Shown: positions 1-64,000 of the stretch, one piece after another
Layout: each line of letters starts with the position of its first letter
Numbering within the stretch: position 1 is the first letter of the stretch
DNA from: an uncultured Pelagibacteraceae bacterium
GTDB lineage: Bacteria > Pseudomonadota > Alphaproteobacteria > Pelagibacterales > Pelagibacteraceae
NCBI GenBank assembly: GCA_902612235.1
Contig: CACMCJ010000006.1
Location: 1-64,000 of the forward strand
Length of the DNA stretch: 64,000 nucleotides
Direction: 5' to 3'
Translations under genes and position numbers: made by a program
The notes under the pieces: generated by a model
The model's database searches: none
What the model was told of the DNA's origin: nothing
Seen by the model: the letters and a program-made list of their open reading frames with translations, nothing else

Positions 1-213
1 ACAGTATTTAAAGTTCATCAAAAAGCAAATAAAAAAAATATAAAAAAAAATATAGAAAAGTTGTTTAAAGTTAATGTTGTAAAAGTTAATATAATTAATA
101 GAAAAGCTAAATTAAAAATGAAACAAGGAAAAAAATCTTATAAAAGTGGTTATAAAAAAGCTATAGTCACATTGAAAAAGGGTCAAAGTATAGATCTTAC
201 AACAGGAATATAA
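1..213 (+). CDS. rplW: 50S ribosomal protein L23, 3' part only
   Basis: The window opens inside this gene, and the frame runs from base 1 to a TAA at 211-213. The 70 visible residues match the C-terminal part of L23: an [14 protein letters not shown] helix, then the VNVVKVN strand, and the [14 protein letters not shown] ending typical of the family. L23 binds 23S rRNA at the exit-tunnel mouth and docks trigger factor and SRP. It precedes rplB by two bases, as expected in the S10 operon. The start lies outside the window. Confidence 0.95.
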
Positions 214-215
214 TT

Positions 216-1046
216 ATGGCTTTAAAAACTTTCAAACCTTACACAAAATCTACTAGAGGCACAGTAGTAATTGATAAAAGCAAACTCTGGAAAGGATCAC
301 CTTATAAACCTCTTACGCGAGGTCAAAATTTTACCGGTGGCAGAAATAATCTTGGAAGAATTACTTCTAGACATATTGGAGGAGGATCTAAACACAAATA
401 TAGAGTAATTGATTTTTTTAGAAAAAAGAAAAATTTAAATGCTACTGTTGATAGAATTGAATATGATCCTAATAGAACAGCTTACATTGCTCTAATAACT
501 TATGAAGATAAAATTAAAAATTATATTATCTGCCCACAAGGATTAAAAGTTGGAGATAAAATTACATCTGGTAAAAATGTAGAAATAAAACCAGGAAATG
601 CATTGGAGCTAAAGGACATACCCCCAGGAACTTCATTGCATAACGTGGAATTGATACCTGGGAATGGAGGAAAACTTGCAAGATCAGCTGGATCATCTGT
701 TACTCTTTCAGGATACGACGGTGACTATGCTATATTAAGATTATCTTCAGGTGAAACGAGAAAAGTAAATAGTTCATGTATTGCTACAATTGGAGTGGTT
801 TCAAATCCAGACCAAAAAAATATCAAAATTGGTAAAGCAGGAAGAAATAGATGGAAAGGAAAAAGACCACAAACAAGAGGAGTTGCAATGAATCCAGTTG
901 ACCACCCACATGGAGGTGGGGAAGGTAAGACATCTGGCGGAAGAAGCCCTGTTTCACCATGGGGACAATCTGCAAAAGGATTAAAAACTAGAAGACCTCA
1001 AAGAAGTGATAAATTAATAATAACAAGAAGAAAAAAAAGGAAGTAA
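216..1046 (+). CDS. rplB: 50S ribosomal protein L2
   Basis: The 276-residue product has the normal L2 length. L2 is a core 23S rRNA-binding protein needed for subunit joining and the peptidyl-transferase centre. The family hallmark [13 protein letters not shown] is present near residue 228, followed by the [14 protein letters not shown] tail. The start follows rplW by two bases and rpsS begins one base after its stop, so the genes should be translationally coupled. Confidence 0.99.
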
Positions 1047-1047
1047 G

Positions 1048-1371
1048 ATGACAAGATCTGTTTGGAAAGGACCATTTGTGCATCCAAGTTTGTTAAAAAA
1101 AATTGATAAACTTAAAGAAAAGCCAGACAAAAAACCAATTAAAACATGGTCAAGAAACTCAACAATAATTCCTGATTTTGTTGGACACAGTTTTATGATT
1201 CATAATGGTAAGACATTTATCCCTATTACTATTTCAGAAGAAATGGTTGGCCACAAATTAGGAGAATTTGCTCCTACAAGAACTTTTAAAGGTCATACAC
1301 CAGCAGATAAAAAAGCTGCAGCAGCTGAGACACCTGCTAAAGATACTGGAGGCTCAGATGCAAAAAAATAG
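1048..1371 (+). CDS. rpsS: 30S ribosomal protein S19 with C-terminal extension
   Basis: S19 binds 16S rRNA in the small-subunit head, with S13. Residues 1-88 carry the family pattern (RSVWKGPFV at the start, then [12 protein letters not shown] and [16 protein letters not shown]). The usual protein ends near residue 92. Here about 15 extra Ala/Lys/Asp-rich residues follow, and their last codons overlap the start of rplV by 14 bases. The extension looks like low-complexity tail and has no recognisable domain. Confidence 0.98.
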
Positions 1372-1723
1372 TTTGACTGTCAAAGCAATAAATAAAAATG
1401 TGAGATCAAGTCCTAGAAAAATCGCTTTGGTATTAAATTTTATTAAAGGTAAGAAAGCAGATTTAGCTTTAAGAGATTTAGAGTTTACAAGAAAAAAAGT
1501 TGCTAAAGATGTAAGCAAAACAGTAAAATCAGCTATATCAAATGCAGAAAATAATCATCAATATGATATTGATAATTTGTTTGTCAAAGAAGCATATGTT
1601 GGAAAGTCTTTAGTAATGAAAAGATATAGACCAAGAGCAAAAGGTAGAGCTAGTCCAATTAAAAAACCTTTTAGTAGAATTACTATTGTTCTTGAGGAAA
1701 AGAAAGAAAAGGATAAAAAATAA
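1358..1723 (+). CDS. rplV: 50S ribosomal protein L22
   Basis: I start this 121-residue protein at the ATG at 1358, because [21 protein letters not shown] matches the normal L22 N-terminus. The frame stays open upstream to 1268, but that stretch only reads through rpsS out of frame. L22 lines the exit tunnel, and the [16 protein letters not shown] tunnel hairpin is visible near residues 88-103. It overlaps rpsS by 14 bases and shares one base with the rpsC start. Confidence 0.97.
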
Positions 1724-2409
1724 TGGGTCAAAAAATAAATCCTATAGGTCTTAGATTAGGTATAAACAGAGGATGGGACTCCACTTGGTTTGCCAAGAAA
1801 AAAGATTTTGGCAGATATTTAATTGAAGATTTCAAAATAAGAAACTATATCAAAAAAAATATAATTAACTCAGGTGTGTCTGAGATAATAATAGAGAGAT
1901 CTTCCAAAAAATGCACTGTTTCTATCCATACATCTAGACCTGGTTTCGTAATTGGAAAAAAGGGTGCTGATATTGAAAAGATAAAAAAGAATATTATTAA
2001 GATCACAAATGGAGATGTAAACGTAAATATTAAGGAAATTAAAAAGCCAGAATTAAATTCAAATTTAGTAGCTGAAAATATAGCTCAACAACTAGTTAAA
2101 CGGATAGCTTATAGAAGAGCAATGAAAAGAGCCATGCAATCAGCAATGAGATTAAATGCAAAGGGAATAAAAGTTATGTTAAGCGGTAGATTAGCTGGAA
2201 ACGAAATAGCGAGAACGGAATGGTTGAGAGAGGGAAGCATTCCATCTCATACTTTAAGAGCTGATATTGACTATGGATTTGCAGAAGCATTAACAACATA
2301 TGGTATTATTGGTGTAAAGGTTTGGATTTATAAGGGAGAACTAATGGCAAAAGATGTTGAAAAAGAAAAAAAAGAAAGGGTAAAAAATGCTACAGCCAGT
2401 AAGAACTAA
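1723..2409 (+). CDS. rpsC: 30S ribosomal protein S3
   Basis: The 228-residue S3 lies at the mRNA entry site and contributes to mRNA unwinding. It begins [16 protein letters not shown] domain has the [16 protein letters not shown] motif near residues 72-87, followed by the C-terminal domain with [21 protein letters not shown]. Its 3' end overlaps rplP by 23 bases, one of the longer overlaps in the cluster. Confidence 0.99.
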
Positions 2410-2791
2410 ATACAGAAAAGCATTTAAAGGAAGAATTCATGGAAAAGCATCTAGAGCTGTTAAACTTAACTATGGACAATTTGGTTTAAAGGCAATGGAA
2501 CCTGAAAGAATTATAGGAAAACAAATTGAAGCTGCTAGAGTTGCTTTAACAAGGTATATGAAAAGAACTGGAAGAGTCTGGACAAGAATTTTTCCAAATA
2601 TACCGGTTTCAAAAAAACCAACAGAAGTGAGAATGGGTAAAGGAAAGGGATCACCCGAATATTATGCTTGTAGAGTAAAACCTGGAAGGATAATTTTTGA
2701 AGTAGATGGAGTCACTGAAGACGTTGCAAAGATAGCATTATACAAAGCTTCAGCTAAACTTCCAATAAAAACAAAATTTATAAGAAGGTAA
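2387..2791 (+). CDS. rplP: 50S ribosomal protein L16
   Basis: The start [20 protein letters not shown] and the 134-residue length are exactly those of L16, which fixes the start even though it lies inside rpsC. L16 organises the A-site region of the large subunit. Other visible blocks are [27 protein letters not shown] and the Val-rich C-terminus ending KFIRR. Confidence 0.99.
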
Positions 2792-2794
2792 CCA

Positions 2795-2983
2795 ATGGCA
2801 AAAAAAAAGGAAGATAAAAAACTTACTAAAGATCAAGCAGAGAAAAAAATTCAGACTCTAAAAAAAGATTTGTTTAATATCAGATTTAAAAAAGTTAATA
2901 ATCAAATAGAAAATTCTGCTCAATATAACGAAATTAAAAAAAACATTGCTAGACTATACACAACAATTAGAAATACAAAATGA
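2795..2983 (+). CDS. rpmC: 50S ribosomal protein L29
   Basis: This 62-residue helical-hairpin protein fits L29 in size and place, between rplP and rpsQ. Residues 13-34 ([21 protein letters not shown]) match the first helix, and the second helix has the [13 protein letters not shown] motif. It overlaps rpsQ by four bases (ATGA). L29 sits near the exit tunnel beside L23. Confidence 0.96.
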
Positions 2984-3210
2984 CCAAAAAAATTTTAAAA
3001 GGTAAAGTAATAAGTGCAAAAAACAATAAAACAATTGTTGTTGAAGTAACTAGAAAATTTAAGCACCCATTTTATGAAAAGATAATTAGAAGAACAAAAA
3101 AGTATCATGCACATGATGAAACTAACAAATTTAAAGAAGGAGAAGCAGTCTCTATAATTGAATGTAAACCAATTTCAAAAAAAAAAACATGGCAGGTACT
3201 TAAATCATGA
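2980..3210 (+). CDS. rpsQ: 30S ribosomal protein S17
   Basis: This is a 76-residue OB-fold protein that binds 16S rRNA early in assembly. It carries [18 protein letters not shown] and [32 protein letters not shown], both typical of S17. It overlaps its two neighbours by four bases each. Confidence 0.97.
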
Positions 3211-3575
3211 TACAAGTACAAACAGAATTAATGGTAGCAGATAACACAGGCGCTAGAAGAGTCGAGTGTATAAAAGTTTTGGGAGGCTCAAAACGAAGAT
3301 ATGCTTCAGTAGGAGATTTAATTGTTATAAGTGTAAAAGATGCAATACCAAAAGGAAAAGTTAAAAAAGGAACAGTCCATAAAGCGGTTGTTGTACGAAC
3401 AAGAAAAGGGATTTATAGAGATGACGGTTCAAAAGTTCAATTTGATGCTAACGCAGTTGTTTTAACAGATGAAAAAGGTGAACCGATCGGAACCAGAATT
3501 TTCGGACCAGTTACTAGAGAGTTAAGAACTAGAGGGCATACTAAAATTATCTCTTTAGCACCGGAGGTACTTTAA
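3207..3575 (+). CDS. rplN: 50S ribosomal protein L14
   Basis: L14 lies at the subunit interface and contacts 16S rRNA. The 122 residues have the normal length and strongly conserved blocks: [33 protein letters not shown], and FGPVTRELR near the C-terminus. The ATG overlaps the rpsQ stop in an ATGA junction. Confidence 0.99.
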
Positions 3576-3576
3576 G

Positions 3577-3828
3577 ATGGAATTAAAAAAAGGCATACAA
3601 GTTAAAGTTATTAGTGGTAAAGACAAAGGTAAAACAGGAGAAATACTTGAGATAAATAAAAAATTACAAAAAGTAAAAATTAAATCGATAAATATGATCA
3701 AAAAACATTTAAAACCAACTAAAGAAAACAAGGGTGGAATAATTTCAAAAGAAAATTATGTTCATCAGTCAAATATAAAGAATTTAGAACAAACTAAGAA
3801 AAATAAGAAAATTGTAGGTAAAAAATGA
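3577..3828 (+). CDS. rplX: 50S ribosomal protein L24, short form
   Basis: L24 starts large-subunit assembly. The KOW motif (KVISGKDKGKTGEILEI) is at residues 9-25, followed by INMIKKHLKPTKENKGGI. At 83 residues the protein is about 20 shorter than typical L24 and lacks most of the C-terminal part. It ends in a Lys-rich tail overlapping rplE by four bases. Confidence 0.96.
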   Translation: MELKKGIQVKVISGKDKGKTGEILEINKKLQKVKIKSINMIKKHLKPTKENKGGIISKENYVHQSNIKNLEQTKKNKKIVGKK

Positions 3829-4376
3829 TACCGAGACTTAAAACAGCATACGATAAAGAAATTATAAGTAAACTTATGAGTAAGTTAAATGTGAAAAATA
3901 AACATCAAGTGCCAAAAATAGAAAAGATAATTTTAAATATGGGCTTAGGAGAGGATGCAAGTGATGGAAAAAAACTAAAAACTTGTATTGATGATATGTC
4001 ACTAATTACTGGACAAAAACCAGTTGTAACAAAATTTAAGAAATCAATATCTAATTTTAAAACAAGAAAAGGATCAAATGCTGGAGTTAAAGTAACACTA
4101 AGATCCAACAAGATGTATGAATTTATAGATAGATTGGTGAATATCGCTCTTCCAAGAATTAAAGATTTTAGAGGTTTAACATCAAAGGGAATAGACAACT
4201 CATGTAATTTTTCATTTGGTATTAAAGAGCATATTGTTTTCCCAGAGGTAAATTTTGATAAAGTAGATAAAATTCGCGGTCTAGATATAACAATTGTAAC
4301 TACTAGCAAGAGTAAAGAAGGTGCTTTAGAATTACTTAAGGAATTTAATTTTCCATTAACAAATAAAAAAGGTTGA
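3825..4376 (+). CDS. rplE: 50S ribosomal protein L5
   Basis: L5 binds 5S rRNA and contacts the P-site tRNA. The 183-residue product has KIEKIILNMGLGED near residue 31, TGQKPVVTKFKKSISNFKTRKG, and the FPEVNFDKVDKIRGLDITIVT block at the C-terminus. It is full length. A long minus-strand frame across it is only its antisense shadow. Confidence 0.98.
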   Translation: MIPRLKTAYDKEIISKLMSKLNVKNKHQVPKIEKIILNMGLGEDASDGKKLKTCIDDMSLITGQKPVVTKFKKSISNFKTRKGSNAGVKVTLRSNKMYEFIDRLVNIALPRIKDFRGLTSKGIDNSCNFSFGIKEHIVFPEVNFDKVDKIRGLDITIVTTSKSKEGALELLKEFNFPLTNKKG

Positions 4377-4383
4377 GGTAGAT

Positions 4384-4689
4384 ATGGCTAAAACAAGTGC
4401 AATACAAAAAAATCTTAAAAGAATGAAATTAGTAAAAAGATATGCAAAAAAAAGAGCAGAATTAAAGAAAATTATTAAAAATAAAAAGTTAGAATTATCA
4501 GAAAGATTTGCAGCACAATTAAAATTAAATAAGTTGCCAAAAAATTCAGCTAAAATAAGAATAAGAAATCGATGTGAGGTTTCTGGAAGACCACATGGGG
4601 TCTACAGAAAACTTAAAATATCAAGAATTGCTTTAAGAGATATGGCATCTTCAGGGAAAATTCCTGGGTTAACAAAATCAAGTTGGTAA
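4384..4689 (+). CDS. rpsN: 30S ribosomal protein S14, zinc-free type
   Basis: At 101 residues this is the long S14 form without the CxxC zinc ribbon. S14 belongs to the small-subunit head. Conserved features are NLKRMKLVKRYAKKRAELKK near the start and the C-terminal block RNRCEVSGRPHGVYRKLKIS. Seven bases separate it from rplE. Confidence 0.98.
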   Translation: MAKTSAIQKNLKRMKLVKRYAKKRAELKKIIKNKKLELSERFAAQLKLNKLPKNSAKIRIRNRCEVSGRPHGVYRKLKISRIALRDMASSGKIPGLTKSSW

Positions 4690-4693
4690 AAAA

Positions 4694-4699
4694 GGAGGA
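4694..4699 (+). promoter_or_regulatory. Strong Shine-Dalgarno upstream of rpsH
   Basis: An AAAGGAGGA stretch, a near-perfect complement to the usual 16S 3' end, sits three bases before the rpsH ATG at 4702. Most gene starts in this window show only weak or no such motif, so this one stands out. It may compensate for the 12-base gap after rpsN, which makes direct translational coupling less likely. Confidence 0.7.
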
Positions 4700-4701
4700 T
4701 T

Positions 4702-5100
4702 ATGACATTAACTGACCCAATAGGAGATATGTTTTCAAGAATAAGAAATGGTCAAATGAGATCATTGAGTTCTATTGATATACCGTCCTCAAATTTTAGA
4801 AAAAATATTCTTAAAATTTTGAAAGATGAAGGTTACATAAAAGATTATTTTATTGAAAAAACAGAAAATAACAAAGTTACTCTTAAAATAACTCTTAAAT
4901 ATTATGAGGGAGATCCAGTTATTAAGGAAATTAAAAGAATTTCAAAACCTGGAAGGAGAGTTTATTCAAGAGCTAATAGCATACCAAGAGTAATGAACGG
5001 CTTAGGATTAGCAATATTATCTACCCCAAAAGGAGTAATGAGTGATACAGAAGCTAGAAAAAATAATATAGGTGGCGAAGTGATTTGTAGGGTGTTCTAA
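4702..5100 (+). CDS. rpsH: 30S ribosomal protein S8
   Basis: S8 is a primary 16S rRNA-binding protein and, in enterobacteria, the spc operon autoregulator. The 132 residues carry the DPIGDMFSRIRNGQ start, the KRISKPGRRVYS segment and the C-terminal GLGLAILSTPKGVMSDTEAR signature. Its stop shares one base with the rplF start. Confidence 0.99.
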   Translation: MTLTDPIGDMFSRIRNGQMRSLSSIDIPSSNFRKNILKILKDEGYIKDYFIEKTENNKVTLKITLKYYEGDPVIKEIKRISKPGRRVYSRANSIPRVMNGLGLAILSTPKGVMSDTEARKNNIGGEVICRVF

Positions 5101-5642
5101 TGTCAAAAATAGGGAAAAAAAATATATCTATACCTAAAGAATCCTCAGTAAAAATTGATGGAGGAAATCTTACAATTACTGGACCAAAAGGTTCCAAAAC
5201 ATTGTCTATAAATGATAAAATTTTTTCATCTAAGTTGATAGAAAATGAGTTTAAAATAGAACCTTTAAATAAAAAGATTGACAAAAAAACATCTATTATG
5301 TGGGGTACATACAGAAGCCTTATCAATAATGCTGTAATAGGGGTTTCCTCTGGCCATGAAAAAATATTAGAACTAAATGGTGTAGGCTTTAGAGCAAATA
5401 TTAAAGGCGAGAATTTGAATTTACAAATAGGCTTTAGTCACGATGTAAATTTTAAGATTCCAAAAGACGTAAAAATAACAGTTGAAAAACAAACTATAAT
5501 AAAAATAACTGGTGTTGACAAAAACTTAGTAGCAAAAATAGCTGCAGATATTAAAAATTTAAAACCAATTGAACCATATAAAGCCAAAGGCATTAAAGAA
5601 AAAGGGCAATTTGTATTAAGAAAAGAAGGTAAAAAGAAATAA
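5100..5642 (+). CDS. rplF: 50S ribosomal protein L6
   Basis: L6 consists of two similar domains and lies near the GTPase-associated centre. The 180-residue product begins MSKIGKKNISIP. It has LELNGVGFRANIKG in the second domain and ends PIEPYKAKGIKEKGQFVLRKEGKKK, where PYKGKGI-type motifs are diagnostic. It is joined by one-base overlaps to rpsH and rplR. Confidence 0.99.
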   Translation: MSKIGKKNISIPKESSVKIDGGNLTITGPKGSKTLSINDKIFSSKLIENEFKIEPLNKKIDKKTSIMWGTYRSLINNAVIGVSSGHEKILELNGVGFRANIKGENLNLQIGFSHDVNFKIPKDVKITVEKQTIIKITGVDKNLVAKIAADIKNLKPIEPYKAKGIKEKGQFVLRKEGKKK

Positions 5643-5995
5643 TGAGAAAACTAAACAATAAAATAAAAAGAAAACTTAGAAACAGAAAAAAATTAAAAGG
5701 TGTAAATTTAAATAGATATAGAATTTCTGTAACTAAGTCATTGAGGAATATCTTTGTACAAATAATTGATGATAAACTAAACAAGACATTAGTATCAGCT
5801 TCCTCTATAGAGAAAGAATTAAAAAATAACAAAGTTAAAAAATTAGAAAAATCGAGTATGATAGCTGAAATACTTGCTAAAAGAGCTAAAGAGAAGAAAA
5901 TTAGCAATGTTTATTTTGATAGAGGTGGGTATAAATTTCATGGCAGAATAAAACTATTTGCAGAAACACTAAGAAAAAATGGATTAAAATTTTAA
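5642..5995 (+). CDS. rplR: 50S ribosomal protein L18
   Basis: L18 binds 5S rRNA. The 117 residues show a basic N-terminus, YRISVTKSLRNIFVQIIDD (usual form RLsVfrSnkhIyaQiidd), an AEILAKRAKEKKISNVYFDRGGYKFHGRIK block, and the C-terminal LRKNGLKF. The N-terminal half is more divergent than in most bacteria but intact. Confidence 0.98.
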   Translation: MRKLNNKIKRKLRNRKKLKGVNLNRYRISVTKSLRNIFVQIIDDKLNKTLVSASSIEKELKNNKVKKLEKSSMIAEILAKRAKEKKISNVYFDRGGYKFHGRIKLFAETLRKNGLKF

Positions 5996-6514
5996 ATGAG
6001 CGAAAATAAAAAAATTGAAAGTGAAATCAAAGAAAAACTAGTAGCAATTAATAGAATTACAAAAGTTGTAAAAGGCGGACGTAGATTCGGATTTGCTGCA
6101 TTGGTAGTTGTTGGTAACCAAAAAGGATCGATAGGTATTGGTCAAGGTAAATCAAAACAAGTACCTGATGCTATAAAAAAAGCTACAGAGGTAGCGAAAA
6201 GAAGTTTAATTCAAATACCTTTAAAAGAAGGAAGAACTTTACATCATGATGTAACTGGTAAAAATGGTTCAGGAAAAGTTTTTATGAGAGCAGCTCCAGC
6301 TGGAACAGGTATAATTGCTGGTGGACCTATTCGATCTGTGTGTGAAGTCTTAGGAGTACAAGATGTAGTAGCTAAATCTCTTGGATCTGCAAACCCGCAC
6401 AATGTTTTAAAAGCGTGCGTGAACGGTTTAAAATCTCAAAACTCACCTAAAATTTTATCAGCTATAAGAGGTAAAAAAATTTCAGATATTGTTTTAAAAA
6501 GAGAGGCTAAATAA
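5996..6514 (+). CDS. rpsE: 30S ribosomal protein S5
   Basis: S5 acts at the mRNA entry site and affects decoding fidelity. The 172 residues have the dsRBD-like N-domain with [23 protein letters not shown], then [13 protein letters not shown], and the C-domain with [23 protein letters not shown]. The next gene is rplO, overlapping by one base, so there is no room for rpmD (L30), which usually sits here. Confidence 0.99.
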
Positions 6515-6963
6515 TGAAATTAAATTCTTTGGTAAAAATAAATAAAAAAAAGATACGAGTTGGAAGAGGAATTGGTTCAGGAAAGGGAAAAACTTCGGCA
6601 AGAGGACATAAAGGCCAAAAATCTAGGTCAGGGGTTGCTATTAAAAGTTTTGAAGGTGGTCAGATGCCTCTATATAGAAGGCTTCCTAAAAGAGGTTTTA
6701 AAAATTTTAATAAAAAAAATACGGCCGTACTAAATCTTTCGAGAATCCAGAGTATTTTTGAAAAAAATAAGAATGCATCTACATCATTTGATCTAAAATC
6801 CTTAAAAGAGAAGAAATTAGTTAATAAAAAATACTTAAAATTAAAAATTTTAGGAACTGGAGAAATTAAAACTAAAATAGAAATCTCAGCTCATTTTGCA
6901 TCAAAGCAAGCTCAAGATAAAATCGCGAAAGCTGGTGGTAAATTAAATATTGTTAAAAAATAA
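6514..6963 (+). CDS. rplO: 50S ribosomal protein L15
   Basis: L15 is a late-assembly 23S rRNA-binding protein. The glycine-rich N-terminus (RVGRGIGSGKGKTSARGHKGQKSRSG) and GGQMPLYRRLPKRGFKN are diagnostic. The C-terminal globular domain is divergent, but its final HFASKQAQDKIAKAGGKL segment is recognisable. It starts on the rpsE stop codon. Confidence 0.98.
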   Translation: MKLNSLVKINKKKIRVGRGIGSGKGKTSARGHKGQKSRSGVAIKSFEGGQMPLYRRLPKRGFKNFNKKNTAVLNLSRIQSIFEKNKNASTSFDLKSLKEKKLVNKKYLKLKILGTGEIKTKIEISAHFASKQAQDKIAKAGGKLNIVKK

Positions 6964-6968
6964 TTCTA

Positions 6969-8273
6969 ATGTCTAGTGAAAATCTAAATACAGCAGGAGC
7001 ATTTAGTCAGGCTAAAGATCTTAAAAACAGGATCTTGTTTACAATTTTGTTACTTTGCGTATATCGTCTAGGCACTTACGTACCACTCTCAGGTATAGAT
7101 CCTCAAGCACTTAAAGAAGTTATGGATACAACTCAAAAAGGTTTATTAGGTATGTTTAATATGTTTTCAGGTGGTGCAGTGACTAGGATGGCTATATTTG
7201 CTTTAGGAATAATGCCTTACATTTCTTCATCGATAATAGTTCAACTTTTAACGGGAGTTTCAGATTATTTTAAGAGTTTAAAAGAGCAAGGAGAAATCGG
7301 TAGAAAAAAAATTACTCAATTAACAAGATATGGAACTGTTTTAATAGCTTGCTTACAAGGTTATGGTGTGTCAGTTGGCTTAGAAAATGCAGGTAGTTTA
7401 GTGGTAGAACCTGGTTTAGCTTTTAGAATTATTACAACTATATCTTTAGTTGCAGGAACGACTTTCTTAATGTGGTTAGGAGAACAAATTACTTTAAGGG
7501 GTGTAGGAAACGGAATATCATTAATTATTTTTTCTGGTATTGTAGCTGAAATACCAAGAGCATTAGCATCAACTTTTGAATTAGGAAGAACCGGAGCTTT
7601 GTCCGCAGTTATGATAGTTGGAATTTTTATATTAGTTATATTTACAGTTTTATTCATTGTTTTCTTTGAAAGAGCAATGAGGAAAATTTTAATTAACTAC
7701 CCAAAGAGACAAGTAGGAAATAAAATGTATGGCGGAGAGTCTTCTCACCTACCTTTAAAAATAAATACAGCAGGAGTTATTCCAGCAATTTTTGCTTCTG
7801 CCCTTTTATTATTACCTGTGACAGTCTCAAATTTTGGATTCTCTGAATCTGACACATTTATTAAAATTTCTTCAATGTTTACTCAAGGTCAACCACTATA
7901 CATGTTGCTGTATGCATCAGGAATAATATTTTTTTCATTTTTTTATACCTCAATTGTTTTTAATCCAAAAGAAACGTCTGAAAATTTAAGAAAATATGGC
8001 GGTTATATTCCTGGAATAAGACCAGGTGAAAGAACAGCTGAGTATATTGAAACTATCTTAATAAGATTAACGACTGTTGGGTCTTTATATCTTACATTTG
8101 TTTGTTTAATGCCGGAATTTTTAATAGCTAAGTATCCAATTCCATTTTACTTGGGCGGAACATCAATTTTAATTGTAGTAGTTGTTGCTATGGACACAGT
8201 TACTCAAGTTCAAACAAGATTAATGAGCTCTCAATATGAGTCACTAATTAGAAAGACTAAATTTGGAAAATAA
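6969..8273 (+). CDS. secY: Protein translocase subunit SecY
   Basis: SecY is the channel of the Sec translocon in the inner membrane. The 434-residue product has the expected ten membrane segments, with the first at about residues 22-40 (RILFTILLLCVYRLGTYVPL). It also has a GMFNMFSGGAVTRMAIFALGIMPYI block, the PLKINTAGVIPAIFA motif, and FNPKETSENLRKYGGYIPGIRPG in the cytoplasmic loop that contacts SecA and the ribosome. It lies between rplO and adk in the standard bacterial order. Confidence 0.99.
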   Translation: MSSENLNTAGAFSQAKDLKNRILFTILLLCVYRLGTYVPLSGIDPQALKEVMDTTQKGLLGMFNMFSGGAVTRMAIFALGIMPYISSSIIVQLLTGVSDYFKSLKEQGEIGRKKITQLTRYGTVLIACLQGYGVSVGLENAGSLVVEPGLAFRIITTISLVAGTTFLMWLGEQITLRGVGNGISLIIFSGIVAEIPRALASTFELGRTGALSAVMIVGIFILVIFTVLFIVFFERAMRKILINYPKRQVGNKMYGGESSHLPLKINTAGVIPAIFASALLLLPVTVSNFGFSESDTFIKISSMFTQGQPLYMLLYASGIIFFSFFYTSIVFNPKETSENLRKYGGYIPGIRPGERTAEYIETILIRLTTVGSLYLTFVCLMPEFLIAKYPIPFYLGGTSILIVVVVAMDTVTQVQTRLMSSQYESLIRKTKFGK

Positions 8274-8281
8274 TTAGTTTT

Positions 8282-8848
8282 ATGAACTTAATTATATTTG
8301 GACCTCCAGGCGCTGGTAAAGGTACTCAATCAGATTTTATAGTTAAAAAATTTAATTTATTCCAAATATCAACTGGCAAAATTTTAAGAGAAGAAATAAA
8401 AAATAAAACAGTTTTAGGACAAAAAATTTCATTACTTATGAGCTCCGGTTCACTTGTAAATGATAAAATTGTAAATGAATTAATAAGAAATATCGTAACT
8501 AATGAAAAGTATGCAAACAGATTTATTCTAGATGGCTACCCAAGAAATTTAAACCAAGTAAATAGTTTAGATCTTTTGCTTAAAAGCTGTAATCAGAAAA
8601 TAGATATTGTTTTAAAACTGTCTGTAAGTTTAGAAACAATAAAAAAAAGGATTTCAGAAAGAAGAACTTTGGAAAAAAGACCGGATGATAATGAGGAAAT
8701 TGCTATCAAAAGATACCAGACTTATGAAAAGACTACTGAACCAGTGATTGAGCACTATAAAAAATTGAATTTATTAAAGGTGGTCGATGGGGAGAGGTCA
8801 ATTGAGCAAATTAATAAAGAAATTAGCGACTTAATTGACCTTATATAG
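8282..8848 (+). CDS. adk: Adenylate kinase, short-lid form
   Basis: Adk interconverts 2 ADP with ATP and AMP in the cytoplasm. The P-loop GPPGAGKGTQ is at residues 7-16, and DGYPRN of the AMP-binding core is near residue 82. The lid is reduced to a few residues around RRTLEKRPDDNEE and has no zinc cysteines, which explains the 188-residue length compared with about 214 for E. coli Adk. The gene follows secY by eight bases. Confidence 0.97.
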   Translation: MNLIIFGPPGAGKGTQSDFIVKKFNLFQISTGKILREEIKNKTVLGQKISLLMSSGSLVNDKIVNELIRNIVTNEKYANRFILDGYPRNLNQVNSLDLLLKSCNQKIDIVLKLSVSLETIKKRISERRTLEKRPDDNEEIAIKRYQTYEKTTEPVIEHYKKLNLLKVVDGERSIEQINKEISDLIDLI

Positions 8849-8850
8849 AG

Positions 8851-8878
8851 TTGACTTTAAAAAATTAGGCAATATAAA
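8851..8878 (+). promoter_or_regulatory. Sigma-70 promoter for rpsM-rpsK-rpoA-rplQ
   Basis: The 60-base adk-rpsM gap contains TTGACT (8851-8856), a 16-base spacer, and TATAAA (8873-8878), about 30 bases before the rpsM ATG. It is one of the few sizeable gaps in an otherwise fused superoperon. This suggests the alpha operon can be transcribed independently of the upstream genes. The call rests on consensus match only. Confidence 0.65.
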
Positions 8879-8908
8879 TACGCACTTGGAACTTTAACTC
8901 ATTAATTT

Positions 8909-9292
8909 ATGGCTCGTATCGCAGGAATAAATATTCCACAAAATAAAGTTGTAAGTATTGCACTAACTTATATTCATGGAATTGGACCTTTTTCATCAAA
9001 GAAAATTTGTGAAAAATTGAATATACCTTCATCCAAAAGAGTTAACGAACTTACCGAGGAACAAATACTAAAGATCAGAGAGTTTATAGATGCCAATCAT
9101 AAAGTTGAAGGTGATTTAAGAAGAGAAGTTTCAGTAAATATTAAACGTTTAGTAGATCTCGCATGTTATAGGGGAACTAGACATAAAAAAAAACTGCCTG
9201 TAAGAGGTCAAAGAACTCAGTGTAATGCCAGAACTCGTAAAGGTAAAGCTATAGCCATTGCAGGAAAAAAGCTTACTCCACTGAAGAAATAG
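8909..9292 (+). CDS. rpsM: 30S ribosomal protein S13
   Basis: S13 lies in the head of the small subunit and contacts the P-site tRNA and L5. The 127 residues begin [13 protein letters not shown], followed by the helix-two-turn-helix ([19 protein letters not shown]) and the basic C-terminus [22 protein letters not shown]. It is the first gene after the internal promoter. Confidence 0.99.
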
Positions 9293-9304
9293 ATTTAATT
9301 AGTT

Positions 9305-9754
9305 ATGAATACAAAGTCACCAAAACCAGAAAAAAAAACTGAAGCAAAAAAAACTGATGCAACAAAAAAAATAAGCACTTTTAAAAAAAAGAAAAAAGTT
9401 AAAAGAAATATTACTTCAGGTATTGCTTATGTTTATTCTACTTTTAATAACACAATAGTATCGATCGCTGATGAAAATGGAAATGTTGTTTCATGGTCTT
9501 CAGCTGGTGCAAAAGGGTTTAAGGGATCAAGAAAATCAACACCTTACGCAGCACAAGTTGCTGCAGATGCAGCGGGCTCAAAAGCTTATGAGCAAGGTTT
9601 AAGAACACTGACTGTTCAGGTTAAAGGCCCAGGTTCTGGTAGAGAAACAGCTTTAAGATCTTTACAATCTAGAGGTTTTAGAATTTTATCTATTAAGGAT
9701 ACGACGCCGATGCCTCATAACGGTGCAAGACCACCAAAAAGAAGGAGAGTATAA
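9305..9754 (+). CDS. rpsK: 30S ribosomal protein S11 with basic N-terminal extension
   Basis: S11 is a platform protein that contacts the Shine-Dalgarno helix. The core from about residue 34 is standard: [21 protein letters not shown], then [17 protein letters not shown], and [16 protein letters not shown] at the end. About 25 extra Lys/Thr/Glu-rich residues precede the core. The total is 149 residues compared with about 129 usually. rpoA starts immediately after the stop. Confidence 0.98.
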
Positions 9755-10789
9755 ATGCAAACTACAAGTAATATAATAGATAAAAATTGGAAAGCTTTAA
9801 TAAAACCAAATAAACTTGATATTACGAGCAATGAAGATAAAACTGTTGCAAAAGTAATAGCAGAACCGTTAGAAAAAGGTTTTGGACAAACAATTGGAAA
9901 TTCACTAAGACGTATACTATTATCTTCAATACAAGGTGCTGCTGTTACAGGCATTCAAATTGATGGGGTCTTACATGAATTTTCTTCTATTAAAGGGGTT
10001 CGAGAAGATGTAACTGATATTGTGTTAAATGTAAAAAATTTGGCTATAAAATCAACCTCTACTACTGCAAAAAAAATTATTTTAGATATTAAAGGACCTA
10101 AAGAAGTAAAAGCAAAAGATATAACATTGACACCAGAAATTGAAATATTAAATCCAGAGCAAACAATTTGCAATCTTGATGAAAAAACTAACTTTCATAT
10201 GGAATTGATGATAAACAATGGAAAAGGTTATGTGCCTGCACCAAAAAATAAACCTGAAGATAGTCCTCTAGGATTAATTTCCATTGATTCTTTATTTAGT
10301 CCGGTAAAAAAAGTTTCATTTACAGTAGAAAATACAAGAGCTGGTAGTGCGTTAGATTATGACAAACTAGTAATGACTGTCGAAACTAATGGAACTATTG
10401 CAGCAGAAGATGCAATTGCATATTCAGCGAGAATATTTCAAGATCAGCTATCAATGTTTGTAAATTTTGAAGATCCTCAGGAAGTCGTAAAAGAAGTAAA
10501 ATCTTCAGAACCGGAGTTTAACAGAAATTTACTTAAGAGAGTTGAGGAATTGGAATTATCTGTAAGATCAATGAACTGTCTCAAAAACGATAATATCATC
10601 TACATTGGAGATTTAGTACAAAAAACTGAGCCCGAAATGTTAAGAACACCTAACTTTGGAAGAAAGTCTTTAAATGAAATAAAAGAAGTTTTAAATACAA
10701 TGTCACTTTATTTAGGTATGGAAATTCCAAATTGGCCTCCAGATAATATTGCGGAATTATCAAAAAAACTCGAGGATAATAATTACTAA
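9755..10789 (+). CDS. rpoA: DNA-directed RNA polymerase subunit alpha
   Basis: Alpha forms the dimer on which RNA polymerase assembles. The N-terminal domain has [22 protein letters not shown] at about residues 37-58 and the ENTRAG motif near residue 190. The C-terminal domain, about residues 258-325, has the [20 protein letters not shown] and [13 protein letters not shown] motifs that bind UP elements and activators. Its 344-residue length is normal for alphaproteobacteria. Confidence 0.99.
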
Positions 10790-11235
10790 TGAGACACGGA
10801 CTTGGTTATAGGAAATTGAATAAAACTGGGGAACATAGAAAAGCTTTATTTAAAAATATGCTAAATTCTTTAATTAAATATGAGCAAATCATAACAACAC
10901 TACCCAAAGCAAAGGAGTTAAAACCTCAAATAGATAAGGTTATTACTATTGGAAAAAAAAATATGTTAAGTAATAAAAGAAGACTTTTTTCTAAACTACA
11001 AAATAACAAATCTGTATCGAAGGTATTTGGAGAATTATCCAAAAGATACAGTAATAGAAAAGGCGGATACTCTAGGGTTTTAAGAGCTGGATACAGAACA
11101 GGGGATGATGCTCCCATGGCTGTTATAGAATTAGTTGATAGAAATCCAGAGGCAAAAAAAGTTGATAAACCTAAAAAAGTTGAAAAAAAAGAAGATAATA
11201 AAAAACAGACAGATCAAAAAGTAGCTAGAAAATAG
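10789..11235 (+). CDS. rplQ: 50S ribosomal protein L17
   Basis: L17 lies near the exit tunnel. It begins [24 protein letters not shown], which is diagnostic, and has GGYSRVLRAGYRTGDDAPMAVIELVD near the end of the core. About 25 Lys-rich residues follow as a low-complexity tail, for a total of 148 residues. The start overlaps the rpoA stop by one base. Confidence 0.98.
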   Translation: MRHGLGYRKLNKTGEHRKALFKNMLNSLIKYEQIITTLPKAKELKPQIDKVITIGKKNMLSNKRRLFSKLQNNKSVSKVFGELSKRYSNRKGGYSRVLRAGYRTGDDAPMAVIELVDRNPEAKKVDKPKKVEKKEDNKKQTDQKVARK

Positions 11236-11246
11236 TTCAGCTATAC

Positions 11247-12155
11247 ATGCCTCAAACATATAATGTTGAAAAAGATTATAGTAATACTCGTTTAGACAGA
11301 TGGTTTAAACTAAAAATAAAAGACCTTCCTCAATCTCTTATCGAAAAAATTATTAGACTTAATAAGATAAAAGTTAATAAAAAAAAGCAAAAATCTTCAT
11401 ATAGACTTCAGGAAGGTGATATTGTTGAGATACATAATATTTCTAAATTTAAACCAAAATCACCAAATAAAATTTTAAAATATAAACCTTCTCAGAAAGA
11501 ACTATCAAATTACAATAAAATTATATTAGAAAATAATGAGAATTTTATTGTAATAAATAAACCTGCTGGTGTGGCAGTCCAATCTGGTACAAGATCACTT
11601 AAGAATATCATCGATATTTTAAAAGAGAGCAAATATTTTAATGACCAAAAACCTTATATTGTTCATCGATTAGATAAAGAAACATCAGGCGTTCTTATAA
11701 TTGCTAAAAACAGATCATATGCACAACTTTTTACTTCACTTTTTCGTATAAGAAAAATTCATAAAACTTATCTTGCTTTAACGTTTGGAAAAATTCAAAA
11801 AGTCAAAAATACATTAAAAGATAATTTAATATATTATGAGGGTAAAAAAAAGATTACGCAAAAAGCTGTTACACACTACAAAGTTTTAAAAAATAGTGAA
11901 AAATATTCATTTGTAGAATTAAATCCAATAACTGGAAGAAAGCATCAGCTGAGAAGACAATTATACAACATTGGCAACCCAATTATTGGTGACAATAAAT
12001 ATTACTTTTCTATAAATAGAAAAAATAGAGATATTAAAAAGAAAAGTCTTATGTTACATGCATATAAAATTAAATTTATGATAAATAACGTTCAATATAA
12101 TTTCAAAGCTAGCTATAGTAACTTATTTGAAGAATTTATTAAAAAAAATTTTTAA
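11247..12155 (+). CDS. rluC: RluC/RluD-family 23S rRNA pseudouridine synthase
   Basis: This enzyme should convert selected uridines of 23S rRNA to pseudouridine. An S4-type RNA-binding domain occupies about residues 12-60. The catalytic signature HRLDKETSG is at residues 140-148, with Asp143 as the expected nucleophile, and GRKHQLRRQL lies further on. In alphaproteobacteria such genes usually match RluC, but RluD cannot be excluded without alignment. It follows rplQ by 11 bases, and its stop interlocks with that of lipB. Confidence 0.88.
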   Translation: MPQTYNVEKDYSNTRLDRWFKLKIKDLPQSLIEKIIRLNKIKVNKKKQKSSYRLQEGDIVEIHNISKFKPKSPNKILKYKPSQKELSNYNKIILENNENFIVINKPAGVAVQSGTRSLKNIIDILKESKYFNDQKPYIVHRLDKETSGVLIIAKNRSYAQLFTSLFRIRKIHKTYLALTFGKIQKVKNTLKDNLIYYEGKKKITQKAVTHYKVLKNSEKYSFVELNPITGRKHQLRRQLYNIGNPIIGDNKYYFSINRKNRDIKKKSLMLHAYKIKFMINNVQYNFKASYSNLFEEFIKKNF

Positions 12156-12763
12156 ATTTTATTAATATTCTTTAAAAATATAGAAATAAGTTTATTTTCA
12201 ATATTTTTAATTAATTTTCCCTTTTCTTTTTTAATAGAGGTTATTTTCTTATTATTTAGTCCACAAGGACTAATCTTTAAATATTGGCTTAAGTCATTGT
12301 CTATATTTATTGAACAACCATGGAAAGCAATCCATTTAGATATTCTAAGACCTATTGCAGCTATTTTTCTTTTTTTAACCCAGATGCCAATATTTTTTTT
12401 ATCCCTAATTCCTTTGATATTGCAAACTTTTAAAAATTCAATAATACTCTTCTCAATTAAGGAAATTAATTTTCTGATATCTTTTTTTCGCTTGTTTAAG
12501 TCCAAAACAAAATAAACTATTTTTTGTCCTGGGTTATGAAGAGTTATTTTTCCGCCTCTATTAGTATTGATTACTTTAATTTTACTATCTAAAATCTCAT
12601 TTGGATTAGCTCTTATCCCAGCTGTATACGTAATCGGATGCTCTAAAATCCACAGTAATTCTTTTCCCTCTTTTTTTTTTAAATTTTCAACCCTTTTATT
12701 AAGAATTTCCATAGCTATTTCATAGGAAATACGTCTTTTGCTGATTTTAATTTCTATGCTCAT
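12152..12763 (-). CDS. lipB: Lipoyl(octanoyl) transferase LipB
   Basis: LipB moves octanoyl groups from acyl carrier protein to apo-lipoyl domains. Visible motifs are RGGKITLHNPGQ (residues 69-80), IAAIGLRISKWIAFHG with Lys143, and SPCGL with the acyl-accepting Cys167. The Cys/Lys pair is the known catalytic dyad, so the enzyme looks active. The 203-residue length is slightly below average. It is divergent from mgtE (60-base gap) and convergent with rluC. Confidence 0.95.
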   Translation of the reverse strand: MSIEIKISKRRISYEIAMEILNKRVENLKKKEGKELLWILEHPITYTAGIRANPNEILDSKIKVINTNRGGKITLHNPGQKIVYFVLDLNKRKKDIRKLISLIEKSIIEFLKVCNIKGIRDKKNIGIWVKKRKIAAIGLRISKWIAFHGCSINIDNDLSQYLKISPCGLNNKKITSIKKEKGKLIKNIENKLISIFLKNINKI

Positions 12764-12768
12764 TTAGT

Positions 12769-12797
12769 TTGAAATTTATCATTTTATGCACTATTAG
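12769..12797 (+). promoter_or_regulatory. Sigma-70 promoter for mgtE
   Basis: The lipB-mgtE gap contains TTGAAA (12769-12774), a 17-base spacer and TATTAG (12792-12797). An AGAGG Shine-Dalgarno (12814-12818) sits five bases before the mgtE ATG. The leader would be only about 20 bases, so there is no space for an M-box-type magnesium riboswitch. Confidence 0.55.
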
Positions 12798-12823
12798 TCT
12801 CAAAAAAACAATCAGAGGTTTTT

Positions 12824-14203
12824 ATGACTTTAGTAAAATCAACAGGTAACAAAAAAGTAAATCTTGATTTTAATAAAGAATTTATTAGTACTTTTTCAGA
12901 AAAAATTCAATCATCAGATATTAAATTTATTAATCAAACCTTAAAAGATTTACACGAGTCAGATGTTGCAAATCTTATTGAAAATTTAACCAATGAGTCA
13001 AGAACTAAACTTATTGAAATTGAGGAATTTAATATTAATCCTGACATATTTATTGAGTTAAACGAGTCAATTCAAAGTGAAGTTCTCCAACTTCTATCAG
13101 TTGACTCAATCACTAACATAATAAAGAGGTTAGAATCTGATGATTCAATTAAAATACTTGAAAATTTAGATAAAAATAAAAAAAAAGATATTTTAGATAA
13201 ACTTCCCCCTAAAGATAGGTTTTTATTAGAGGAAGGACTAAGCTACCCAGAAGACTCAGCTGCAAGAATTATGCAAAGAGAGTTTACTGCAGTCCCTAGC
13301 AATTGGAGCGTAGGCCAAACAATTGATTACTTGAGAGAAAATAAAGACTTACCAAAAGAATTTTTAGAAATTTTTATTGTAGATAGCGAATTCAAACCTG
13401 TTGGAACAGTTCCCTCATCTAGAGTATTAAGAACACCAAGAGAATCTAAAATGAATTCAATTATGACAGAAATGCCCGTTTTAATATCTGTTAATATGGA
13501 CAAAGAAGAAGTTGGACATACCTTTGAAAATTACAATTTAGTATCTGCTGGTGTAGTAAATAAAGATAATAAATTAGTTGGAATGATAACAGGTGATGAT
13601 GTAGTTACCGTTGTACAAGAAGAAGCCGAAGAAGATGCTTTGCGTTTAGCTGGTGTAGGAGACGAAGAAATTACCGATAGCGTAGTCGTTAAAACTAAGA
13701 GAAGATTTAATTGGTTATTATTAAATTTGTTCACAGCGTTATTAGCTACCTGGGTCATCAGTAATTTTGGTGCATCAATAGAACAAATGGTGGCATTAGC
13801 TTTTTTAATGCCAATAGTTGCATCAATGGGTGGTAATGCCGGCATGCAGACACTAGCAGTAACAATTAGAGCTATAGCCAAAAAGGAGTTATCTACGAGT
13901 AATTTTAATAGAGTTGTAGGAAAAGAATTTATAATTGGAATATTAAATGGAATTATTTTTGCTATTATTACTGCAATAATAGTTCATTTATGGTTCAAAG
14001 AAACCAGCCTTTCTTTATTGATTGGAATTTCAATGATTTTAAATATGATTGTAGCAGGTTTGTTTGGGATTTTGGTTCCAGTTTCTTTAAAAAAAATGAA
14101 TATTGATCCAGCACTTGCTTCTAGTGTTTTTGTTACAACCATTACCGATGTTATAGGTTTTTTATCCTTTTTAGGCCTGGGATCATACTATTTTTTATAT
14201 TAG
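12824..14203 (+). CDS. mgtE: Magnesium transporter MgtE
   Basis: MgtE is a dimeric Mg2+ channel gated by cytoplasmic Mg2+. The 459-residue protein shows the N-terminal MgtE_N domain (about 30-140), paired CBS domains (about 140-265, including GTVPSSRVLRTPRESK and GVVNKDNKLVGMITGDD), a connecting helix, and five membrane segments from about residue 290. The pore segment has MPIVASMGGNAGMQT. It is full length. Its TAG stop interlocks with the panC stop on the other strand. Confidence 0.97.
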   Translation: MTLVKSTGNKKVNLDFNKEFISTFSEKIQSSDIKFINQTLKDLHESDVANLIENLTNESRTKLIEIEEFNINPDIFIELNESIQSEVLQLLSVDSITNIIKRLESDDSIKILENLDKNKKKDILDKLPPKDRFLLEEGLSYPEDSAARIMQREFTAVPSNWSVGQTIDYLRENKDLPKEFLEIFIVDSEFKPVGTVPSSRVLRTPRESKMNSIMTEMPVLISVNMDKEEVGHTFENYNLVSAGVVNKDNKLVGMITGDDVVTVVQEEAEEDALRLAGVGDEEITDSVVVKTKRRFNWLLLNLFTALLATWVISNFGASIEQMVALAFLMPIVASMGGNAGMQTLAVTIRAIAKKELSTSNFNRVVGKEFIIGILNGIIFAIITAIIVHLWFKETSLSLLIGISMILNMIVAGLFGILVPVSLKKMNIDPALASSVFVTTITDVIGFLSFLGLGSYYFLY

Positions 14204-15000
14204 ATATTATCAATTAATCTAACTTTTCCTAAATGATAAGACACAAAAATATTTGTGTTTGTATTTAACTTCAAACCTTTTCTAAAAGATTCAACATTAT
14301 AAATTTCTAAATAATCAATTTTATTAACCCCAAATCTAAGTATTTTTCTTTTTAAAATATTTAAATTAAGTTTTGACTTTTTTTTAATTTTAAATAAAAA
14401 TTTATATACTTGTGAAGCAATTCTTAGTTGTTTTTTATTTAATCTTTTATTTCTTGATGAGCATGCTACACCATTAATTTCTCGTATAGTTTTACAAGCG
14501 ATAACTTTTGTTTTAATTTTTCTTTTTTGAATATGTTTTTTTATTAAATAAAGCTGTTGAAAATCTTTCTTCCCTAAGTAAATTCTTTTTGGATTTAATA
14601 TTTCTAAAAATCTATTTACAACATCTAAAACTCCCTCAAAGTGACCTTTGCGAAATTGACCACATAATTTTTTTGAAACTTTATCTAAAAAGACACTTTT
14701 ATTGGGTTTAAAAGAAAAAATTTCTCTTTTGTTTGGGATATAAACAAAATTTACTTTAAGCCTTTTAAGTAAAATTAAATCGTTTTTAATATTTCTTGGG
14801 TAATTATTATAATCACTTTTTTTATTAAATTGTTTAGGATTTACAAATATCGTAACTAATGTTTTACCACCTATTTTTTTTGACTTTTTTATAAGAAATT
14901 CATGACCCTTATGTAAACTACCCATTGTTGGTACAAAGGATATATTTTTTTCATATAAAATCTCTTTTTGTAATTTTTGTTTACTTTTAAATATTTTCAT
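14200..15000 (-). CDS. panC: Pantothenate synthetase
   Basis: PanC condenses pantoate and beta-alanine using ATP to make pantothenate. I chose the ATG at 15000 (MKIFKSKQ). An in-frame upstream extension to 15054 would overlap galU and does not resemble the family. PTMGSLHKGH (residues 24-33) supplies the ATP-binding His pair, and GKKDFQQLYLIKK and SSRNKRLNKKQ are further family motifs. The 266 residues are slightly short but complete. panB is not nearby. Confidence 0.95.
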   Translation of the reverse strand: MKIFKSKQKLQKEILYEKNISFVPTMGSLHKGHEFLIKKSKKIGGKTLVTIFVNPKQFNKKSDYNNYPRNIKNDLILLKRLKVNFVYIPNKREIFSFKPNKSVFLDKVSKKLCGQFRKGHFEGVLDVVNRFLEILNPKRIYLGKKDFQQLYLIKKHIQKRKIKTKVIACKTIREINGVACSSRNKRLNKKQLRIASQVYKFLFKIKKKSKLNLNILKRKILRFGVNKIDYLEIYNVESFRKGLKLNTNTNIFVSYHLGKVRLIDNI

Positions 15001-15038
15001 TTCTTTATTGTAGTGATAATAACTATTATAAGAATCAT

Positions 15039-15857
15039 ATGATAAAACAAGCAATTATTCCATTAGCTGGATTAGGTACTCGAATGCTCCCTTTAACAAG
15101 TGTTTTGCCAAAAGAACTTTTGCCAATTAATGGCAAACCTAACTTAGAGTATATTCTTGAAGAGTGTTTAAACGCTGGTATTAAAGAATTTATATTTATT
15201 ATTTCAAAAAACAAATATTCTATTAAAAAGTATTTTTTTAATGATAGTTTTTACAAAAAAATTATAAAGAAAAAAAAGGACAAAAGAATTATTCAAGAAT
15301 ATAAAAAAATAAAAAAATATCAAAAAATGATTAAATTTGTATACCAAAATAGCCCTAAAGGTACGGGTGACGCAGTTTTAAAATGTCAAAAATTTATTAA
15401 AAGCAATTTTTTTTTAATACTTTTACCAGATGATCTTATTATTAATCAAAACTGCTCTAAAGAAATGATTAAGCTTCATAAAATTACAAAAGGATCAATA
15501 ATTGCAACTAAAAGAGTAAAAAGAAAAACTGTATCAAGATGGGGTATTTTATCTTTAAAAAATAAGAAGAAAAATTATTTTGAGATAAAAGATGTTGTAG
15601 AAAAACCTAACATCAAAAAAGCGCCATCAAATTTTGCAATTATTGGAAGATATATTTTAACTTCAAAAATTTTTGGAGAAATAAAAAAATTAAAACCAGG
15701 GCAAGGTAAAGAAATACATATTACAGATGCAATAAAAAGTTTAATACAAAAAAACAATAAATTTTACGGAAATATTTTCAAAGGTAAATATTTAGATTGT
15801 GGAACGTTAAAGGGATATATTGATTCAGGAGCTAAAATTAATAAAGGAAAAAAATGA
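15039..15857 (+). CDS. galU: UTP-glucose-1-phosphate uridylyltransferase
   Basis: GalU makes UDP-glucose from UTP and glucose-1-phosphate. The nucleotidyltransferase signature GLGTRMLP is at residues 11-18 and PKELLP at 24-29. LLPDD and VEKP (normal GalU motifs) are present in the middle, with KYLDCGTLKGY near the end. At 272 residues it is slightly shorter than average. It overlaps ugd by four bases, and the pair would make UDP-glucuronate for surface polysaccharide. Confidence 0.95.
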   Translation: MIKQAIIPLAGLGTRMLPLTSVLPKELLPINGKPNLEYILEECLNAGIKEFIFIISKNKYSIKKYFFNDSFYKKIIKKKKDKRIIQEYKKIKKYQKMIKFVYQNSPKGTGDAVLKCQKFIKSNFFLILLPDDLIINQNCSKEMIKLHKITKGSIIATKRVKRKTVSRWGILSLKNKKKNYFEIKDVVEKPNIKKAPSNFAIIGRYILTSKIFGEIKKLKPGQGKEIHITDAIKSLIQKNNKFYGNIFKGKYLDCGTLKGYIDSGAKINKGKK

Positions 15858-17158
15858 AATTATGTATGATAGGCACAGGATATGTTGGTCTAGTTAGCGG
15901 AACTTGTTTTGCTGATATAGGCAATCAAGTAATATGTGTTGATAAGGATTTAGATAAAATTAGCAAACTCAAAAGTGGAATATCTCCAATATATGAACCT
16001 GGATTAGATGAGTTAATTAAAAAAAATTATTCTGCAAAAAGACTATTTTTTACATCTAATATTAAACAAGCAATTAATTCCTCAGATATAATATTTATCT
16101 GTGTTGGCACACCTACAAAAAAAGGATCTCTTAAAGTTGATTTATCTTACGTATATAAATGTTGTAAAGAAATTTTAAAGTTTACTAAAAAAAAGAAAAT
16201 TCTTGTGACAAAATCTACGGTACCAGTTGGAACTGGTGATGAGATTGAAAAAATAATTAAAAAAAAGAAAAAATTGTTTACTGTAATATCCAATCCTGAA
16301 TTTTTGAGAGAAGGGGAAGCGATACGTGACTTCAGATATCCAGACAGAATAGTAATTGGTTCTAATGAGAAGAAAACTTTCAATACAATGAAAAAACTTT
16401 ATTCACCTCTCACTAATAAGGGTGCGAAATTTTTTACAACTTCAAGAAGAGGTGCTGAACTAATTAAATACGCATCTAATGCTTTTTTAGCTACTAAAAT
16501 TACATTCATTAATGAATTGGCAAATTTATGTGAGAAATCAGGTGTAAATATTGAGGATATCTCCTTAGGCATGGGTTCAGATAACAGAATTGGAGGTAGA
16601 TTCTTAAGAGCAGGGCCTGCTTACGGAGGGTCATGCTTCCCCAAAGATACAAAAGGTTTAGTTTTTGCAGCTGATAAACATAAAGTAAATCTTTCTGTTG
16701 TAAAATCTGTTATTAAATCAAATTTTAATCGAATTAATTTACTAACTAATAGAATTCATAAAATTTTAGGTTCAAGTTTAAAGAATAAAAAGATTTCTTT
16801 TTTAGGTGTAACATTTAAACCTAATACAGATGATATGAGAGATTCTACAAGTCTTAAAATGATTCCTTATTTAAGTAAAAAAGGAGCCTTAATAAATTAT
16901 TATGACCCCTCAGGTGAAAAGAAAGAATTTAGAAAAATTAAAAATTGTTTTTTTAAAAATAATATAAAAAATAATTGTTATAATGCTGATTTGGTTATTT
17001 TGCTTACAGAATGGGATGAATTTAAAACTATCGATTTTAAAAAAGTTATTAAAAATAAGAAGTTTAAAGTCTATGATTTAAGAAATCTATATAATGCTAA
17101 TGAAATGAAACGTAATAAAATCCAATATTTCTCAGTAGGAAGACCAAATATTAAATAA
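15854..17158 (+). CDS. ugd: UDP-glucose 6-dehydrogenase
   Basis: Ugd oxidises UDP-glucose to UDP-glucuronate with two NAD+. The Rossmann motif GTGYVG is at residues 7-12, NPEFLREGEAIRDF at 147-160, and GGSCFPKD at 258-265 carries the catalytic Cys261. GVTFKPNTDDMRDS lies in the C-terminal UDP-binding domain. The 434-residue length is normal. It is coupled to galU and ends in an 8-base overlap with the convergent RidA-like gene. Confidence 0.97.
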   Translation: MKLCMIGTGYVGLVSGTCFADIGNQVICVDKDLDKISKLKSGISPIYEPGLDELIKKNYSAKRLFFTSNIKQAINSSDIIFICVGTPTKKGSLKVDLSYVYKCCKEILKFTKKKKILVTKSTVPVGTGDEIEKIIKKKKKLFTVISNPEFLREGEAIRDFRYPDRIVIGSNEKKTFNTMKKLYSPLTNKGAKFFTTSRRGAELIKYASNAFLATKITFINELANLCEKSGVNIEDISLGMGSDNRIGGRFLRAGPAYGGSCFPKDTKGLVFAADKHKVNLSVVKSVIKSNFNRINLLTNRIHKILGSSLKNKKISFLGVTFKPNTDDMRDSTSLKMIPYLSKKGALINYYDPSGEKKEFRKIKNCFFKNNIKNNCYNADLVILLTEWDEFKTIDFKKVIKNKKFKVYDLRNLYNANEMKRNKIQYFSVGRPNIK

Positions 17159-17615
17159 GTTCAAAAATAGCATCTACTTCAACAGCCACTCCTAAAGGGA
17201 GACTATTAGCGCTTATTGCAGCCCTTGTATGTTCACCTTTTTTTTCAAAAACTTTTGAAATAATATCAGACGCACCATTAATGATTTTAGGTTGTTCTTT
17301 AAAGTCATTTGTTGAATTAACATACCCTGTTAATTTTACACATGATTTAATTTTACTTAAATCTCCTAGACATGCTTTTTTTGCATGTGAAATAATACTT
17401 AAACCGCATCTTTCTGCAGCATTATATCCTTGATCTAAATTTAAATCTTTTCCAACTTTTCCAGTAATTAATTTCGACTCTTTATCGATAGAAACTTGTC
17501 CAGAAATAAACAATAATTTCCCAACAATCTTTGTTGCTACATATGCACCTACAGGAGCTTTTGGGTCTGGCAATTTAATGTTTAATCTTTTAAGCTTTTC
17601 CTCTATAACATTCAT
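17151..17615 (-). CDS. RidA/YjgF-family protein (YER057c-type)
   Basis: This 154-residue protein belongs to the RidA superfamily of small trimeric deaminases that act on reactive enamines/imines. Visible features are LFISGQVSID near residue 34, a YNAAERCGLSIISHAK helix and the C-terminal VAVEVDAIFEL. The typical catalytic Arg of archetypal RidA (in the GxxRxxV context) is not obvious: the region reads HTRAAISANSLPLG. This is the pattern of the RidA-related subgroup annotated as endoribonuclease L-PSP/YER057c. It overlaps the topA stop by one base. Confidence 0.85.
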   Translation of the reverse strand: MNVIEEKLKRLNIKLPDPKAPVGAYVATKIVGKLLFISGQVSIDKESKLITGKVGKDLNLDQGYNAAERCGLSIISHAKKACLGDLSKIKSCVKLTGYVNSTNDFKEQPKIINGASDIISKVFEKKGEHTRAAISANSLPLGVAVEVDAIFELI

Positions 17616-20179
17616 TATCTTTTACCTTTCTTTTTTGATTTGTCATATTCTCTTCTCTTTTCAATTAATATTAAAGCTTCCTCCATAGTTAATTCGGCTG
17701 GATCTTTTTCTTCAGGTATAGTTGCGTTAAGCGATTTATATTTGATGTAAGGGCCATATTGTCCCTTCATAATCCTAACTGGTTTTTTATCTTCCGGATG
17801 TTCTCCTAAATCTTTAATAAGAGATGAGGATATTCTACCAGGTTTTGCTTCAGCTATCATTGTGATTGCTCTATTTAATCCGATAGAAAAAAGATCTTCT
17901 ACATTTTCAAGCCTTGCAGATTTATTTTCACATTTTAAATAAGGTCCAAATCTACCCGAGTTCAATGTAATGTCCTGACCACTTTCTGGATGTTGCCCCA
18001 ATATTTTCGGTAGAGAACATAAATATTTTGCTTTATCTAAATCAACACTATCAACATCTATACCCTTAGGTATTGAAACATTTTTAAGATGTTCGTTTTC
18101 ATTTTTTTTCTTTTTACTTTTCTTCTTTTTAATTTCTAGTTCTTCTTTTTCTTTTTCATATTGTAAATATGGACCAAATCTTCCGTTTTTCAAAAATATA
18201 TCTTTCCCTTTTTCATTTTGACCCAAAAGCTTTGGTTCAGCCAAATTATATTGAGCCGCAGCTTTACTTTTAGACAGAGGTCTAGTAAATTTACAATCTG
18301 GATAATTTGAACAACCTATAAAAGCTCCACCCCTAAAGCTATTTTTAAGACTTAACTCTCCGCTGGAACACATCTTACATTTTCTATCAATAGCGTCCTT
18401 TTCATCTCTTTCAAAGATTAATGCACCTAAACTTTCATTTAATAAATCTAATACTTCTCTAGTCCTTTTTTCTTTAACTTTACCTACATTTTCATAAAAG
18501 TCTTTCCAGAAATTGTTTAAAACTTGTACCCATTCAATCTTACCGCTAGTTATTTCGTCAAGCTGATTTTCAAGATCAGCAGTAAAATTATAATCTACAT
18601 ATTTAGAGAATAGTTTTTCTAAAAACGCTGAAATTAATTTTCCTCTATCTGTGGGATGAAATCTTTTATTTAGTAATTCTACGTAATTTCTAGTTGATAA
18701 TACTGATATAATACTTGCATATGTAGAAGGTCTACCTATCCCTAATTCTTCCATTTTCTTAACCAAACTCGCTTCTGAATATCTCGGTGGGGGATCTGTG
18801 AAATGTTGCTCGTCATTTAATTTTAAAATACTTATTTCATCACCTACTTTTACCACTGGTAAAATATTTTTTGCATCTTCATCTGTTTCTTGAACTTGAT
18901 AAATTTTAAGAAATCCATCAAATTTTATAATTGAACCACTTGCTCTAAAATTAATTTTATTGTCATCTGAAGAAATTATGATTGTGTTCCTATCAAATTC
19001 AGCTGGTGTCATTTGTGACGATAAGGCTCTGCTCCATATTAATTCATAAAGTTTAAATTGATCAGCATTTACATATTTTTTTATATCTGAGGGTCTTCTT
19101 TTAATATTAGTTGGCCTTATAGCTTCGTGAGCCTCTTGTGCATTTTTAGCTTTTTTACCAGTGTAACTATTTGGTTCATTTGGTAAATATTTTTTACTGT
19201 AGTCTTCAATAATGAATTTTCTAAAGTCTTCTACAGCTTCCTTTGAAATATTAGTCCCATCTGTTCTCATGTAAGTTATTAGACCAGTTGTTTCACCCTC
19301 TATATCAACACCTTGATATAGGCGCTGGGCAATTTGCATTGTTCTTGATGCTCCAAAACCAAATCGTCCAGATGCAGTTTGTTGTAAGGTTGAAGTTGTG
19401 AAAGGTGCTAATGGATTTCTTCTATATACTTTAGTATTTACATCTACAATTTTAAATTTTGTTTTATTAATAATATTAACAGCCCTGTTTATCTCTTCTT
19501 TATTTTTAAAAGAAAATCTTTCAATCTTTTCACCATTAAACAAGCTTAATTTTGAAAGAATATTTTTGTTATCTTTACTAGTGAAATCAGAAGTTAGTGT
19601 CCAATATTCCTCAGGTTTAAATAATTCAATTTCTTTCTCCCTTTCAGTTATGAGTTTTAAAGCTACGGATTGAACTCTGCCAGCAGATTTAGACCCAGGT
19701 AGTTTCGTCCAGAGTATTGGAGAAATATTAAATCCCACTAGGTAGTCTAGAGCTCTTCTAGCCAAATAAGCCTCAACTAAAGGTAGATGAATTTCTCTCG
19801 GATTTTTTATAGCATCAAGAATTGCTTTTTTTGTTATCTCATTGAAGACAACTCTTTCTAGATTCTTATCCTTGAGCAACTTTTTTTTTTCTAATACCTC
19901 TTTTACATGCCAGGCTATTGCCTCACCTTCACGATCAGGATCAGTGGCTAAAATAATTTTATCAGAGTCTTCGGCTGCATTAGTAATTTCTTTTAAATAT
20001 TTTTTTGAGAAAGAGTCAATTTCCCATTCCATTTGGAATTTATTTTCAGGATCTACTGAACCATTCTTTGATGGTAAATCTCTTATATGTCCATAACTAG
20101 CTAAAACTAAATAATCCTTACCTAGATATTTATTTATTGTTTTTGCTTTAGCAGGACTTTCAACAATAACTAAGTTCAT
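17615..20179 (-). CDS. topA: DNA topoisomerase I
   Basis: TopA relaxes negative supercoils by a single-strand break. I start at the ATG at 20179 (MNLVIVESPAKAKT); 12 more in-frame codons upstream do not fit the family. Toprim is at about residues 1-115 with the DPDREGEAIAWH motif. The active-site tyrosine is in GLITYMRTDGTNIS. A four-Cys zinc finger (CKMCSSG...CSNYPDC) lies near residue 600, followed by three Topo C-terminal repeats with the GRFGPYL pattern. The 854 residues are full length. A TTGACA hexamer at 20215-20210 could be a -35, but its -10 is poor. Confidence 0.97.
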   Translation of the reverse strand: MNLVIVESPAKAKTINKYLGKDYLVLASYGHIRDLPSKNGSVDPENKFQMEWEIDSFSKKYLKEITNAAEDSDKIILATDPDREGEAIAWHVKEVLEKKKLLKDKNLERVVFNEITKKAILDAIKNPREIHLPLVEAYLARRALDYLVGFNISPILWTKLPGSKSAGRVQSVALKLITEREKEIELFKPEEYWTLTSDFTSKDNKNILSKLSLFNGEKIERFSFKNKEEINRAVNIINKTKFKIVDVNTKVYRRNPLAPFTTSTLQQTASGRFGFGASRTMQIAQRLYQGVDIEGETTGLITYMRTDGTNISKEAVEDFRKFIIEDYSKKYLPNEPNSYTGKKAKNAQEAHEAIRPTNIKRRPSDIKKYVNADQFKLYELIWSRALSSQMTPAEFDRNTIIISSDDNKINFRASGSIIKFDGFLKIYQVQETDEDAKNILPVVKVGDEISILKLNDEQHFTDPPPRYSEASLVKKMEELGIGRPSTYASIISVLSTRNYVELLNKRFHPTDRGKLISAFLEKLFSKYVDYNFTADLENQLDEITSGKIEWVQVLNNFWKDFYENVGKVKEKRTREVLDLLNESLGALIFERDEKDAIDRKCKMCSSGELSLKNSFRGGAFIGCSNYPDCKFTRPLSKSKAAAQYNLAEPKLLGQNEKGKDIFLKNGRFGPYLQYEKEKEELEIKKKKSKKKKNENEHLKNVSIPKGIDVDSVDLDKAKYLCSLPKILGQHPESGQDITLNSGRFGPYLKCENKSARLENVEDLFSIGLNRAITMIAEAKPGRISSSLIKDLGEHPEDKKPVRIMKGQYGPYIKYKSLNATIPEEKDPAELTMEEALILIEKRREYDKSKKKGKR

Positions 20180-20247
20180 TACTTGTTTATTTTCAAAATA
20201 AAACGAATTTGTCAAATTTTTTATTAAAAAACAAGAAAAGACAGTAC

Positions 20248-20829
20248 TTATAACTTAATTTTATTTTCCTCTGAGTTTTTTAATCTCACTATATTTTCCC
20301 TATGTGTAAAAAGAATCATTACAAAGAAAATAAAAAGAACTAATAAAAAAGAATTATTTTCAAAAAAATATGAATAAAATAAAATAATTAATGATGAAAG
20401 CATTGATGATAAAGAAGCAAATCTAAAAAGCAATGATATTACAAGCCAACATATTCCAAAGACTAAGAAAAATTTATAAGAAAGAGCTAAAATCACTCCA
20501 AGATAAGTCGCGACACCTTTTCCTCCTTTAAACTTGAGCCAAACAGGAAATACATGACCGATAAAACAGCTTAATGCAGAATAGGAAGTTAAATTTTCAT
20601 AATATAATAAAGTTATAAATACAGATACGTAACCTTTTAATAAATCAAAAATAAGTGTAAAAAGTGCTAAATATTTTTTGCCAGTCCTCAGAACATTTGT
20701 CGTTCCAATATTGCCAGAGCCTAATTCTCTTATATCTTTCTTAAGAAATATTTTTGTTAAAACTAATCCAAAAGGGATTGAACCTAGTAAGTAAGAATAA
20801 GTTGCTACGATGAAAAAATTTGTTTCCAT
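20248..20829 (-). CDS. plsY: Glycerol-3-phosphate acyltransferase PlsY
   Basis: PlsY transfers acyl groups from acyl-phosphate to glycerol-3-phosphate in the inner membrane. The 193-residue protein has five membrane segments and the three family motifs: GSIPFG near the N-terminus, RELGSGNIGTTNVLRT (residues 35-50), and FKGGKGVATYLG. Its partner PlsX is encoded at 56022-57056. It overlaps the pyrC-like start by one base. Confidence 0.97.
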   Translation of the reverse strand: METNFFIVATYSYLLGSIPFGLVLTKIFLKKDIRELGSGNIGTTNVLRTGKKYLALFTLIFDLLKGYVSVFITLLYYENLTSYSALSCFIGHVFPVWLKFKGGKGVATYLGVILALSYKFFLVFGICWLVISLLFRFASLSSMLSSLIILFYSYFFENNSFLLVLFIFFVMILFTHRENIVRLKNSEENKIKL

Positions 20830-22118
20830 TAATCTGTATAAACTAGATCGCCATTTAAAAAAGTCATTTTAACTTTACCCTGAAGTTTCCTATTTTCAAA
20901 TGCTGTATTTTTTGATTTTGATTTTAAATTTTCAGGTTTTACTACCCAGGGTTTTTCCAAATCTAGGACGCAAAGATCAGCGTCTGCTCCAATTTTTAAA
21001 GTTCCTTTATTTATTTTAAGAATTTTTGCAGGATTGATTGTTAAGCACTTTATAATTTTGTCTAATGATAAAGAATTGTTATGATAGAGCTCTAAAGCAA
21101 GCGGGAGCAATGTTTCTACACCAATTGAACCAGTAGCTGCTTGTGCAAAAGGAAGTCTCTTACTTTCTTCATCTTCTGGTATATGATCAGAAACTATAAC
21201 ATCGATTAATTCATTCTTTAAACCTTCAACTAAAGAAAGCCGATTTTTTTCATCTCTAAGAGGCGGAGAAAGTTTTAAAAAGGTTCTAAACTCACCTATG
21301 TCATTTTCGTTAAGTGATAAATTGTTTATTGAAACTCCAGTCGTAAAACTAATACCATTAGACTTATTTTTTTTAATTACATCTAAAGATTTTTGTGTAG
21401 AAATTTGATTTATATGATATCTACAAGGAAACTTAGCAAGCAATGATAAATCTCTTTCAATTATGATTTTTTCGGCTATATCTGAAACACCTTGCAAGCC
21501 TAAACGTGTAGCTATTTCTCCCTCGTTTATACACGAGTTTTTTGATAATTCATAATCTTCTGCATGTTGCATTATCAGCACGTCTAAATCAGAAGCATAA
21601 TTCATTACTCGTGACATTAATTCTGTATTTTGAATAGTTTTATTTACATCACTAAAACCAATAATTCCTCTAGCTTTAAGTAGTCCAAATTCAGTCATTT
21701 GCTTCCCATTAGTTTGTTTGGTAATTGATGCGCAAGGAAATAAGTTAACTTTTGCTTTATCTCTACCTCTTCTAATTATAAAATCAACCATTGAAACATT
21801 ATCAATAACCGGTTTAGTGTTTGGCATAGTAACTATAGATGTTACCCCTCCAGCTAAAGCAGCTTGGCTTAAAGTTCTGAAATTTTCTTTATATTCGTAT
21901 CCAGGTTCACCAACGAAAGCTTTCATGTCGATAACACCAGGTATTACAAGATTCCCTTTTAAATCTATCTTTTCTGCAGATTTTGAGGCATCGGAAAGTT
22001 TAACTTTTTTTCCAATAGATTTAATCTTCCCTTTTTCATCAATTATTATGTTGCCTTGTTCATCAATTTTTTGAGATGGATCAATAATTCTACAATTTGT
22101 TAAAAATTTTTCATTCAT
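20829..22118 (-). CDS. pyrC: Dihydroorotase-like protein lacking metal ligands (PyrC')
   Basis: The 429-residue protein has the full dihydroorotase/amidohydrolase layout, but the HxH after IDM is replaced by K66-A67-F68. The usual PHH segment reads TGVSINNLSL, and TDHAPH reads SDHIPED. The first two changes remove the metal ligands. The pattern fits the non-catalytic PyrC' that forms a holoenzyme with aspartate carbamoyltransferase in Pseudomonas and many alphaproteobacteria. Its adjacency to pyrB, with no intervening base, supports that role. A catalytic dihydroorotase should then exist elsewhere. All other scaffold motifs are intact, so this is not a decaying gene. Confidence 0.9.
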   Translation of the reverse strand: MNEKFLTNCRIIDPSQKIDEQGNIIIDEKGKIKSIGKKVKLSDASKSAEKIDLKGNLVIPGVIDMKAFVGEPGYEYKENFRTLSQAALAGGVTSIVTMPNTKPVIDNVSMVDFIIRRGRDKAKVNLFPCASITKQTNGKQMTEFGLLKARGIIGFSDVNKTIQNTELMSRVMNYASDLDVLIMQHAEDYELSKNSCINEGEIATRLGLQGVSDIAEKIIIERDLSLLAKFPCRYHINQISTQKSLDVIKKNKSNGISFTTGVSINNLSLNENDIGEFRTFLKLSPPLRDEKNRLSLVEGLKNELIDVIVSDHIPEDEESKRLPFAQAATGSIGVETLLPLALELYHNNSLSLDKIIKCLTINPAKILKINKGTLKIGADADLCVLDLEKPWVVKPENLKSKSKNTAFENRKLQGKVKMTFLNGDLVYTD

Positions 22119-23063
22119 TTATTTACAATATAGTTTTAAGCAGGCCATTCTTACTGCAACTCCTAGTTCAACTTGTTCTTTGACTAAACTTACATTTATG
22201 TCGTCAGCTAATTTTGTATCTATTTCTACTCCTCTATTCATCGGACCTGGGTGCATGAGAAGAGCATCTTTCTTTGCATATTTGATTTTTTCCGGAGTAA
22301 GTCCAAAAAATTCATAATATTCTCTTTTTGATGGAAGAAATGATCCTTGCATTCTTTCATTTTGTAATCTTAACATCATGACAATATCACAACCATCTAA
22401 ACCTTTTTTCATATCAGTAAAGGATTTGACTCCAAGTTTATCAATCGAGACTGGCATTAAAGTTTTCGGAGCTATTACATTTACTTCAGCACCTAACATA
22501 TTCATTAAATATATATTTGATCTGGCAACTCTTGAATGAAGAATGTCACCACATATTGCAATTTTTAATCCTTCTATATTTCCTTTTCTATTAATTATTG
22601 TTAATGCATCTAATAATGCTTGGGTAGGATGTTCTCTTCTACCATCTCCTGCATTTATTACTGCACAATTAACTTTTTGTGAGAGTAAATTTGGTGCTCC
22701 TGAGTCTTGATGTCTTATGATAATTATATCTGGATGCATTGCATTTAATGTCATCGCTGTGTCAATTAATGTTTCACCTTTTTTGAGCGCTGAGTTAGCC
22801 ATATTCATAGACATTACATCAGCACCTAATCTCTTACCCGCCAAGTCAAATGAACTTTGTGTTCTTGTTGATGGTTCAAAAAATAAATTAATTTGTGTTT
22901 TTCCTCTTAATAAATCAAGCTTCTTAGAGCTACTCCTATTTAACTTTATAAAAGTTTTAGCTTCATTTAATATTTTCTTTGCTTCTAAAATTGAAAGATT
23001 TTGAATACCTAATAAGTGTTTGGCAGAATTTTTAATAGCTGAAACTTTTTTTATAGTTGCCAT
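22119..23063 (-). CDS. pyrB: Aspartate carbamoyltransferase catalytic subunit
   Basis: PyrB makes carbamoyl-aspartate, the first committed pyrimidine intermediate. I use the ATG at 23063 (MATIKK); a TTG three codons upstream is also in frame. The carbamoyl-phosphate loop FFEPSTRTQ (Ser65 to Thr68) and [11 protein letters not shown] are present, and [10 protein letters not shown] lies near the C-terminus. The 314 residues are normal. It directly precedes the PyrC'-like gene, consistent with a PyrB/PyrC' complex. Confidence 0.97.
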
Positions 23064-23092
23064 TAAAATCAACTCTATAGGCCTTTTAGTAC

Positions 23093-23101
23093 ATTATATC
23101 A
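23093..23101 (-). promoter_or_regulatory. Extended -10 promoter for pyrB-pyrC-plsY
   Basis: On the minus strand the sequence TGATATAAT (23101-23093) matches an extended -10 element, TGnTATAAT. It lies about 30 bases before the pyrB ATG and touches the last codon of ruvX. The -35 position (ATTATC) is weak, as is usual for extended -10 promoters. It would separate pyrB transcription from ruvX. Confidence 0.5.
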
Positions 23102-23563
23102 AGTATTTTTTTTATGATAATAGTCTAGGACTCCTTGAAGAATGAACTGTGCTGAATTCTCATCTAATTTCTTTACTTTTTTCGTTGAATTAACAGCTAA
23201 TTCTGTACTTAGATTAAAAGCACCTTGGCTTGACAATCTCTCATCCCACAAAGTGATATTTTTAGTAATATCTTTTGATAGATTAATAGCTAAATCTTTA
23301 GCTGACTGGGAAGAAGACCCCTCTGAACCATCCATATTAATTGGATTGCCTACAACTATCCCATCGATCTGATTTTCCACAATAATTTTCTTAATTCCAG
23401 AAAGTAATTCAGCGTAATTGTTTCTTATTAATGTTTTATAAGGAGTCGCTACAATTTTATTTTCATCCGATATAGCTATACCTACTCTTTTTTTACCAGG
23501 GTCAATACCCATTAATCGTGATTTTTTCTTAATTTTTTGAACAAATATTTCAATATCAAGCAT
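23099..23563 (-). CDS. ruvX: Putative pre-16S rRNA nuclease / Holliday junction resolvase-like RuvX
   Basis: This is a YqgF-family RNase H-fold protein, 154 residues. MGIDPGKKRVGIAIS (residues 18-32) has the first acidic residue, VVGNPINMDGSEG lies in the middle, and LWDERLSSQ and the C-terminal LDENSAQFILQGVLDYY complete the family pattern. About 17 residues precede the usual start. The family matures the 16S 5' end in E. coli. It is divergent from gatC with a 50-base gap. Confidence 0.93.
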   Translation of the reverse strand: MLDIEIFVQKIKKKSRLMGIDPGKKRVGIAISDENKIVATPYKTLIRNNYAELLSGIKKIIVENQIDGIVVGNPINMDGSEGSSSQSAKDLAINLSKDITKNITLWDERLSSQGAFNLSTELAVNSTKKVKKLDENSAQFILQGVLDYYHKKNT

Positions 23564-23613
23564 GAAATTTACCTAATTTGTGATAAAACAAATTTAAACA
23601 ACTTATTTCACAA

Positions 23614-23901
23614 ATGTCTTTAGATAAAGAGAAAATTAAACATGTCGCTAAATTAGCCAGAATATCGGTTAATGAAGCTAAAGTTGACAGTTTAACTAAA
23701 GATTTAAACTCTATTTTTAAGTTCATTGAGCAATTAAATGAACTAGATACCAGCAACGTTGAACCATTAACTTCAATTTTAAATGAGTCTTTAAGAACAA
23801 GAAAGGACCTCATAAATGATGGTAAAATAAGAGATAAAATTTTGCAAAATTCTCCAAAAAAAAATGATGAATTTTTTGTAGTTCCAAAGGTGGTAGAATA
23901 A
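23614..23901 (+). CDS. gatC: Asp/Glu-tRNA amidotransferase subunit GatC
   Basis: GatC holds GatA and GatB together in the complex that amidates Glu-tRNA(Gln) and Asp-tRNA(Asn). The 95 residues show the standard pattern: [13 protein letters not shown] near residue 12, [24 protein letters not shown], and the C-terminal [10 protein letters not shown]. It is the first gene of a gatC-gatA-gatB block whose members overlap by one to four bases. Confidence 0.97.
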
Positions 23902-25358
23902 TGAGTGATTTAACAAATCAAAGTTTACATGAGATAATAGAAAAAATTAAAACTAAAAAGATATCCTCACTAGAACTAACTAATAATTATATAAAAAATA
24001 TTAAGACAGCAAAAAAATTAAATACTTTTGTTACAACAACTTTTGAACATGCCTTAGAAAAAGCAAAAGAATTTGACAAAAAACCTAATTATGAACAGTT
24101 GCTTCCCGGTATACCATTAGCAGTAAAAGATTTATTTTGCACTCAAGATGTAAAAACAACAGCTGGAAGTAATATTTTAAATAATTTTATTCCATCCTAT
24201 GAGTCAACTGTAACGAAAAATTTATGGAACAATGGTGCTTTTTTACTTGGTAAACTAAATTGTGATGAATTTGCTATGGGCTCTTCAAATGAAACAAGTT
24301 TTTTTGGAAACGTTATCAATCCTGTTGGTGATAAACTGGTTCCTGGCGGATCTTCAGGAGGTTCATCAGCAGCCTTAGCTGCTGATTTAACTCCAGCTAC
24401 AATTGGCACTGATACAGGAGGCTCAATAAGACAGCCAGCATCATTCACTGGTACAGTTGGTTTAAAACCAACCTATGGATTGTGTTCGAGATGGGGTATA
24501 GTTGCATTTGCTTCATCATTAGATCAAGCTGGCCCAATGACAAAAAATATAATCGATTCTGCTATCATGCTTGAGGCTATGTGTGGTTTTGATGAAAAAG
24601 ACTCTACTTCAATTAAAAAAAACAAAGAACCCTATTCAAAAAATTTAAAAGACAACGTCAAAGGTTTAAAAATTGGAATCCCTAAAGAGTACAGAGTTGA
24701 TAATATGCCAAAAGAAGTCGATGAACTTTGGGAAAAAGGAAAAAAAATTTTAAAAGATTTAGGTGCTGAAATAATTAATATTTCTTTACCACATACTAAA
24801 TACGCTTTACCGACTTATTACATAGTAGCACCTGCTGAAGCTTCTTCAAATTTAGCAAGGTACGACGGTGTTCGATATGGTTTTAGATCAAAAAAGGATG
24901 AAGACTTAATACAGATGTATGAGAATACTCGGTCCGAAGGTTTTGGAGATGAAGTGAAACGAAGAATATTAATTGGAACTTATGTTTTATCCTCAGGTTA
25001 TTACGATGCTTACTATCTGAAGGCTCAAAAAGTTAGACAATTAATTAAAAAAGATTTTGACGAAAATTTTAAAAAAGTTGATGCTATCTTGACACCGTCT
25101 ACTCCAAGTTCTGCTTTTGAAATAGGAGAGAAAACCAACGATCCAGTTTCTATGTATTTAAATGATATATTTACTGTTCCAGTAAATTTAGCAGGATTGC
25201 CAGCACTGTCTTTGCCAGCAGGTGTAGATCAAAAGGGATATCCATTAGGCTTACAATTAATTGGAAAAGCTTTAGATGAACAAAAAATACTTAATATAGG
25301 ATATGCTTTTGAAAAGAATTGTGGCTTTCAAAGTCAAATTAAAAAGTGGTGGTCATGA
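23901..25358 (+). CDS. gatA: Asp/Glu-tRNA amidotransferase subunit A
   Basis: GatA is an amidase-signature enzyme that releases ammonia from glutamine. The Ser-cisSer-Lys triad motifs are present: AVKDLF near residue 74 for the Lys, and [11 protein letters not shown] with [13 protein letters not shown] for the two Ser. The 485-residue length is normal. Its TGA stop overlaps the gatB ATG. Confidence 0.98.
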
Positions 25359-26824
25359 GTAAAGAAAAATTTGATTATTTTATTAATGGTGAAAAGGGGA
25401 AATACGAGGTAGTAATTGGTTTAGAAGTTCACGCACAAATACTTTCTAATTCGAAACTTTTCTCAGGTTCGTCAACAAAGTTTGGAGGTGATCCAAACAA
25501 TCAAGTAAGTTTAATTGACTCTGCTTTTCCAGGAATGTTACCGGTCATCAATGAAGAATGTGTTAAACAAGCAGTAAGAACTGGGCTAGGTTTAAATGCA
25601 AAAATAAATAATTTTTCAGTTTTTGATAGAAAAAATTATTTCTATGCTGATTTGCCTCAAGGTTATCAAATATCTCAGTATAAAAATCCAATAGTAGGAG
25701 AAGGTAAAGTTTTATTAGATATGCCTTATGGTTCTAAAGAGATTGGCATAGAGAGACTTCACTTAGAGCAAGATGCAGGGAAGAGCATACACGATATGGA
25801 TCCATCAAATACTTATGTTGATTTAAATCGATCAGGAATTGCTTTAATGGAGATCGTAAGTAAACCAGATTTAAGATCACCAGAAGAGGTTAATGTCTAC
25901 ATTAAAAAATTAAGGTCAATAATGAGATACCTAGGAACTTGCGATGGGAACATGCAAGAAGGATCACTTAGAGCTGATGTAAATGTATCGGTTAGAAAAG
26001 AAGGTGATAAAAATTTTGGAACACGTTGTGAAATCAAAAATGTAAATTCTATAAAATTTATGCAGATGGCAATAGAATATGAAGCTACAAGACAAGTTGA
26101 ACTAATAGAAAACGGTAAAGGAATAGATCAAGAAACAAGACTTTTCGATACAAAAAAAAATGAGACAAGATCAATGAGATCAAAAGAGGATGCACACGAT
26201 TATAGATATTTTCCTGATCCGGACCTTCTGCCTTTAAAGTTAGAACAAAAATTAATAGATGATTTAAAAAAATCTCTTCCAGAGCTGCCTGATAAAAAAA
26301 AGGAGAGATTTATAAAAGAATATGGACTAAATGCATATGAAGCAAATGTTTTAGTCTCAGAAAAAGAAATATCTGACTATTACGAAGAAGTTGCAAAATT
26401 ATCCGACAAAAAACTCGCAGCTACTTGGATGATGGGGGATTTATTTGCAATGTTAAATGATAGGGGGCTTGATATATCAAAATCTCCTATATCAGCAAAA
26501 CATTTTGCAGAGTTAGTTCAATCAATTAAATCTGGAGAAATTTCAGGAAGAATAGCAAAAGAAGTTTTCGAAATTATGGTTGAAAGCGGAGAAAATCCAA
26601 AAAAAATTATAGAGTCAAAAGGAATGAAACAACAAAGCGATCCTAAAGAATTAGAAAAAATGATTAATGAGATAATATCAAAAAATAAAGATAAAGTTGA
26701 TCAATACAAAGCTGGAAAAGAAAAATTATTTGGTTTTTTTGTTGGACAGGTTATGAAATTATCTGGTGGAAAAGCAAACCCTCAGCTGACAAATGAAATT
26801 TTAAAAAAACTTTTAAAGAACTAA
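25355..26824 (+). CDS. gatB: Asp/Glu-tRNA amidotransferase subunit B
   Basis: GatB phosphorylates the Glu or Asp on the misacylated tRNA and accepts ammonia from GatA. I start at the ATG at 25355 (MSKEKFDYF), which overlaps the gatA stop; a GTG three codons upstream also lies in frame. [12 protein letters not shown], the [18 protein letters not shown] block and RADVNVSVR are diagnostic. The helical YqeY-like tail domain occupies about residues 340-489. Confidence 0.98.
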
Positions 26825-26826
26825 GT

Positions 26827-27480
26827 ATGCCTAAAAAATTAGATTTAACTGAAAATCTTGAAAAATACATCATTGATCACTCAGAAGCATTGACTGATGT
26901 TCAAAAAGAGATAATTCAATATAATATAAGTCTTGGCGATCAACAGAGACTGCAAATTTCAGTTTCTCAAGCACAATTTCTACAAACATTAATTAAGATT
27001 TCTAATATTAAAAAGATTTTAGAAATAGGAAGTTTTACAGGTTTTAGTGCTTTGTCCATGGCTTTAGCCCTTCCATCTGATGGTCTCTTAATTAGCTTAG
27101 ATAAAAGCACTGAATTTAGTTTGAAGGCACAATCATTTTATGAAAAGGCAAACGAAAGAAAGATAAAGCAAATCATTAAACCTGCTATTGAAAGTCTAAA
27201 AGAATTAAAAGACTCAAGTCAGAAATTTGATTTAATTTTTATAGATGCTGATAAGGAAAATTACCTTAATTATTATGAAACATCTTTAGAATTGATCAAT
27301 AAAAATGGCCTTATTGTTATAGACAATGTTTTATGGCACGGAGAAGTGGCAGACAACTCAAAAAACGATAAATTTACAAATATTATAAGAAAATTCAACA
27401 CACACATTAAGAAAGATAACAGAATTGTAAAAAATATTACTCCGATAGGCGATGGTATAACAATTTGTATTAAAAAATAA
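26827..27480 (+). CDS. Class I SAM-dependent O-methyltransferase
   Basis: The 217 residues match the caffeoyl-CoA/catechol O-methyltransferase-like family (PF01596). The SAM motif ILEIGSFTGFSALSMA is near residue 63, FDLIFIDADKENYLNYYE carries the metal-binding acidic residues, and IVIDNVLWHGEVAD follows. The substrate is unknown. It lies two bases after gatB and one base before trhO, so it is probably co-transcribed with both. Confidence 0.88.
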   Translation: MPKKLDLTENLEKYIIDHSEALTDVQKEIIQYNISLGDQQRLQISVSQAQFLQTLIKISNIKKILEIGSFTGFSALSMALALPSDGLLISLDKSTEFSLKAQSFYEKANERKIKQIIKPAIESLKELKDSSQKFDLIFIDADKENYLNYYETSLELINKNGLIVIDNVLWHGEVADNSKNDKFTNIIRKFNTHIKKDNRIVKNITPIGDGITICIKK

Positions 27481-28385
27481 TGTATACAATTTTTGGTTTT
27501 TATAAGTTTAAAAAGATTAAATATTTGAAAAAATATCAATTATTATTTCAAAGAGAAATTTCTAAAAACAATGTTAGGGGTACAATAATCTTGTCATCAG
27601 AGGGTATAAATGGAACAATTGCAGGTAAAAAAGATAATATAAGCAAAATAATAAAGGTTTTAAAAAGACAATTACGATTGAAAGATTTCGATAGTAAGAA
27701 TATGTCGCAAAGTCATTTTCAACCATTCCACAAAGGTAAAATAAAAATAAAAAATGAAGTTGTTCCACTAGGTTTAAAAATAAACTCAAAGAATAAAAAA
27801 CTTAATAGATATATTTCTGGGAAATCATGGAATAAACTAATTTCAAATAAAGAAACTTTAGTCGTAGATGCTAGAAAGCCATTTGAATATGATGTAGGTA
27901 CTTTTAAAAATTCTATAAATCCAAATATTCAAAATTTTAGAGATTTTCCAAAATATCTGGAAAAAATTGATAAAGCTAAACCTGTAGCAATGTTTTGTAC
28001 CGGCGGAATTAGGTGTGAAAAAGCCTCAATATTTTTAAAAAGAAAAGGTTTTAAGAACGTTTTCCAGTTAAAAGGTGGTATACTTAATTATCTAAATAAA
28101 ATCGAAAAGAGAGAAAGTCTTTGGAAAGGAGAATGTTTTGTTTTTGATAATAGAATATCTCTTAAACATAAATTAAAACAAGGAACGTACTCTGTATGTA
28201 GTGGTTGTCGAAAGCCTTTTTCACCCAAAGATAAAAAATCTTACAAATATGAAGAGGGTGTTTCATGTCCAAGGTGTTATGACACACTCTCAAAGTCACA
28301 AAAAAATAGATTTCGTATGCGGCAAAATCAAATTAGTCTTGCTAAAAAAGCTGGAAGAAAGCATAAGTTCCAAAAGGAATTTTAA
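27480..28385 (+). CDS. trhO: tRNA uridine(34) hydroxylase, rhodanese domain
   Basis: TrhO (YceA) hydroxylates U34 of certain tRNAs. The 301-residue protein has the N-terminal acylphosphatase-like domain (GTIILSSEGINGTIAG), a rhodanese domain (about residues 115-215) with active-site loop FCTGGIRCEK, and a C-terminal CSGC...CPRC cysteine cluster followed by a basic tail. All are standard for the family. Confidence 0.93.
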   Translation: MYTIFGFYKFKKIKYLKKYQLLFQREISKNNVRGTIILSSEGINGTIAGKKDNISKIIKVLKRQLRLKDFDSKNMSQSHFQPFHKGKIKIKNEVVPLGLKINSKNKKLNRYISGKSWNKLISNKETLVVDARKPFEYDVGTFKNSINPNIQNFRDFPKYLEKIDKAKPVAMFCTGGIRCEKASIFLKRKGFKNVFQLKGGILNYLNKIEKRESLWKGECFVFDNRISLKHKLKQGTYSVCSGCRKPFSPKDKKSYKYEEGVSCPRCYDTLSKSQKNRFRMRQNQISLAKKAGRKHKFQKEF

Positions 28386-28387
28386 TT

Positions 28388-29749
28388 ATGGATTTGACCA
28401 AAGGTTCAATTTGGAAACTTCTGAGAAAAGTAACTATACCTGCAAGCACAGGATCACTTTTTCAAACTTTTTATAATCTAGTTGATACATATTTTGCTGG
28501 GAGAATTTCACCAGAAGCTCTAGCAGCAATTGCAAAATCATGGCCAATTTACTTTATAGCAGTAGCTGTTGCGGTTGGTATTGGAGCCGGAACCACAGCT
28601 TTAATTAGTAATTCAATTGGAGCCAAAGAGGACAGAAAAGCATCAATGTACGTTGCCCAGTCAATAATATTAGCAATTGTAGTATCAATTTTCGTAACTT
28701 TATTTGGTTTAAATTTTTCTGATGAACTTTTAAGAATTATGGGTTCCACTGAAGAAAGTATAATTTTAACACGTGAATACTTAGATATTATTTTTTTTGG
28801 AGCTATCATTGTGTTAGTTCAATTATCTTTGAATGGAACATTAAATGCTCAAGGTGATACAAAAAGTTATAGAAATGTTTTAATTTTTACATTTTTCTTA
28901 AATATTTTTTTAAATCCATTATTCATATTTGGTTATGGATTTATACCAGCATTTGGAATTGCAGGTTTAGCAATTGCTACAATAGTTTCTCAGTGTATCG
29001 GCTTAATATATTTAGCTAATAAAGTTTATTGCTGTAAATTAAAAAAATTTCTTTATCTAGAATGCTTTAAACCAAAATTTGATTACTTAAGCTCACTTTT
29101 TAAACAATCAGTGCCAATAATGTTTACTATGTTGATGATAATGTTTGGAGTATTTAATATTTTCTATTTTGTTGGTCAGTTTGGAGAATTAGCTACAGCA
29201 GGTTATGGTACTGCGGTTAGAATTGAACAAGTTTTATTGTTACCAGTTATAGGTTTAAATACCGCTGTTTTATCAATTGCAGGTCAAAACTTTGGGGCAA
29301 AAATGTATTTCAGAGTAAGAGAAGTGTATGGAAAAGCTCTAATGTTTGGCTCTGGATTTATGGTGTTAGCAGGTATATTCGTTTTTCTAACTTCAGAAAT
29401 TATAATTTCTTTTTTCACAAATGATTTAGAAGTTATCCGAAGAGGAGCACTTTACTTACAAGTCGCAGCTTTAATTGGGCCGGTTTATCCTGTTTTCTTT
29501 ATTACCTCTGCTTTATTTCAGGCACTCAAAAGGCCTATTTATAGTTTATACATGACAATACTTAGATTAACTTTAATACCATTTATGTCGTTATGGTATG
29601 TCATAAATATTAGAAATGGTGAGTATCAAGATATTTTTTATACGATTTTAGTAACAAATTGGATGATGGGATTAGTTGTATTAACTTTTGTACCATTCTT
29701 TTTAAAGAGAGTATTTAGGATTTCTTTTAAAAAATTATTTGTATTCTAG
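28388..29749 (+). CDS. MATE-family efflux transporter
   Basis: The 453-residue membrane protein has twelve predicted segments in two related halves. Family-typical motifs include TGSLFQTFYNLVDTYFAGR near residues 19-37 and NFGAKMYFRVREVYGKAL in the second half. MATE proteins export drugs or metabolites with H+ or Na+. It is two bases downstream of trhO and probably ends that operon. Its final 15 bases overlap the convergent permease gene. Confidence 0.93.
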   Translation: MDLTKGSIWKLLRKVTIPASTGSLFQTFYNLVDTYFAGRISPEALAAIAKSWPIYFIAVAVAVGIGAGTTALISNSIGAKEDRKASMYVAQSIILAIVVSIFVTLFGLNFSDELLRIMGSTEESIILTREYLDIIFFGAIIVLVQLSLNGTLNAQGDTKSYRNVLIFTFFLNIFLNPLFIFGYGFIPAFGIAGLAIATIVSQCIGLIYLANKVYCCKLKKFLYLECFKPKFDYLSSLFKQSVPIMFTMLMIMFGVFNIFYFVGQFGELATAGYGTAVRIEQVLLLPVIGLNTAVLSIAGQNFGAKMYFRVREVYGKALMFGSGFMVLAGIFVFLTSEIIISFFTNDLEVIRRGALYLQVAALIGPVYPVFFITSALFQALKRPIYSLYMTILRLTLIPFMSLWYVINIRNGEYQDIFYTILVTNWMMGLVVLTFVPFFLKRVFRISFKKLFVF

Positions 29750-30469
29750 TTTATTTTCTAATTTTCTCACAAAATAAGATACTACTAAAATTAGCACTAA
29801 GTATTCCAAAATTAAAAAAGTGTATATTTCTAGAGGTCTATAGGTAGTAGTGACTAGCTCATTAGCTTTTCTTGTTAAATCTCCTATACCTATAATTGAT
29901 ACTAGAGAGGACATTTTTAATACATAAACAAATTGATTTCCCATAGCTGGCAATACAACTTTAATCGCTTGCGGAAGAATTACCAATCTCATTTTTCTCC
30001 AAAAATCCATTCCTAAAGACTCAGATACTTCGTGTTGGCCTTTTGATATTGAATTAATGCCAGCCCTAAATATTTCTGCTTGGAAAGCACTTTCACTAAT
30101 GGTTAAAGCAATTATTCCAGAAACAAATGGCGAGAAACTCACTCCAATCATAATTGGAAGGCCATAATAAATCCAAAGAATTAAAACTAATAAAGGGATT
30201 GCTCTAACAATTTCTACATATGTTATATTAAGATAACTTAAGAATTTATTATTAGATAATGAAGGTAGAGCAACTATCAAACCGATAATCATAGCTAAAA
30301 TTATTGAAATTACTGAAATATAAATAGTAGTCGTAATTCCGCTAATTAAAAATTTTAGATTAGTAAGACCATCTATATTATCTGGACTTAGTATATACCA
30401 TCCCCATTCATAATTAGAGCTACATCCTTGTAGTAATAATAATAAAGAAGCAATTTTTAAAATCTTCAC
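29735..30469 (-). CDS. Polar amino-acid ABC transporter permease with N-terminal lipobox
   Basis: The 244-residue protein has five membrane segments and the permease EAA-type loop (FQAEIFRAGINSISKGQHEVSESLGM). It belongs to the HisM/GlnP family. The GTG at 30469 is the only plausible start; no ATG or TTG follows before the first core membrane segment. This gives an N-terminus MKILKIASLLLLLQGCSSN that looks like a lipoprotein signal with Cys16. About 35 residues precede the normal permease start. It is downstream of its binding-protein gene, and no ATPase gene is adjacent. Confidence 0.9.
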   Translation of the reverse strand: MKILKIASLLLLLQGCSSNYEWGWYILSPDNIDGLTNLKFLISGITTTIYISVISIILAMIIGLIVALPSLSNNKFLSYLNITYVEIVRAIPLLVLILWIYYGLPIMIGVSFSPFVSGIIALTISESAFQAEIFRAGINSISKGQHEVSESLGMDFWRKMRLVILPQAIKVVLPAMGNQFVYVLKMSSLVSIIGIGDLTRKANELVTTTYRPLEIYTFLILEYLVLILVVSYFVRKLENKLEYK

Positions 30470-30510
30470 CAGTTAATTATATTTGTAAATGAGAAGTATT
30501 TAAACTTAAA

Positions 30511-31281
30511 TTATAAACTTTTTAGATTATATTTTGCTTCTAATGTCATAAAAAACCCAGAGGATTGTTTTCTCTTAATCCAACTACTAACGTAATCGTT
30601 CCAAACTTTATCTCCTTTTGGAACCATCATTGCTAGAAATGCAGGGTTTTTTCCACCATCTGGTACAATAGCTAGTTGAGGATATTTAACTATAAGCTTA
30701 TTTGCTTCTAGTGAGCTAGTAATGTTACCGTCAGCTCTTCCAGCCAAAACTTCTTGGAAGTCTCTTGCCGGTGCTTCAATTGATCTTAATTTTGACTTTG
30801 GGAAAAATTCTTTTGCTTTTTCTTCTTGTGATGTACCTAATGTAGTTGCTATCGTAACTTTTTTATTATTTAAAGAATCCCATGTAGGAAATTTTTTTAA
30901 GTTCTTTTTTAGTACTAAAGGAACTGTTCCGTATTTGTAATACGTAGCTGTAAAACCTGCTACTTCAGCTCTTTTAGGTGTTTTAGTTACACTGGTAGAA
31001 ATGTCATATCTGTCAGCAGTTATTCCAGCAACAATAGTCTTCCACTCAGCAGGAACAAATTTTACTTTTACACCTAAATCTTTGGCTAACTCTTTCATTA
31101 CATCTATATCAAAACCTTTGTACTTGTTTGTAGCAGGGTCTTTCATAGACATTGGATCCCAGTCTCCTGTAGTTCCAACTCTTAACTCGCCACTTTTTTT
31201 GATTGAATCTAATTTTGATGCTGCTTGAGCGCTTGTCGTTATAAGTAATATTAATAATGTTGAAAAAATTTTTTTAATCAC
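30511..31281 (-). CDS. Family 3 extracellular solute-binding protein
   Basis: The 256-residue protein starts at a GTG and has a Sec signal peptide cleaved after about residue 20 (TTSAQA|AS). The SBP_bac_3 fold is recognisable from [31 protein letters not shown], and a [11 protein letters not shown] segment. It should bind an amino acid or related compound in the periplasm for the adjacent permease. The TTGDW start and W..YV..W tail also recall periplasmic cyclohexadienyl dehydratase (PheC), so an enzyme role is a weaker alternative. Confidence 0.88.
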
Positions 31282-31356
31282 ATCTAGTTAATAGCCAATC
31301 CTGTCCTTTTTTTCGATTCGCAATTTGACCCACTTAATTAACTTAAATCAAAGGGG

Positions 31357-31386
31357 TTGACTGAAGGGCAGTTTATCAGCTATAAA
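31357..31386 (+). promoter_or_regulatory. Sigma-70 promoter for umuDC
   Basis: TTGACT (31357-31362), an 18-base spacer and TATAAA (31381-31386) form a good promoter. The start of transcription would fall near 31393, only about 13 bases before the umuD ATG at 31406. The transcript would therefore be nearly leaderless, and no Shine-Dalgarno is visible. Confidence 0.7.
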
Positions 31387-31401
31387 GAACAAAACAAGAA
31401 C
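31387..31401 (+). promoter_or_regulatory. LexA box, alphaproteobacterial type
   Basis: GAAC-N7-GAAC (GAAC at 31387-31390 and 31398-31401) is the exact reverse complement of the GTTC-N7-GTTC direct repeat bound by alphaproteobacterial LexA. It begins right after the -10 and spans the likely transcription start, so bound LexA would block initiation. The gene that follows is umuD, a classic SOS gene. The match is exact, but the motif is short. Confidence 0.8.
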
Positions 31402-31405
31402 ATTT

Positions 31406-31798
31406 ATGAAGCTAACAATACCATTTTATTTGCATAAAGTAGGAGCTGGTTTTCCTTCGCCAGCCACCGATTATATTGAAGATGATATAGACTTAAATTC
31501 ACACTTAATAACAAATGCACCAGCTACTTTTATTATAAGAGTTCAAGGCAAGTCCATGACTAATGTTGGTATATACGATGGAGATCTATTAATAGTAGAC
31601 AAAAGTCTAAACCCAAAAAATTTTTCAACAGTAATAGCAAATGTTAATGAAGAACTTGTAGTGAAAACTTTAATCAAGAGTAAAGAAACTAACTATCTGA
31701 CATCTGGGTCTAAAAATACATCAGATAGAATTAATTTAACAGATAATCCAGAAATTATAATTTGGGGAGTAGTGACATATGTCATTCATAAACAATAG
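31406..31798 (+). CDS. umuD: UmuD-like translesion polymerase accessory protein
   Basis: UmuD self-cleaves with RecA help and the product activates Pol V. The 130-residue protein belongs to peptidase family S24. The cleavage site is Ala14-Gly15, the catalytic Ser50 is in [10 protein letters not shown], and Lys87 is in ELVVKTL. The spacings from cleavage site to Ser (36) and Ser to Lys (37) equal those of E. coli UmuD (Cys24, Ser60, Lys97). Its 3' end overlaps umuC by 20 bases. Confidence 0.95.
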
Positions 31799-33056
31799 TA
31801 AAAAAAAAATTGCTCTTATTGATTGTAATTCCTTCTACGTTTCCTGCGAAAGATTATTTAATCCTAAAATAAAAAACGTGCCCGTTGTTGTACTATCAAA
31901 TAATGATGGCTGTGTAATATCAAGATCAGTAGAAGCTAAAGCACTAGGTATTAAGATGGGTGAACCATATTTTAAAGTTAAAGAATTAGTTAAAAAAAAT
32001 AATGTTCAAATATTTTCTTCTAACTATTCATTATATGGTGACCTATCGAGAAGAGTAATGAGAGTATTAAAAGGATTTTCAGATAAAATAGAAATTTATT
32101 CAATAGATGAGGCATTCATAGATTTATCACATATAAAAGATGATATGACAGAAGAATATGGAAAAAAAATCAGAGAAAGAGTTCTTCAGTGGACTGGAAT
32201 TCCAACAAGTGTTGGTATTTCGTGTACAAAAACTTTAAGCAAAGTTGCAAATCACGTGGCTAAAAAAAATAAAGCTGGCGTAATCTTTTTAAAAAAAGAT
32301 ATCGATGAAATATTAAAAAAATTTGAAATTTCAGATGTATGGGGAGTTGGTCGACAACTATCAAAACTATACATTAAAAACGGAATAGATAACGCATACA
32401 AATTAAAGAATATATCTAACACCTGGGTAAAAAAAAGCACAAATGTATTAGGCGCTAAAACAGTAATGGAGTTGAGAGGAATAGCTTGTATTGATTTAGA
32501 AACAGAGGAAACAAAAAGAAAAAGTTGTTGTGTATCAAGATCTTTTGGAAAAAAAGTTGAAAGCTTAGATAAATTAAAAGAGTCCATAACTACTCATTGT
32601 TTGAATGCGGCAGAAAAAATTAGAACGGATAAACAAACTACAAGAGCAGTGACAGTATTTATTAGAACAAGTCCATTTGATAAGAACAGAAAATATTATT
32701 CAAACTCTATAACAATTGAGCTACCAGTAGATACTAATAATAGTTTAGAACTGGTAAAAACTGCCATAAATGGATTAAACAAAATTTATAAATATGGATA
32801 TTTTTATCAAAAGGCAGGGATTATTTTATCAAAATTAAAAAATTCGTCAGAAAAAGAGTTAAACTTATTAGCACCCATCTTAGAAAATAAATCAAAAACA
32901 TTAATGGAGGCAATAGATTTTACTAATGCAAAATATGGGCGTAATGCAATAAGTATAGCCCAAGCAGGAATAAATAATGATTGGAAAATGCGTAGGGAGC
33001 ATTCATCAAAAATAGATACTGCATCATTTGACTCACTACCTAAGATAAGTATATAA
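31779..33056 (+). CDS. umuC: DNA polymerase V catalytic subunit UmuC
   Basis: UmuC is a Y-family polymerase for translesion synthesis. The 425 residues carry [16 protein letters not shown] (metal-binding Asp15), [11 protein letters not shown], and [10 protein letters not shown] with the second acidic pair. The DUF4113 tail is present, with [15 protein letters not shown] before the end. The stop is only 71 bases from the next gene, and that gap is filled by a riboswitch. Confidence 0.96.
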
Positions 33057-33129
33057 AGTAAGTACGGGGTGTCTAGAAGACTGAGATTAAACCCGAAGAA
33101 CCTGACCGGTAATTCAGTGAGGGATTTAT
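33053..33129 (+). promoter_or_regulatory. Thiamin pyrophosphate (TPP) riboswitch
   Basis: The umuC-transporter gap holds the conserved TPP-aptamer landmarks in order: ACGGGGTG (33064-33071), CTGAGA (33081-33086), ACCC (33091-33094), GAACCTGA (33098-33105), GGTAAT and AGTGAGGGA (33116-33124). CGGG 33065-33068 pairs with CCCG 33092-33095. The variable P3 region is only GTCT-AGA-AGAC. P1 is weak: ATAAA 33053-33057 or TAAG 33059-33062 could pair with TTTA(T) 33125-33129. The 3' part contains the SD-like GAGGG and touches the next ATG, so control should be at translation initiation. One C-A mismatch in P5 is the main deviation. Confidence 0.9.
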
Positions 33130-34576
33130 GGAAACAATATATTTATCAATACAGTCATCATTAACGGTAATTGTCGTAGTTGGCCTTTTTTTTATTGGTC
33201 TAGGCTATCTAAACTCAAAAAAAAATGTCGATAATAAAAATTATATAATTGGAAATAGAGACGAAAATATATTTTCATTAACAACAAGTTTGGCTGCATC
33301 AGCTTTAGGAGCATGGATATTATTTGGCCCAGCCTCGGCCGCTACATGGGGAGGCTTTGGAGCAGTGATAGGATATGCATTGGGCTCCGCAACACCAATG
33401 CTTCTATTATACAATTTTGGACCTAAGATCAGAAAAGAGTTTCCAAAAGGGTTATCCTTAACAGAATTTATTAAAAAACGATTTGGTATAGGGATACTCA
33501 AATTAAGCTTATTTTTAATATTGTTTTATTTAGTTATTTTTTTGATTGCTGAAGTTACTGCAATAGCTTTTCTATTAAACTTTATCTCCAAAACTCCATT
33601 ATGGATTACGGCAGGAATAACCTTAATAATTTGTTTACTTTATATTTTAAAAGGAGGGTTTAAGCTATCAATAATAACCGACAAATACCAATTTATAATA
33701 ATAGCAGTTCTGATATTTGCTTCTGTTATTTTAATTCTTGGAAATTTAGAGATGAATAGTTTTAAACTAATCAAAAAGAATTCACCAAATCTGATTAGCA
33801 ATAAATATTTACCTAATTACACAGCTGGCCTAACTTTTTTTATAGCAGTAGCTGCAACAAACTTATTCCATCAGGGAAATTGGCAAAGGGTATTTGCAGC
33901 AAAAAATAATTTAATACTTAAGAAAAGCTTAATTTATTCATCAATAATAACATTGTTAATAGTTTTATGGATGGGATACACAGGCCTTATTTCTTTTTCA
34001 TTAAATACAAAAGTAATTCCTGATTTAGCTTTTTTTGATTTAATATTATCAAAAAATTATTTATTAATTATATCAATTTTAGTATTAGCAATGGCTTTAA
34101 CATTGAGCACAATAGATACTTTAATAAATGCAATATCAAGCATTCTTATTGTAAATGGCAATCAAATTAGTAAATCAATATTTGGCAATTCTTTAAAAAA
34201 CAAAACGAATTATATAATTTTACTTTTAAGTATTTTAGTTTTTATTTTTGCATCAAAAGGATTTAGTATTTTATATTTATTTTTATTAGCAGACTTATTT
34301 TGTTGTGCGGCAGTTGTTACTATTTTTTATGGTTTTTTTAACAAGAAAATTAATTCTCAATTGTCGTACCTATCTATTTTAAGCGCGTTAATTTTAGGAA
34401 TTTTATTTTTTCCGAGTACAGACTTTCAATCAAGTTTATTAGTAGGAAATTTATTACCTATAGAATTTTTCAATTCAATTATTACCAACAATTTACTTTT
34501 TATCTCTTTTGCATTAGCAATAATTAGTCAATTTTTCTTTATAATTTTTTATTCTTTACGAAGTTCGTTTAAATAA
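33128..34576 (+). CDS. thiV: SSS-family transporter, probable thiamin-precursor uptake (ThiV-like)
   Basis: The 482-residue membrane protein has about 13 predicted segments and belongs to the sodium:solute symporter family (ASALGAWILFGPASAATWGG near residue 55; NLFHQGNWQRVFAAKN near residue 245). A TPP riboswitch sits directly before its start. In cultured SAR11 a riboswitch-controlled SSS gene, thiV, has been proposed to import the pyrimidine precursor of thiamin. I assign the same role by context; the substrate is not readable from sequence. Its last 28 bases overlap the convergent rarD-like gene. Confidence 0.87.
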   Translation: METIYLSIQSSLTVIVVVGLFFIGLGYLNSKKNVDNKNYIIGNRDENIFSLTTSLAASALGAWILFGPASAATWGGFGAVIGYALGSATPMLLLYNFGPKIRKEFPKGLSLTEFIKKRFGIGILKLSLFLILFYLVIFLIAEVTAIAFLLNFISKTPLWITAGITLIICLLYILKGGFKLSIITDKYQFIIIAVLIFASVILILGNLEMNSFKLIKKNSPNLISNKYLPNYTAGLTFFIAVAATNLFHQGNWQRVFAAKNNLILKKSLIYSSIITLLIVLWMGYTGLISFSLNTKVIPDLAFFDLILSKNYLLIISILVLAMALTLSTIDTLINAISSILIVNGNQISKSIFGNSLKNKTNYIILLLSILVFIFASKGFSILYLFLLADLFCCAAVVTIFYGFFNKKINSQLSYLSILSALILGILFFPSTDFQSSLLVGNLLPIEFFNSIITNNLLFISFALAIISQFFFIIFYSLRSSFK

Positions 34577-35421
34577 ATTATTACAGCTAACCATATAAAA
34601 ATAAAAGCTATCAATTCATCAAAAATCAATGGTTCTTTAAAATAATATAATCCCAAGAAAAATTGCGCAGTAGGTGTAAGAAAAAAAATCATGCTAGCTG
34701 GTCCGATGCCTATTAATTCAAAGCCTTTTGTGTACCAAAAGAGAGGTATCAAAGTCATTAAACCTGCCCAAAAAAGATAAAATGAAAGCAATGGTTCACT
34801 AATAGAAAAAATATTTACATTATTATTTATTAAAAAAACAAAAAGAGCAATTGCAATAGGAGTTAGAAGCAATGTTTCTATAAGCAATCCTATATCTGAA
34901 GAAACTTTTACTTTTTTTCTAATTAACCCATACAAACTAAATGTAAGAGCTACAGTAATCCCAATCCAAGGAACCTCTCCAAGTTTAAAAAGAAAATAAA
35001 TTAATGCTAAAATTACTAAAAAAACTGAGATAATTTTATTTCTATTATACTTTTCTTTTAAAAAAATTATACCAAGAAATACACTTAATATTGGAAAAAT
35101 ATAATAACCTAGTGCAGAGTCTAGTAAATTATTAGTACTTACCGCATAAAGCCATGTAAACCAATTTATTGAAACAAGAAGTCCTGTTAAAAATAAGATA
35201 AATAGGTTTACCTTATATTTAGTTATTTTTTTAAACTCACTCCATTTTGCATAATATGATGTGGTAATAACTAACAATAAAGCCGTCCAAATTGTTCTAT
35301 GAACAGTTAATTCTAAAGGTGATGCGTATGAGACAAATTTGAAATATATGACACCAATTATACCCCACCAAAGGGAGGCGCCAACTGTAAAAGAAATTCC
35401 TTTAAATATATTTTTTCTCAT
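34549..35421 (-). CDS. rarD: EamA/RarD-family permease
   Basis: The 290-residue protein has ten membrane segments and two EamA repeats. The opening FTVGASLWWGIIGVIYFKFVSYASPLELTVHRTIW and LDSALGYYIFPILSVFLG match the RarD subgroup of the drug/metabolite superfamily. Substrates are unknown. It shares a 28-base tail overlap with thiV, and its start abuts the tRNA-Ser promoter. Confidence 0.88.
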   Translation of the reverse strand: MRKNIFKGISFTVGASLWWGIIGVIYFKFVSYASPLELTVHRTIWTALLLVITTSYYAKWSEFKKITKYKVNLFILFLTGLLVSINWFTWLYAVSTNNLLDSALGYYIFPILSVFLGIIFLKEKYNRNKIISVFLVILALIYFLFKLGEVPWIGITVALTFSLYGLIRKKVKVSSDIGLLIETLLLTPIAIALFVFLINNNVNIFSISEPLLSFYLFWAGLMTLIPLFWYTKGFELIGIGPASMIFFLTPTAQFFLGLYYFKEPLIFDELIAFIFIWLAVIIYLNELRKE

Positions 35422-35449
35422 TTGACCATTTTTTTGATTGATTTATAAG
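35422..35449 (+). promoter_or_regulatory. Promoter of tRNA-Ser
   Basis: TTGACC (35422-35427), a 16-base spacer and TATAAG (35444-35449) place a transcription start about 35 bases before the mature tRNA. The -35 begins right after the divergent rarD start codon. Confidence 0.55.
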
Positions 35450-35490
35450 GTAAATAATTAATAATTAGTACTAAATAAGCTTAGTTAAAA

Positions 35491-35582
35491 GGAAGAGTGG
35501 GTGAGCGGTTTAAACCAGTTGGTTGCTAACTAACCGTACGAGTAACATCGTACCGAGAGTTCGAATCTCTCCTCTTCCGCCA
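35491..35582 (+). tRNA. tRNA-Ser(GCU)
   Basis: The 92-base gene folds as a class II tRNA. The acceptor stem GGAAGAG pairs with CTCTTCC (35572-35578), followed by discriminator G and an encoded CCA (35580-35582). The anticodon loop TTGCTAA gives GCT, which reads AGC/AGU serine codons, with stem GTTGG/CTAAC. A long variable arm (TACG-AGTAACAT-CGTA) and a T-loop TTCGAAT are present. The 3' end is 13 bases from the convergent slt stop. Confidence 0.97.
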
Positions 35583-35595
35583 ATAAAATTAGAAA

Positions 35596-37833
35596 TTAAT
35601 TAAAATAGCTATCTATTTGAACAGGTTCTTTTCTAAGAATGTATTTATATACATTTATGTTTTCTAGCACTCTTTGAACATAATTTCGGGTCTCTTCAAA
35701 TCTTATTTGCTCTATCCAATTAATGTAGGAAATTTCTCCCTTTGAAGGATCACCGTTTACTCTGCGCCAAGTTTTAACTCTATTTGGGCCAGCATTATAC
35801 GCAGCAATAGCAAATGGAAATATACCGTTATAATCTTCTAATAATCCATTAAAATAATAGGAGCCTAGTTTTATATTGTATTCAGGATCTTGGGTAAGTC
35901 TACTTATACTGTAAGGAAGCTTTGCTTGTTTGGCAACAATCTTTGCTGTATATTTCATTAATTGCATCATACCTCTAGCTCCGGCCCAGCTATTAGCTTT
36001 TCTATCAAATTCACTTTCTTGTCTGATTATTGCTAAAACAATTTCCTGTTTAGGCATTAACTTATTATTTATAGTTTTAGGAGTAGCTATAACTGGATAA
36101 TTATATTTGTTATAGAATCTCTTTTCATATGACGCTTTTTTTGAAATTTGAATTGCAAAATCATATCTTTCAACTGAAGTTGATAGCTCTGCAGCTAAAA
36201 CCTCACTTCCTTTTTCAATATTAAGTTCTGCTAAATGTTTAAGAATATCTTTTGCATATTGACTTGCATCTAGTTCATGTAAAAGAATTACATGCTTAAT
36301 TAATTTATTTTTTTTAAATTCTTTTTCATATTCTTTATCAAATTTACTTTCATCCAGTAATTCAAAATTTCCACCAGGATTAATTTTATTAAAAGCTAAT
36401 TGTCCATAATATGTCATAGGAAATCGAGCAGCTTCTGAATAATATTTTTTCGCAGTTTCATTTTCATTTAGTTGTTCATATGACTCTCCAAGCCAATATG
36501 CCCCTCTAGCTAAACTTATTGGATATCCAACATTATTATAGAAATTTTGAAAATGATTTATGGAGTACTCCGGAGACTTTAAAAAGGTTAATGCAATCCA
36601 GCCTGATAACCACTCAGCTTCTGCAAATGATGAGCCAGAAGAAAGTGAGTGTTCACTTGCAATTTTATAAGCTGTTTTATATTTCTTTTTATAAATTAAA
36701 CTTCTAGTTACGCTTTCTCTTTGCTCCCACCATTTGTCTGGTCTCACCATTTGAGATTCAGTTCTGTTTGAATTTTTGAATAAGATTTCCAACGATGATT
36801 CTAATCTACCTCTTCGATTCCGCCATCTTAAACGATCAAATTCTAAACCAGTGTCTTTTTTTAAATATTGTGGAACTTTAGTTATTGCATCATCAACTCC
36901 ATAAGAATTACTCATCAAAATTTGCCTAGCGTTATACAGAGCTCTTTGATCTGTCGGCAAATATTTTAACATTCTTTTTAAATCCCAATATTTTCTTTCC
37001 CAGGCTAAATAATCTGCTCGTTTAACATGGTCTTCAGATGTTAAAAATTTTTTAAATTTTGCCCTGTAGTATCCTAAATCATTTTTACGTATTTCTGCAG
37101 TAACCCATCCTTCTTTTACTAATTCTTTTACTTTATCTAATTTTCCTTGTTCTAAATATGCCTCTGCAAGTTTAATTTTACCTATACCACCTAATGGAGG
37201 ATACTTTTCAAACCAATTAATAATAGAAGTTGGTGAATTATTTCTTAGATAAATCTTTTCTTCAGCTAAATATCTAATTCTATTTATTCTTGGGTAATGA
37301 TCATTTTGTTCTATAAATTTTTTATACTCATTAAATGAAGCACCGTTTCTTGTTGTTTTTAAATGCATCCATGTGATCAATTTTCTAAATTCGCTATCTT
37401 TCACTTTCTCAGCGCTTTTAAGTGCGCTATTCCATTTTTTTTGTTTGATAAATTTTATCGTTTCTTTTGCTTTTTCAAAATCTTTCTTATTGAGAACTTT
37501 AGAAGATGCAACTTCTTTTTTTGAAACTTTATATGTTACCGGTTTTTTTTTTGGATATAAAAAAGAGTATGAAACTTTTTTATCGTTTAAATCCTTTTCA
37601 CTGATTTTTGTTTCTTTATTGACTTCCTCTGTTTTTGTTTTCTTTGTATCCTTAATTTCAAGTTTAGGCTTAGGAACAGGTATATTTTTGTTTATTATTT
37701 CCCGGACTTGTTTTTCAGTTTTTTTGAATATTGAAGGTTTTTTTTGTGGTAGTAGGAAATTTGTTTCTGAATAGACATTACTTATATTCAAAAATGATAA
37801 TAAAAATACTAGACTAATTAATCTATTAAGCAT
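35596..37833 (-). CDS. slt: Soluble lytic murein transglycosylase
   Basis: Slt cleaves peptidoglycan glycan strands in the periplasm. The 745-residue protein begins with a signal peptide (MLNRLISLVFLLSFLNISNVYS), then a Lys/Pro-rich linker to about residue 120 and a superhelical U/L domain. The C-terminal SLT domain (about 585-720) has the catalytic Glu in IRQESEFDRKANSWAG, plus GMMQLM and FAIAAYNAGPNRV. It is divergent from dapA with a 31-base gap. Confidence 0.95.
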   Translation of the reverse strand: MLNRLISLVFLLSFLNISNVYSETNFLLPQKKPSIFKKTEKQVREIINKNIPVPKPKLEIKDTKKTKTEEVNKETKISEKDLNDKKVSYSFLYPKKKPVTYKVSKKEVASSKVLNKKDFEKAKETIKFIKQKKWNSALKSAEKVKDSEFRKLITWMHLKTTRNGASFNEYKKFIEQNDHYPRINRIRYLAEEKIYLRNNSPTSIINWFEKYPPLGGIGKIKLAEAYLEQGKLDKVKELVKEGWVTAEIRKNDLGYYRAKFKKFLTSEDHVKRADYLAWERKYWDLKRMLKYLPTDQRALYNARQILMSNSYGVDDAITKVPQYLKKDTGLEFDRLRWRNRRGRLESSLEILFKNSNRTESQMVRPDKWWEQRESVTRSLIYKKKYKTAYKIASEHSLSSGSSFAEAEWLSGWIALTFLKSPEYSINHFQNFYNNVGYPISLARGAYWLGESYEQLNENETAKKYYSEAARFPMTYYGQLAFNKINPGGNFELLDESKFDKEYEKEFKKNKLIKHVILLHELDASQYAKDILKHLAELNIEKGSEVLAAELSTSVERYDFAIQISKKASYEKRFYNKYNYPVIATPKTINNKLMPKQEIVLAIIRQESEFDRKANSWAGARGMMQLMKYTAKIVAKQAKLPYSISRLTQDPEYNIKLGSYYFNGLLEDYNGIFPFAIAAYNAGPNRVKTWRRVNGDPSKGEISYINWIEQIRFEETRNYVQRVLENINVYKYILRKEPVQIDSYFN

Positions 37834-37864
37834 AAGTTTAAGGATATCTACCTTATATTATTTT

Positions 37865-38734
37865 ATGCTTAAAGGATCAATTGTTGCTATAATTACCCCG
37901 TTTAAAGATGATAGTCTTGACCAAGATACCTACATAAAGTTGATAGATTATCACTTAAATAATGGAACAAATGGAGTTGTCCCGGGCGGCACAACAGGGG
38001 AGTCTCCAACTTTATCTCATAGTGAACACAAAAAAATAATTGAAATAGCTGTGAAGGAATGTAAAGGTAAAATTCCAGTTATAGCTGGCACAGGCTCTAA
38101 TTCAACAGATGAAGCTGTAGATTTATCAATGTATGCTGAGAAAGCAGGTTCTGATGCTTTACTTGTAGTTACTCCATATTATAATAAACCCACACAAGAA
38201 GGATTATATGAACATTATAAGAAAATTAACGATAGTGTTGGTATACCGATAATAATTTATAATATTCCATCTAGATCAGTTATCGATATGTCGGTTGAAA
38301 CAATGGCAAAATTATATGAACTTAAAAACATAATTGGTGTCAAAGATGCAACAGGTGATTTAAATCGAGTTGATCAACAGTTAAAAATTCTGGGTAAAGA
38401 ATTCGTACAATTAACCGGAAATGATGATAATGCACTTGAATTTAATAAACGTGGCGGCGTTGGAGCAATCAGTGTTACAGCGAATATAGCCGCAAAACTC
38501 ACTTCAGATTTTCAAAAAGCTTGTAAAGAAAATATTAATAATGCGATTGAAATTGACAAAATACTTCAACCATTACATTCTTCATTATTTATTGAAAGTA
38601 ATCCGTCTCCTGTTAAATATGCAGCTTCTTTGCTAGGAATGTGCAAACCAACAGTAAGATTACCTTTAGTTGAGATACGAGAAGAAACAAAGAAAAAGAT
38701 TTCTTCAGCGCTTAAAGTAGCTAAATTACTTTAA
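37865..38734 (+). CDS. dapA: 4-hydroxy-tetrahydrodipicolinate synthase
   Basis: DapA condenses pyruvate with aspartate semialdehyde for lysine and peptidoglycan synthesis. GTTGESPTL (residues 42-50), YNIPSRS with Tyr132, and the Schiff-base Lys160 in GVKDATGD are present. The length (289) is typical. The stop and the smpB start share one base. It heads a tightly packed run of ten genes ending with recO. Confidence 0.97.
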
Positions 38735-39204
38735 TGAAACATAAAATTGTTGGCCAAAAAATTATTTGTTTAAATAGAAAAGCAAGTTTTAATTTTTTTT
38801 TTCTTGAAAAATTAGAAGCAGGAATAAGTTTAAAGGGTTCAGAAGTTAAGTCATTAAGAGATGGAAAAGGGAGTATTAGTGACGCATATGCTATTGATAA
38901 CAATGGTGAATTATATCTAATCAATTCTCATATACCTTTATATAGACAATCTTCATATAATAATCACAATCCAAAAGGAGAAAGAAAACTTTTATTAAAA
39001 AAAAAAGAAATAAATAAATTGATAGGTAGAATTAATCAAGACGGCTTAACAATTGTTCCTACAAAAATGTATTTTGTTAAAGGAAAAGTAAAGATTGAAA
39101 TTGCTGTGGCCAAAGGAAAAAAACTCTACGATAAGAGAAATGTAAAAAAAACTAGAGATTGGAATAGAGAAAAAGCAAGAATATTTAGCAAAAATAATAA
39201 ATGA
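38734..39204 (+). CDS. smpB: SsrA-binding protein SmpB
   Basis: SmpB escorts tmRNA to stalled ribosomes. Conserved blocks are [19 protein letters not shown] (about residues 28-46), [12 protein letters not shown], and the tail [21 protein letters not shown], whose C-terminus enters the decoding centre. The 156-residue length is normal. No tmRNA gene is visible in this window. Confidence 0.98.
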
Positions 39205-39710
39205 TACATTTAAATATTGGTTCGAACCTTAATTCTTCATTTGGTACAAAATTTGAGAATATTGGTATCGCAGTTAGCTTATTAATATCCTCAAAATTTA
39301 AAATTGAAAGAATATCAAGTTTTTATGAAACACCATCATATCCAAACAATAGTTATCCAAAATATATAAATATCGGATTGTTAGGAAAATATGAATTCAA
39401 CTATGAAAAATTGATAGAAGAAAGTTTAAAAATTGAAAAAAAATTAGGAAGAGTAAAATCGCAAAAAAATGAGCCTAGGGTTTGTGATATTGATATAATT
39501 GATTTTAATGGCGAAATAATAGATAAAAGAATCCTGAAAGTTCCACATCCTAGAAGCCATACGCGCAATTTTGTTTTATACCCCATTAAAGAAATTGATC
39601 CTAAATGGACGCATCCAATATTAAGGAAAAATGTTGATTTTTTGATAAATGATCTTAGTCAAAAATCAAGGATTGAGATTACAAGATTACGTAAAAGTGT
39701 TATTATCTAG
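39201..39710 (+). CDS. folK: 2-amino-4-hydroxy-6-hydroxymethyldihydropteridine pyrophosphokinase
   Basis: FolK transfers pyrophosphate to the pterin in folate synthesis. It starts [15 protein letters not shown]. The family signature appears as [13 protein letters not shown] (about residues 92-104), followed by [19 protein letters not shown]. At 169 residues it is complete. It overlaps smpB by four bases. Confidence 0.95.
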
Positions 39711-39712
39711 TT

Positions 39713-41461
39713 ATGATTAATAATACTGAATTAATTGATAAAATAAAATCGTATAACAGATTTCTAAACTCAGAGTCTCTTAATAAAGCATATAGTTTTG
39801 CGCTTGATGCTCATCAAAATCAAAAAAGAGATGAGGGAGTACCTTATATTATTCATCCTTTAGCAGTAGCGAATATTTTAACCGATTTAAAACTTGATAG
39901 CGCTACAATTACTACAGGACTTTTGCATGACACCATAGAGGATACAAAAGTTACTTATGATACAGTAAAAAAGGAATTTGGAGAGGAAGTTGCTAATTTA
40001 GTAGAGGGAGTAACTAAGATATCTGCTTTAGAAGATAAAGCTACACAGAATTCAAAAGCAGAAAATTTTAGAAAATTAATATTAGCTACATCAAAGGATA
40101 TACGAGTTTTATTAGTAAAATTGGCAGATAGACTTCATAACATGAGAACAATTCATTTTATGAAAGATAAAAACAAAATTATAAGAAAAGCAAAAGAAAC
40201 AATGGAAATTTATGCACCATTAGCTGACCGAATGGGAATGAATAGAATAAGAGATGAATTAGAAGATTTATCATTTTCTGTTTTAAACAAGCCTGCAAGA
40301 GATTTGATTTTAGATCGATTGAAATTTATTAAAAATAACCGAGAAGATACTTTTAAAATAATAGCATCTGAATTAATTGGATTATTAAATTCAAATGGAA
40401 TTGAAGCAAAAATAACAGGAAGAGAAAAAACACCTTTTTCTATATGGAGAAAAATTCAAAATAAAAAAATTTCATTGGAGCAGTTAACCGATATAATTGG
40501 TTTTAGAATTTTAGTTAGCAGTATCGATGATTGCTATAAAACGTTAGGAATATTTCATAGCAAGTTTTCAGCAATACCTGGAAAGTTTAAAGATTATATA
40601 TCGACCCCAAAAATCAATAAATATAGATCAATTCATACTTCAGTAATAGGACCAAAAAAGAATCGAATTGAAATACAAATACGAACTTTTGAAATGAATG
40701 AGTTTGCCGAAAGAGGTATTGCATCTCATTGGAAATATAAATCTTCAGAAAAATTTTCAGAGCTTTCATGGAAAGAATATGACTGGTTGAGAGATCTGGT
40801 TGAAATCATTGAGGCTGGAAATAGCCCTGAACATTATTATGAATTTACAAAACTTCAAATGTTTCAAGAAAATGTATTTTGCTTTACACCTAAAGGCGCG
40901 GTAATTAAATTACCAAAAGAAGCCACACCTATTGATTTCGCCTATGCGGTTCATACTAAAATTGGTGACAGTGCTATTGGTTGTAATGTTAATGGAAGAG
41001 AGACAACATTGCAAACAGACTTAAAAAATGGTGACATGGTGGAAATTTTAACTTCAAAAAATGCATCTCCATCTTTACATTGGCTATCATCCTCAAAAAC
41101 AGGAAAAGCAAGAGCATCTATAAGAAGGTATTGGCAAGATAAATCTTTAGAAAACACAAAACCAAAAGAAAAAAATTATACAAGCACTATTGTTGTTGAT
41201 TTACCTCATAAACCAGGAGCTTTAGGCAATATAAGCTCATTAATAGGCATAAATCAGGGCAATATATTAAATGTCGAGATGCTTGAAAGAAAAAAAGATT
41301 ATTTACAATTTTCCTTTGATTTACAAATTAAGGATTTAAAAAACTTTACAAACTTGATAAGTCAAATAAAGCAAAACAATTTTAATTTTAAGATTGTTCG
41401 CCATAAACAGAAAAAAAATGCTTTCATTAGAAGAATCCTTGAGAATTTTAAAAGAAACTGA
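39713..41461 (+). CDS. spoT: Bifunctional (p)ppGpp synthetase/hydrolase, compact Rsh
   Basis: This should be the long RelA/SpoT homologue controlling (p)ppGpp. The HD hydrolase domain is intact (YIIHPLAVA, HDTIEDT, LLVKLADRLHNMR). The synthetase domain follows (FKDYISTPKINKYRSIHTS, about residues 295-313), then TGS (about 385-450) and ACT (about 495-570). At 582 residues it is about 120-150 shorter than usual. The conserved cysteine/RIS region between TGS and ACT is missing. Its end overlaps pyrE by 44 bases in another frame. Confidence 0.94.
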   Translation: MINNTELIDKIKSYNRFLNSESLNKAYSFALDAHQNQKRDEGVPYIIHPLAVANILTDLKLDSATITTGLLHDTIEDTKVTYDTVKKEFGEEVANLVEGVTKISALEDKATQNSKAENFRKLILATSKDIRVLLVKLADRLHNMRTIHFMKDKNKIIRKAKETMEIYAPLADRMGMNRIRDELEDLSFSVLNKPARDLILDRLKFIKNNREDTFKIIASELIGLLNSNGIEAKITGREKTPFSIWRKIQNKKISLEQLTDIIGFRILVSSIDDCYKTLGIFHSKFSAIPGKFKDYISTPKINKYRSIHTSVIGPKKNRIEIQIRTFEMNEFAERGIASHWKYKSSEKFSELSWKEYDWLRDLVEIIEAGNSPEHYYEFTKLQMFQENVFCFTPKGAVIKLPKEATPIDFAYAVHTKIGDSAIGCNVNGRETTLQTDLKNGDMVEILTSKNASPSLHWLSSSKTGKARASIRRYWQDKSLENTKPKEKNYTSTIVVDLPHKPGALGNISSLIGINQGNILNVEMLERKKDYLQFSFDLQIKDLKNFTNLISQIKQNNFNFKIVRHKQKKNAFIRRILENFKRN

Positions 41462-41999
41462 TGCTTTAGTAGAGGGTCATTTTATATTATCATCTGGATT
41501 ACATAGTCCAAAATATATCCAGTGTGCACAGTTACTAAGTAAACCCGAAAAAGCCTCTAAAATATGTAAATCACTCGCTGAAAAAATTTCAAATGAAATA
41601 AGTGATTTCAACCTAATTTTATCTCCAGCAATGGGAGGTATTATAATAGGTTATGAAATCGGAAAAATTTTAAACAAAAAAACAATCTTTTCTGAGAGAA
41701 TAAATGGTGAATTCAATCTTAGAAGAGGATTTAAAATTGAAAAGGAAGATAAAGTATTAATAGTAGAGGATGTTATAACAACAGGGAAATCAAGTCTTGA
41801 ATGTTCAAAGTTGATTTCATCAGCCGGTGCCAAGTTAGCAGGCTATGCATGTATAATAGATAGAACTAATGATAAGTCAGAAATAAAACAAAAAATTATT
41901 TCCCAAGTTAAATTGGATATTCCTACTTATTCAGAAAATAATTTACCTAAAGACCTTTCCTCAATTAAAGCAGTTAAACCAGGTAGCAGAAATCTCTAA
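41418..41999 (+). CDS. pyrE: Orotate phosphoribosyltransferase
   Basis: PyrE makes OMP from orotate and PRPP. I choose the ATG at 41418 (MLSLEESLRILKETDALVEGHF), which aligns with alphaproteobacterial PyrE; the in-frame extension to 41394 lacks support. The PRPP loop is VLIVEDVITTGKSS, and the LSSGLHSPKYIQ motif lies near residue 25. The start lies 44 bases inside spoT, and the next gene begins on its stop. Confidence 0.96.
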   Translation: MLSLEESLRILKETDALVEGHFILSSGLHSPKYIQCAQLLSKPEKASKICKSLAEKISNEISDFNLILSPAMGGIIIGYEIGKILNKKTIFSERINGEFNLRRGFKIEKEDKVLIVEDVITTGKSSLECSKLISSAGAKLAGYACIIDRTNDKSEIKQKIISQVKLDIPTYSENNLPKDLSSIKAVKPGSRNL

Positions 42000-42724
42000 T
42001 GCAAAAAACTAAATTGGGCGTAAATATTGACCACGTAGCGACTGTTAGAAATGCACGGGGAGAGAGTTATCCTAATCCACTTAAAGCTGCATTGATAGCT
42101 GAAAAAAGTGGAGCAGACTCAATTACTATTCATCTTAGAGAAGACAGACGCCATATTATAGACAATGATTTAAAATTAATTAGAAAGAAATTAAAAATAC
42201 CATTAAATTTAGAAATAGCTGCAACAAATGAAATGTTAAAGATTGCTTTAAAGAATAGACCTCGTTTTATTTGTATTGTGCCTGAAAAAAGAGAAGAACT
42301 AACAACCGAGGGTGGACTTAATTTAAATTATAAAAAGAATTTTTTAAAAAAATTAATTTACAAATTAAGAAAAAACAAAAGCAGGGTAAGTTTATTTATA
42401 GAGCCTAAAAAAAAAGATTTGAAATTAGCTAAATTATTAAACGCAGAATGTGTTGAAATACATACAGGAAAAATTTGCTTTTTAGTTAACAATAATAAAC
42501 CTTTTAAAAAAGAATTAAGAAAAATTCAAGATGCTGTTGAATATGGAAATAAAATTGGATTAGAAGTTCACGCGGGTCATGGTTTAACGTTTAAATCAGC
42601 GAAAATTTTATCTAAAATAAAAGGTATCAAAGAATTTAATATTGGACATTTTTTAATCGGTGAGTCGATTTTTATTGGTTTACCAAATTGCATAAAAAAA
42701 TTTAAAAAAATTATAAAAAGATGA
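41999..42724 (+). CDS. pdxJ: Pyridoxine 5'-phosphate synthase
   Basis: PdxJ closes the pyridoxine ring from deoxyxylulose phosphate and aminoacetone phosphate. Residues 7-25 (GVNIDHVATVRNARGESYP) and DSITIHLREDRRHI are diagnostic, as are HAGHGLTF and NIGHFLIGESIF at the end. The 241 residues are complete. It shares bases with its neighbours on both sides. Confidence 0.97.
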   Translation: MQKTKLGVNIDHVATVRNARGESYPNPLKAALIAEKSGADSITIHLREDRRHIIDNDLKLIRKKLKIPLNLEIAATNEMLKIALKNRPRFICIVPEKREELTTEGGLNLNYKKNFLKKLIYKLRKNKSRVSLFIEPKKKDLKLAKLLNAECVEIHTGKICFLVNNNKPFKKELRKIQDAVEYGNKIGLEVHAGHGLTFKSAKILSKIKGIKEFNIGHFLIGESIFIGLPNCIKKFKKIIKR

Positions 42725-43104
42725 AAATCTACGGCATAGGCACAGATATCGCAAATATTCAGAGAATTAAAAAATCTATTAAAAACAAAAATTTTGTTTA
42801 TAGATTATTTAATAAAATAGAAATAAAAAAATGTAATAATCAGTTTAATAAAGCAAATTGTTATGCTAAACGTTTTGCGGCAAAAGAAGCTTTTTCTAAA
42901 GCTTTAGGTACAGGAATTTCTAAAGGAATAAATTTCGATGAGATTATTGTGCACAACATCAAAACTGGAAAACCCAAAATAAAATTACTAGGAAATACAA
43001 AAAAAAAAGTAATAAAACTTCTTAAAAAAAAGAATATTAAGATTTTTGTATCTTTATCTGATGATAAACCTTTTGCTGTTGCAACAGTGGTTATTTCAAT
43101 ATGA
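42721..43104 (+). CDS. acpS: Holo-[acyl-carrier-protein] synthase
   Basis: AcpS attaches phosphopantetheine to acyl carrier protein. The signature IGTDIANIQRI (residues 6-16) and RFAAKEAFSKALGTG (about 51-65) are complete, including the metal-binding Asp and Glu. The 127-residue length is normal. It sits between pdxJ and lepB with ATGA overlaps. Confidence 0.96.
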   Translation: MKIYGIGTDIANIQRIKKSIKNKNFVYRLFNKIEIKKCNNQFNKANCYAKRFAAKEAFSKALGTGISKGINFDEIIVHNIKTGKPKIKLLGNTKKKVIKLLKKKNIKIFVSLSDDKPFAVATVVISI

Positions 43105-43841
43105 AGAAAAAAATCTCCAAAATAATTATAGAGAATATTAAAACTATTATTGCAGCTTTATTTATTGCTATATTGATCAGATCTTTTATCATACAACCCT
43201 TTTATATTCCTTCATCCTCTATGGAACCAACTCTTTTAGTAGGCGATAGAATATTTGTTTCTAAATTTACCTATGGCATTAGTAAACATTCTTTCCCATT
43301 TAGCCCTAACTTATTTAAAGGAAGGATTTTTGATAAATTACCAGATCGAGGTGATTTGGTTGTCTTCAAAACGCCTGCTGATAACAGAACCGATTATATT
43401 AAAAGATTAATAGGTTTACCTGGAGATGAAATACAATTTATTTCAGGTGAAATTTATATTAATAAAAAAAAAATTGATAGAAAAAAAAATCTACAAATTC
43501 AAAGAGTAAGATGTGGAAAAATTTCATTAGAGGTTCAAACGTATGAAGAAACATTATACAAAGGATTTAAACATCTAGCTTCCTACAATAAAGCTGGAAC
43601 TCTTCAAAATTCAAAAAAATTTATTGTTCCAGAAAATCATTTTTTTTTATTAGGTGATAATAGAGATTGTTCTAAAGATAGTAGGTATTTAAAAAGTGTA
43701 GGATACGTAAGTTTTGAAAATTTAGTAGGAAAAGCTCAATTGATATTTTTCTCAAACGATACAATTAAAGGAAGCATGTTTGAGTTTTGGAATTTGCAAA
43801 ATTCATTTAGAATTGAGAGATTATTTAAAAAAATAAAATGA
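43101..43841 (+). CDS. lepB: Signal peptidase I
   Basis: LepB removes signal peptides at the inner membrane. One N-terminal membrane segment (about residues 12-32) precedes the catalytic Ser40 in PSSSMEPTL and Lys101 in DYIKRLIGLPGDEI. GDNRDCSKDSR, a conserved box, lies near residue 193. The 246 residues are standard for alphaproteobacteria. It overlaps rnc by four bases. Confidence 0.96.
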   Translation: MKKKISKIIIENIKTIIAALFIAILIRSFIIQPFYIPSSSMEPTLLVGDRIFVSKFTYGISKHSFPFSPNLFKGRIFDKLPDRGDLVVFKTPADNRTDYIKRLIGLPGDEIQFISGEIYINKKKIDRKKNLQIQRVRCGKISLEVQTYEETLYKGFKHLASYNKAGTLQNSKKFIVPENHFFLLGDNRDCSKDSRYLKSVGYVSFENLVGKAQLIFFSNDTIKGSMFEFWNLQNSFRIERLFKKIK

Positions 43842-44506
43842 AAAATTCATTTAAAAATCTTGAAATTATTTTAGATTATAATTTTAAAGATCATAATTTA
43901 CTTAAACGATCACTTATTCATAAAAGTTTTGATAACATTAATAACAATGAAAAATTAGAATTTTTAGGTGACAGAGTTTTAGGATTAATTATTTCAAAAA
44001 GATTGATAGATATATATCCAGATGAGAAGGAAGGAATCATAGATAAGAAGTACGCAAATTTAGTTAATAAAAAAACTTGTTCTGCAGTAGCTAAAAAAAT
44101 AAATATCCAAAAATTTATGATATTGGGTGCTACTCATAAACCTTTTAAAAGATCAGCTGATAAATTGATGAGTGATTGCCTTGAGGCTTTAATAGGAGCT
44201 ATCTACTTAGATGGGGGTTTAAAAATTGTAGAAAAGTTTATTCTTAAATTTTGGAGCAATCATTTAAAGAATTCTTCATTTACATTAATAGATCCAAAAA
44301 CAAAACTACAAGAATATAGTCTTAAAAAATTTAAGGAATTACCAAAATATACTTTTTATAAAAAAACTGGTCCTCAACATAGGCCAACGTTTAAAACAGA
44401 TGTGCAAATTCCTAATTCAAAAAAAATTATTGGCATGGGAACTTCTAAGAAAAACGCCCAACAGGACGCTGCAAAAAAATTATTACATTCTTTAAAAATT
44501 ATATGA
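43838..44506 (+). CDS. rnc: Ribonuclease III
   Basis: Rnc cuts double-stranded RNA, including rRNA precursors. The RNase III signature EKLEFLGDRVLGLIIS is at about residues 38-53, with a second acidic cluster in SDCLEALIGAIYLDGG. A dsRNA-binding domain fills the C-terminal third (DPKTKLQEYSLKKF onward). At 222 residues it is full length. The usual next gene, era, is absent and recO follows directly. Confidence 0.97.
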   Translation: MKNSFKNLEIILDYNFKDHNLLKRSLIHKSFDNINNNEKLEFLGDRVLGLIISKRLIDIYPDEKEGIIDKKYANLVNKKTCSAVAKKINIQKFMILGATHKPFKRSADKLMSDCLEALIGAIYLDGGLKIVEKFILKFWSNHLKNSSFTLIDPKTKLQEYSLKKFKELPKYTFYKKTGPQHRPTFKTDVQIPNSKKIIGMGTSKKNAQQDAAKKLLHSLKII

Positions 44507-45183
44507 ATTGGGAAGATGAATGTTTTTTATTATCTAAAAGAAAATTTCGTGAAAACGCTAATATAATTAATGTTTTTACTTTTAATAGAGGAAAAGTTGC
44601 TGGTTTAGTTTATGGAGGAACCTCAAGAAAGATCAGAAATTATTTGCAAATCTCAAATAAATTGCATGTAGTTAATAATTCAAAAAATATAAATAAAATA
44701 GGCTATTTTAAAACTGAACTTATTAAAGCTGTTACTCCAAATTATTTTAATAATAAAAAGAAAATATCTGCATTAATATCAATATGTTCATTATTGAATG
44801 CTTTATTGCCAGAGTCTCAACCTCATAAGGGTATATATAAATCATATGAAAAATTTGTTGATTCTTTAAATCTTGAAAATTGGATTTTTATTTATGTTTT
44901 TTTCGAGATTAATTTAATTAAAGAACTCGGTTATGATACAAACTTGCAGTCATTCAATGATGCTACAGAAAATATTGATAGTTTTAAAAAAATCAAAATA
45001 GACAGTTATGAATATGAAGTTCCAAATTTTTTAATAAAACAAAAAATACCTAAAAGTATAACAAATAATTTAATTAAAAAGTCGTTATTTTTTACAAGAA
45101 GTGTTATGAGTAATAAATTTTTTATCCCAAATAATATTTTATTTCCCAAGTCGAGAATAATTTTAGAAAATTATTTTAATTAG
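44503..45183 (+). CDS. recO: DNA repair protein RecO
   Basis: RecO helps load RecA on gapped DNA. The 226-residue product has the OB-fold N-terminus (MNWEDECFLLSKRKFRENANIINVFTFNRGKVAGLVYGG), a helical C-terminal domain with LIKELGYD, and no zinc cysteines. Divergence is high but position after rnc and N-terminal motifs are clear. Its stop overlaps the hemB stop region by eight bases. Confidence 0.9.
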   Translation: MNWEDECFLLSKRKFRENANIINVFTFNRGKVAGLVYGGTSRKIRNYLQISNKLHVVNNSKNINKIGYFKTELIKAVTPNYFNNKKKISALISICSLLNALLPESQPHKGIYKSYEKFVDSLNLENWIFIYVFFEINLIKELGYDTNLQSFNDATENIDSFKKIKIDSYEYEVPNFLIKQKIPKSITNNLIKKSLFFTRSVMSNKFFIPNNILFPKSRIILENYFN

Positions 45184-46174
45184 AACTAGAAAGTTCTTTA
45201 GCTATTTCTAAAGCAAAATAAGTAACGATGGCTGAGGCACCCGCTCTTTTAAATGAAATTAAACTTTCATATATTGCTTCTTTAGAAATTAAATTGTTTT
45301 TTATACCATTTGCAATAATGCTATATTCGCCAGATACCTGATATACAAATATAGGAATTCTAAACTTATTTTTAATATTTCTTATAATATCTAAATAAAC
45401 TAAACCAGGTTTTATCATCACTATATCTGCGCCTTCTTTAATATCCAGAGCTATTTCTCTATAAGCTTCATTAGAGTTTTTGTAATCCATTTGGTAAGTT
45501 TTTTTGTCTGATTTTAAACTTTTATTTGAACCAACAGCATCTCTAAATGGTCCATAGAAACTTGAGGCATATTTAGCTGAATAAGAGAGAATACAAATAT
45601 CTTTTAAATTATTTTTGTCTAATGCTTTTCTAATTTTTCCAACTCTTCCATCCATCATATCTGAGGGCGCAATGACATCACAACCCATTTTTGCCTGCAA
45701 TATAGCTTGCTTAACTAATATTTCATTTGTCTTATCATTATCAATTTTGCCATTAATAAATATACCATCATGACCATGGGATGTGTATGGATCAAGAGCA
45801 ACATCGCACATTACACCAATACCTGGGTATTTTTTTTTAATTAGTGTGATGGATTTACATACCAGATTATTTTTATTTAATGCTTCAGTACCTAATTTAT
45901 TTTTTTTGTTTTTTGGAGTGTATGGAAATAAAGCAATCATTGGAATTTTATATTTCTTGGCTTTTTTTAAAATAATATTCAATTTATCAATAGTGTATCT
46001 ATAAACACCCGGCATAGATTTAATTGACTCAACCTTATTTTTTCCATCTCTTATAAAGATAGGCAAAATTAAATCGTTAACGCTAAGATTATTTTCTGAT
46101 ATAAGTTTTCTTATCCAAGGAGAGTTGCGAACTCTTCGCAATCTTACGTTCGGAAATTTGCCATCAATTTTCAT
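45176..46174 (-). CDS. hemB: Delta-aminolevulinic acid dehydratase, non-zinc type
   Basis: HemB condenses two 5-aminolevulinates to porphobilinogen. The 332 residues have the SYSAKYASSFYGPFRDA and VMIKPGLVYLD segments with the two active-site lysines. The metal loop reads CDVALDPYTSHGHDG: it lacks the three zinc Cys of the E. coli-type loop, matching the Mg-dependent alphaproteobacterial form. It is alone on the minus strand. Confidence 0.96.
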   Translation of the reverse strand: MKIDGKFPNVRLRRVRNSPWIRKLISENNLSVNDLILPIFIRDGKNKVESIKSMPGVYRYTIDKLNIILKKAKKYKIPMIALFPYTPKNKKNKLGTEALNKNNLVCKSITLIKKKYPGIGVMCDVALDPYTSHGHDGIFINGKIDNDKTNEILVKQAILQAKMGCDVIAPSDMMDGRVGKIRKALDKNNLKDICILSYSAKYASSFYGPFRDAVGSNKSLKSDKKTYQMDYKNSNEAYREIALDIKEGADIVMIKPGLVYLDIIRNIKNKFRIPIFVYQVSGEYSIIANGIKNNLISKEAIYESLISFKRAGASAIVTYFALEIAKELSSSN

Positions 46175-46205
46175 GTATATAAGTATATAGGTTATTAAAT
46201 TTTGT

Positions 46206-46232
46206 TTGATGTGACAAATATTATACTATAAT
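46206..46232 (+). promoter_or_regulatory. Possible promoter for the 2OG oxygenase-rpiB-glyA run
   Basis: In the 86-base hemB divergent gap, TTGATG (46206-46211) and a perfect TATAAT (46227-46232) are separated by 15 bases, two fewer than ideal. The -10 is strong, while the -35 assignment is uncertain. It would start the long plus-strand run to hppA. Confidence 0.4.
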
Positions 46233-46260
46233 TAGAACATAAATAACTTATTTATTAATT

Positions 46261-46854
46261 ATGACACAACTAAATTTTACTAATTTTTACCAAGTTCCTG
46301 ATTTAAAATTTGATATCGAGAGATTAAGAGGAGACTTAAATAAAATTTTGAAAAAAAGAAATTTTTCAACTTTAAACATATCAAATTTTGGAGCTATACC
46401 AGTTAATCAAATTCCTAATGATGAAGAGTCTGTTAAAGGTCACAATATAAGAGGCGTATATTGGACGATACCGAATGAGTCAGGAAAAGAAGAAATGAGA
46501 GATATTCCAATTGATGAGTCTAAGTATACTCAACTTGTCCCAGAATTTGAAAATACATATTTTAAAGAAGTATATTCAACATTAAGTAAAAAATTTAAGT
46601 TAGGTAGAGTAAGACTGCTTTTAAAAGAGCCCAGATCAACTTTAAGTTGGCACAAAGATCCAGAACCAAGGTTACATATTCCTATTATTACAAACCTGGG
46701 CTGTTCTATGGTAATAGAAAATGTTGCAAAACATCTCCCAGCAGATGGGCATGTAACAATTACAAATAATACAAAATACCATAATTTTTTTAACGGTGGA
46801 GAGCAATCAAGAATTCATTTAGTTGCTTGCGTGTTGGAAAATCCATTTAAATAA
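46261..46854 (+). CDS. 2OG-Fe(II) oxygenase, aspartyl/asparaginyl hydroxylase-like
   Basis: The 197-residue protein has an apparent double-stranded beta-helix oxygenase core. SWHKDPEPRLHIPI supplies His131 and Asp133 as candidate iron ligands, His174 in TKYHNFFNGG is the distal ligand, and Arg184 (SRIHLV) could bind 2-oxoglutarate. The arrangement resembles PF05118. The substrate is unknown, and the neighbours (hemB and rpiB) give no clue. The first 60 residues are not recognisable. I am fairly confident in the fold and not in the role. Confidence 0.75.
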   Translation: MTQLNFTNFYQVPDLKFDIERLRGDLNKILKKRNFSTLNISNFGAIPVNQIPNDEESVKGHNIRGVYWTIPNESGKEEMRDIPIDESKYTQLVPEFENTYFKEVYSTLSKKFKLGRVRLLLKEPRSTLSWHKDPEPRLHIPIITNLGCSMVIENVAKHLPADGHVTITNNTKYHNFFNGGEQSRIHLVACVLENPFK

Positions 46855-46855
46855 T

Positions 46856-47293
46856 TTGAAATCAATATTTAAAAAGATCTGTATTGCATCTGATCATGCA
46901 GGATTTCAACTAAAAGAACTCGTTAAAAATTATTTAATATCAAAAAACGTCTCAGTTATTGATTTAGGTCCAAGTAATGAAAATTCAGTCGATTATCCTG
47001 ATTTTGCAAAAAAAGTTTCTAGACGCGTAAAGTCAAAAAAGAGTGATTTAGGCATTTTGGTGTGCGGTTCTGGCACGGGAATGGCTATAAGTGCAAATAA
47101 AATTAAAGGAATAAGGGCCGCCGTATGTTATAATTTGAAATCAACAAGATTGTCTAGATTGCATAATGATGCTAATATCATTGCTTTAGGTTCAAGACTT
47201 ACTAGTAAAAAAATGTCTTTAAAACTTCTGTCAACTTTTGTTCAAACAAAATTTGAAGGAGGAAGACATTTAAGGAGAGTTAAAAAAATATAA
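46856..47293 (+). CDS. rpiB: Ribose 5-phosphate isomerase B
   Basis: RpiB interconverts ribose and ribulose 5-phosphate. I start at the TTG at 46856, one base after the previous stop, because the product then begins nine residues before the conserved ASDHAG, as usual. No ATG is available; a further upstream TTG at 46823 would overlap the oxygenase gene. Active-site Cys lies in LVCGSGTGMAISANK, followed by LHNDANIIALGSR. The product is 145 residues. Confidence 0.92.
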   Translation: MKSIFKKICIASDHAGFQLKELVKNYLISKNVSVIDLGPSNENSVDYPDFAKKVSRRVKSKKSDLGILVCGSGTGMAISANKIKGIRAAVCYNLKSTRLSRLHNDANIIALGSRLTSKKMSLKLLSTFVQTKFEGGRHLRRVKKI

Positions 47294-47299
47294 TTAATT

Positions 47300-48601
47300 A
47301 TGTCAACAGCGTTTAAAATTGAAAACTTTTTAAATAACTTTTTTAAAAAAAGTTTAAAAGACTCTGATAAAGATCTTTACGACTCTATTAAGAATGAATT
47401 TATAAGACAACAAAATCATATAGAACTAATTGCTTCTGAAAATATAGTTTCTAAAGCTGTTTTAGAAGCCCAGGGTTCTGTTTTAACAAATAAATATGCA
47501 GAGGGTTATCCTGGAAAAAGATACTACGGTGGTTGCGAACATGTAGACTTATCTGAGTTATTAGCAATCGATCGTGCAAAAAAAATATTCAAATGCAAAT
47601 TTGCTAATGTTCAACCGCATTCCGGCGCTCAAGCCAATGGAGCTGTCTTTCTAGCTTTATTGAAACCTGGAGATACAATTTTAGGCATGAGTTTAAATTC
47701 AGGCGGCCATCTTACCCACGGAGCAAAACCAGCTCAATCTGGTAAATGGTTTAATGCAATACATTATGAAGTTGTTAAAGAAACAGGATTAATAGATTAT
47801 GATAGTGTTGAAAAATTAGCTTTAAAACATAAACCAAAGTTGATAATTGCAGGTGGCAGTGCTTATTCAAGAATAATTGATTTTAAAAAGTTTCGGGAAA
47901 TTTGCGATAAAATTAATGCTTATTTACTCGTAGATATGGCACATTTTTCAGGATTAGTTGCCGGTGGGGTTTACCCAAATCCAACAGAGTATGCTGATGT
48001 AGTTACCTCTACAACCCATAAAGTTTTAAGAGGTCCTAGGGGAGGAATTATTCTTACTAATAAAGAGGAGTTAATTAAAAAATTTAACAGTGCTATATTC
48101 CCAGGTCTTCAAGGCGGTCCACTTATGCATGTTATAGCTGCCAAAGCTGTTTGTTTTAAAGAAGCCTTATCTGAAGATTTTAAGACCTATTCCAAAAATG
48201 TAATTAAAAACGCTCAAGCTTTATCAAGTAAACTAATTGATAACGGCTTTAAGATATTTTCTGGAGGGACAGATACACATTTGATGCTTGTTGATTTAAG
48301 AGATTTTAATGTTACTGGTAAAGATGCGGAAGCCTCGTTAGGTCGAGCAAATATTACATGTAATAAAAATGGAATTCCATTTGATACTCAAAGTCCAATG
48401 ATTACTTCTGGAATTAGGCTTGGTACTCCGGCTTGTACAACTAGAGGGTTTGGTATTAAAGAATTTTCTTTAATTGGAGATTTAATTTCTAAAGTAGTTA
48501 AAGGATTAAGTGAAAATGGCAAAAATAACTCTAAAATAGAGAAAGAAGTTCAAAAAGAGGTGATTGATCTTTGCTCGTCTTTTCCTATATATAGTGATTA
48601 A
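47300..48601 (+). CDS. glyA: Serine hydroxymethyltransferase
   Basis: GlyA interconverts serine and glycine and feeds one-carbon folate. The 433 residues include [15 protein letters not shown], the Lys Schiff-base motif [14 protein letters not shown], and [14 protein letters not shown]. Length and motifs are standard. It begins six bases after rpiB, leaving no room for a glycine riboswitch. Confidence 0.99.
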
Positions 48602-48617
48602 ACACAATTAAATAACT

Positions 48618-49079
48618 ATGCTTTGTCCATTTTGTAGAGAAAAAGATACATCTGTTGTTGACTCTAGACCTACAGAGGATGGGACTGCTATCAGAAGACG
48701 TAGATTATGTGGCTGTGAAAGAAAAGAAAGATTTACAACTTTTGAAAGAGTACAATTTCAAGAACTAACTGTGATAAAAGGAAATAGTAAACGCGAACCT
48801 TTCGATAGAGATAAAATTTCAAAATCAATAAGAATTGCTACTAGAAAAAGACCTATTGACTCTGAAACTATAGAAAAATTTATTTCAAAAATAGTTAGAA
48901 ATCTAGAAGGCCTTGGAGAAAGTGAAATACCTACCTCAACAATTGGCAAATTTATTATGGAAGGTTTGTCAGGTTTAGATAAAGTCGCCTACGTTCGTTT
49001 TGCTTCTGTTTATAAAAATTTCAAAGAAGCAAAAGATTTTGAACAATTTGTTGGCAACTTAGATGAGAAAAAATCATAG
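48618..49079 (+). CDS. nrdR: Ribonucleotide reductase regulator NrdR with altered zinc ribbon
   Basis: NrdR is a nucleotide-sensing repressor of ribonucleotide reductase genes. The CPFC start, [20 protein letters not shown], and the ATP-cone with [16 protein letters not shown] are all present in 153 residues. The second half of the zinc ribbon reads [12 protein letters not shown], a C-x-C pair four residues before RFTT, instead of the usual C-x2-C with two residues. It overlaps ribD by 17 bases, a pairing common in alphaproteobacteria. Confidence 0.95.
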
Positions 49080-50139
49080 TAACTATTTAAAATTAGCTTT
49101 TAATTTAGCCAAAATTAACTTAGGAAAAACTAAGGAAAACCCTTCAGTAGGCTGTGTAGTTGTAAAAAACCAATCAGTTATTTCTTCCGGATACACGTCA
49201 ATTAATGGAAGACCACATGCTGAATTTAATGCATTAAACAAAAAAATTGATTTTAAAAATTCAGATATTTACATTACTATGGAGCCTTGCACCCACACTG
49301 GAAAAACTCCTCCATGTACAAATATAATTAAAAAAAAGGGAATTAAAAAGGTTTTTTTCGCATTTAATGACGTAGACAAAAGAACTGCTTTTACTGCTAA
49401 AAAAATTTTACTTAGAAATAAGATTAAAATACAAAAAATCAACATCAGCGCATACAAAAACTTTTATGATAGTTATTTTACATTACATAAAAGTAAACTA
49501 CCTTTTGTTGATGCTAAACTAGCCATATCTAAAGATTTTCTAACAATAAAAAAAAAATCGAAATGGATTACAAATGAACTTGCAAGAAAAAATGGTCATT
49601 TATTAAGATCTCAATATGATTGTATTATATCGACATCTAAAACTATCAACAAAGATAATTCATTACTAAACTGTCGAATAAATGGTTTAAATCAAAATAA
49701 ACCTGATTTAATAATCATTGATATTAAATCAAAACTAAGAAAAAACCTTAGATTGTTTAAAAAACTAAATAAAAGAAAGATCTATCTGATCACTTCTTTT
49801 GATAAAAATAATAATAGTATCTATTTTAAAAATAAAAATGTTAAAATAATCAAGTTAAGTTCCTTATTAAATAGAAATGATTTTATGAACTTATTGATAC
49901 TTTTAAAAAAAAAGGGATATAATAGAATTCTAGTTGAAACTGGGCTTAAATTTTTAAATGAATTACTGAGATTTAAATTAATTAACAACCTTTATTTGTT
50001 TCAATCATTAAGAAACCTAGGTAAAAAGGGTAAAAATAACACATCGAATAAAGCAATTAAAAAATTTATTTTAAGTCATAAAGTTAAGATAAATTTAAAT
50101 GGAGATAATCTTTATAAAATTAAAATAAAAAATGTTTAG
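49063..50139 (+). CDS. ribD: Bifunctional riboflavin deaminase/reductase RibD, divergent reductase half
   Basis: RibD deaminates and reduces the pyrimidine intermediate of riboflavin synthesis. The deaminase half is intact: [17 protein letters not shown] and [11 protein letters not shown] hold the zinc ligands. The reductase half (about residues 145-358) is more divergent. The usual KxAxSLDG reads KLAISKDF, and the VEGG motif reads VETG. The protein is full length (358) and Lys/Asn-rich. Confidence 0.93.
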
Positions 50140-50731
50140 TGGAATTATTTATAACCAAGGAAAAGTAAAAAGTATTAGAAAAAGCCCCAGATACGTAGAG
50201 GGTAGTCGCGTTATAGAAGTATCTTCAGATATTAGATTTCAAAAGAATGATATTGGTGAATCTGTTTGTTGCGACGGTGTTTGTTTAACTTTAATAAGAA
50301 TAAAAAGAAATTCTTTTTTATTCTACTTATCAAAAGAAACTATAAAACGTTCAAGCTTTAAATTCATAAAAAAAGGGAAAAAGATCAATATTGAAAAATC
50401 TATTAATCATGGACAAAAAATTTCAGGACATTATGTTCAGGGACATGTTGATAGCACAGCTGTAATTCAAAAAATTTCAATTTTTGATAAATCTTGGACA
50501 ATAAAATTAAAACTTAATAATAAAAAATTACATAAACTTTTAATAGAAAAAGCTTCAATATCAATTAATGGTGTTTCATTAACAATTTCAAAAGTAGGAA
50601 AATCTTATTTTGAAGTAACAATTATTCCTCATACACTAAAACTTACTAATTTGATTAAGTGTAAAGTAAAGGATTTAGTCAATATTGAAATAGATATATT
50701 TAGTAAATATATTTTAAAGATAAAAAGATAA
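50132..50731 (+). CDS. ribE: Riboflavin synthase alpha chain
   Basis: This enzyme dismutates two lumazines to riboflavin. The two beta-barrel repeats are clear: [12 protein letters not shown] and DGVCLTL with GHYVQGHVDS in the first half, then ISINGVSLTISKV and PHTLKLTNL in the second. At 199 residues it is full length. It overlaps ribD by eight bases. The symbol follows usage where ribH is lumazine synthase. Confidence 0.95.
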   Translation: MFSGIIYNQGKVKSIRKSPRYVEGSRVIEVSSDIRFQKNDIGESVCCDGVCLTLIRIKRNSFLFYLSKETIKRSSFKFIKKGKKINIEKSINHGQKISGHYVQGHVDSTAVIQKISIFDKSWTIKLKLNNKKLHKLLIEKASISINGVSLTISKVGKSYFEVTIIPHTLKLTNLIKCKVKDLVNIEIDIFSKYILKIKR

Positions 50732-50739
50732 GATGAATA

Positions 50740-51801
50740 ATGAAAAAAAAAACTTTTTCACAAATTAAAGAAATTTTACGTGACGCTAAAAAAGGTAAAA
50801 TGTTTATCTTAGTAGATGACGGAGATCGTGAAAATGAAGGCGATTTAGTAATACCTGGGTCTAAGTGTAATTCAAAAAATATTAACTTTATGGCTAAACA
50901 TGGAAGAGGACTAATATGTTTAGCGTTAACTACAAAAAAAGTAAAAAAATTAAATTTACCATTAATGTCATCTGTTAATAAATCAAGAACACAGACTGCA
51001 TTTACTATTTCAATTGAATCTAAAACTGGGGTCACAACAGGTATTTCTGCACATGATAGGGCGAAAACTATTAAAGTTGCTATCCAACCAAAATCTAATA
51101 GACACAGTATAGTTTCTCCAGGACATGTTTTTCCTCTAGTTGCTAAAGATGGAGGAGTTCTTGAAAGAGCAGGACACACAGAAGCATCAGTTGATATTTC
51201 TAAATTAGCAAAATTAAATCCAAGTGCAGTTATTTGCGAAGTTATGAATGAAGATGGGACTATGGCACGTTATAAAGATTTAATTCCCTTTGCTAAAAAA
51301 CATAGATTAAAAATTGCTAAGATTGAAGATCTTATTTCACACAGATTAAGAAATGAAAAACTTATCAGACTTGTTACAAGTAAAAAAATAAAAATTAAAA
51401 AATTTGGTAATTTTGATTTTAAAACTTTTAAAAATAAATTAGATGGCTCAGAACATTATGCAATAACAAAAGGTAAATTTAATAAGAATAAAGCCTCTAG
51501 AGTAAGGGTGATTTCAACCAATGTGTTAAATAGTATTTTTAATTTTAATAAGGATATATATAAAAATTCTCTTAAACATCTTAATAAATTCAATAATTTC
51601 GCTTTAATTCTTATTAAAGGAACAAATCTGAACCCCTCTTCTTCAGAAAATAACAAAATACTTAGATATTATGGTATAGGAGCTCAAATAATTAAAGAAT
51701 TGAAGATAAAAAATATGATATTAGTTTCTAGAACAAAAAAACGTATTATTGCACTAAAGGGCTATGGTATAAAAATTACCAAACAAGAGATTATAAAATG
51801 A
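50740..51801 (+). CDS. ribB: DHBP synthase with degenerate GTP cyclohydrolase II domain (RibBX-like)
   Basis: The N-terminal half (about residues 1-205) is an intact 3,4-dihydroxy-2-butanone-4-phosphate synthase: VDDGDRENEGDL, HGRGLICLALT, and GHTEASVDISKLA are present. The C-terminal half (about 210-353) aligns with GTP cyclohydrolase II only at its end (YYGIGAQIIKEL, LKGYGIKI). The zinc cysteine cluster (GDVFGSLRCDCG-type) and the EGRGIG catalytic segment are missing. It resembles the RibBX hybrids known in proteobacteria. GTP cyclohydrolase II activity is therefore unlikely, and ribA should lie elsewhere. Confidence 0.92.
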   Translation: MKKKTFSQIKEILRDAKKGKMFILVDDGDRENEGDLVIPGSKCNSKNINFMAKHGRGLICLALTTKKVKKLNLPLMSSVNKSRTQTAFTISIESKTGVTTGISAHDRAKTIKVAIQPKSNRHSIVSPGHVFPLVAKDGGVLERAGHTEASVDISKLAKLNPSAVICEVMNEDGTMARYKDLIPFAKKHRLKIAKIEDLISHRLRNEKLIRLVTSKKIKIKKFGNFDFKTFKNKLDGSEHYAITKGKFNKNKASRVRVISTNVLNSIFNFNKDIYKNSLKHLNKFNNFALILIKGTNLNPSSSENNKILRYYGIGAQIIKELKIKNMILVSRTKKRIIALKGYGIKITKQEIIK

Positions 51802-52304
51802 AAAAAAAACCTAAAATCTTAATCGTAAGATCAAGATATAATAATACTATGGGGTTGTATGCATCAGCCTATAATGAATTAGATAAAAGAAAAATAAAAA
51901 ACGTTAAGTCATTATTCGTTAATGGAGCTTTTGAAATACCAGTAGCCATAGCAAGAAATATAAATAAATTTGATGCTTTTGTTGCAATAGGAATTATAAT
52001 TAAAGGTGAGACACCTAATTTTAATCTCATATCTCAAGCTATAACAGATGGAATAATGCAGTTATCAATATTACATAAAAAACCGATAGGTAACGCAATT
52101 TTAACATGCTTAAATTTTGAGCAGGCGGAAGAAAGAGGACAAAAAGGAAAGGAAGCAGTAGAAGCAGTTTTAGATGTTCTAAATCCAGATGCAGATCATA
52201 AATTAACAAAAAAACAAGACAAAGAACTTAAAGAATTTAATGATCTTATAAAAGAAGATGACCCTGAAAAAATTATAAAGATGGTTAGAAAAGCAAAAAA
52301 ATGA
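51798..52304 (+). CDS. ribH: 6,7-dimethyl-8-ribityllumazine synthase with Asn at the catalytic His position
   Basis: RibH joins the ribityl pyrimidine with the four-carbon DHBP unit. Conserved parts are VRSRYNNTMG, VNGAFEIPVAIA, AIGIIIKGETPNFNLIS, and the EQAEERGQKGKEA helix. The usual catalytic His (motif GxTxHF) is Asn74 here, in an ungapped alignment. About 25 extra residues extend the C-terminus. It overlaps ribB and nusB by four bases each. Confidence 0.94.
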   Translation: MKKKPKILIVRSRYNNTMGLYASAYNELDKRKIKNVKSLFVNGAFEIPVAIARNINKFDAFVAIGIIIKGETPNFNLISQAITDGIMQLSILHKKPIGNAILTCLNFEQAEERGQKGKEAVEAVLDVLNPDADHKLTKKQDKELKEFNDLIKEDDPEKIIKMVRKAKK

Positions 52305-52702
52305 GCTCTCAAAGTAATAAGGTAAACCCAAGTCCTAGAATAAGGGTAATTCAAAAAATATATGGCCACCTAATGAATCCTGATGAACAAATTAGTTACG
52401 CTAAAAGTCAATATAAAAAGTTTATCAAAGATGTTACTGAGGGAACTTTAGAAAGAAAAGATTTAATTGAAGAAACAATAATTAAGCATCTGGACAAGGA
52501 TATAAATTTAGAAAAAACAGATAAATTGTTAAAAATTATTTTATTTTCAGCTGTTTTTGAGCTAATTTTTAAACACAACACTCCAAAAAAAGTTGTTATT
52601 AGTGAGTACGTTAGGGCTTCAGAATTCTTTTTGGAAAAGTCTCAAATAAGCTATCTGAATGCTATTTTAGATAAGTTATCAAAACTTATAAGAAAAGAGT
52701 GA
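52301..52702 (+). CDS. nusB: Transcription antitermination factor NusB
   Basis: NusB binds boxA RNA with S10 during rRNA antitermination. The 133 residues keep the helical pattern: RIRVIQKIYGHLM at the start, a LKIILFSAVFELIF helix, and VVISEYVRASEFFLEKSQISYLNAILDKL at the end. Pairing after ribH is the common alphaproteobacterial order. Confidence 0.93.
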   Translation: MSSQSNKVNPSPRIRVIQKIYGHLMNPDEQISYAKSQYKKFIKDVTEGTLERKDLIEETIIKHLDKDINLEKTDKLLKIILFSAVFELIFKHNTPKKVVISEYVRASEFFLEKSQISYLNAILDKLSKLIRKE

Positions 52703-52782
52703 TTAACTGTCATTTTGTCACTAATTAAGACTAAGTTTAACTTGCCTTTTTTAAATAATTTTGGCATTTATCCCTTTAATAA

Positions 52783-54888
52783 ATGACTAATTATTTAGAA
52801 TTATTATATTTAATATCCTTTACAGGAATTCTCGCGGTAGCTTACAGTTACTTATTATCTGGCCAAATTCTTTCATCAAGCCCAGGTAATAATAGAATGC
52901 AAGAAATTGCTGAAGCGATCCAAATTGGAGCTAAGGCGTATTTAAATCGTCAATACAAAACAATTGCTGTGGTAGGTATTATTGTGTTGGCCGTTGTAAC
53001 ATATTTTTTTAATTATCTTGTTGGATTAGGATATTTTATTGGAGCGTTTTTATCTGGTGTTGCTGGGTACGTAGGTATGCTTATATCTGTAAAAGCAAAT
53101 GTAAGAACAGCGGAGGCGTCCAGGCATAGCCTTCAATCTGGATTAACGATTGCATTTAAATCTGGTGCTATTACTGGACTATTAGTTGCAGGTTTGGCGT
53201 TATTAGCTATCACAATTTACTACATTATTTTAATCAATCTTAATGTTGATAAAAGAGAAATTATAAATGCTCTAGTAGCACTTGGATTTGGAGCCTCATT
53301 AATTTCTATTTTTGCAAGATTAGGAGGCGGTATTTTTACAAAGGGAGCTGATGTAGGGGCAGATTTAGTTGGAAAAGTTGAAGCCGGTATTCCTGAAGAT
53401 GACCCAAGAAATCCTGCAGTAATAGCAGATAACGTCGGTGACAATGTTGGAGATTGTGCAGGTATGGCTGCAGATTTATTTGAGACATACGCTGTTACAA
53501 TTGTTGCTACTATGGTTTTAGCGTCAATATTTTCTCCTCAGGACTATAATCTAATGGTTTATCCTTTAGCTATTGGAGGCGCATGTATAATTACCTCTAT
53601 AATTGGAACTTGGTTTGTTAAATTAGGTAAAAGTAAAAATATAATGGGAGCTCTATATAAAGGTTTCATAGTTACTGCAGTTACATCCTTAATCTTAATG
53701 TATCCAGTTACTGATACTGTAGTTGGTTTAAAAAGCACATATAATAATAATGCTGGAGCAATTTTTTCGGGATTTGATCTATATATATGTGGTGTGGTGG
53801 GATTTGTAATTACTGGTCTATTGATTTTTATCACAGAATACTACACGGGTACGAATTATAGACCTGTACAATCTGTTGCTAAGTCCTCAACAACTGGCCA
53901 CGGAACGAATGTGATTCAGGGATTAGCTGTATCTATGGAAGCGACCGCTATACCTGCTCTTATAATAGTTGCTGGTATATTGTACACGAATAGTTTAGCT
54001 GGATTATTTGGCATAGCTATCGCTGTTACAGCTATGCTCGCTCTTACTGGAATGGTAGTAGCATTAGATGCTTACGGTCCTGTAACTGATAATGCCGGCG
54101 GAATAGCTGAGATGTCAAAACTTCCAAAAAATGTTAGAAAAACTACTGACGCTCTTGATGCAGTTGGAAATACAACAAAAGCTGTTACAAAAGGGTATGC
54201 TATTGGATCTGCTGGACTCGGAGCCTTAGTGCTTTTCGCAGCTTATACCGAAGATATCAAATATTTTTCAAAATTAAAAGACTCCGCTCTTTCTGGAGTT
54301 GATGTAACTTTTGATTTATCTAATCCTTTTGTAGTAGCAGGTTTATTAATCGGTGGTATGCTTCCTTATTTATTTGGTTCAATGGGAATGCAAGCTGTCG
54401 GTAGAGCTGGAGGATCTGTTGTAGTTGAGGTAAGAAGACAATTTAAAAAAATACCTGGAATAATGAAAGGAAAAAGAAAACCAGATTACGGAAGATTAGT
54501 TGACTTACTTACTAAGGCAGCAATTAAAGAAATGATAATTCCGTCTCTTTTGCCGGTTTTATCACCAATTGTTTTATATTTTGTAATTCTTCAAATAGCT
54601 GGTATGGAAGCTGCACTTTCTTCGCTTGGAGCAATGTTACTTGGTGTAATTATTACAGGTTTATTTGTAGCTGTTTCAATGACTGCAGGAGGTGGGGCGT
54701 GGGATAATGCTAAGAAGTATATAGAAGATGGTAATTTTGGTGGAAAAGGTTCCGAAGCTCACAAATCTGCAGTTACTGGTGATACGGTTGGTGATCCTTA
54801 CAAAGATACAGCTGGACCAGCTGTAAATCCAATGATCAAAATAACAAATATTGTAGCATTATTATTGTTAGCGGTTATTGCTCACTAG
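52783..54888 (+). CDS. hppA: K+-independent H+-translocating membrane pyrophosphatase
   Basis: HppA pumps protons across the membrane at the expense of pyrophosphate. The 701 residues form about 16 membrane segments. The pyrophosphate-binding [19 protein letters not shown] motif is at about residues 218-236, and a second acidic motif lies in [18 protein letters not shown]. The switch motif reads GNTTKA: Lys there marks the K+-independent class. An 80-base upstream gap has a weak candidate promoter (TTGTCA at 52715) that I do not annotate. Its stop interlocks with bamE. Confidence 0.97.
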
Positions 54889-55361
54889 TTTTTTTTTTCC
54901 CTATTAGCATACATTTTTTGCCTTACACTAGATAAAAAGGTTTCAACAAAGCTTTTTTGAGTTAATTCATTCGTGGTCTCTTTTTTGGAGAATTCAACTT
55001 TTTTAAGATTATTGATATCAAATAGTTCTTTTTTTTTTAATACACCGTATTTATCGAAATAAAGAACTAAGGTGTTATTTTTTGTTAAAACATGTTGACC
55101 TAGTTTATGAAATTTACCTTTGTTTAAAGTTCTTTCTAAATAAATCCATGTTTGATTATCATCTAACGAACTCGAATGTGGGTGTCCTATTATATTTAAT
55201 ACGTCATTTTTATTAGTTTTATTTACAATTAATTTTTCAGACCTATTCTCTAAAAAAGCTATACCATGATTTTTTGTAGGTTCTTTTAATTGGCAGTTCG
55301 TAAAAAATAGATATATTAGTAGCAATACTAAATTAAAATGATTTTTAAAATTAAAAGACAT
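54885..55361 (-). CDS. bamE: Outer-membrane assembly lipoprotein BamE (SmpA/OmlA family)
   Basis: BamE is part of the BAM complex that inserts outer-membrane proteins. I start at the ATG at 55361; another ATG at 55391 is also in frame. The signal segment ends at FTNC with Cys23 as the likely lipidated residue, although Phe at -3 and Asn at -1 make a weak lipobox. The core ([15 protein letters not shown] and TWIYLERTL) matches the SmpA/OmlA fold. The product is 158 residues. It overlaps the divergent next gene at the 5' end. Confidence 0.87.
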
Positions 55362-55835
55362 AATCAAGATCTTTATAATAATTTGCTTCATTTGTCTCGT
55401 AATTTATATTTTTATGAAAAAATTAAACTAAACGACACTTTTGAGACAAGAGTTTATCTAATGTTTATTCATTTTTCAATTATTTTAATTGTTTTTAAAA
55501 ATAAGAAAATTAACTTTCCTCAAGATTCATATGATGATTTATTTTATTGCATAGAAAATAACCTGAGAGAACTTGGTTTTGGAGATGTGGCTGTAAATAA
55601 AAAAATGAAAGAATTAAATAAATATTTTTATGATATACTTATTAAACTTAATTCTGTCAAAAATGGTTTTAAGTTAAACGAAAAATTAGTTTCTAAATAT
55701 TTTGATCAACTTAATAATGTAAAAGACATTAAATATAAGAATTTTGAGGAATATTTTGTAAATTTTTATAATTTTTGCTTTGATATGGATATTAAAATCA
55801 TGCTAAAAGAGATACAAAATTTTAAGATAGGTTAA
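55338..55835 (+). CDS. Ubiquinol-cytochrome c chaperone family protein
   Basis: The 165 residues match the Ubiq_cyt_C_chap family (PF03981; CBP3-like). The diagnostic segments are NLYFYEKIKLNDTFETRVYLMFIHFSI (start at about residue 21, in two blocks) and NLRELGFGDVAVNKKMKELNKYFYDIL near residue 75. It should help assemble the cytochrome bc1 complex. Its start overlaps the divergent bamE start. rpmF follows three bases later. Confidence 0.87.
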   Translation: MIFKIKRHNQDLYNNLLHLSRNLYFYEKIKLNDTFETRVYLMFIHFSIILIVFKNKKINFPQDSYDDLFYCIENNLRELGFGDVAVNKKMKELNKYFYDILIKLNSVKNGFKLNEKLVSKYFDQLNNVKDIKYKNFEEYFVNFYNFCFDMDIKIMLKEIQNFKIG

Positions 55836-55838
55836 ATT

Positions 55839-56012
55839 ATGGCTGTTCCGAAAAGGAAAACCTCAGTATCAAAAAAGAAAATGAGAAGATCTCACCATAG
55901 AATAAAAGGTGTAAATATAGTGGAAGATAAGAAAAGTGGTGAATATAAACTTTCTCATCATATAGATTTAAAATCTGGCTATTATAACGGAAAAAAAATT
56001 TTAGATATTTAA
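55839..56012 (+). CDS. rpmF: 50S ribosomal protein L32
   Basis: A 57-residue frame between the chaperone gene and plsX encodes L32. It starts [20 protein letters not shown], the family hallmark, and ends [12 protein letters not shown]. There are no zinc cysteines, as is usual for proteobacterial L32. The rpmF-plsX order is the common bacterial one, and plsX starts nine bases after the stop. Confidence 0.97.
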
Positions 56013-56021
56013 AATCCGATA

Positions 56022-57056
56022 ATGAAAAAAAAAATTATAATTGCCATAGATGCAATGGGCGGCGAGAATGCGCCAAATAAAAATATTGAAGGCGTAAGTA
56101 TTTTCCTAAAAAAAAACCTCAAAGATGATTTTGAATTACATTTATATGGAGATGAGAATATAATTAATAAGGAATTAGTAAAACATAATATTGTTAGTAA
56201 CTCTGTGAAAATATTTCATACAAATGAAGCTGTCGCTGATGACGAGACACCTTTAACTGCAATTAAAAATTCAAAAAACACTAGTATGTGGAACTCTGTT
56301 AATGCTCAACTTACAAATAATGCAGATATTACCCTCTCAGCAGGTAATACAGGAGTGCTTTTAGTAATTTCAAGAATGATTTTAAAAATGATTAATGATG
56401 TGAGTAGACCAGCACTCGCAGGATTGTGGCCAAGTCAAAAGGGAATGAGTGTTGTGTTAGATCTTGGAGCTAATATTGAATGTGAGGAAAAAAATCTTAT
56501 TGATTTTGCTGAGATGGGATCTGCTTTATTTAAATCAATCTTTCCTGATCAAAAACCACATGTGGCTTTGTTAAATATTGGATCAGAAGAAATTAAAGGT
56601 ACTGAAATTTTAAAAAAAGCTCATTCAAAATTAAAAGAATTAAGTAATGAAAATAATTTTATATTCAATGGTTATATTGAAGGGAACAAATTAATGGAAG
56701 GAAATTCAAATGTTATAATTACTGATGGTTTTACAGGCAATGTTGCTTTGAAAACCGCTGAAGGTACTGCAAAATTTTTAATAGATAATCTTAAAAAATC
56801 TCTTTCAGAAAATATTTTATCAAAAATTTCCTTATTATTTTCTTATTTCTCTCTTAAAAAATTTAAATTAAAACTTGATGCGCGAAAATATAATGGTGCA
56901 ATTTTTCTAGGTTTAAATGGACCAGTAGTTAAAAGTCATGGAGGCACAGATGCTTTAGGTTTTTATTATTCTATTGACTTATGTTATAAGATTATAAAAG
57001 GTAATTTGATGACACAAATTAAAAATAATCTTAAACATTTAAATGTTAAAAATTAA
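56022..57056 (+). CDS. plsX: Phosphate acyltransferase PlsX
   Basis: PlsX makes acyl-phosphate from acyl-ACP for the PlsY step. The 344 residues begin with IAIDAMGGENAP, followed by LSAGNTGVLLVIS and MVLDLGANIECEEKNL-like blocks, and GFTGNVALKTAEG near residue 237. The end has YNGAIFLGLNGPVVKSHGG. It overlaps ihfA by 14 bases. Confidence 0.97.
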   Translation: MKKKIIIAIDAMGGENAPNKNIEGVSIFLKKNLKDDFELHLYGDENIINKELVKHNIVSNSVKIFHTNEAVADDETPLTAIKNSKNTSMWNSVNAQLTNNADITLSAGNTGVLLVISRMILKMINDVSRPALAGLWPSQKGMSVVLDLGANIECEEKNLIDFAEMGSALFKSIFPDQKPHVALLNIGSEEIKGTEILKKAHSKLKELSNENNFIFNGYIEGNKLMEGNSNVIITDGFTGNVALKTAEGTAKFLIDNLKKSLSENILSKISLLFSYFSLKKFKLKLDARKYNGAIFLGLNGPVVKSHGGTDALGFYYSIDLCYKIIKGNLMTQIKNNLKHLNVKN

Positions 57057-57339
57057 TTATTTAAATTTAACAAAAAAAGACATAAGTAAAAAAGTAAGTC
57101 AAAAAACTGGTCTTTCTACGCAGTATTGTGAAGAAATTATAAATGACTTATTAATTATACTAAAAAATATTATAAAATCAGATAAATTAAATATTAAAAA
57201 TTTTGGTTCTTTTAAACTACGTAATAAACCCGAAAGGATTGGAAGGAACCCTAAAAATAAGATTGAGTCTATAATTTCTGCAAGAAAATCAATTAGTTTT
57301 ACTAAATCAAAAAATTTTAAACTTAAAAATCTTGATTAG
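57043..57339 (+). CDS. ihfA: Integration host factor alpha subunit
   Basis: IHF bends DNA and assists transcription and recombination. The 98-residue protein has TKKDISKKVSQKTGLSTQYCEEIINDLL at the N-terminal helices and the DNA-binding arm IKNFGSFKLRNKPERIGRNPKN with the intercalating Pro region. The position between plsX and a MerR-like gene supports the alpha chain over beta. The merR-like gene follows directly. Confidence 0.9.
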   Translation: MLKINYLNLTKKDISKKVSQKTGLSTQYCEEIINDLLIILKNIIKSDKLNIKNFGSFKLRNKPERIGRNPKNKIESIISARKSISFTKSKNFKLKNLD

Positions 57340-57705
57340 ATGGAAAGATTAATCAATATTTCAGAGCTAGCAAAGGAACTAAAACTTGTAAATCTTAAAA
57401 ATAATAAACCTCAAAATTATATTATAAGATTTTGGGAAAAGGAATTTAAGCAAATTAAACCAATAATATTAAAAAATAGAAGATATTATAATCAAAAACA
57501 AGTCGAGTTGGTAAAGTTGATTAATTTTTTACTTAAAGATAAAGGTTTGAAGATAAATGGAGTTAAAAAGATATTGAAAAAAAATATAAAAAGTCTTGAC
57601 GATTATAATTCAGATAGTTTAGAAACATCCTATAAAAAAGAAATTTTAAAAATTAAAAGTAAAAAAATTTTAGATAAAATTAATAAATTAAAAAAAAATG
57701 GCTAA
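57340..57705 (+). CDS. MerR-family transcriptional regulator
   Basis: The 121-residue product has a winged-helix MerR DNA-binding domain (about residues 1-75): INISELAKELKL, IRFWEKEFKQIKP, and NRRYYNQKQVELVKLI are typical. A Lys-rich helical tail follows. No effector-binding domain or metal cysteines are visible. The plsX-ihfA-merR order is conserved in alphaproteobacteria, but the targets are unknown to me. It overlaps rpmG by eight bases. Confidence 0.88.
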   Translation: MERLINISELAKELKLVNLKNNKPQNYIIRFWEKEFKQIKPIILKNRRYYNQKQVELVKLINFLLKDKGLKINGVKKILKKNIKSLDDYNSDSLETSYKKEILKIKSKKILDKINKLKKNG

Positions 57706-57889
57706 AAAAACACATATAAAAGTAAGAATGGTTCCTGAAAATAACCCTGATAGTAAATTTATTTATTATGCAAAAAAACCTACAAAAGGTGAAAAAGCCA
57801 AAGACAAACTTAAGTTAAAAAAATATAATCCCAATACAAGAAAACACGAAATTTTTGTTGAAAAAAAACTGCCTCCCCATAGCAAGTAA
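57698..57889 (+). CDS. rpmG: 50S ribosomal protein L33, zinc-free
   Basis: The 63 residues start MAKKTHIKVRMVPENNP and contain FIYYAKKPTKGEKAKDKL and LKKYNPNTRKHEIFVEKK. This fits L33 (usual pattern LxLxKYxPxxRKHxxfxExK) without zinc cysteines. It is somewhat longer than E. coli L33. The stop abuts the convergent aroQ stop without a gap. Confidence 0.9.
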   Translation: MAKKTHIKVRMVPENNPDSKFIYYAKKPTKGEKAKDKLKLKKYNPNTRKHEIFVEKKLPPHSK

Positions 57890-58168
57890 CTATTTTTTGA
57901 AATTTCTAAATTCATAGTCAATATAAGCTCTTATCATACTATACCAAATTCTTTTCGTTAGTTTTATATCTATTTTTTTATTTTTTGATTTATTTTTTAT
58001 ATTTTTGAGAATTATTTTGATTCTTTTATTATCAATTATTTCATTCTTGTACTTTTTATTTTTCAAAACTTGATTTACCAAATTTGTTCTTTTTTTTATT
58101 AAATCTAAAAATTTATTATCTAATAAATCTAATTTTTTTCTTATTTTTATTATATTTTTGTTTACCAT
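57890..58168 (-). CDS. aroQ: Chorismate mutase, AroQ type
   Basis: AroQ rearranges chorismate to prephenate. The 92-residue all-helical protein has IRKKLDLLDNKFLDLIKKRTNLVNQVLKNK (residues 9-38 in two blocks), which is the AroQ helix 1 pattern with its substrate-binding arginines. Later helices are short and Lys/Ile-rich. It stands alone on the minus strand between rpmG and ctaA. The AroQ fold is clear from helix 1 only, so the assignment is moderate. Confidence 0.82.
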   Translation of the reverse strand: MVNKNIIKIRKKLDLLDNKFLDLIKKRTNLVNQVLKNKKYKNEIIDNKRIKIILKNIKNKSKNKKIDIKLTKRIWYSMIRAYIDYEFRNFKK

Positions 58169-58220
58169 AGCGACATTAAAATATTATAGATTAATTTAAT
58201 TTAAATATATATTATTTTTT

Positions 58221-59243
58221 ATGGTCCCTCATAATGAAAAAAATAATAAATTATTCTATTATTGGCTAATAATATCACTGGGTATGGTTGTGCTTATGGT
58301 AGTTGTTGGAGGACTAACAAGACTAACTAATTCAGGCTTATCAATTACTGAATGGGAACTTTTCAAGGGGATAATTCCACCTTTATCTGTTGAGGCTTGG
58401 AATAATTATTTTTCTTTATATAAAAAATTACCTCAGTTTCGTTTTTTATATAGCAACATGACTCTAGATGAATTTAAAGCAATTTTTTATTGGGAATACT
58501 TTCATAGAATTTTAGGAAGATTAATAGGACTCTTTTTTTTAATTCCATTAGTATATTTTTATTTTAAAAAAATTAATGAAAAATATATTGGAAATTGTCT
58601 AATAATCTTTTTTTTGATTTTGCTACAAGGTGTTGTTGGGTGGTTTATGGTAAAAAGTGGCTTAACAGACAATACAACCGTTAGCCATTATAGATTATCT
58701 CTTCATTTGTTTATTGCATTCTTAATTATATCAATAATTTTTTGGACAATACTTAACTTGAAAGAGAATAGAAATAAAAGTTTTTTTAATAAAAAAAAGG
58801 AAAATTATATATTTTATTTTTTAATCTTTTTAATTTATATACAAATTATCTTTGGTGCTTTTGTATCAGGATTAGATGCTGGAAAAATATACCAGACATG
58901 GCCAATGATGAATTTAGATTATTTTCCAAATGACGTGTTAATAAGTGGACTTAAAGATTTAATAAATTTTGATAATCAAAGTTTAATACAATTTTATCAT
59001 AGAAATATAGCTTACTTTATCTTTTTTTACATTTTGATATTGGGTTATTTTATTTTCAAAAATAACAATTTTAGACTTATTAAACCATTTAGTTATGTTT
59101 GCTTTTTTCTTTTTTTACAAATGATTTTAGGTATTTTTACATTATTGACTAAGTTGAATATTTATATGGCATTAGGTCATCAGATATGTGGTTTGTTTCT
59201 AACATTAAGTGTTATAAATCTTTACTATCGATATATTAAATAA
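58221..59243 (+). CDS. ctaA: Heme A synthase
   Basis: CtaA oxidises heme O to heme A for cytochrome oxidase. The 340-residue protein has eight membrane segments. The family motifs are GGLTRLTNSGLSITEW near residue 26, EYFHRILGRLIGL with a heme-ligand His, VSHYRLSLHLFIAF, FYHRNIAYFIF and LGHQICGL. This is the longer type 2 form without the extra Cys pair. Confidence 0.96.
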   Translation: MVPHNEKNNKLFYYWLIISLGMVVLMVVVGGLTRLTNSGLSITEWELFKGIIPPLSVEAWNNYFSLYKKLPQFRFLYSNMTLDEFKAIFYWEYFHRILGRLIGLFFLIPLVYFYFKKINEKYIGNCLIIFFLILLQGVVGWFMVKSGLTDNTTVSHYRLSLHLFIAFLIISIIFWTILNLKENRNKSFFNKKKENYIFYFLIFLIYIQIIFGAFVSGLDAGKIYQTWPMMNLDYFPNDVLISGLKDLINFDNQSLIQFYHRNIAYFIFFYILILGYFIFKNNNFRLIKPFSYVCFFLFLQMILGIFTLLTKLNIYMALGHQICGLFLTLSVINLYYRYIK

Positions 59244-59244
59244 A

Positions 59245-59273
59245 TTGACATTATTTAATTAAGTTAGTATTTA
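59245..59273 (+). promoter_or_regulatory. Sigma-70 promoter for rplM-rpsI
   Basis: Perfect -35 TTGACA (59245-59250), a 17-base spacer, and TATTTA (59268-59273) precede the rplM ATG at 59285. The leader would be only about five bases, so L13 may be translated from a nearly leaderless message. It is the best consensus promoter in the window. Confidence 0.7.
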
Positions 59274-59284
59274 TCCCGTGAATT

Positions 59285-59746
59285 ATGACTCCTTTTATTA
59301 AAAAAAAAGAAATAAAAAAAGATTGGTATATTATCGATGCTAAAGACGCAGCTGTTGGAAGGCTCGCTTCATATATTTCAAAAGTTTTAAGAGGAAAAAA
59401 TAAACCTACATTTAATCCACATATAGATAATGGCGACTTTGTAATTGTAAAGAACATAGAAAAAATAAAGTTTTCAGGTAAAAAATTTACTAATAAAAAA
59501 TATTTTAAGCATACTGGTCATCCAGGAGGAATTAAAGAAATTTCACCTTCTATTTTTAAAGAGAAAAATAAATCAGAAGAAATATTAAAATTAGCCGTCA
59601 GGAGAATGTTGCCTGGAGGTCCTTTAGCTAAAAAACAATTAACAAAACTTAAAATTTATAAAGGTGATAGTCATCCTCATGAAAAACAAAATCCTAAAGA
59701 AATTCAATTTACAAACTTAAATAGAAAAAACTTAATAAAAGAATAA
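59285..59746 (+). CDS. rplM: 50S ribosomal protein L13
   Basis: L13 is an early large-subunit assembly protein. The 153 residues contain WYIIDAKDAAVGRLASYISKVLRGKNKPTFNPHIDNGDFV in consecutive blocks, KHTGHPGGIKEI, and RRMLPGGPLAKKQLTKLKIYKG, all diagnostic. It is followed by rpsI with a one-base overlap, the usual pair. Confidence 0.99.
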   Translation: MTPFIKKKEIKKDWYIIDAKDAAVGRLASYISKVLRGKNKPTFNPHIDNGDFVIVKNIEKIKFSGKKFTNKKYFKHTGHPGGIKEISPSIFKEKNKSEEILKLAVRRMLPGGPLAKKQLTKLKIYKGDSHPHEKQNPKEIQFTNLNRKNLIKE

Positions 59747-60186
59747 TGGAAAATTTAGATACAAAAACAGATAGTGTTAAAAAAATTAAATTAGATTTTA
59801 AAAACAGCAAATATGCAACTGGAAGAAGAAAAAAATCAATTGCCAAAGTTTGGGTTAAAAAGGGAACTGGTAATATTTTTGTGAATGGAATCAATATGAA
59901 TGAATATTTTAAAAGACCAGTTCATCAAATCATTGTAACTAGACCACTTGAGATTTCTGAGGTAAGAACTAGCTATGATGTAAAATGTTCTGTAAAAGGT
60001 GGAGGTTTATCTGGACAGGCCGGCGCAATAATTCTTGGAATTTCAAAAGCTTTAATTTCTCACGACGAAAACTTAAAGAAAAATCTTAAGAAAGATAAAT
60101 TAACCACCCGAGACTCTAGAGTGGTTGAGAGAAAGAAATACGGGCATAGAAAAGCCAGACGAAGTTTTCAATTCTCTAAAAGATAA
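59746..60186 (+). CDS. rpsI: 30S ribosomal protein S9
   Basis: S9 reaches the P site with its C-terminal tail. YATGRRKKSIAKVWVKKGTG begins at about residue 23, GGGLSGQAGAIILGISKAL lies in the centre, and the tail KKYGHRKARRSFQFSKR ends in the conserved SKR. About 20 extra residues precede the core (146 in total). Confidence 0.99.
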   Translation: MENLDTKTDSVKKIKLDFKNSKYATGRRKKSIAKVWVKKGTGNIFVNGINMNEYFKRPVHQIIVTRPLEISEVRTSYDVKCSVKGGGLSGQAGAIILGISKALISHDENLKKNLKKDKLTTRDSRVVERKKYGHRKARRSFQFSKR

Positions 60187-60196
60187 TCATTTAATT

Positions 60197-60224
60197 TTAA
60201 CAATTAACTGGACAATGTTATAAG
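60197..60224 (+). promoter_or_regulatory. Possible promoter for argC
   Basis: TTAACA (60197-60202), a 16-base spacer and TATAAG (60219-60224) lie in the 43-base rpsI-argC gap, ending five bases before the argC ATG. The match is moderate, and the start of transcription would fall at or inside the start codon. Confidence 0.35.
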
Positions 60225-60229
60225 ATAAA

Positions 60230-61264
60230 ATGTCTTTAAAAAAGATTAATACAGCCGTTTTAGGCGCTACAGGATATACAGGTTTAGATTTAGTTTTATT
60301 ATTATCTAAACATCCAAAAGTAAATATAAACTATTTATGCGCAACAAAAAATTTAGGTAAAAAGATTTCTTTTTTTGATAAAAGAATAAAAAAAAAATTA
60401 CCTAAAATATCCTCTGTTAATAAAATTAGTTGGAAAAAAATTGATTTAGTTTTTTTATCTTTGCCTACAGGAAAAGCTCAAAAAATAATTCAAAGTATTT
60501 ATATAAAAAATCCAAATTTAAAATTTATCGATCTTTCAGCTGATTTTAGAATTGAAAATGAGATGTTATACAAAAAAAATTATGGTCAAAAACATAAAGC
60601 AAAAAAGTTAATAAAAAAATCACTTTACTCAATATCGGAGTTTGTACAAAATAAAATTCAAAATTATAGAATTATTTCTAATCCAGGGTGTTATCCTACC
60701 TCAATTCAATTACCATTAGTTCCATTGCTAAAAAAAAAACTAATTAAATTCAACAATATCAGAATAGACTCAAAATCTGGTTATTCTGGAGCTGGGAAAG
60801 GATATGAAAAAAAATTTCAACATAAGAATTTTTATAATTCAACATTTGCATATGCAGTAAATTATCACAGACATATAGCAGAGATTAGTCAGGAACTAAA
60901 AAAACACACTAAAAGATCGATTAATTTTACTTTTAATCCACATTTATTACCAACGTTTAGAGGTATCCTGACTTCAATTTATGTAGACTTAAAGGATAAT
61001 AGTTCAGCAAATAAATTAAGAAATGAATTAATTAAATTTTATAAAAAAAATAAATTTATTAAAATCTTAAGATTAAATTCTCAAATAGGATCAGGAAATA
61101 TCTTAAATACAAATAATTGTGAAATTTCAGTATGTGAGTCTCACATTAAAAATAAGATCGTTATTTTTTGTGCGATTGATAATTTAATAAAAGGCGCATC
61201 TGGTCAAGCAATACAAAATATGAATTTAATATATAATTTTAAAGAGGATTTAGGATTAAAATGA
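60230..61264 (+). CDS. argC: N-acetyl-gamma-glutamyl-phosphate reductase
   Basis: ArgC reduces N-acetylglutamyl phosphate in arginine synthesis. The 344 residues have the NADP motif LGATGYTG (residues 11-18), DLSADFR, the catalytic Cys154 in SNPGCYPTS, and the C-terminal DNLIKGASGQAIQNMNL. It overlaps the following lipoprotein gene by four bases. Confidence 0.97.
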   Translation: MSLKKINTAVLGATGYTGLDLVLLLSKHPKVNINYLCATKNLGKKISFFDKRIKKKLPKISSVNKISWKKIDLVFLSLPTGKAQKIIQSIYIKNPNLKFIDLSADFRIENEMLYKKNYGQKHKAKKLIKKSLYSISEFVQNKIQNYRIISNPGCYPTSIQLPLVPLLKKKLIKFNNIRIDSKSGYSGAGKGYEKKFQHKNFYNSTFAYAVNYHRHIAEISQELKKHTKRSINFTFNPHLLPTFRGILTSIYVDLKDNSSANKLRNELIKFYKKNKFIKILRLNSQIGSGNILNTNNCEISVCESHIKNKIVIFCAIDNLIKGASGQAIQNMNLIYNFKEDLGLK

Positions 61265-61788
61265 ATAAATTAATCTTAGTTTTATCTTTTTTTATTTTAT
61301 TTGGTTGTAGTAAACATGAAACTGTATTGATATGTGGAGATCATATATGTGTTAATAAAACTGAGGCTAAACAGTATTTTGAGAAAAATCTGTCTTTAGA
61401 AGTGCAAATCATTAATAAAAGTGAACCCAAATCAATTGATTTAGTTGAACTTAACTTAAAATCAAATAGTGAAGGAAATAAACAAATTAATATATTTAGT
61501 AAAAATAAAACAACTAACACAATCAAGTCCTTAACAAAAAAAGAAATTAAAGAAAAAAAAGCTAAAATTAGGAAAATAGACAAATTAAAAAAAAGACAAA
61601 ATCAAATGATTGTTAAAAAACAATCAAAAAAAAGACCTACAAAAAACAAAAAAAATGTTAATAAATCAAACATTAAAGTTGTGGACGTTTGTACAATATT
61701 GAGTAATTGTAGTATTGAAGAAATATCTGAGTATCTAATAAAATTAGGTAAAAATAAAAAATTTCCTGATATTACAACAAGGGAATAG
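61261..61788 (+). CDS. Small hypothetical lipoprotein, Lys-rich
   Basis: I do not recognise this 175-residue protein. The N-terminus MNKLILVLSFFILFGC is a clear lipoprotein signal with Cys16. A short N-terminal region has Cys25 and Cys30, a Lys-rich linker follows (about 88-135), and a C-terminal segment has Cys144 and Cys150 in VVDVCTILSNC. Two Cys pairs separated by a basic linker suggest two small disulfide- or ligand-stabilised ends. It is in an operon with argC (4-base overlap) and hom (4-base gap). Confidence 0.75.
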   Translation: MNKLILVLSFFILFGCSKHETVLICGDHICVNKTEAKQYFEKNLSLEVQIINKSEPKSIDLVELNLKSNSEGNKQINIFSKNKTTNTIKSLTKKEIKEKKAKIRKIDKLKKRQNQMIVKKQSKKRPTKNKKNVNKSNIKVVDVCTILSNCSIEEISEYLIKLGKNKKFPDITTRE

Positions 61789-61792
61789 TTAA

Positions 61793-63088
61793 ATGAATAA
61801 TAAAAAAAAATTAAATATAGCAATTGTTGGTTTAGGAAATATTGGTTCTTATTTGTACAAATACTTAAATTCAAATAAAAATATTCTATCTAAAAAGAAT
61901 AATTGTACCCCTTATATAAAATTTGTTTCTGCTAGAAACCGAAATAAAAAAAGAAAAATTAAAATAAACTCTGCTAAATGGTTAAATAATTATTTAGACG
62001 CTACCAAAAATAAAGATGTAGATATTATTGTTGAACTCATTGGAGGAGCAGAGGGACCCGCTAAAAAATTAGTTTTTGCGGCATTAAAAAATAAAAAACA
62101 TGTAGTCACAGCAAATAAGGCGCTAATAGCAAAGTATGGTGATAAATTATCTAAAATTGCTGAAAGCAACAATGTGAATTTAGAATTTGAAGCTGCTGTT
62201 TGCGGAGGCGTTCCTATTATAAGATCTTTAAAAGAGGGATTAATTGCTAATAAAATCGGTAAAGTTTACGGTATTTTCAACGGAACATCCAATTATATTT
62301 TATCCTCAATGGATAATAAGGATAAAGAATTTTCTGATGTTTTAAAAGATGCTAAAAAACTTGGCTATGCTGAGTCTAATCCTACTTCTGATTTAAATGG
62401 TGACGATGTATCAGCAAAACTAAAGATTCTATCATCATTATGCTTTAATTCGTTTTTAAACAATAACATACATGTTGAAGGTATTAAACAAATTGATAAA
62501 GAAGACATAGTTAACGCAAAAAAGTTAGGTTACAAGATAAAATTACTAGGTTTTGCAGAACATTTAGGAAAAAGTATTTATCAGCGTGTTCATCCAACTT
62601 TAGTAAAAACAAATTCTTATGTAGCCTCAATTGACGGCGTATTAAATGCAGTAATTATTGACGGTAAGCCAGTTGGTCAAAGCATAATTCAAGGTGAAGG
62701 GGCAGGGGCAGCAGCAACTACATCTGCATTGATTTCTGATATTAGTTCTATTTTAAGAGGTAATATAAAATTCCCATTTTCTATATCTAATAAAGAAAGA
62801 AAAAATTTAAAATTTAAATCTATTCAAGAAAGGTATTTTTCTGCATACTTAAGGTTTGATGTAATTGACAAACCAGGTGTGTTATCTAATATCACTAATA
62901 TTATTTCAAAAAATAATGTTTCTATTAAAAGATTAATTCAAAATCCAAATAGAAAAAAAGGTGCTTCATCTATTGTGATTATAACTCATAGTTCAAAAGA
63001 TAATTCATTAAATAAAGTTATTAAAGAAGCAAATAAAAAATCATATGTTTTAAGAAAATCAAAATTAATAAGAATAGACGATAACTAA
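61793..63088 (+). CDS. hom: Homoserine dehydrogenase
   Basis: Hom reduces aspartate semialdehyde to homoserine for threonine and methionine synthesis. The NAD(P) motif VGLGNIGSY is near residue 13. VTANKALIAKYG follows, and the LGYAESNPTSDLNGDDVSAKL block carries catalytic acidic residues. A C-terminal ACT domain (about 350-431) has FDVIDKPGVLSNITNI. Full length at 431 residues, it shares one base with glpX. Confidence 0.97.
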   Translation: MNNKKKLNIAIVGLGNIGSYLYKYLNSNKNILSKKNNCTPYIKFVSARNRNKKRKIKINSAKWLNNYLDATKNKDVDIIVELIGGAEGPAKKLVFAALKNKKHVVTANKALIAKYGDKLSKIAESNNVNLEFEAAVCGGVPIIRSLKEGLIANKIGKVYGIFNGTSNYILSSMDNKDKEFSDVLKDAKKLGYAESNPTSDLNGDDVSAKLKILSSLCFNSFLNNNIHVEGIKQIDKEDIVNAKKLGYKIKLLGFAEHLGKSIYQRVHPTLVKTNSYVASIDGVLNAVIIDGKPVGQSIIQGEGAGAAATTSALISDISSILRGNIKFPFSISNKERKNLKFKSIQERYFSAYLRFDVIDKPGVLSNITNIISKNNVSIKRLIQNPNRKKGASSIVIITHSSKDNSLNKVIKEANKKSYVLRKSKLIRIDDN

Positions 63089-64000
63089 TGTCAATTGACA
63101 CTAAATTTTTAAACTTATTTATTAAAGCAACTGAAAATGCGGCCATAGGAGCGTCAAAATTTATTGGTAAAAAAAATAAAATTGCGGCTGATAAGAGTGC
63201 TGTCGACCCTATGAGAAGAGAATTGAACAAGATTAATATGGAAGGAACAATTGTAATCGGAGAAGGAGAAATGGATGAAGCTCCGATGCTCTATATTGGA
63301 GAAAAACTAGGAACTTTAAATGGCCCTAAATTTGACATTGCAGTTGATCCTTTAGAGGGTACAAAATTTACTGCTAATAACCAACCTAATGCTTTTTCTG
63401 TTTTAGCAGTCGCAAACAAAGGCGAACTTTTATCAGCGCCAGATACTTATATGGAAAAAATTGCAATCGGTACAAATTTACCAAAAGATTTATTAGATAT
63501 AGATTTTGGTGTAGAAAAAAATATTAAACTTTTAGCAGATGCAAAGAGTAAAAAAGTTTCTGAACTAAATGCTTGCGTTTTAAATAGACCAAGGCATGAG
63601 GAAATTATCAAAACCTTAAATGAACTAAATGTAAAAATTAATTACATTACTGACGGTGATATAGCAGGGGTTTTGAGTGTAATTGGTGAGAATCCTAAAA
63701 ATGATATTTATTATAGTACAGGAGGAGGACCAGAGGGGGTTTTAGCAGCGGCTGCGTTGTCCTGTTACGGCGGACAAATACAGGGACGTCTAGTGTTAAA
63801 TGATGAAGAGAAAATTAGAGCGAAAAAACTTGGTATAAAAGATTTTAAAAAAAAATATAATATTGATGATATGGTTAAAGGTGATGTTATTTTTTGCGCT
63901 ACAGGTGTTACAAATGGAGACCTAGCAAAAGGTGTGAAAGATTTAGGAAATGAGTTTGAAGTAAGTACATTTGCATTACATAAAAGTAAGAAAATAAACA
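63088..64000 (+). CDS. glpX: Class II fructose-1,6-bisphosphatase, 5' part
   Basis: The window ends inside this gene; about 304 residues are visible. GlpX removes the C1 phosphate of fructose-1,6-bisphosphate in gluconeogenesis. The start MSIDTKFLNLFIKATENAAI, IGEGEMDEAPML, the metal-binding DPLEGT and the TGGGPEGVLAAAAL block are diagnostic. The ATG overlaps the hom stop by one base. About 15-20 residues are missing from the 3' end. Confidence 0.97.
   Translation, partial: MSIDTKFLNLFIKATENAAIGASKFIGKKNKIAADKSAVDPMRRELNKINMEGTIVIGEGEMDEAPMLYIGEKLGTLNGPKFDIAVDPLEGTKFTANNQPNAFSVLAVANKGELLSAPDTYMEKIAIGTNLPKDLLDIDFGVEKNIKLLADAKSKKVSELNACVLNRPRHEEIIKTLNELNVKINYITDGDIAGVLSVIGENPKNDIYYSTGGGPEGVLAAAALSCYGGQIQGRLVLNDEEKIRAKKLGIKDFKKKYNIDDMVKGDVIFCATGVTNGDLAKGVKDLGNEFEVSTFALHKSKKIN

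Follow-up and report, generated by a model that had tools for sequence, protein, structure and literature searches.

A pyrB-adjacent dihydroorotase homologue without the alpha-zinc histidines in SAR11, a probable structural partner of PyrB

The protein encoded immediately downstream of pyrB in the window, a stretch of 64,000 nucleotides from an uncultured Pelagibacteraceae (SAR11) bacterium, is most probably a PyrX (also PyrC′ or pDHO), that is, a homologue of type-I dihydroorotase (DHOase) whose catalytic zinc site is lost and whose role is that of a structural partner of PyrB (probability about 0.93). The initial annotation had proposed a non-catalytic PyrC′ supporting PyrB, and this proposal is borne out by synteny, purifying selection, the lack of PyrI, a separate DHOase and published precedents. 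The PyrX/PyrC′ arrangement is already known, and the SAR11 copy is an ordinary PyrX and not a new system.

The pyrB-pyrX locus and the residues of the former zinc site

The coordinates first given for the gene, 20829-22118, were correct, and the strand, which had been left unstated, is minus. The features of the locus are as follows.

20829..22118, minus strand: pyrX (pyrC′), pseudo-dihydroorotase of 429 aa with the alpha-metal-site histidines replaced (K66, F68)
21915..21923, minus strand: K66-A67-F68 codons at the site of the former HxH, placed by reading frame and Aquifex alignment
21321..21329, minus strand: I264-N265-N266 codons at the site of the former P-[NH]-H, placed likewise
22119..23072, minus strand: pyrB, aspartate carbamoyltransferase catalytic chain, above the NCBIfam cut-off
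20248..20829, minus strand: ORF downstream of pyrX, from the ORF list
23099..23563, minus strand: ORF upstream of pyrB, from the ORF list

The position right after pyrB, which had been noted from the outset, is preserved: the TAA stop of pyrB abuts the ATG of the downstream pyrX with zero bases between them (the junction reads TAAATG), and the pyrX stop codon shares a 1-base overlap with the start of the next ORF (20248..20829), which we take to be plsY (glycerol-3-phosphate acyltransferase). The ORF upstream of pyrB (23099..23563) is presumably ruvX/yqgF. A scan of the locus for promoters and terminators gave counts not above those of shuffled sequence.

PyrX scored 383 bits against TIGR00857 (pyrC_multi), above the cut-off of 279, and its best NCBIfam match, NF006558 (PRK09059.1, 'dihydroorotase'), reached 551 bits, short of the 645-bit cut-off. 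Among solved structures PyrX is closest to Aquifex aeolicus DHOase, both on its own and complexed with aspartate transcarbamoylase (ATCase), and aligned with it end to end (3d6n/1xrf, E 2.7e-89, residues 6-429 on 6-422). An AlphaFold2 prediction of PyrX with 24 SAR11 relatives had a mean pLDDT of 57, too low for use, probably owing to the shallow alignment.

The alpha zinc of Aquifex DHOase is reported to be held by His61, His63 and Asp153, and the enzyme to work with one zinc and to be inactive when metal-free; His180 and His232 of the beta site are dispensable there, and Asp305 lies nearby (PMC3880350). Residues 64-73 of PyrX read D-M-K66-A67-F68-V-G70-E-P-G, the corresponding motif of active DHOases being D-x-H-x-H-x-R-[DE]-P-G. 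Both alpha-zinc histidines are replaced (H61 to K66 and H63 to F68, Aquifex numbering first), as are one beta-site histidine (H232 to Q238) and, nearby, the REPG-motif Arg (RDPG in Aquifex, G70 in PyrX). Three of the six ligand positions in the Aquifex alignment are kept, namely D157 (Asp153), H185 (His180) and D311 (Asp305), and at the His61/His63/Asp153 triad expected of a catalytic type-I DHOase PyrX thus carries K66, F68 and D157. The reading frame and the Aquifex alignment confirmed the reading of HxH as K66-A67-F68 in the initial annotation, which had also counted the PHH segment, read as INN, among the lost metal ligands. Residues 264-266 are indeed I-N-N, but the PHH segment does not supply first-shell metal ligands. 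Even in the catalytically active Aquifex DHOase it reads P-N-H, so INN is weaker evidence than KAF. Q238, the His232 equivalent, had gone unnamed and is a real ligand position lost. With D157, H185 and D311 retained, the sequence of PyrX would still be compatible with a degenerate metal site.

A separate dihydroorotase in the same genome

Were PyrX the only copy in the genome, pyrimidine synthesis would need another enzyme for the DHOase step, as had been pointed out earlier. This concern does not apply, because the window's genome encodes two Amidohydro_1 proteins, PyrX and one on another contig.

Contig C5, about 14910-16226 (L001:1348-2661, G000:C5): second DHOase, PRK09060 match of 645.8 bits against a cut-off of 482

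The suggested search for a second amidohydrolase-type DHOase with intact HxH and Lys yielded such a protein and its lysine (in G-V-K-L-F), together with the His, His and Asp ligands, but not an intact HxH, which is replaced by Q-V-H. All 40 PRK09060 loci that were inspected, the C5 copy among them, carry QVH or QTH, as does the solved 2gwn, and one same-family genome has HVH at that site (L163). In G082 and G086, both rated 100% complete, a pyrB-adjacent QxH copy is the sole TIGR00857 match, so QxH is probably compatible with activity. The C5 protein is likely to be the genome's working dihydroorotase. Metal binding in this QxH type, with Gln for the first His, may deserve a look. DHO dehydrogenase is also present in the window's genome, and no PyrI regulatory chain was found in it (84% complete), which excludes class B.

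Conservation within SAR11 and across Alphaproteobacteria

All 80 SAR11 (Pelagibacteraceae) relatives, whose loci without exception bear Pelagibacter, Pelagibacteraceae or Pelagibacterales titles, have K at position 66 and F at position 68, so K66/F68 is no sequencing accident; G70 and D157 are unchanged in the same 80. H185, Q238, I264, N265, N266 and D311 are invariant in an alignment of 25 sequences (24 of the 80 relatives and the window's PyrX), in which mean column identity is 85% and a large share of the columns is invariant. In each of the 80 loci, tblastn coordinates place the end of the pyrB match 0-18 bases ahead of pyrX. The median pairwise dN/dS was 0.054 for pyrX (148 usable of the 150 closest pairs) and 0.034 for pyrB (146 usable of 150). 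Among family genomes at least 80% complete, PyrX was detected in 93 of 98 and the PRK09060 DHOase in 85 of 98 (E <= 1e-60), the corresponding figures for those at least 90% complete being 55 and 51 of 56. The missing matches plausibly reflect assembly incompleteness, though G286 and G308, which are 96-97% complete, are also without a PRK09060 DHOase match. PyrX is a conserved protein under purifying selection and no decaying gene.

A sample of 115 alphaproteobacterial genomes was surveyed, of which 83 matched NF006558 at E <= 1e-20 and the 79 with a strong match were examined. The four genomes dropped before this count (G034, G052, G089 and G100) had weak best matches, which in G034, G089 and G100 read as PRK09060-like. 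Both HxH histidines were present in 2 of the 79, the second alone in 8, the first alone in 5 and neither in 64, and the ligands were complete (H/Q, H, D, H, H, D) in 4 (two HxH and two QxH). A pyrB match was found in the flanks of 77 of the 79 homologues; loss of HxH among these homologues is near class-wide. Where ligands were missing, 72 of 75 genomes had a separate DHOase, scored as a PRK09060 or TIGR00856 match over cut-off, versus 1 of 4 where they were complete (Fisher p = 0.001, shared ancestry left uncorrected). The three exceptions with missing ligands and neither match over cut-off are G037, G097 and G098. In G097 PRK09060 gave a partial match of 419 bits; a TIGR00857 search found the PyrX copy alone in G037 (98% complete) and, in G098, two further matches beyond the PyrX copy, both below cut-off. 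G037 and G098 (L095, L128), with a ligand-less PyrX and no identifiable DHOase, are rated 98-99% complete.

The columns of 73 ligand-less copies, those of the SAR11 family being excluded, were ranked by variability. Columns 68, 238 and 311 rank high, being exceeded by 7, 29 and 33% of all columns, respectively, while E71, P72, G73, H235, H312 and P314 rank low, exceeded by 83-96%. The retained positions 157 and 185 are intermediate (79 and 74% of columns more variable), an argument against the pocket as a whole having been cleanly released. Taken together, the column pattern is that expected of a scaffold without catalysis.

A quick tree of 116 rows nested three alphaproteobacterial pyrB-linked copies whose ligand set, with HxH or QxH, is complete (L120, L129 and L142, from G059, G022 and G082) inside the ligand-less ones. 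Such nesting would imply reversion or many losses, but it was not supported by a clade test, in which keeping the ligand-less copies together gave the better tree (p-AU 0.965). The quick tree also sets PRK07627-type copies (L186-L193) apart from the alphaproteobacterial ones; ligand losses in the two may be independent, the tree being the product of a short search and not firm.

Known ATCase partners and alternative readings

The Pseudomonas PyrX/PyrC′/pDHO of class A2 ATCase, reportedly described by Schurr et al. in 1995, is like the SAR11 protein a pyrB-linked type-I DHOase homologue with its zinc ligands lost, and in both cases a separate active DHOase lies elsewhere in the genome (for SAR11, the C5 protein, presumed active). 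PRK07627-type copies from a phylum sample (L186-L193, all over the PRK07627 cut-off and presumably like that of Pseudomonas) have the Asp153 and His232 equivalents replaced and REPG kept, unlike SAR11 PyrX, which keeps the Asp153 equivalent and has G for R in REPG. The ATCase of P. aeruginosa is described as monomeric and inactive until pDHO joins it 1:1 in a dodecamer (PMC7053772). In Sinorhizobium (S.) meliloti, disruption of the pyrB-linked smc01361 is reported to cause pyrimidine auxotrophy even though the organism has an essential PyrC at another locus, and its product was proposed to be an inactive dihydroorotase, PyrX (PMC5929573). As described, this gene resembles the SAR11 one in being alphaproteobacterial and next to pyrB, and its host differs in having a large genome of several replicons. 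The DHOase of Aquifex aeolicus (1XRF, 3D6N, 4BJH), similar to PyrX over the full length and an ATCase partner in a dodecamer, differs in being catalytically active, of class A1 and with all ligands present. A review lists both active and inactive DHOases as ATCase partners (PMC4581275). No paper on both SAR11 and dihydroorotase was found in the literature collection searched.

Full-length homology, loss of zinc ligands, adjacency to pyrB, a separate DHOase and no PyrI all fit a PyrX of class A2 ATCase. On the model of the Pseudomonas and Aquifex complexes, PyrX and PyrB would form a class A2 aspartate transcarbamoylase of ~480 kDa with three PyrX dimers joining two PyrB trimers, in which PyrX would keep the PyrB trimer assembled and active and PyrB would depend on it. 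Carbamoyl aspartate from PyrB would then be cyclised by the separate PRK09060-type dihydroorotase encoded on contig C5.

The former active site might instead have been reused for effector binding that regulates PyrB, with the emptied pocket (K66, F68 and Q238 plus D157, H185 and D311) of SAR11, for which PyrI was not found, as the effector site and PyrX both regulatory and structural. We regard this as improbable. Inhibition of the P. aeruginosa ATCase-pDHO by nucleotides (PMC7053772) points that way, as does the invariance of the pocket residues within SAR11, but the latter weighs little since so many of all columns are invariant at this depth, and across Alphaproteobacteria the former ligand columns 68, 238 and 311 belong to the more variable part of the alignment. 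Less likely again is that PyrX is still a catalytic DHOase, using a rearranged or single-metal site on D157, H185 and D311. Half of the ligand positions are kept, the one-zinc Aquifex enzyme tolerates loss of both beta-site histidines (PMC3880350), and a P. aeruginosa PyrC paralogue described as lacking the conserved zinc ligands was reported active (PMC2770081, which also uses the name PyrC′), so that some residual activity is compatible with the PyrX sequence. However, the sole Aquifex zinc sits on His61, His63 and Asp153, and PyrX is without both histidines and the Arg (G70); moreover, the C5 protein carries a DHOase ligand set, and the ligand columns are variable across alphaproteobacterial homologues. 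We infer from these replacements that PyrX is catalytically inactive.

Loss of catalytic residues could also mark a decaying pseudogene on its way out, a reading to which we give almost no credence, as the gene has an open reading frame, K66 and F68 are fixed throughout the 80 relatives, dN/dS is about 0.05 and the gene is kept in 93 of the 98 family genomes. Strong purifying selection on a full-length pseudoenzyme in a genome as streamlined as that of SAR11 speaks for an obligate structural role.

The family model NF006558 (PRK09059.1) is an 'equivalog' named dihydroorotase, and both class-sample genomes that score over its cut-off are without the zinc ligands (R-x-F, Q and S/G at these positions), so the name is misleading. 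Through such automatic naming, SAR11 metabolic models could assign the DHOase reaction to the wrong gene.
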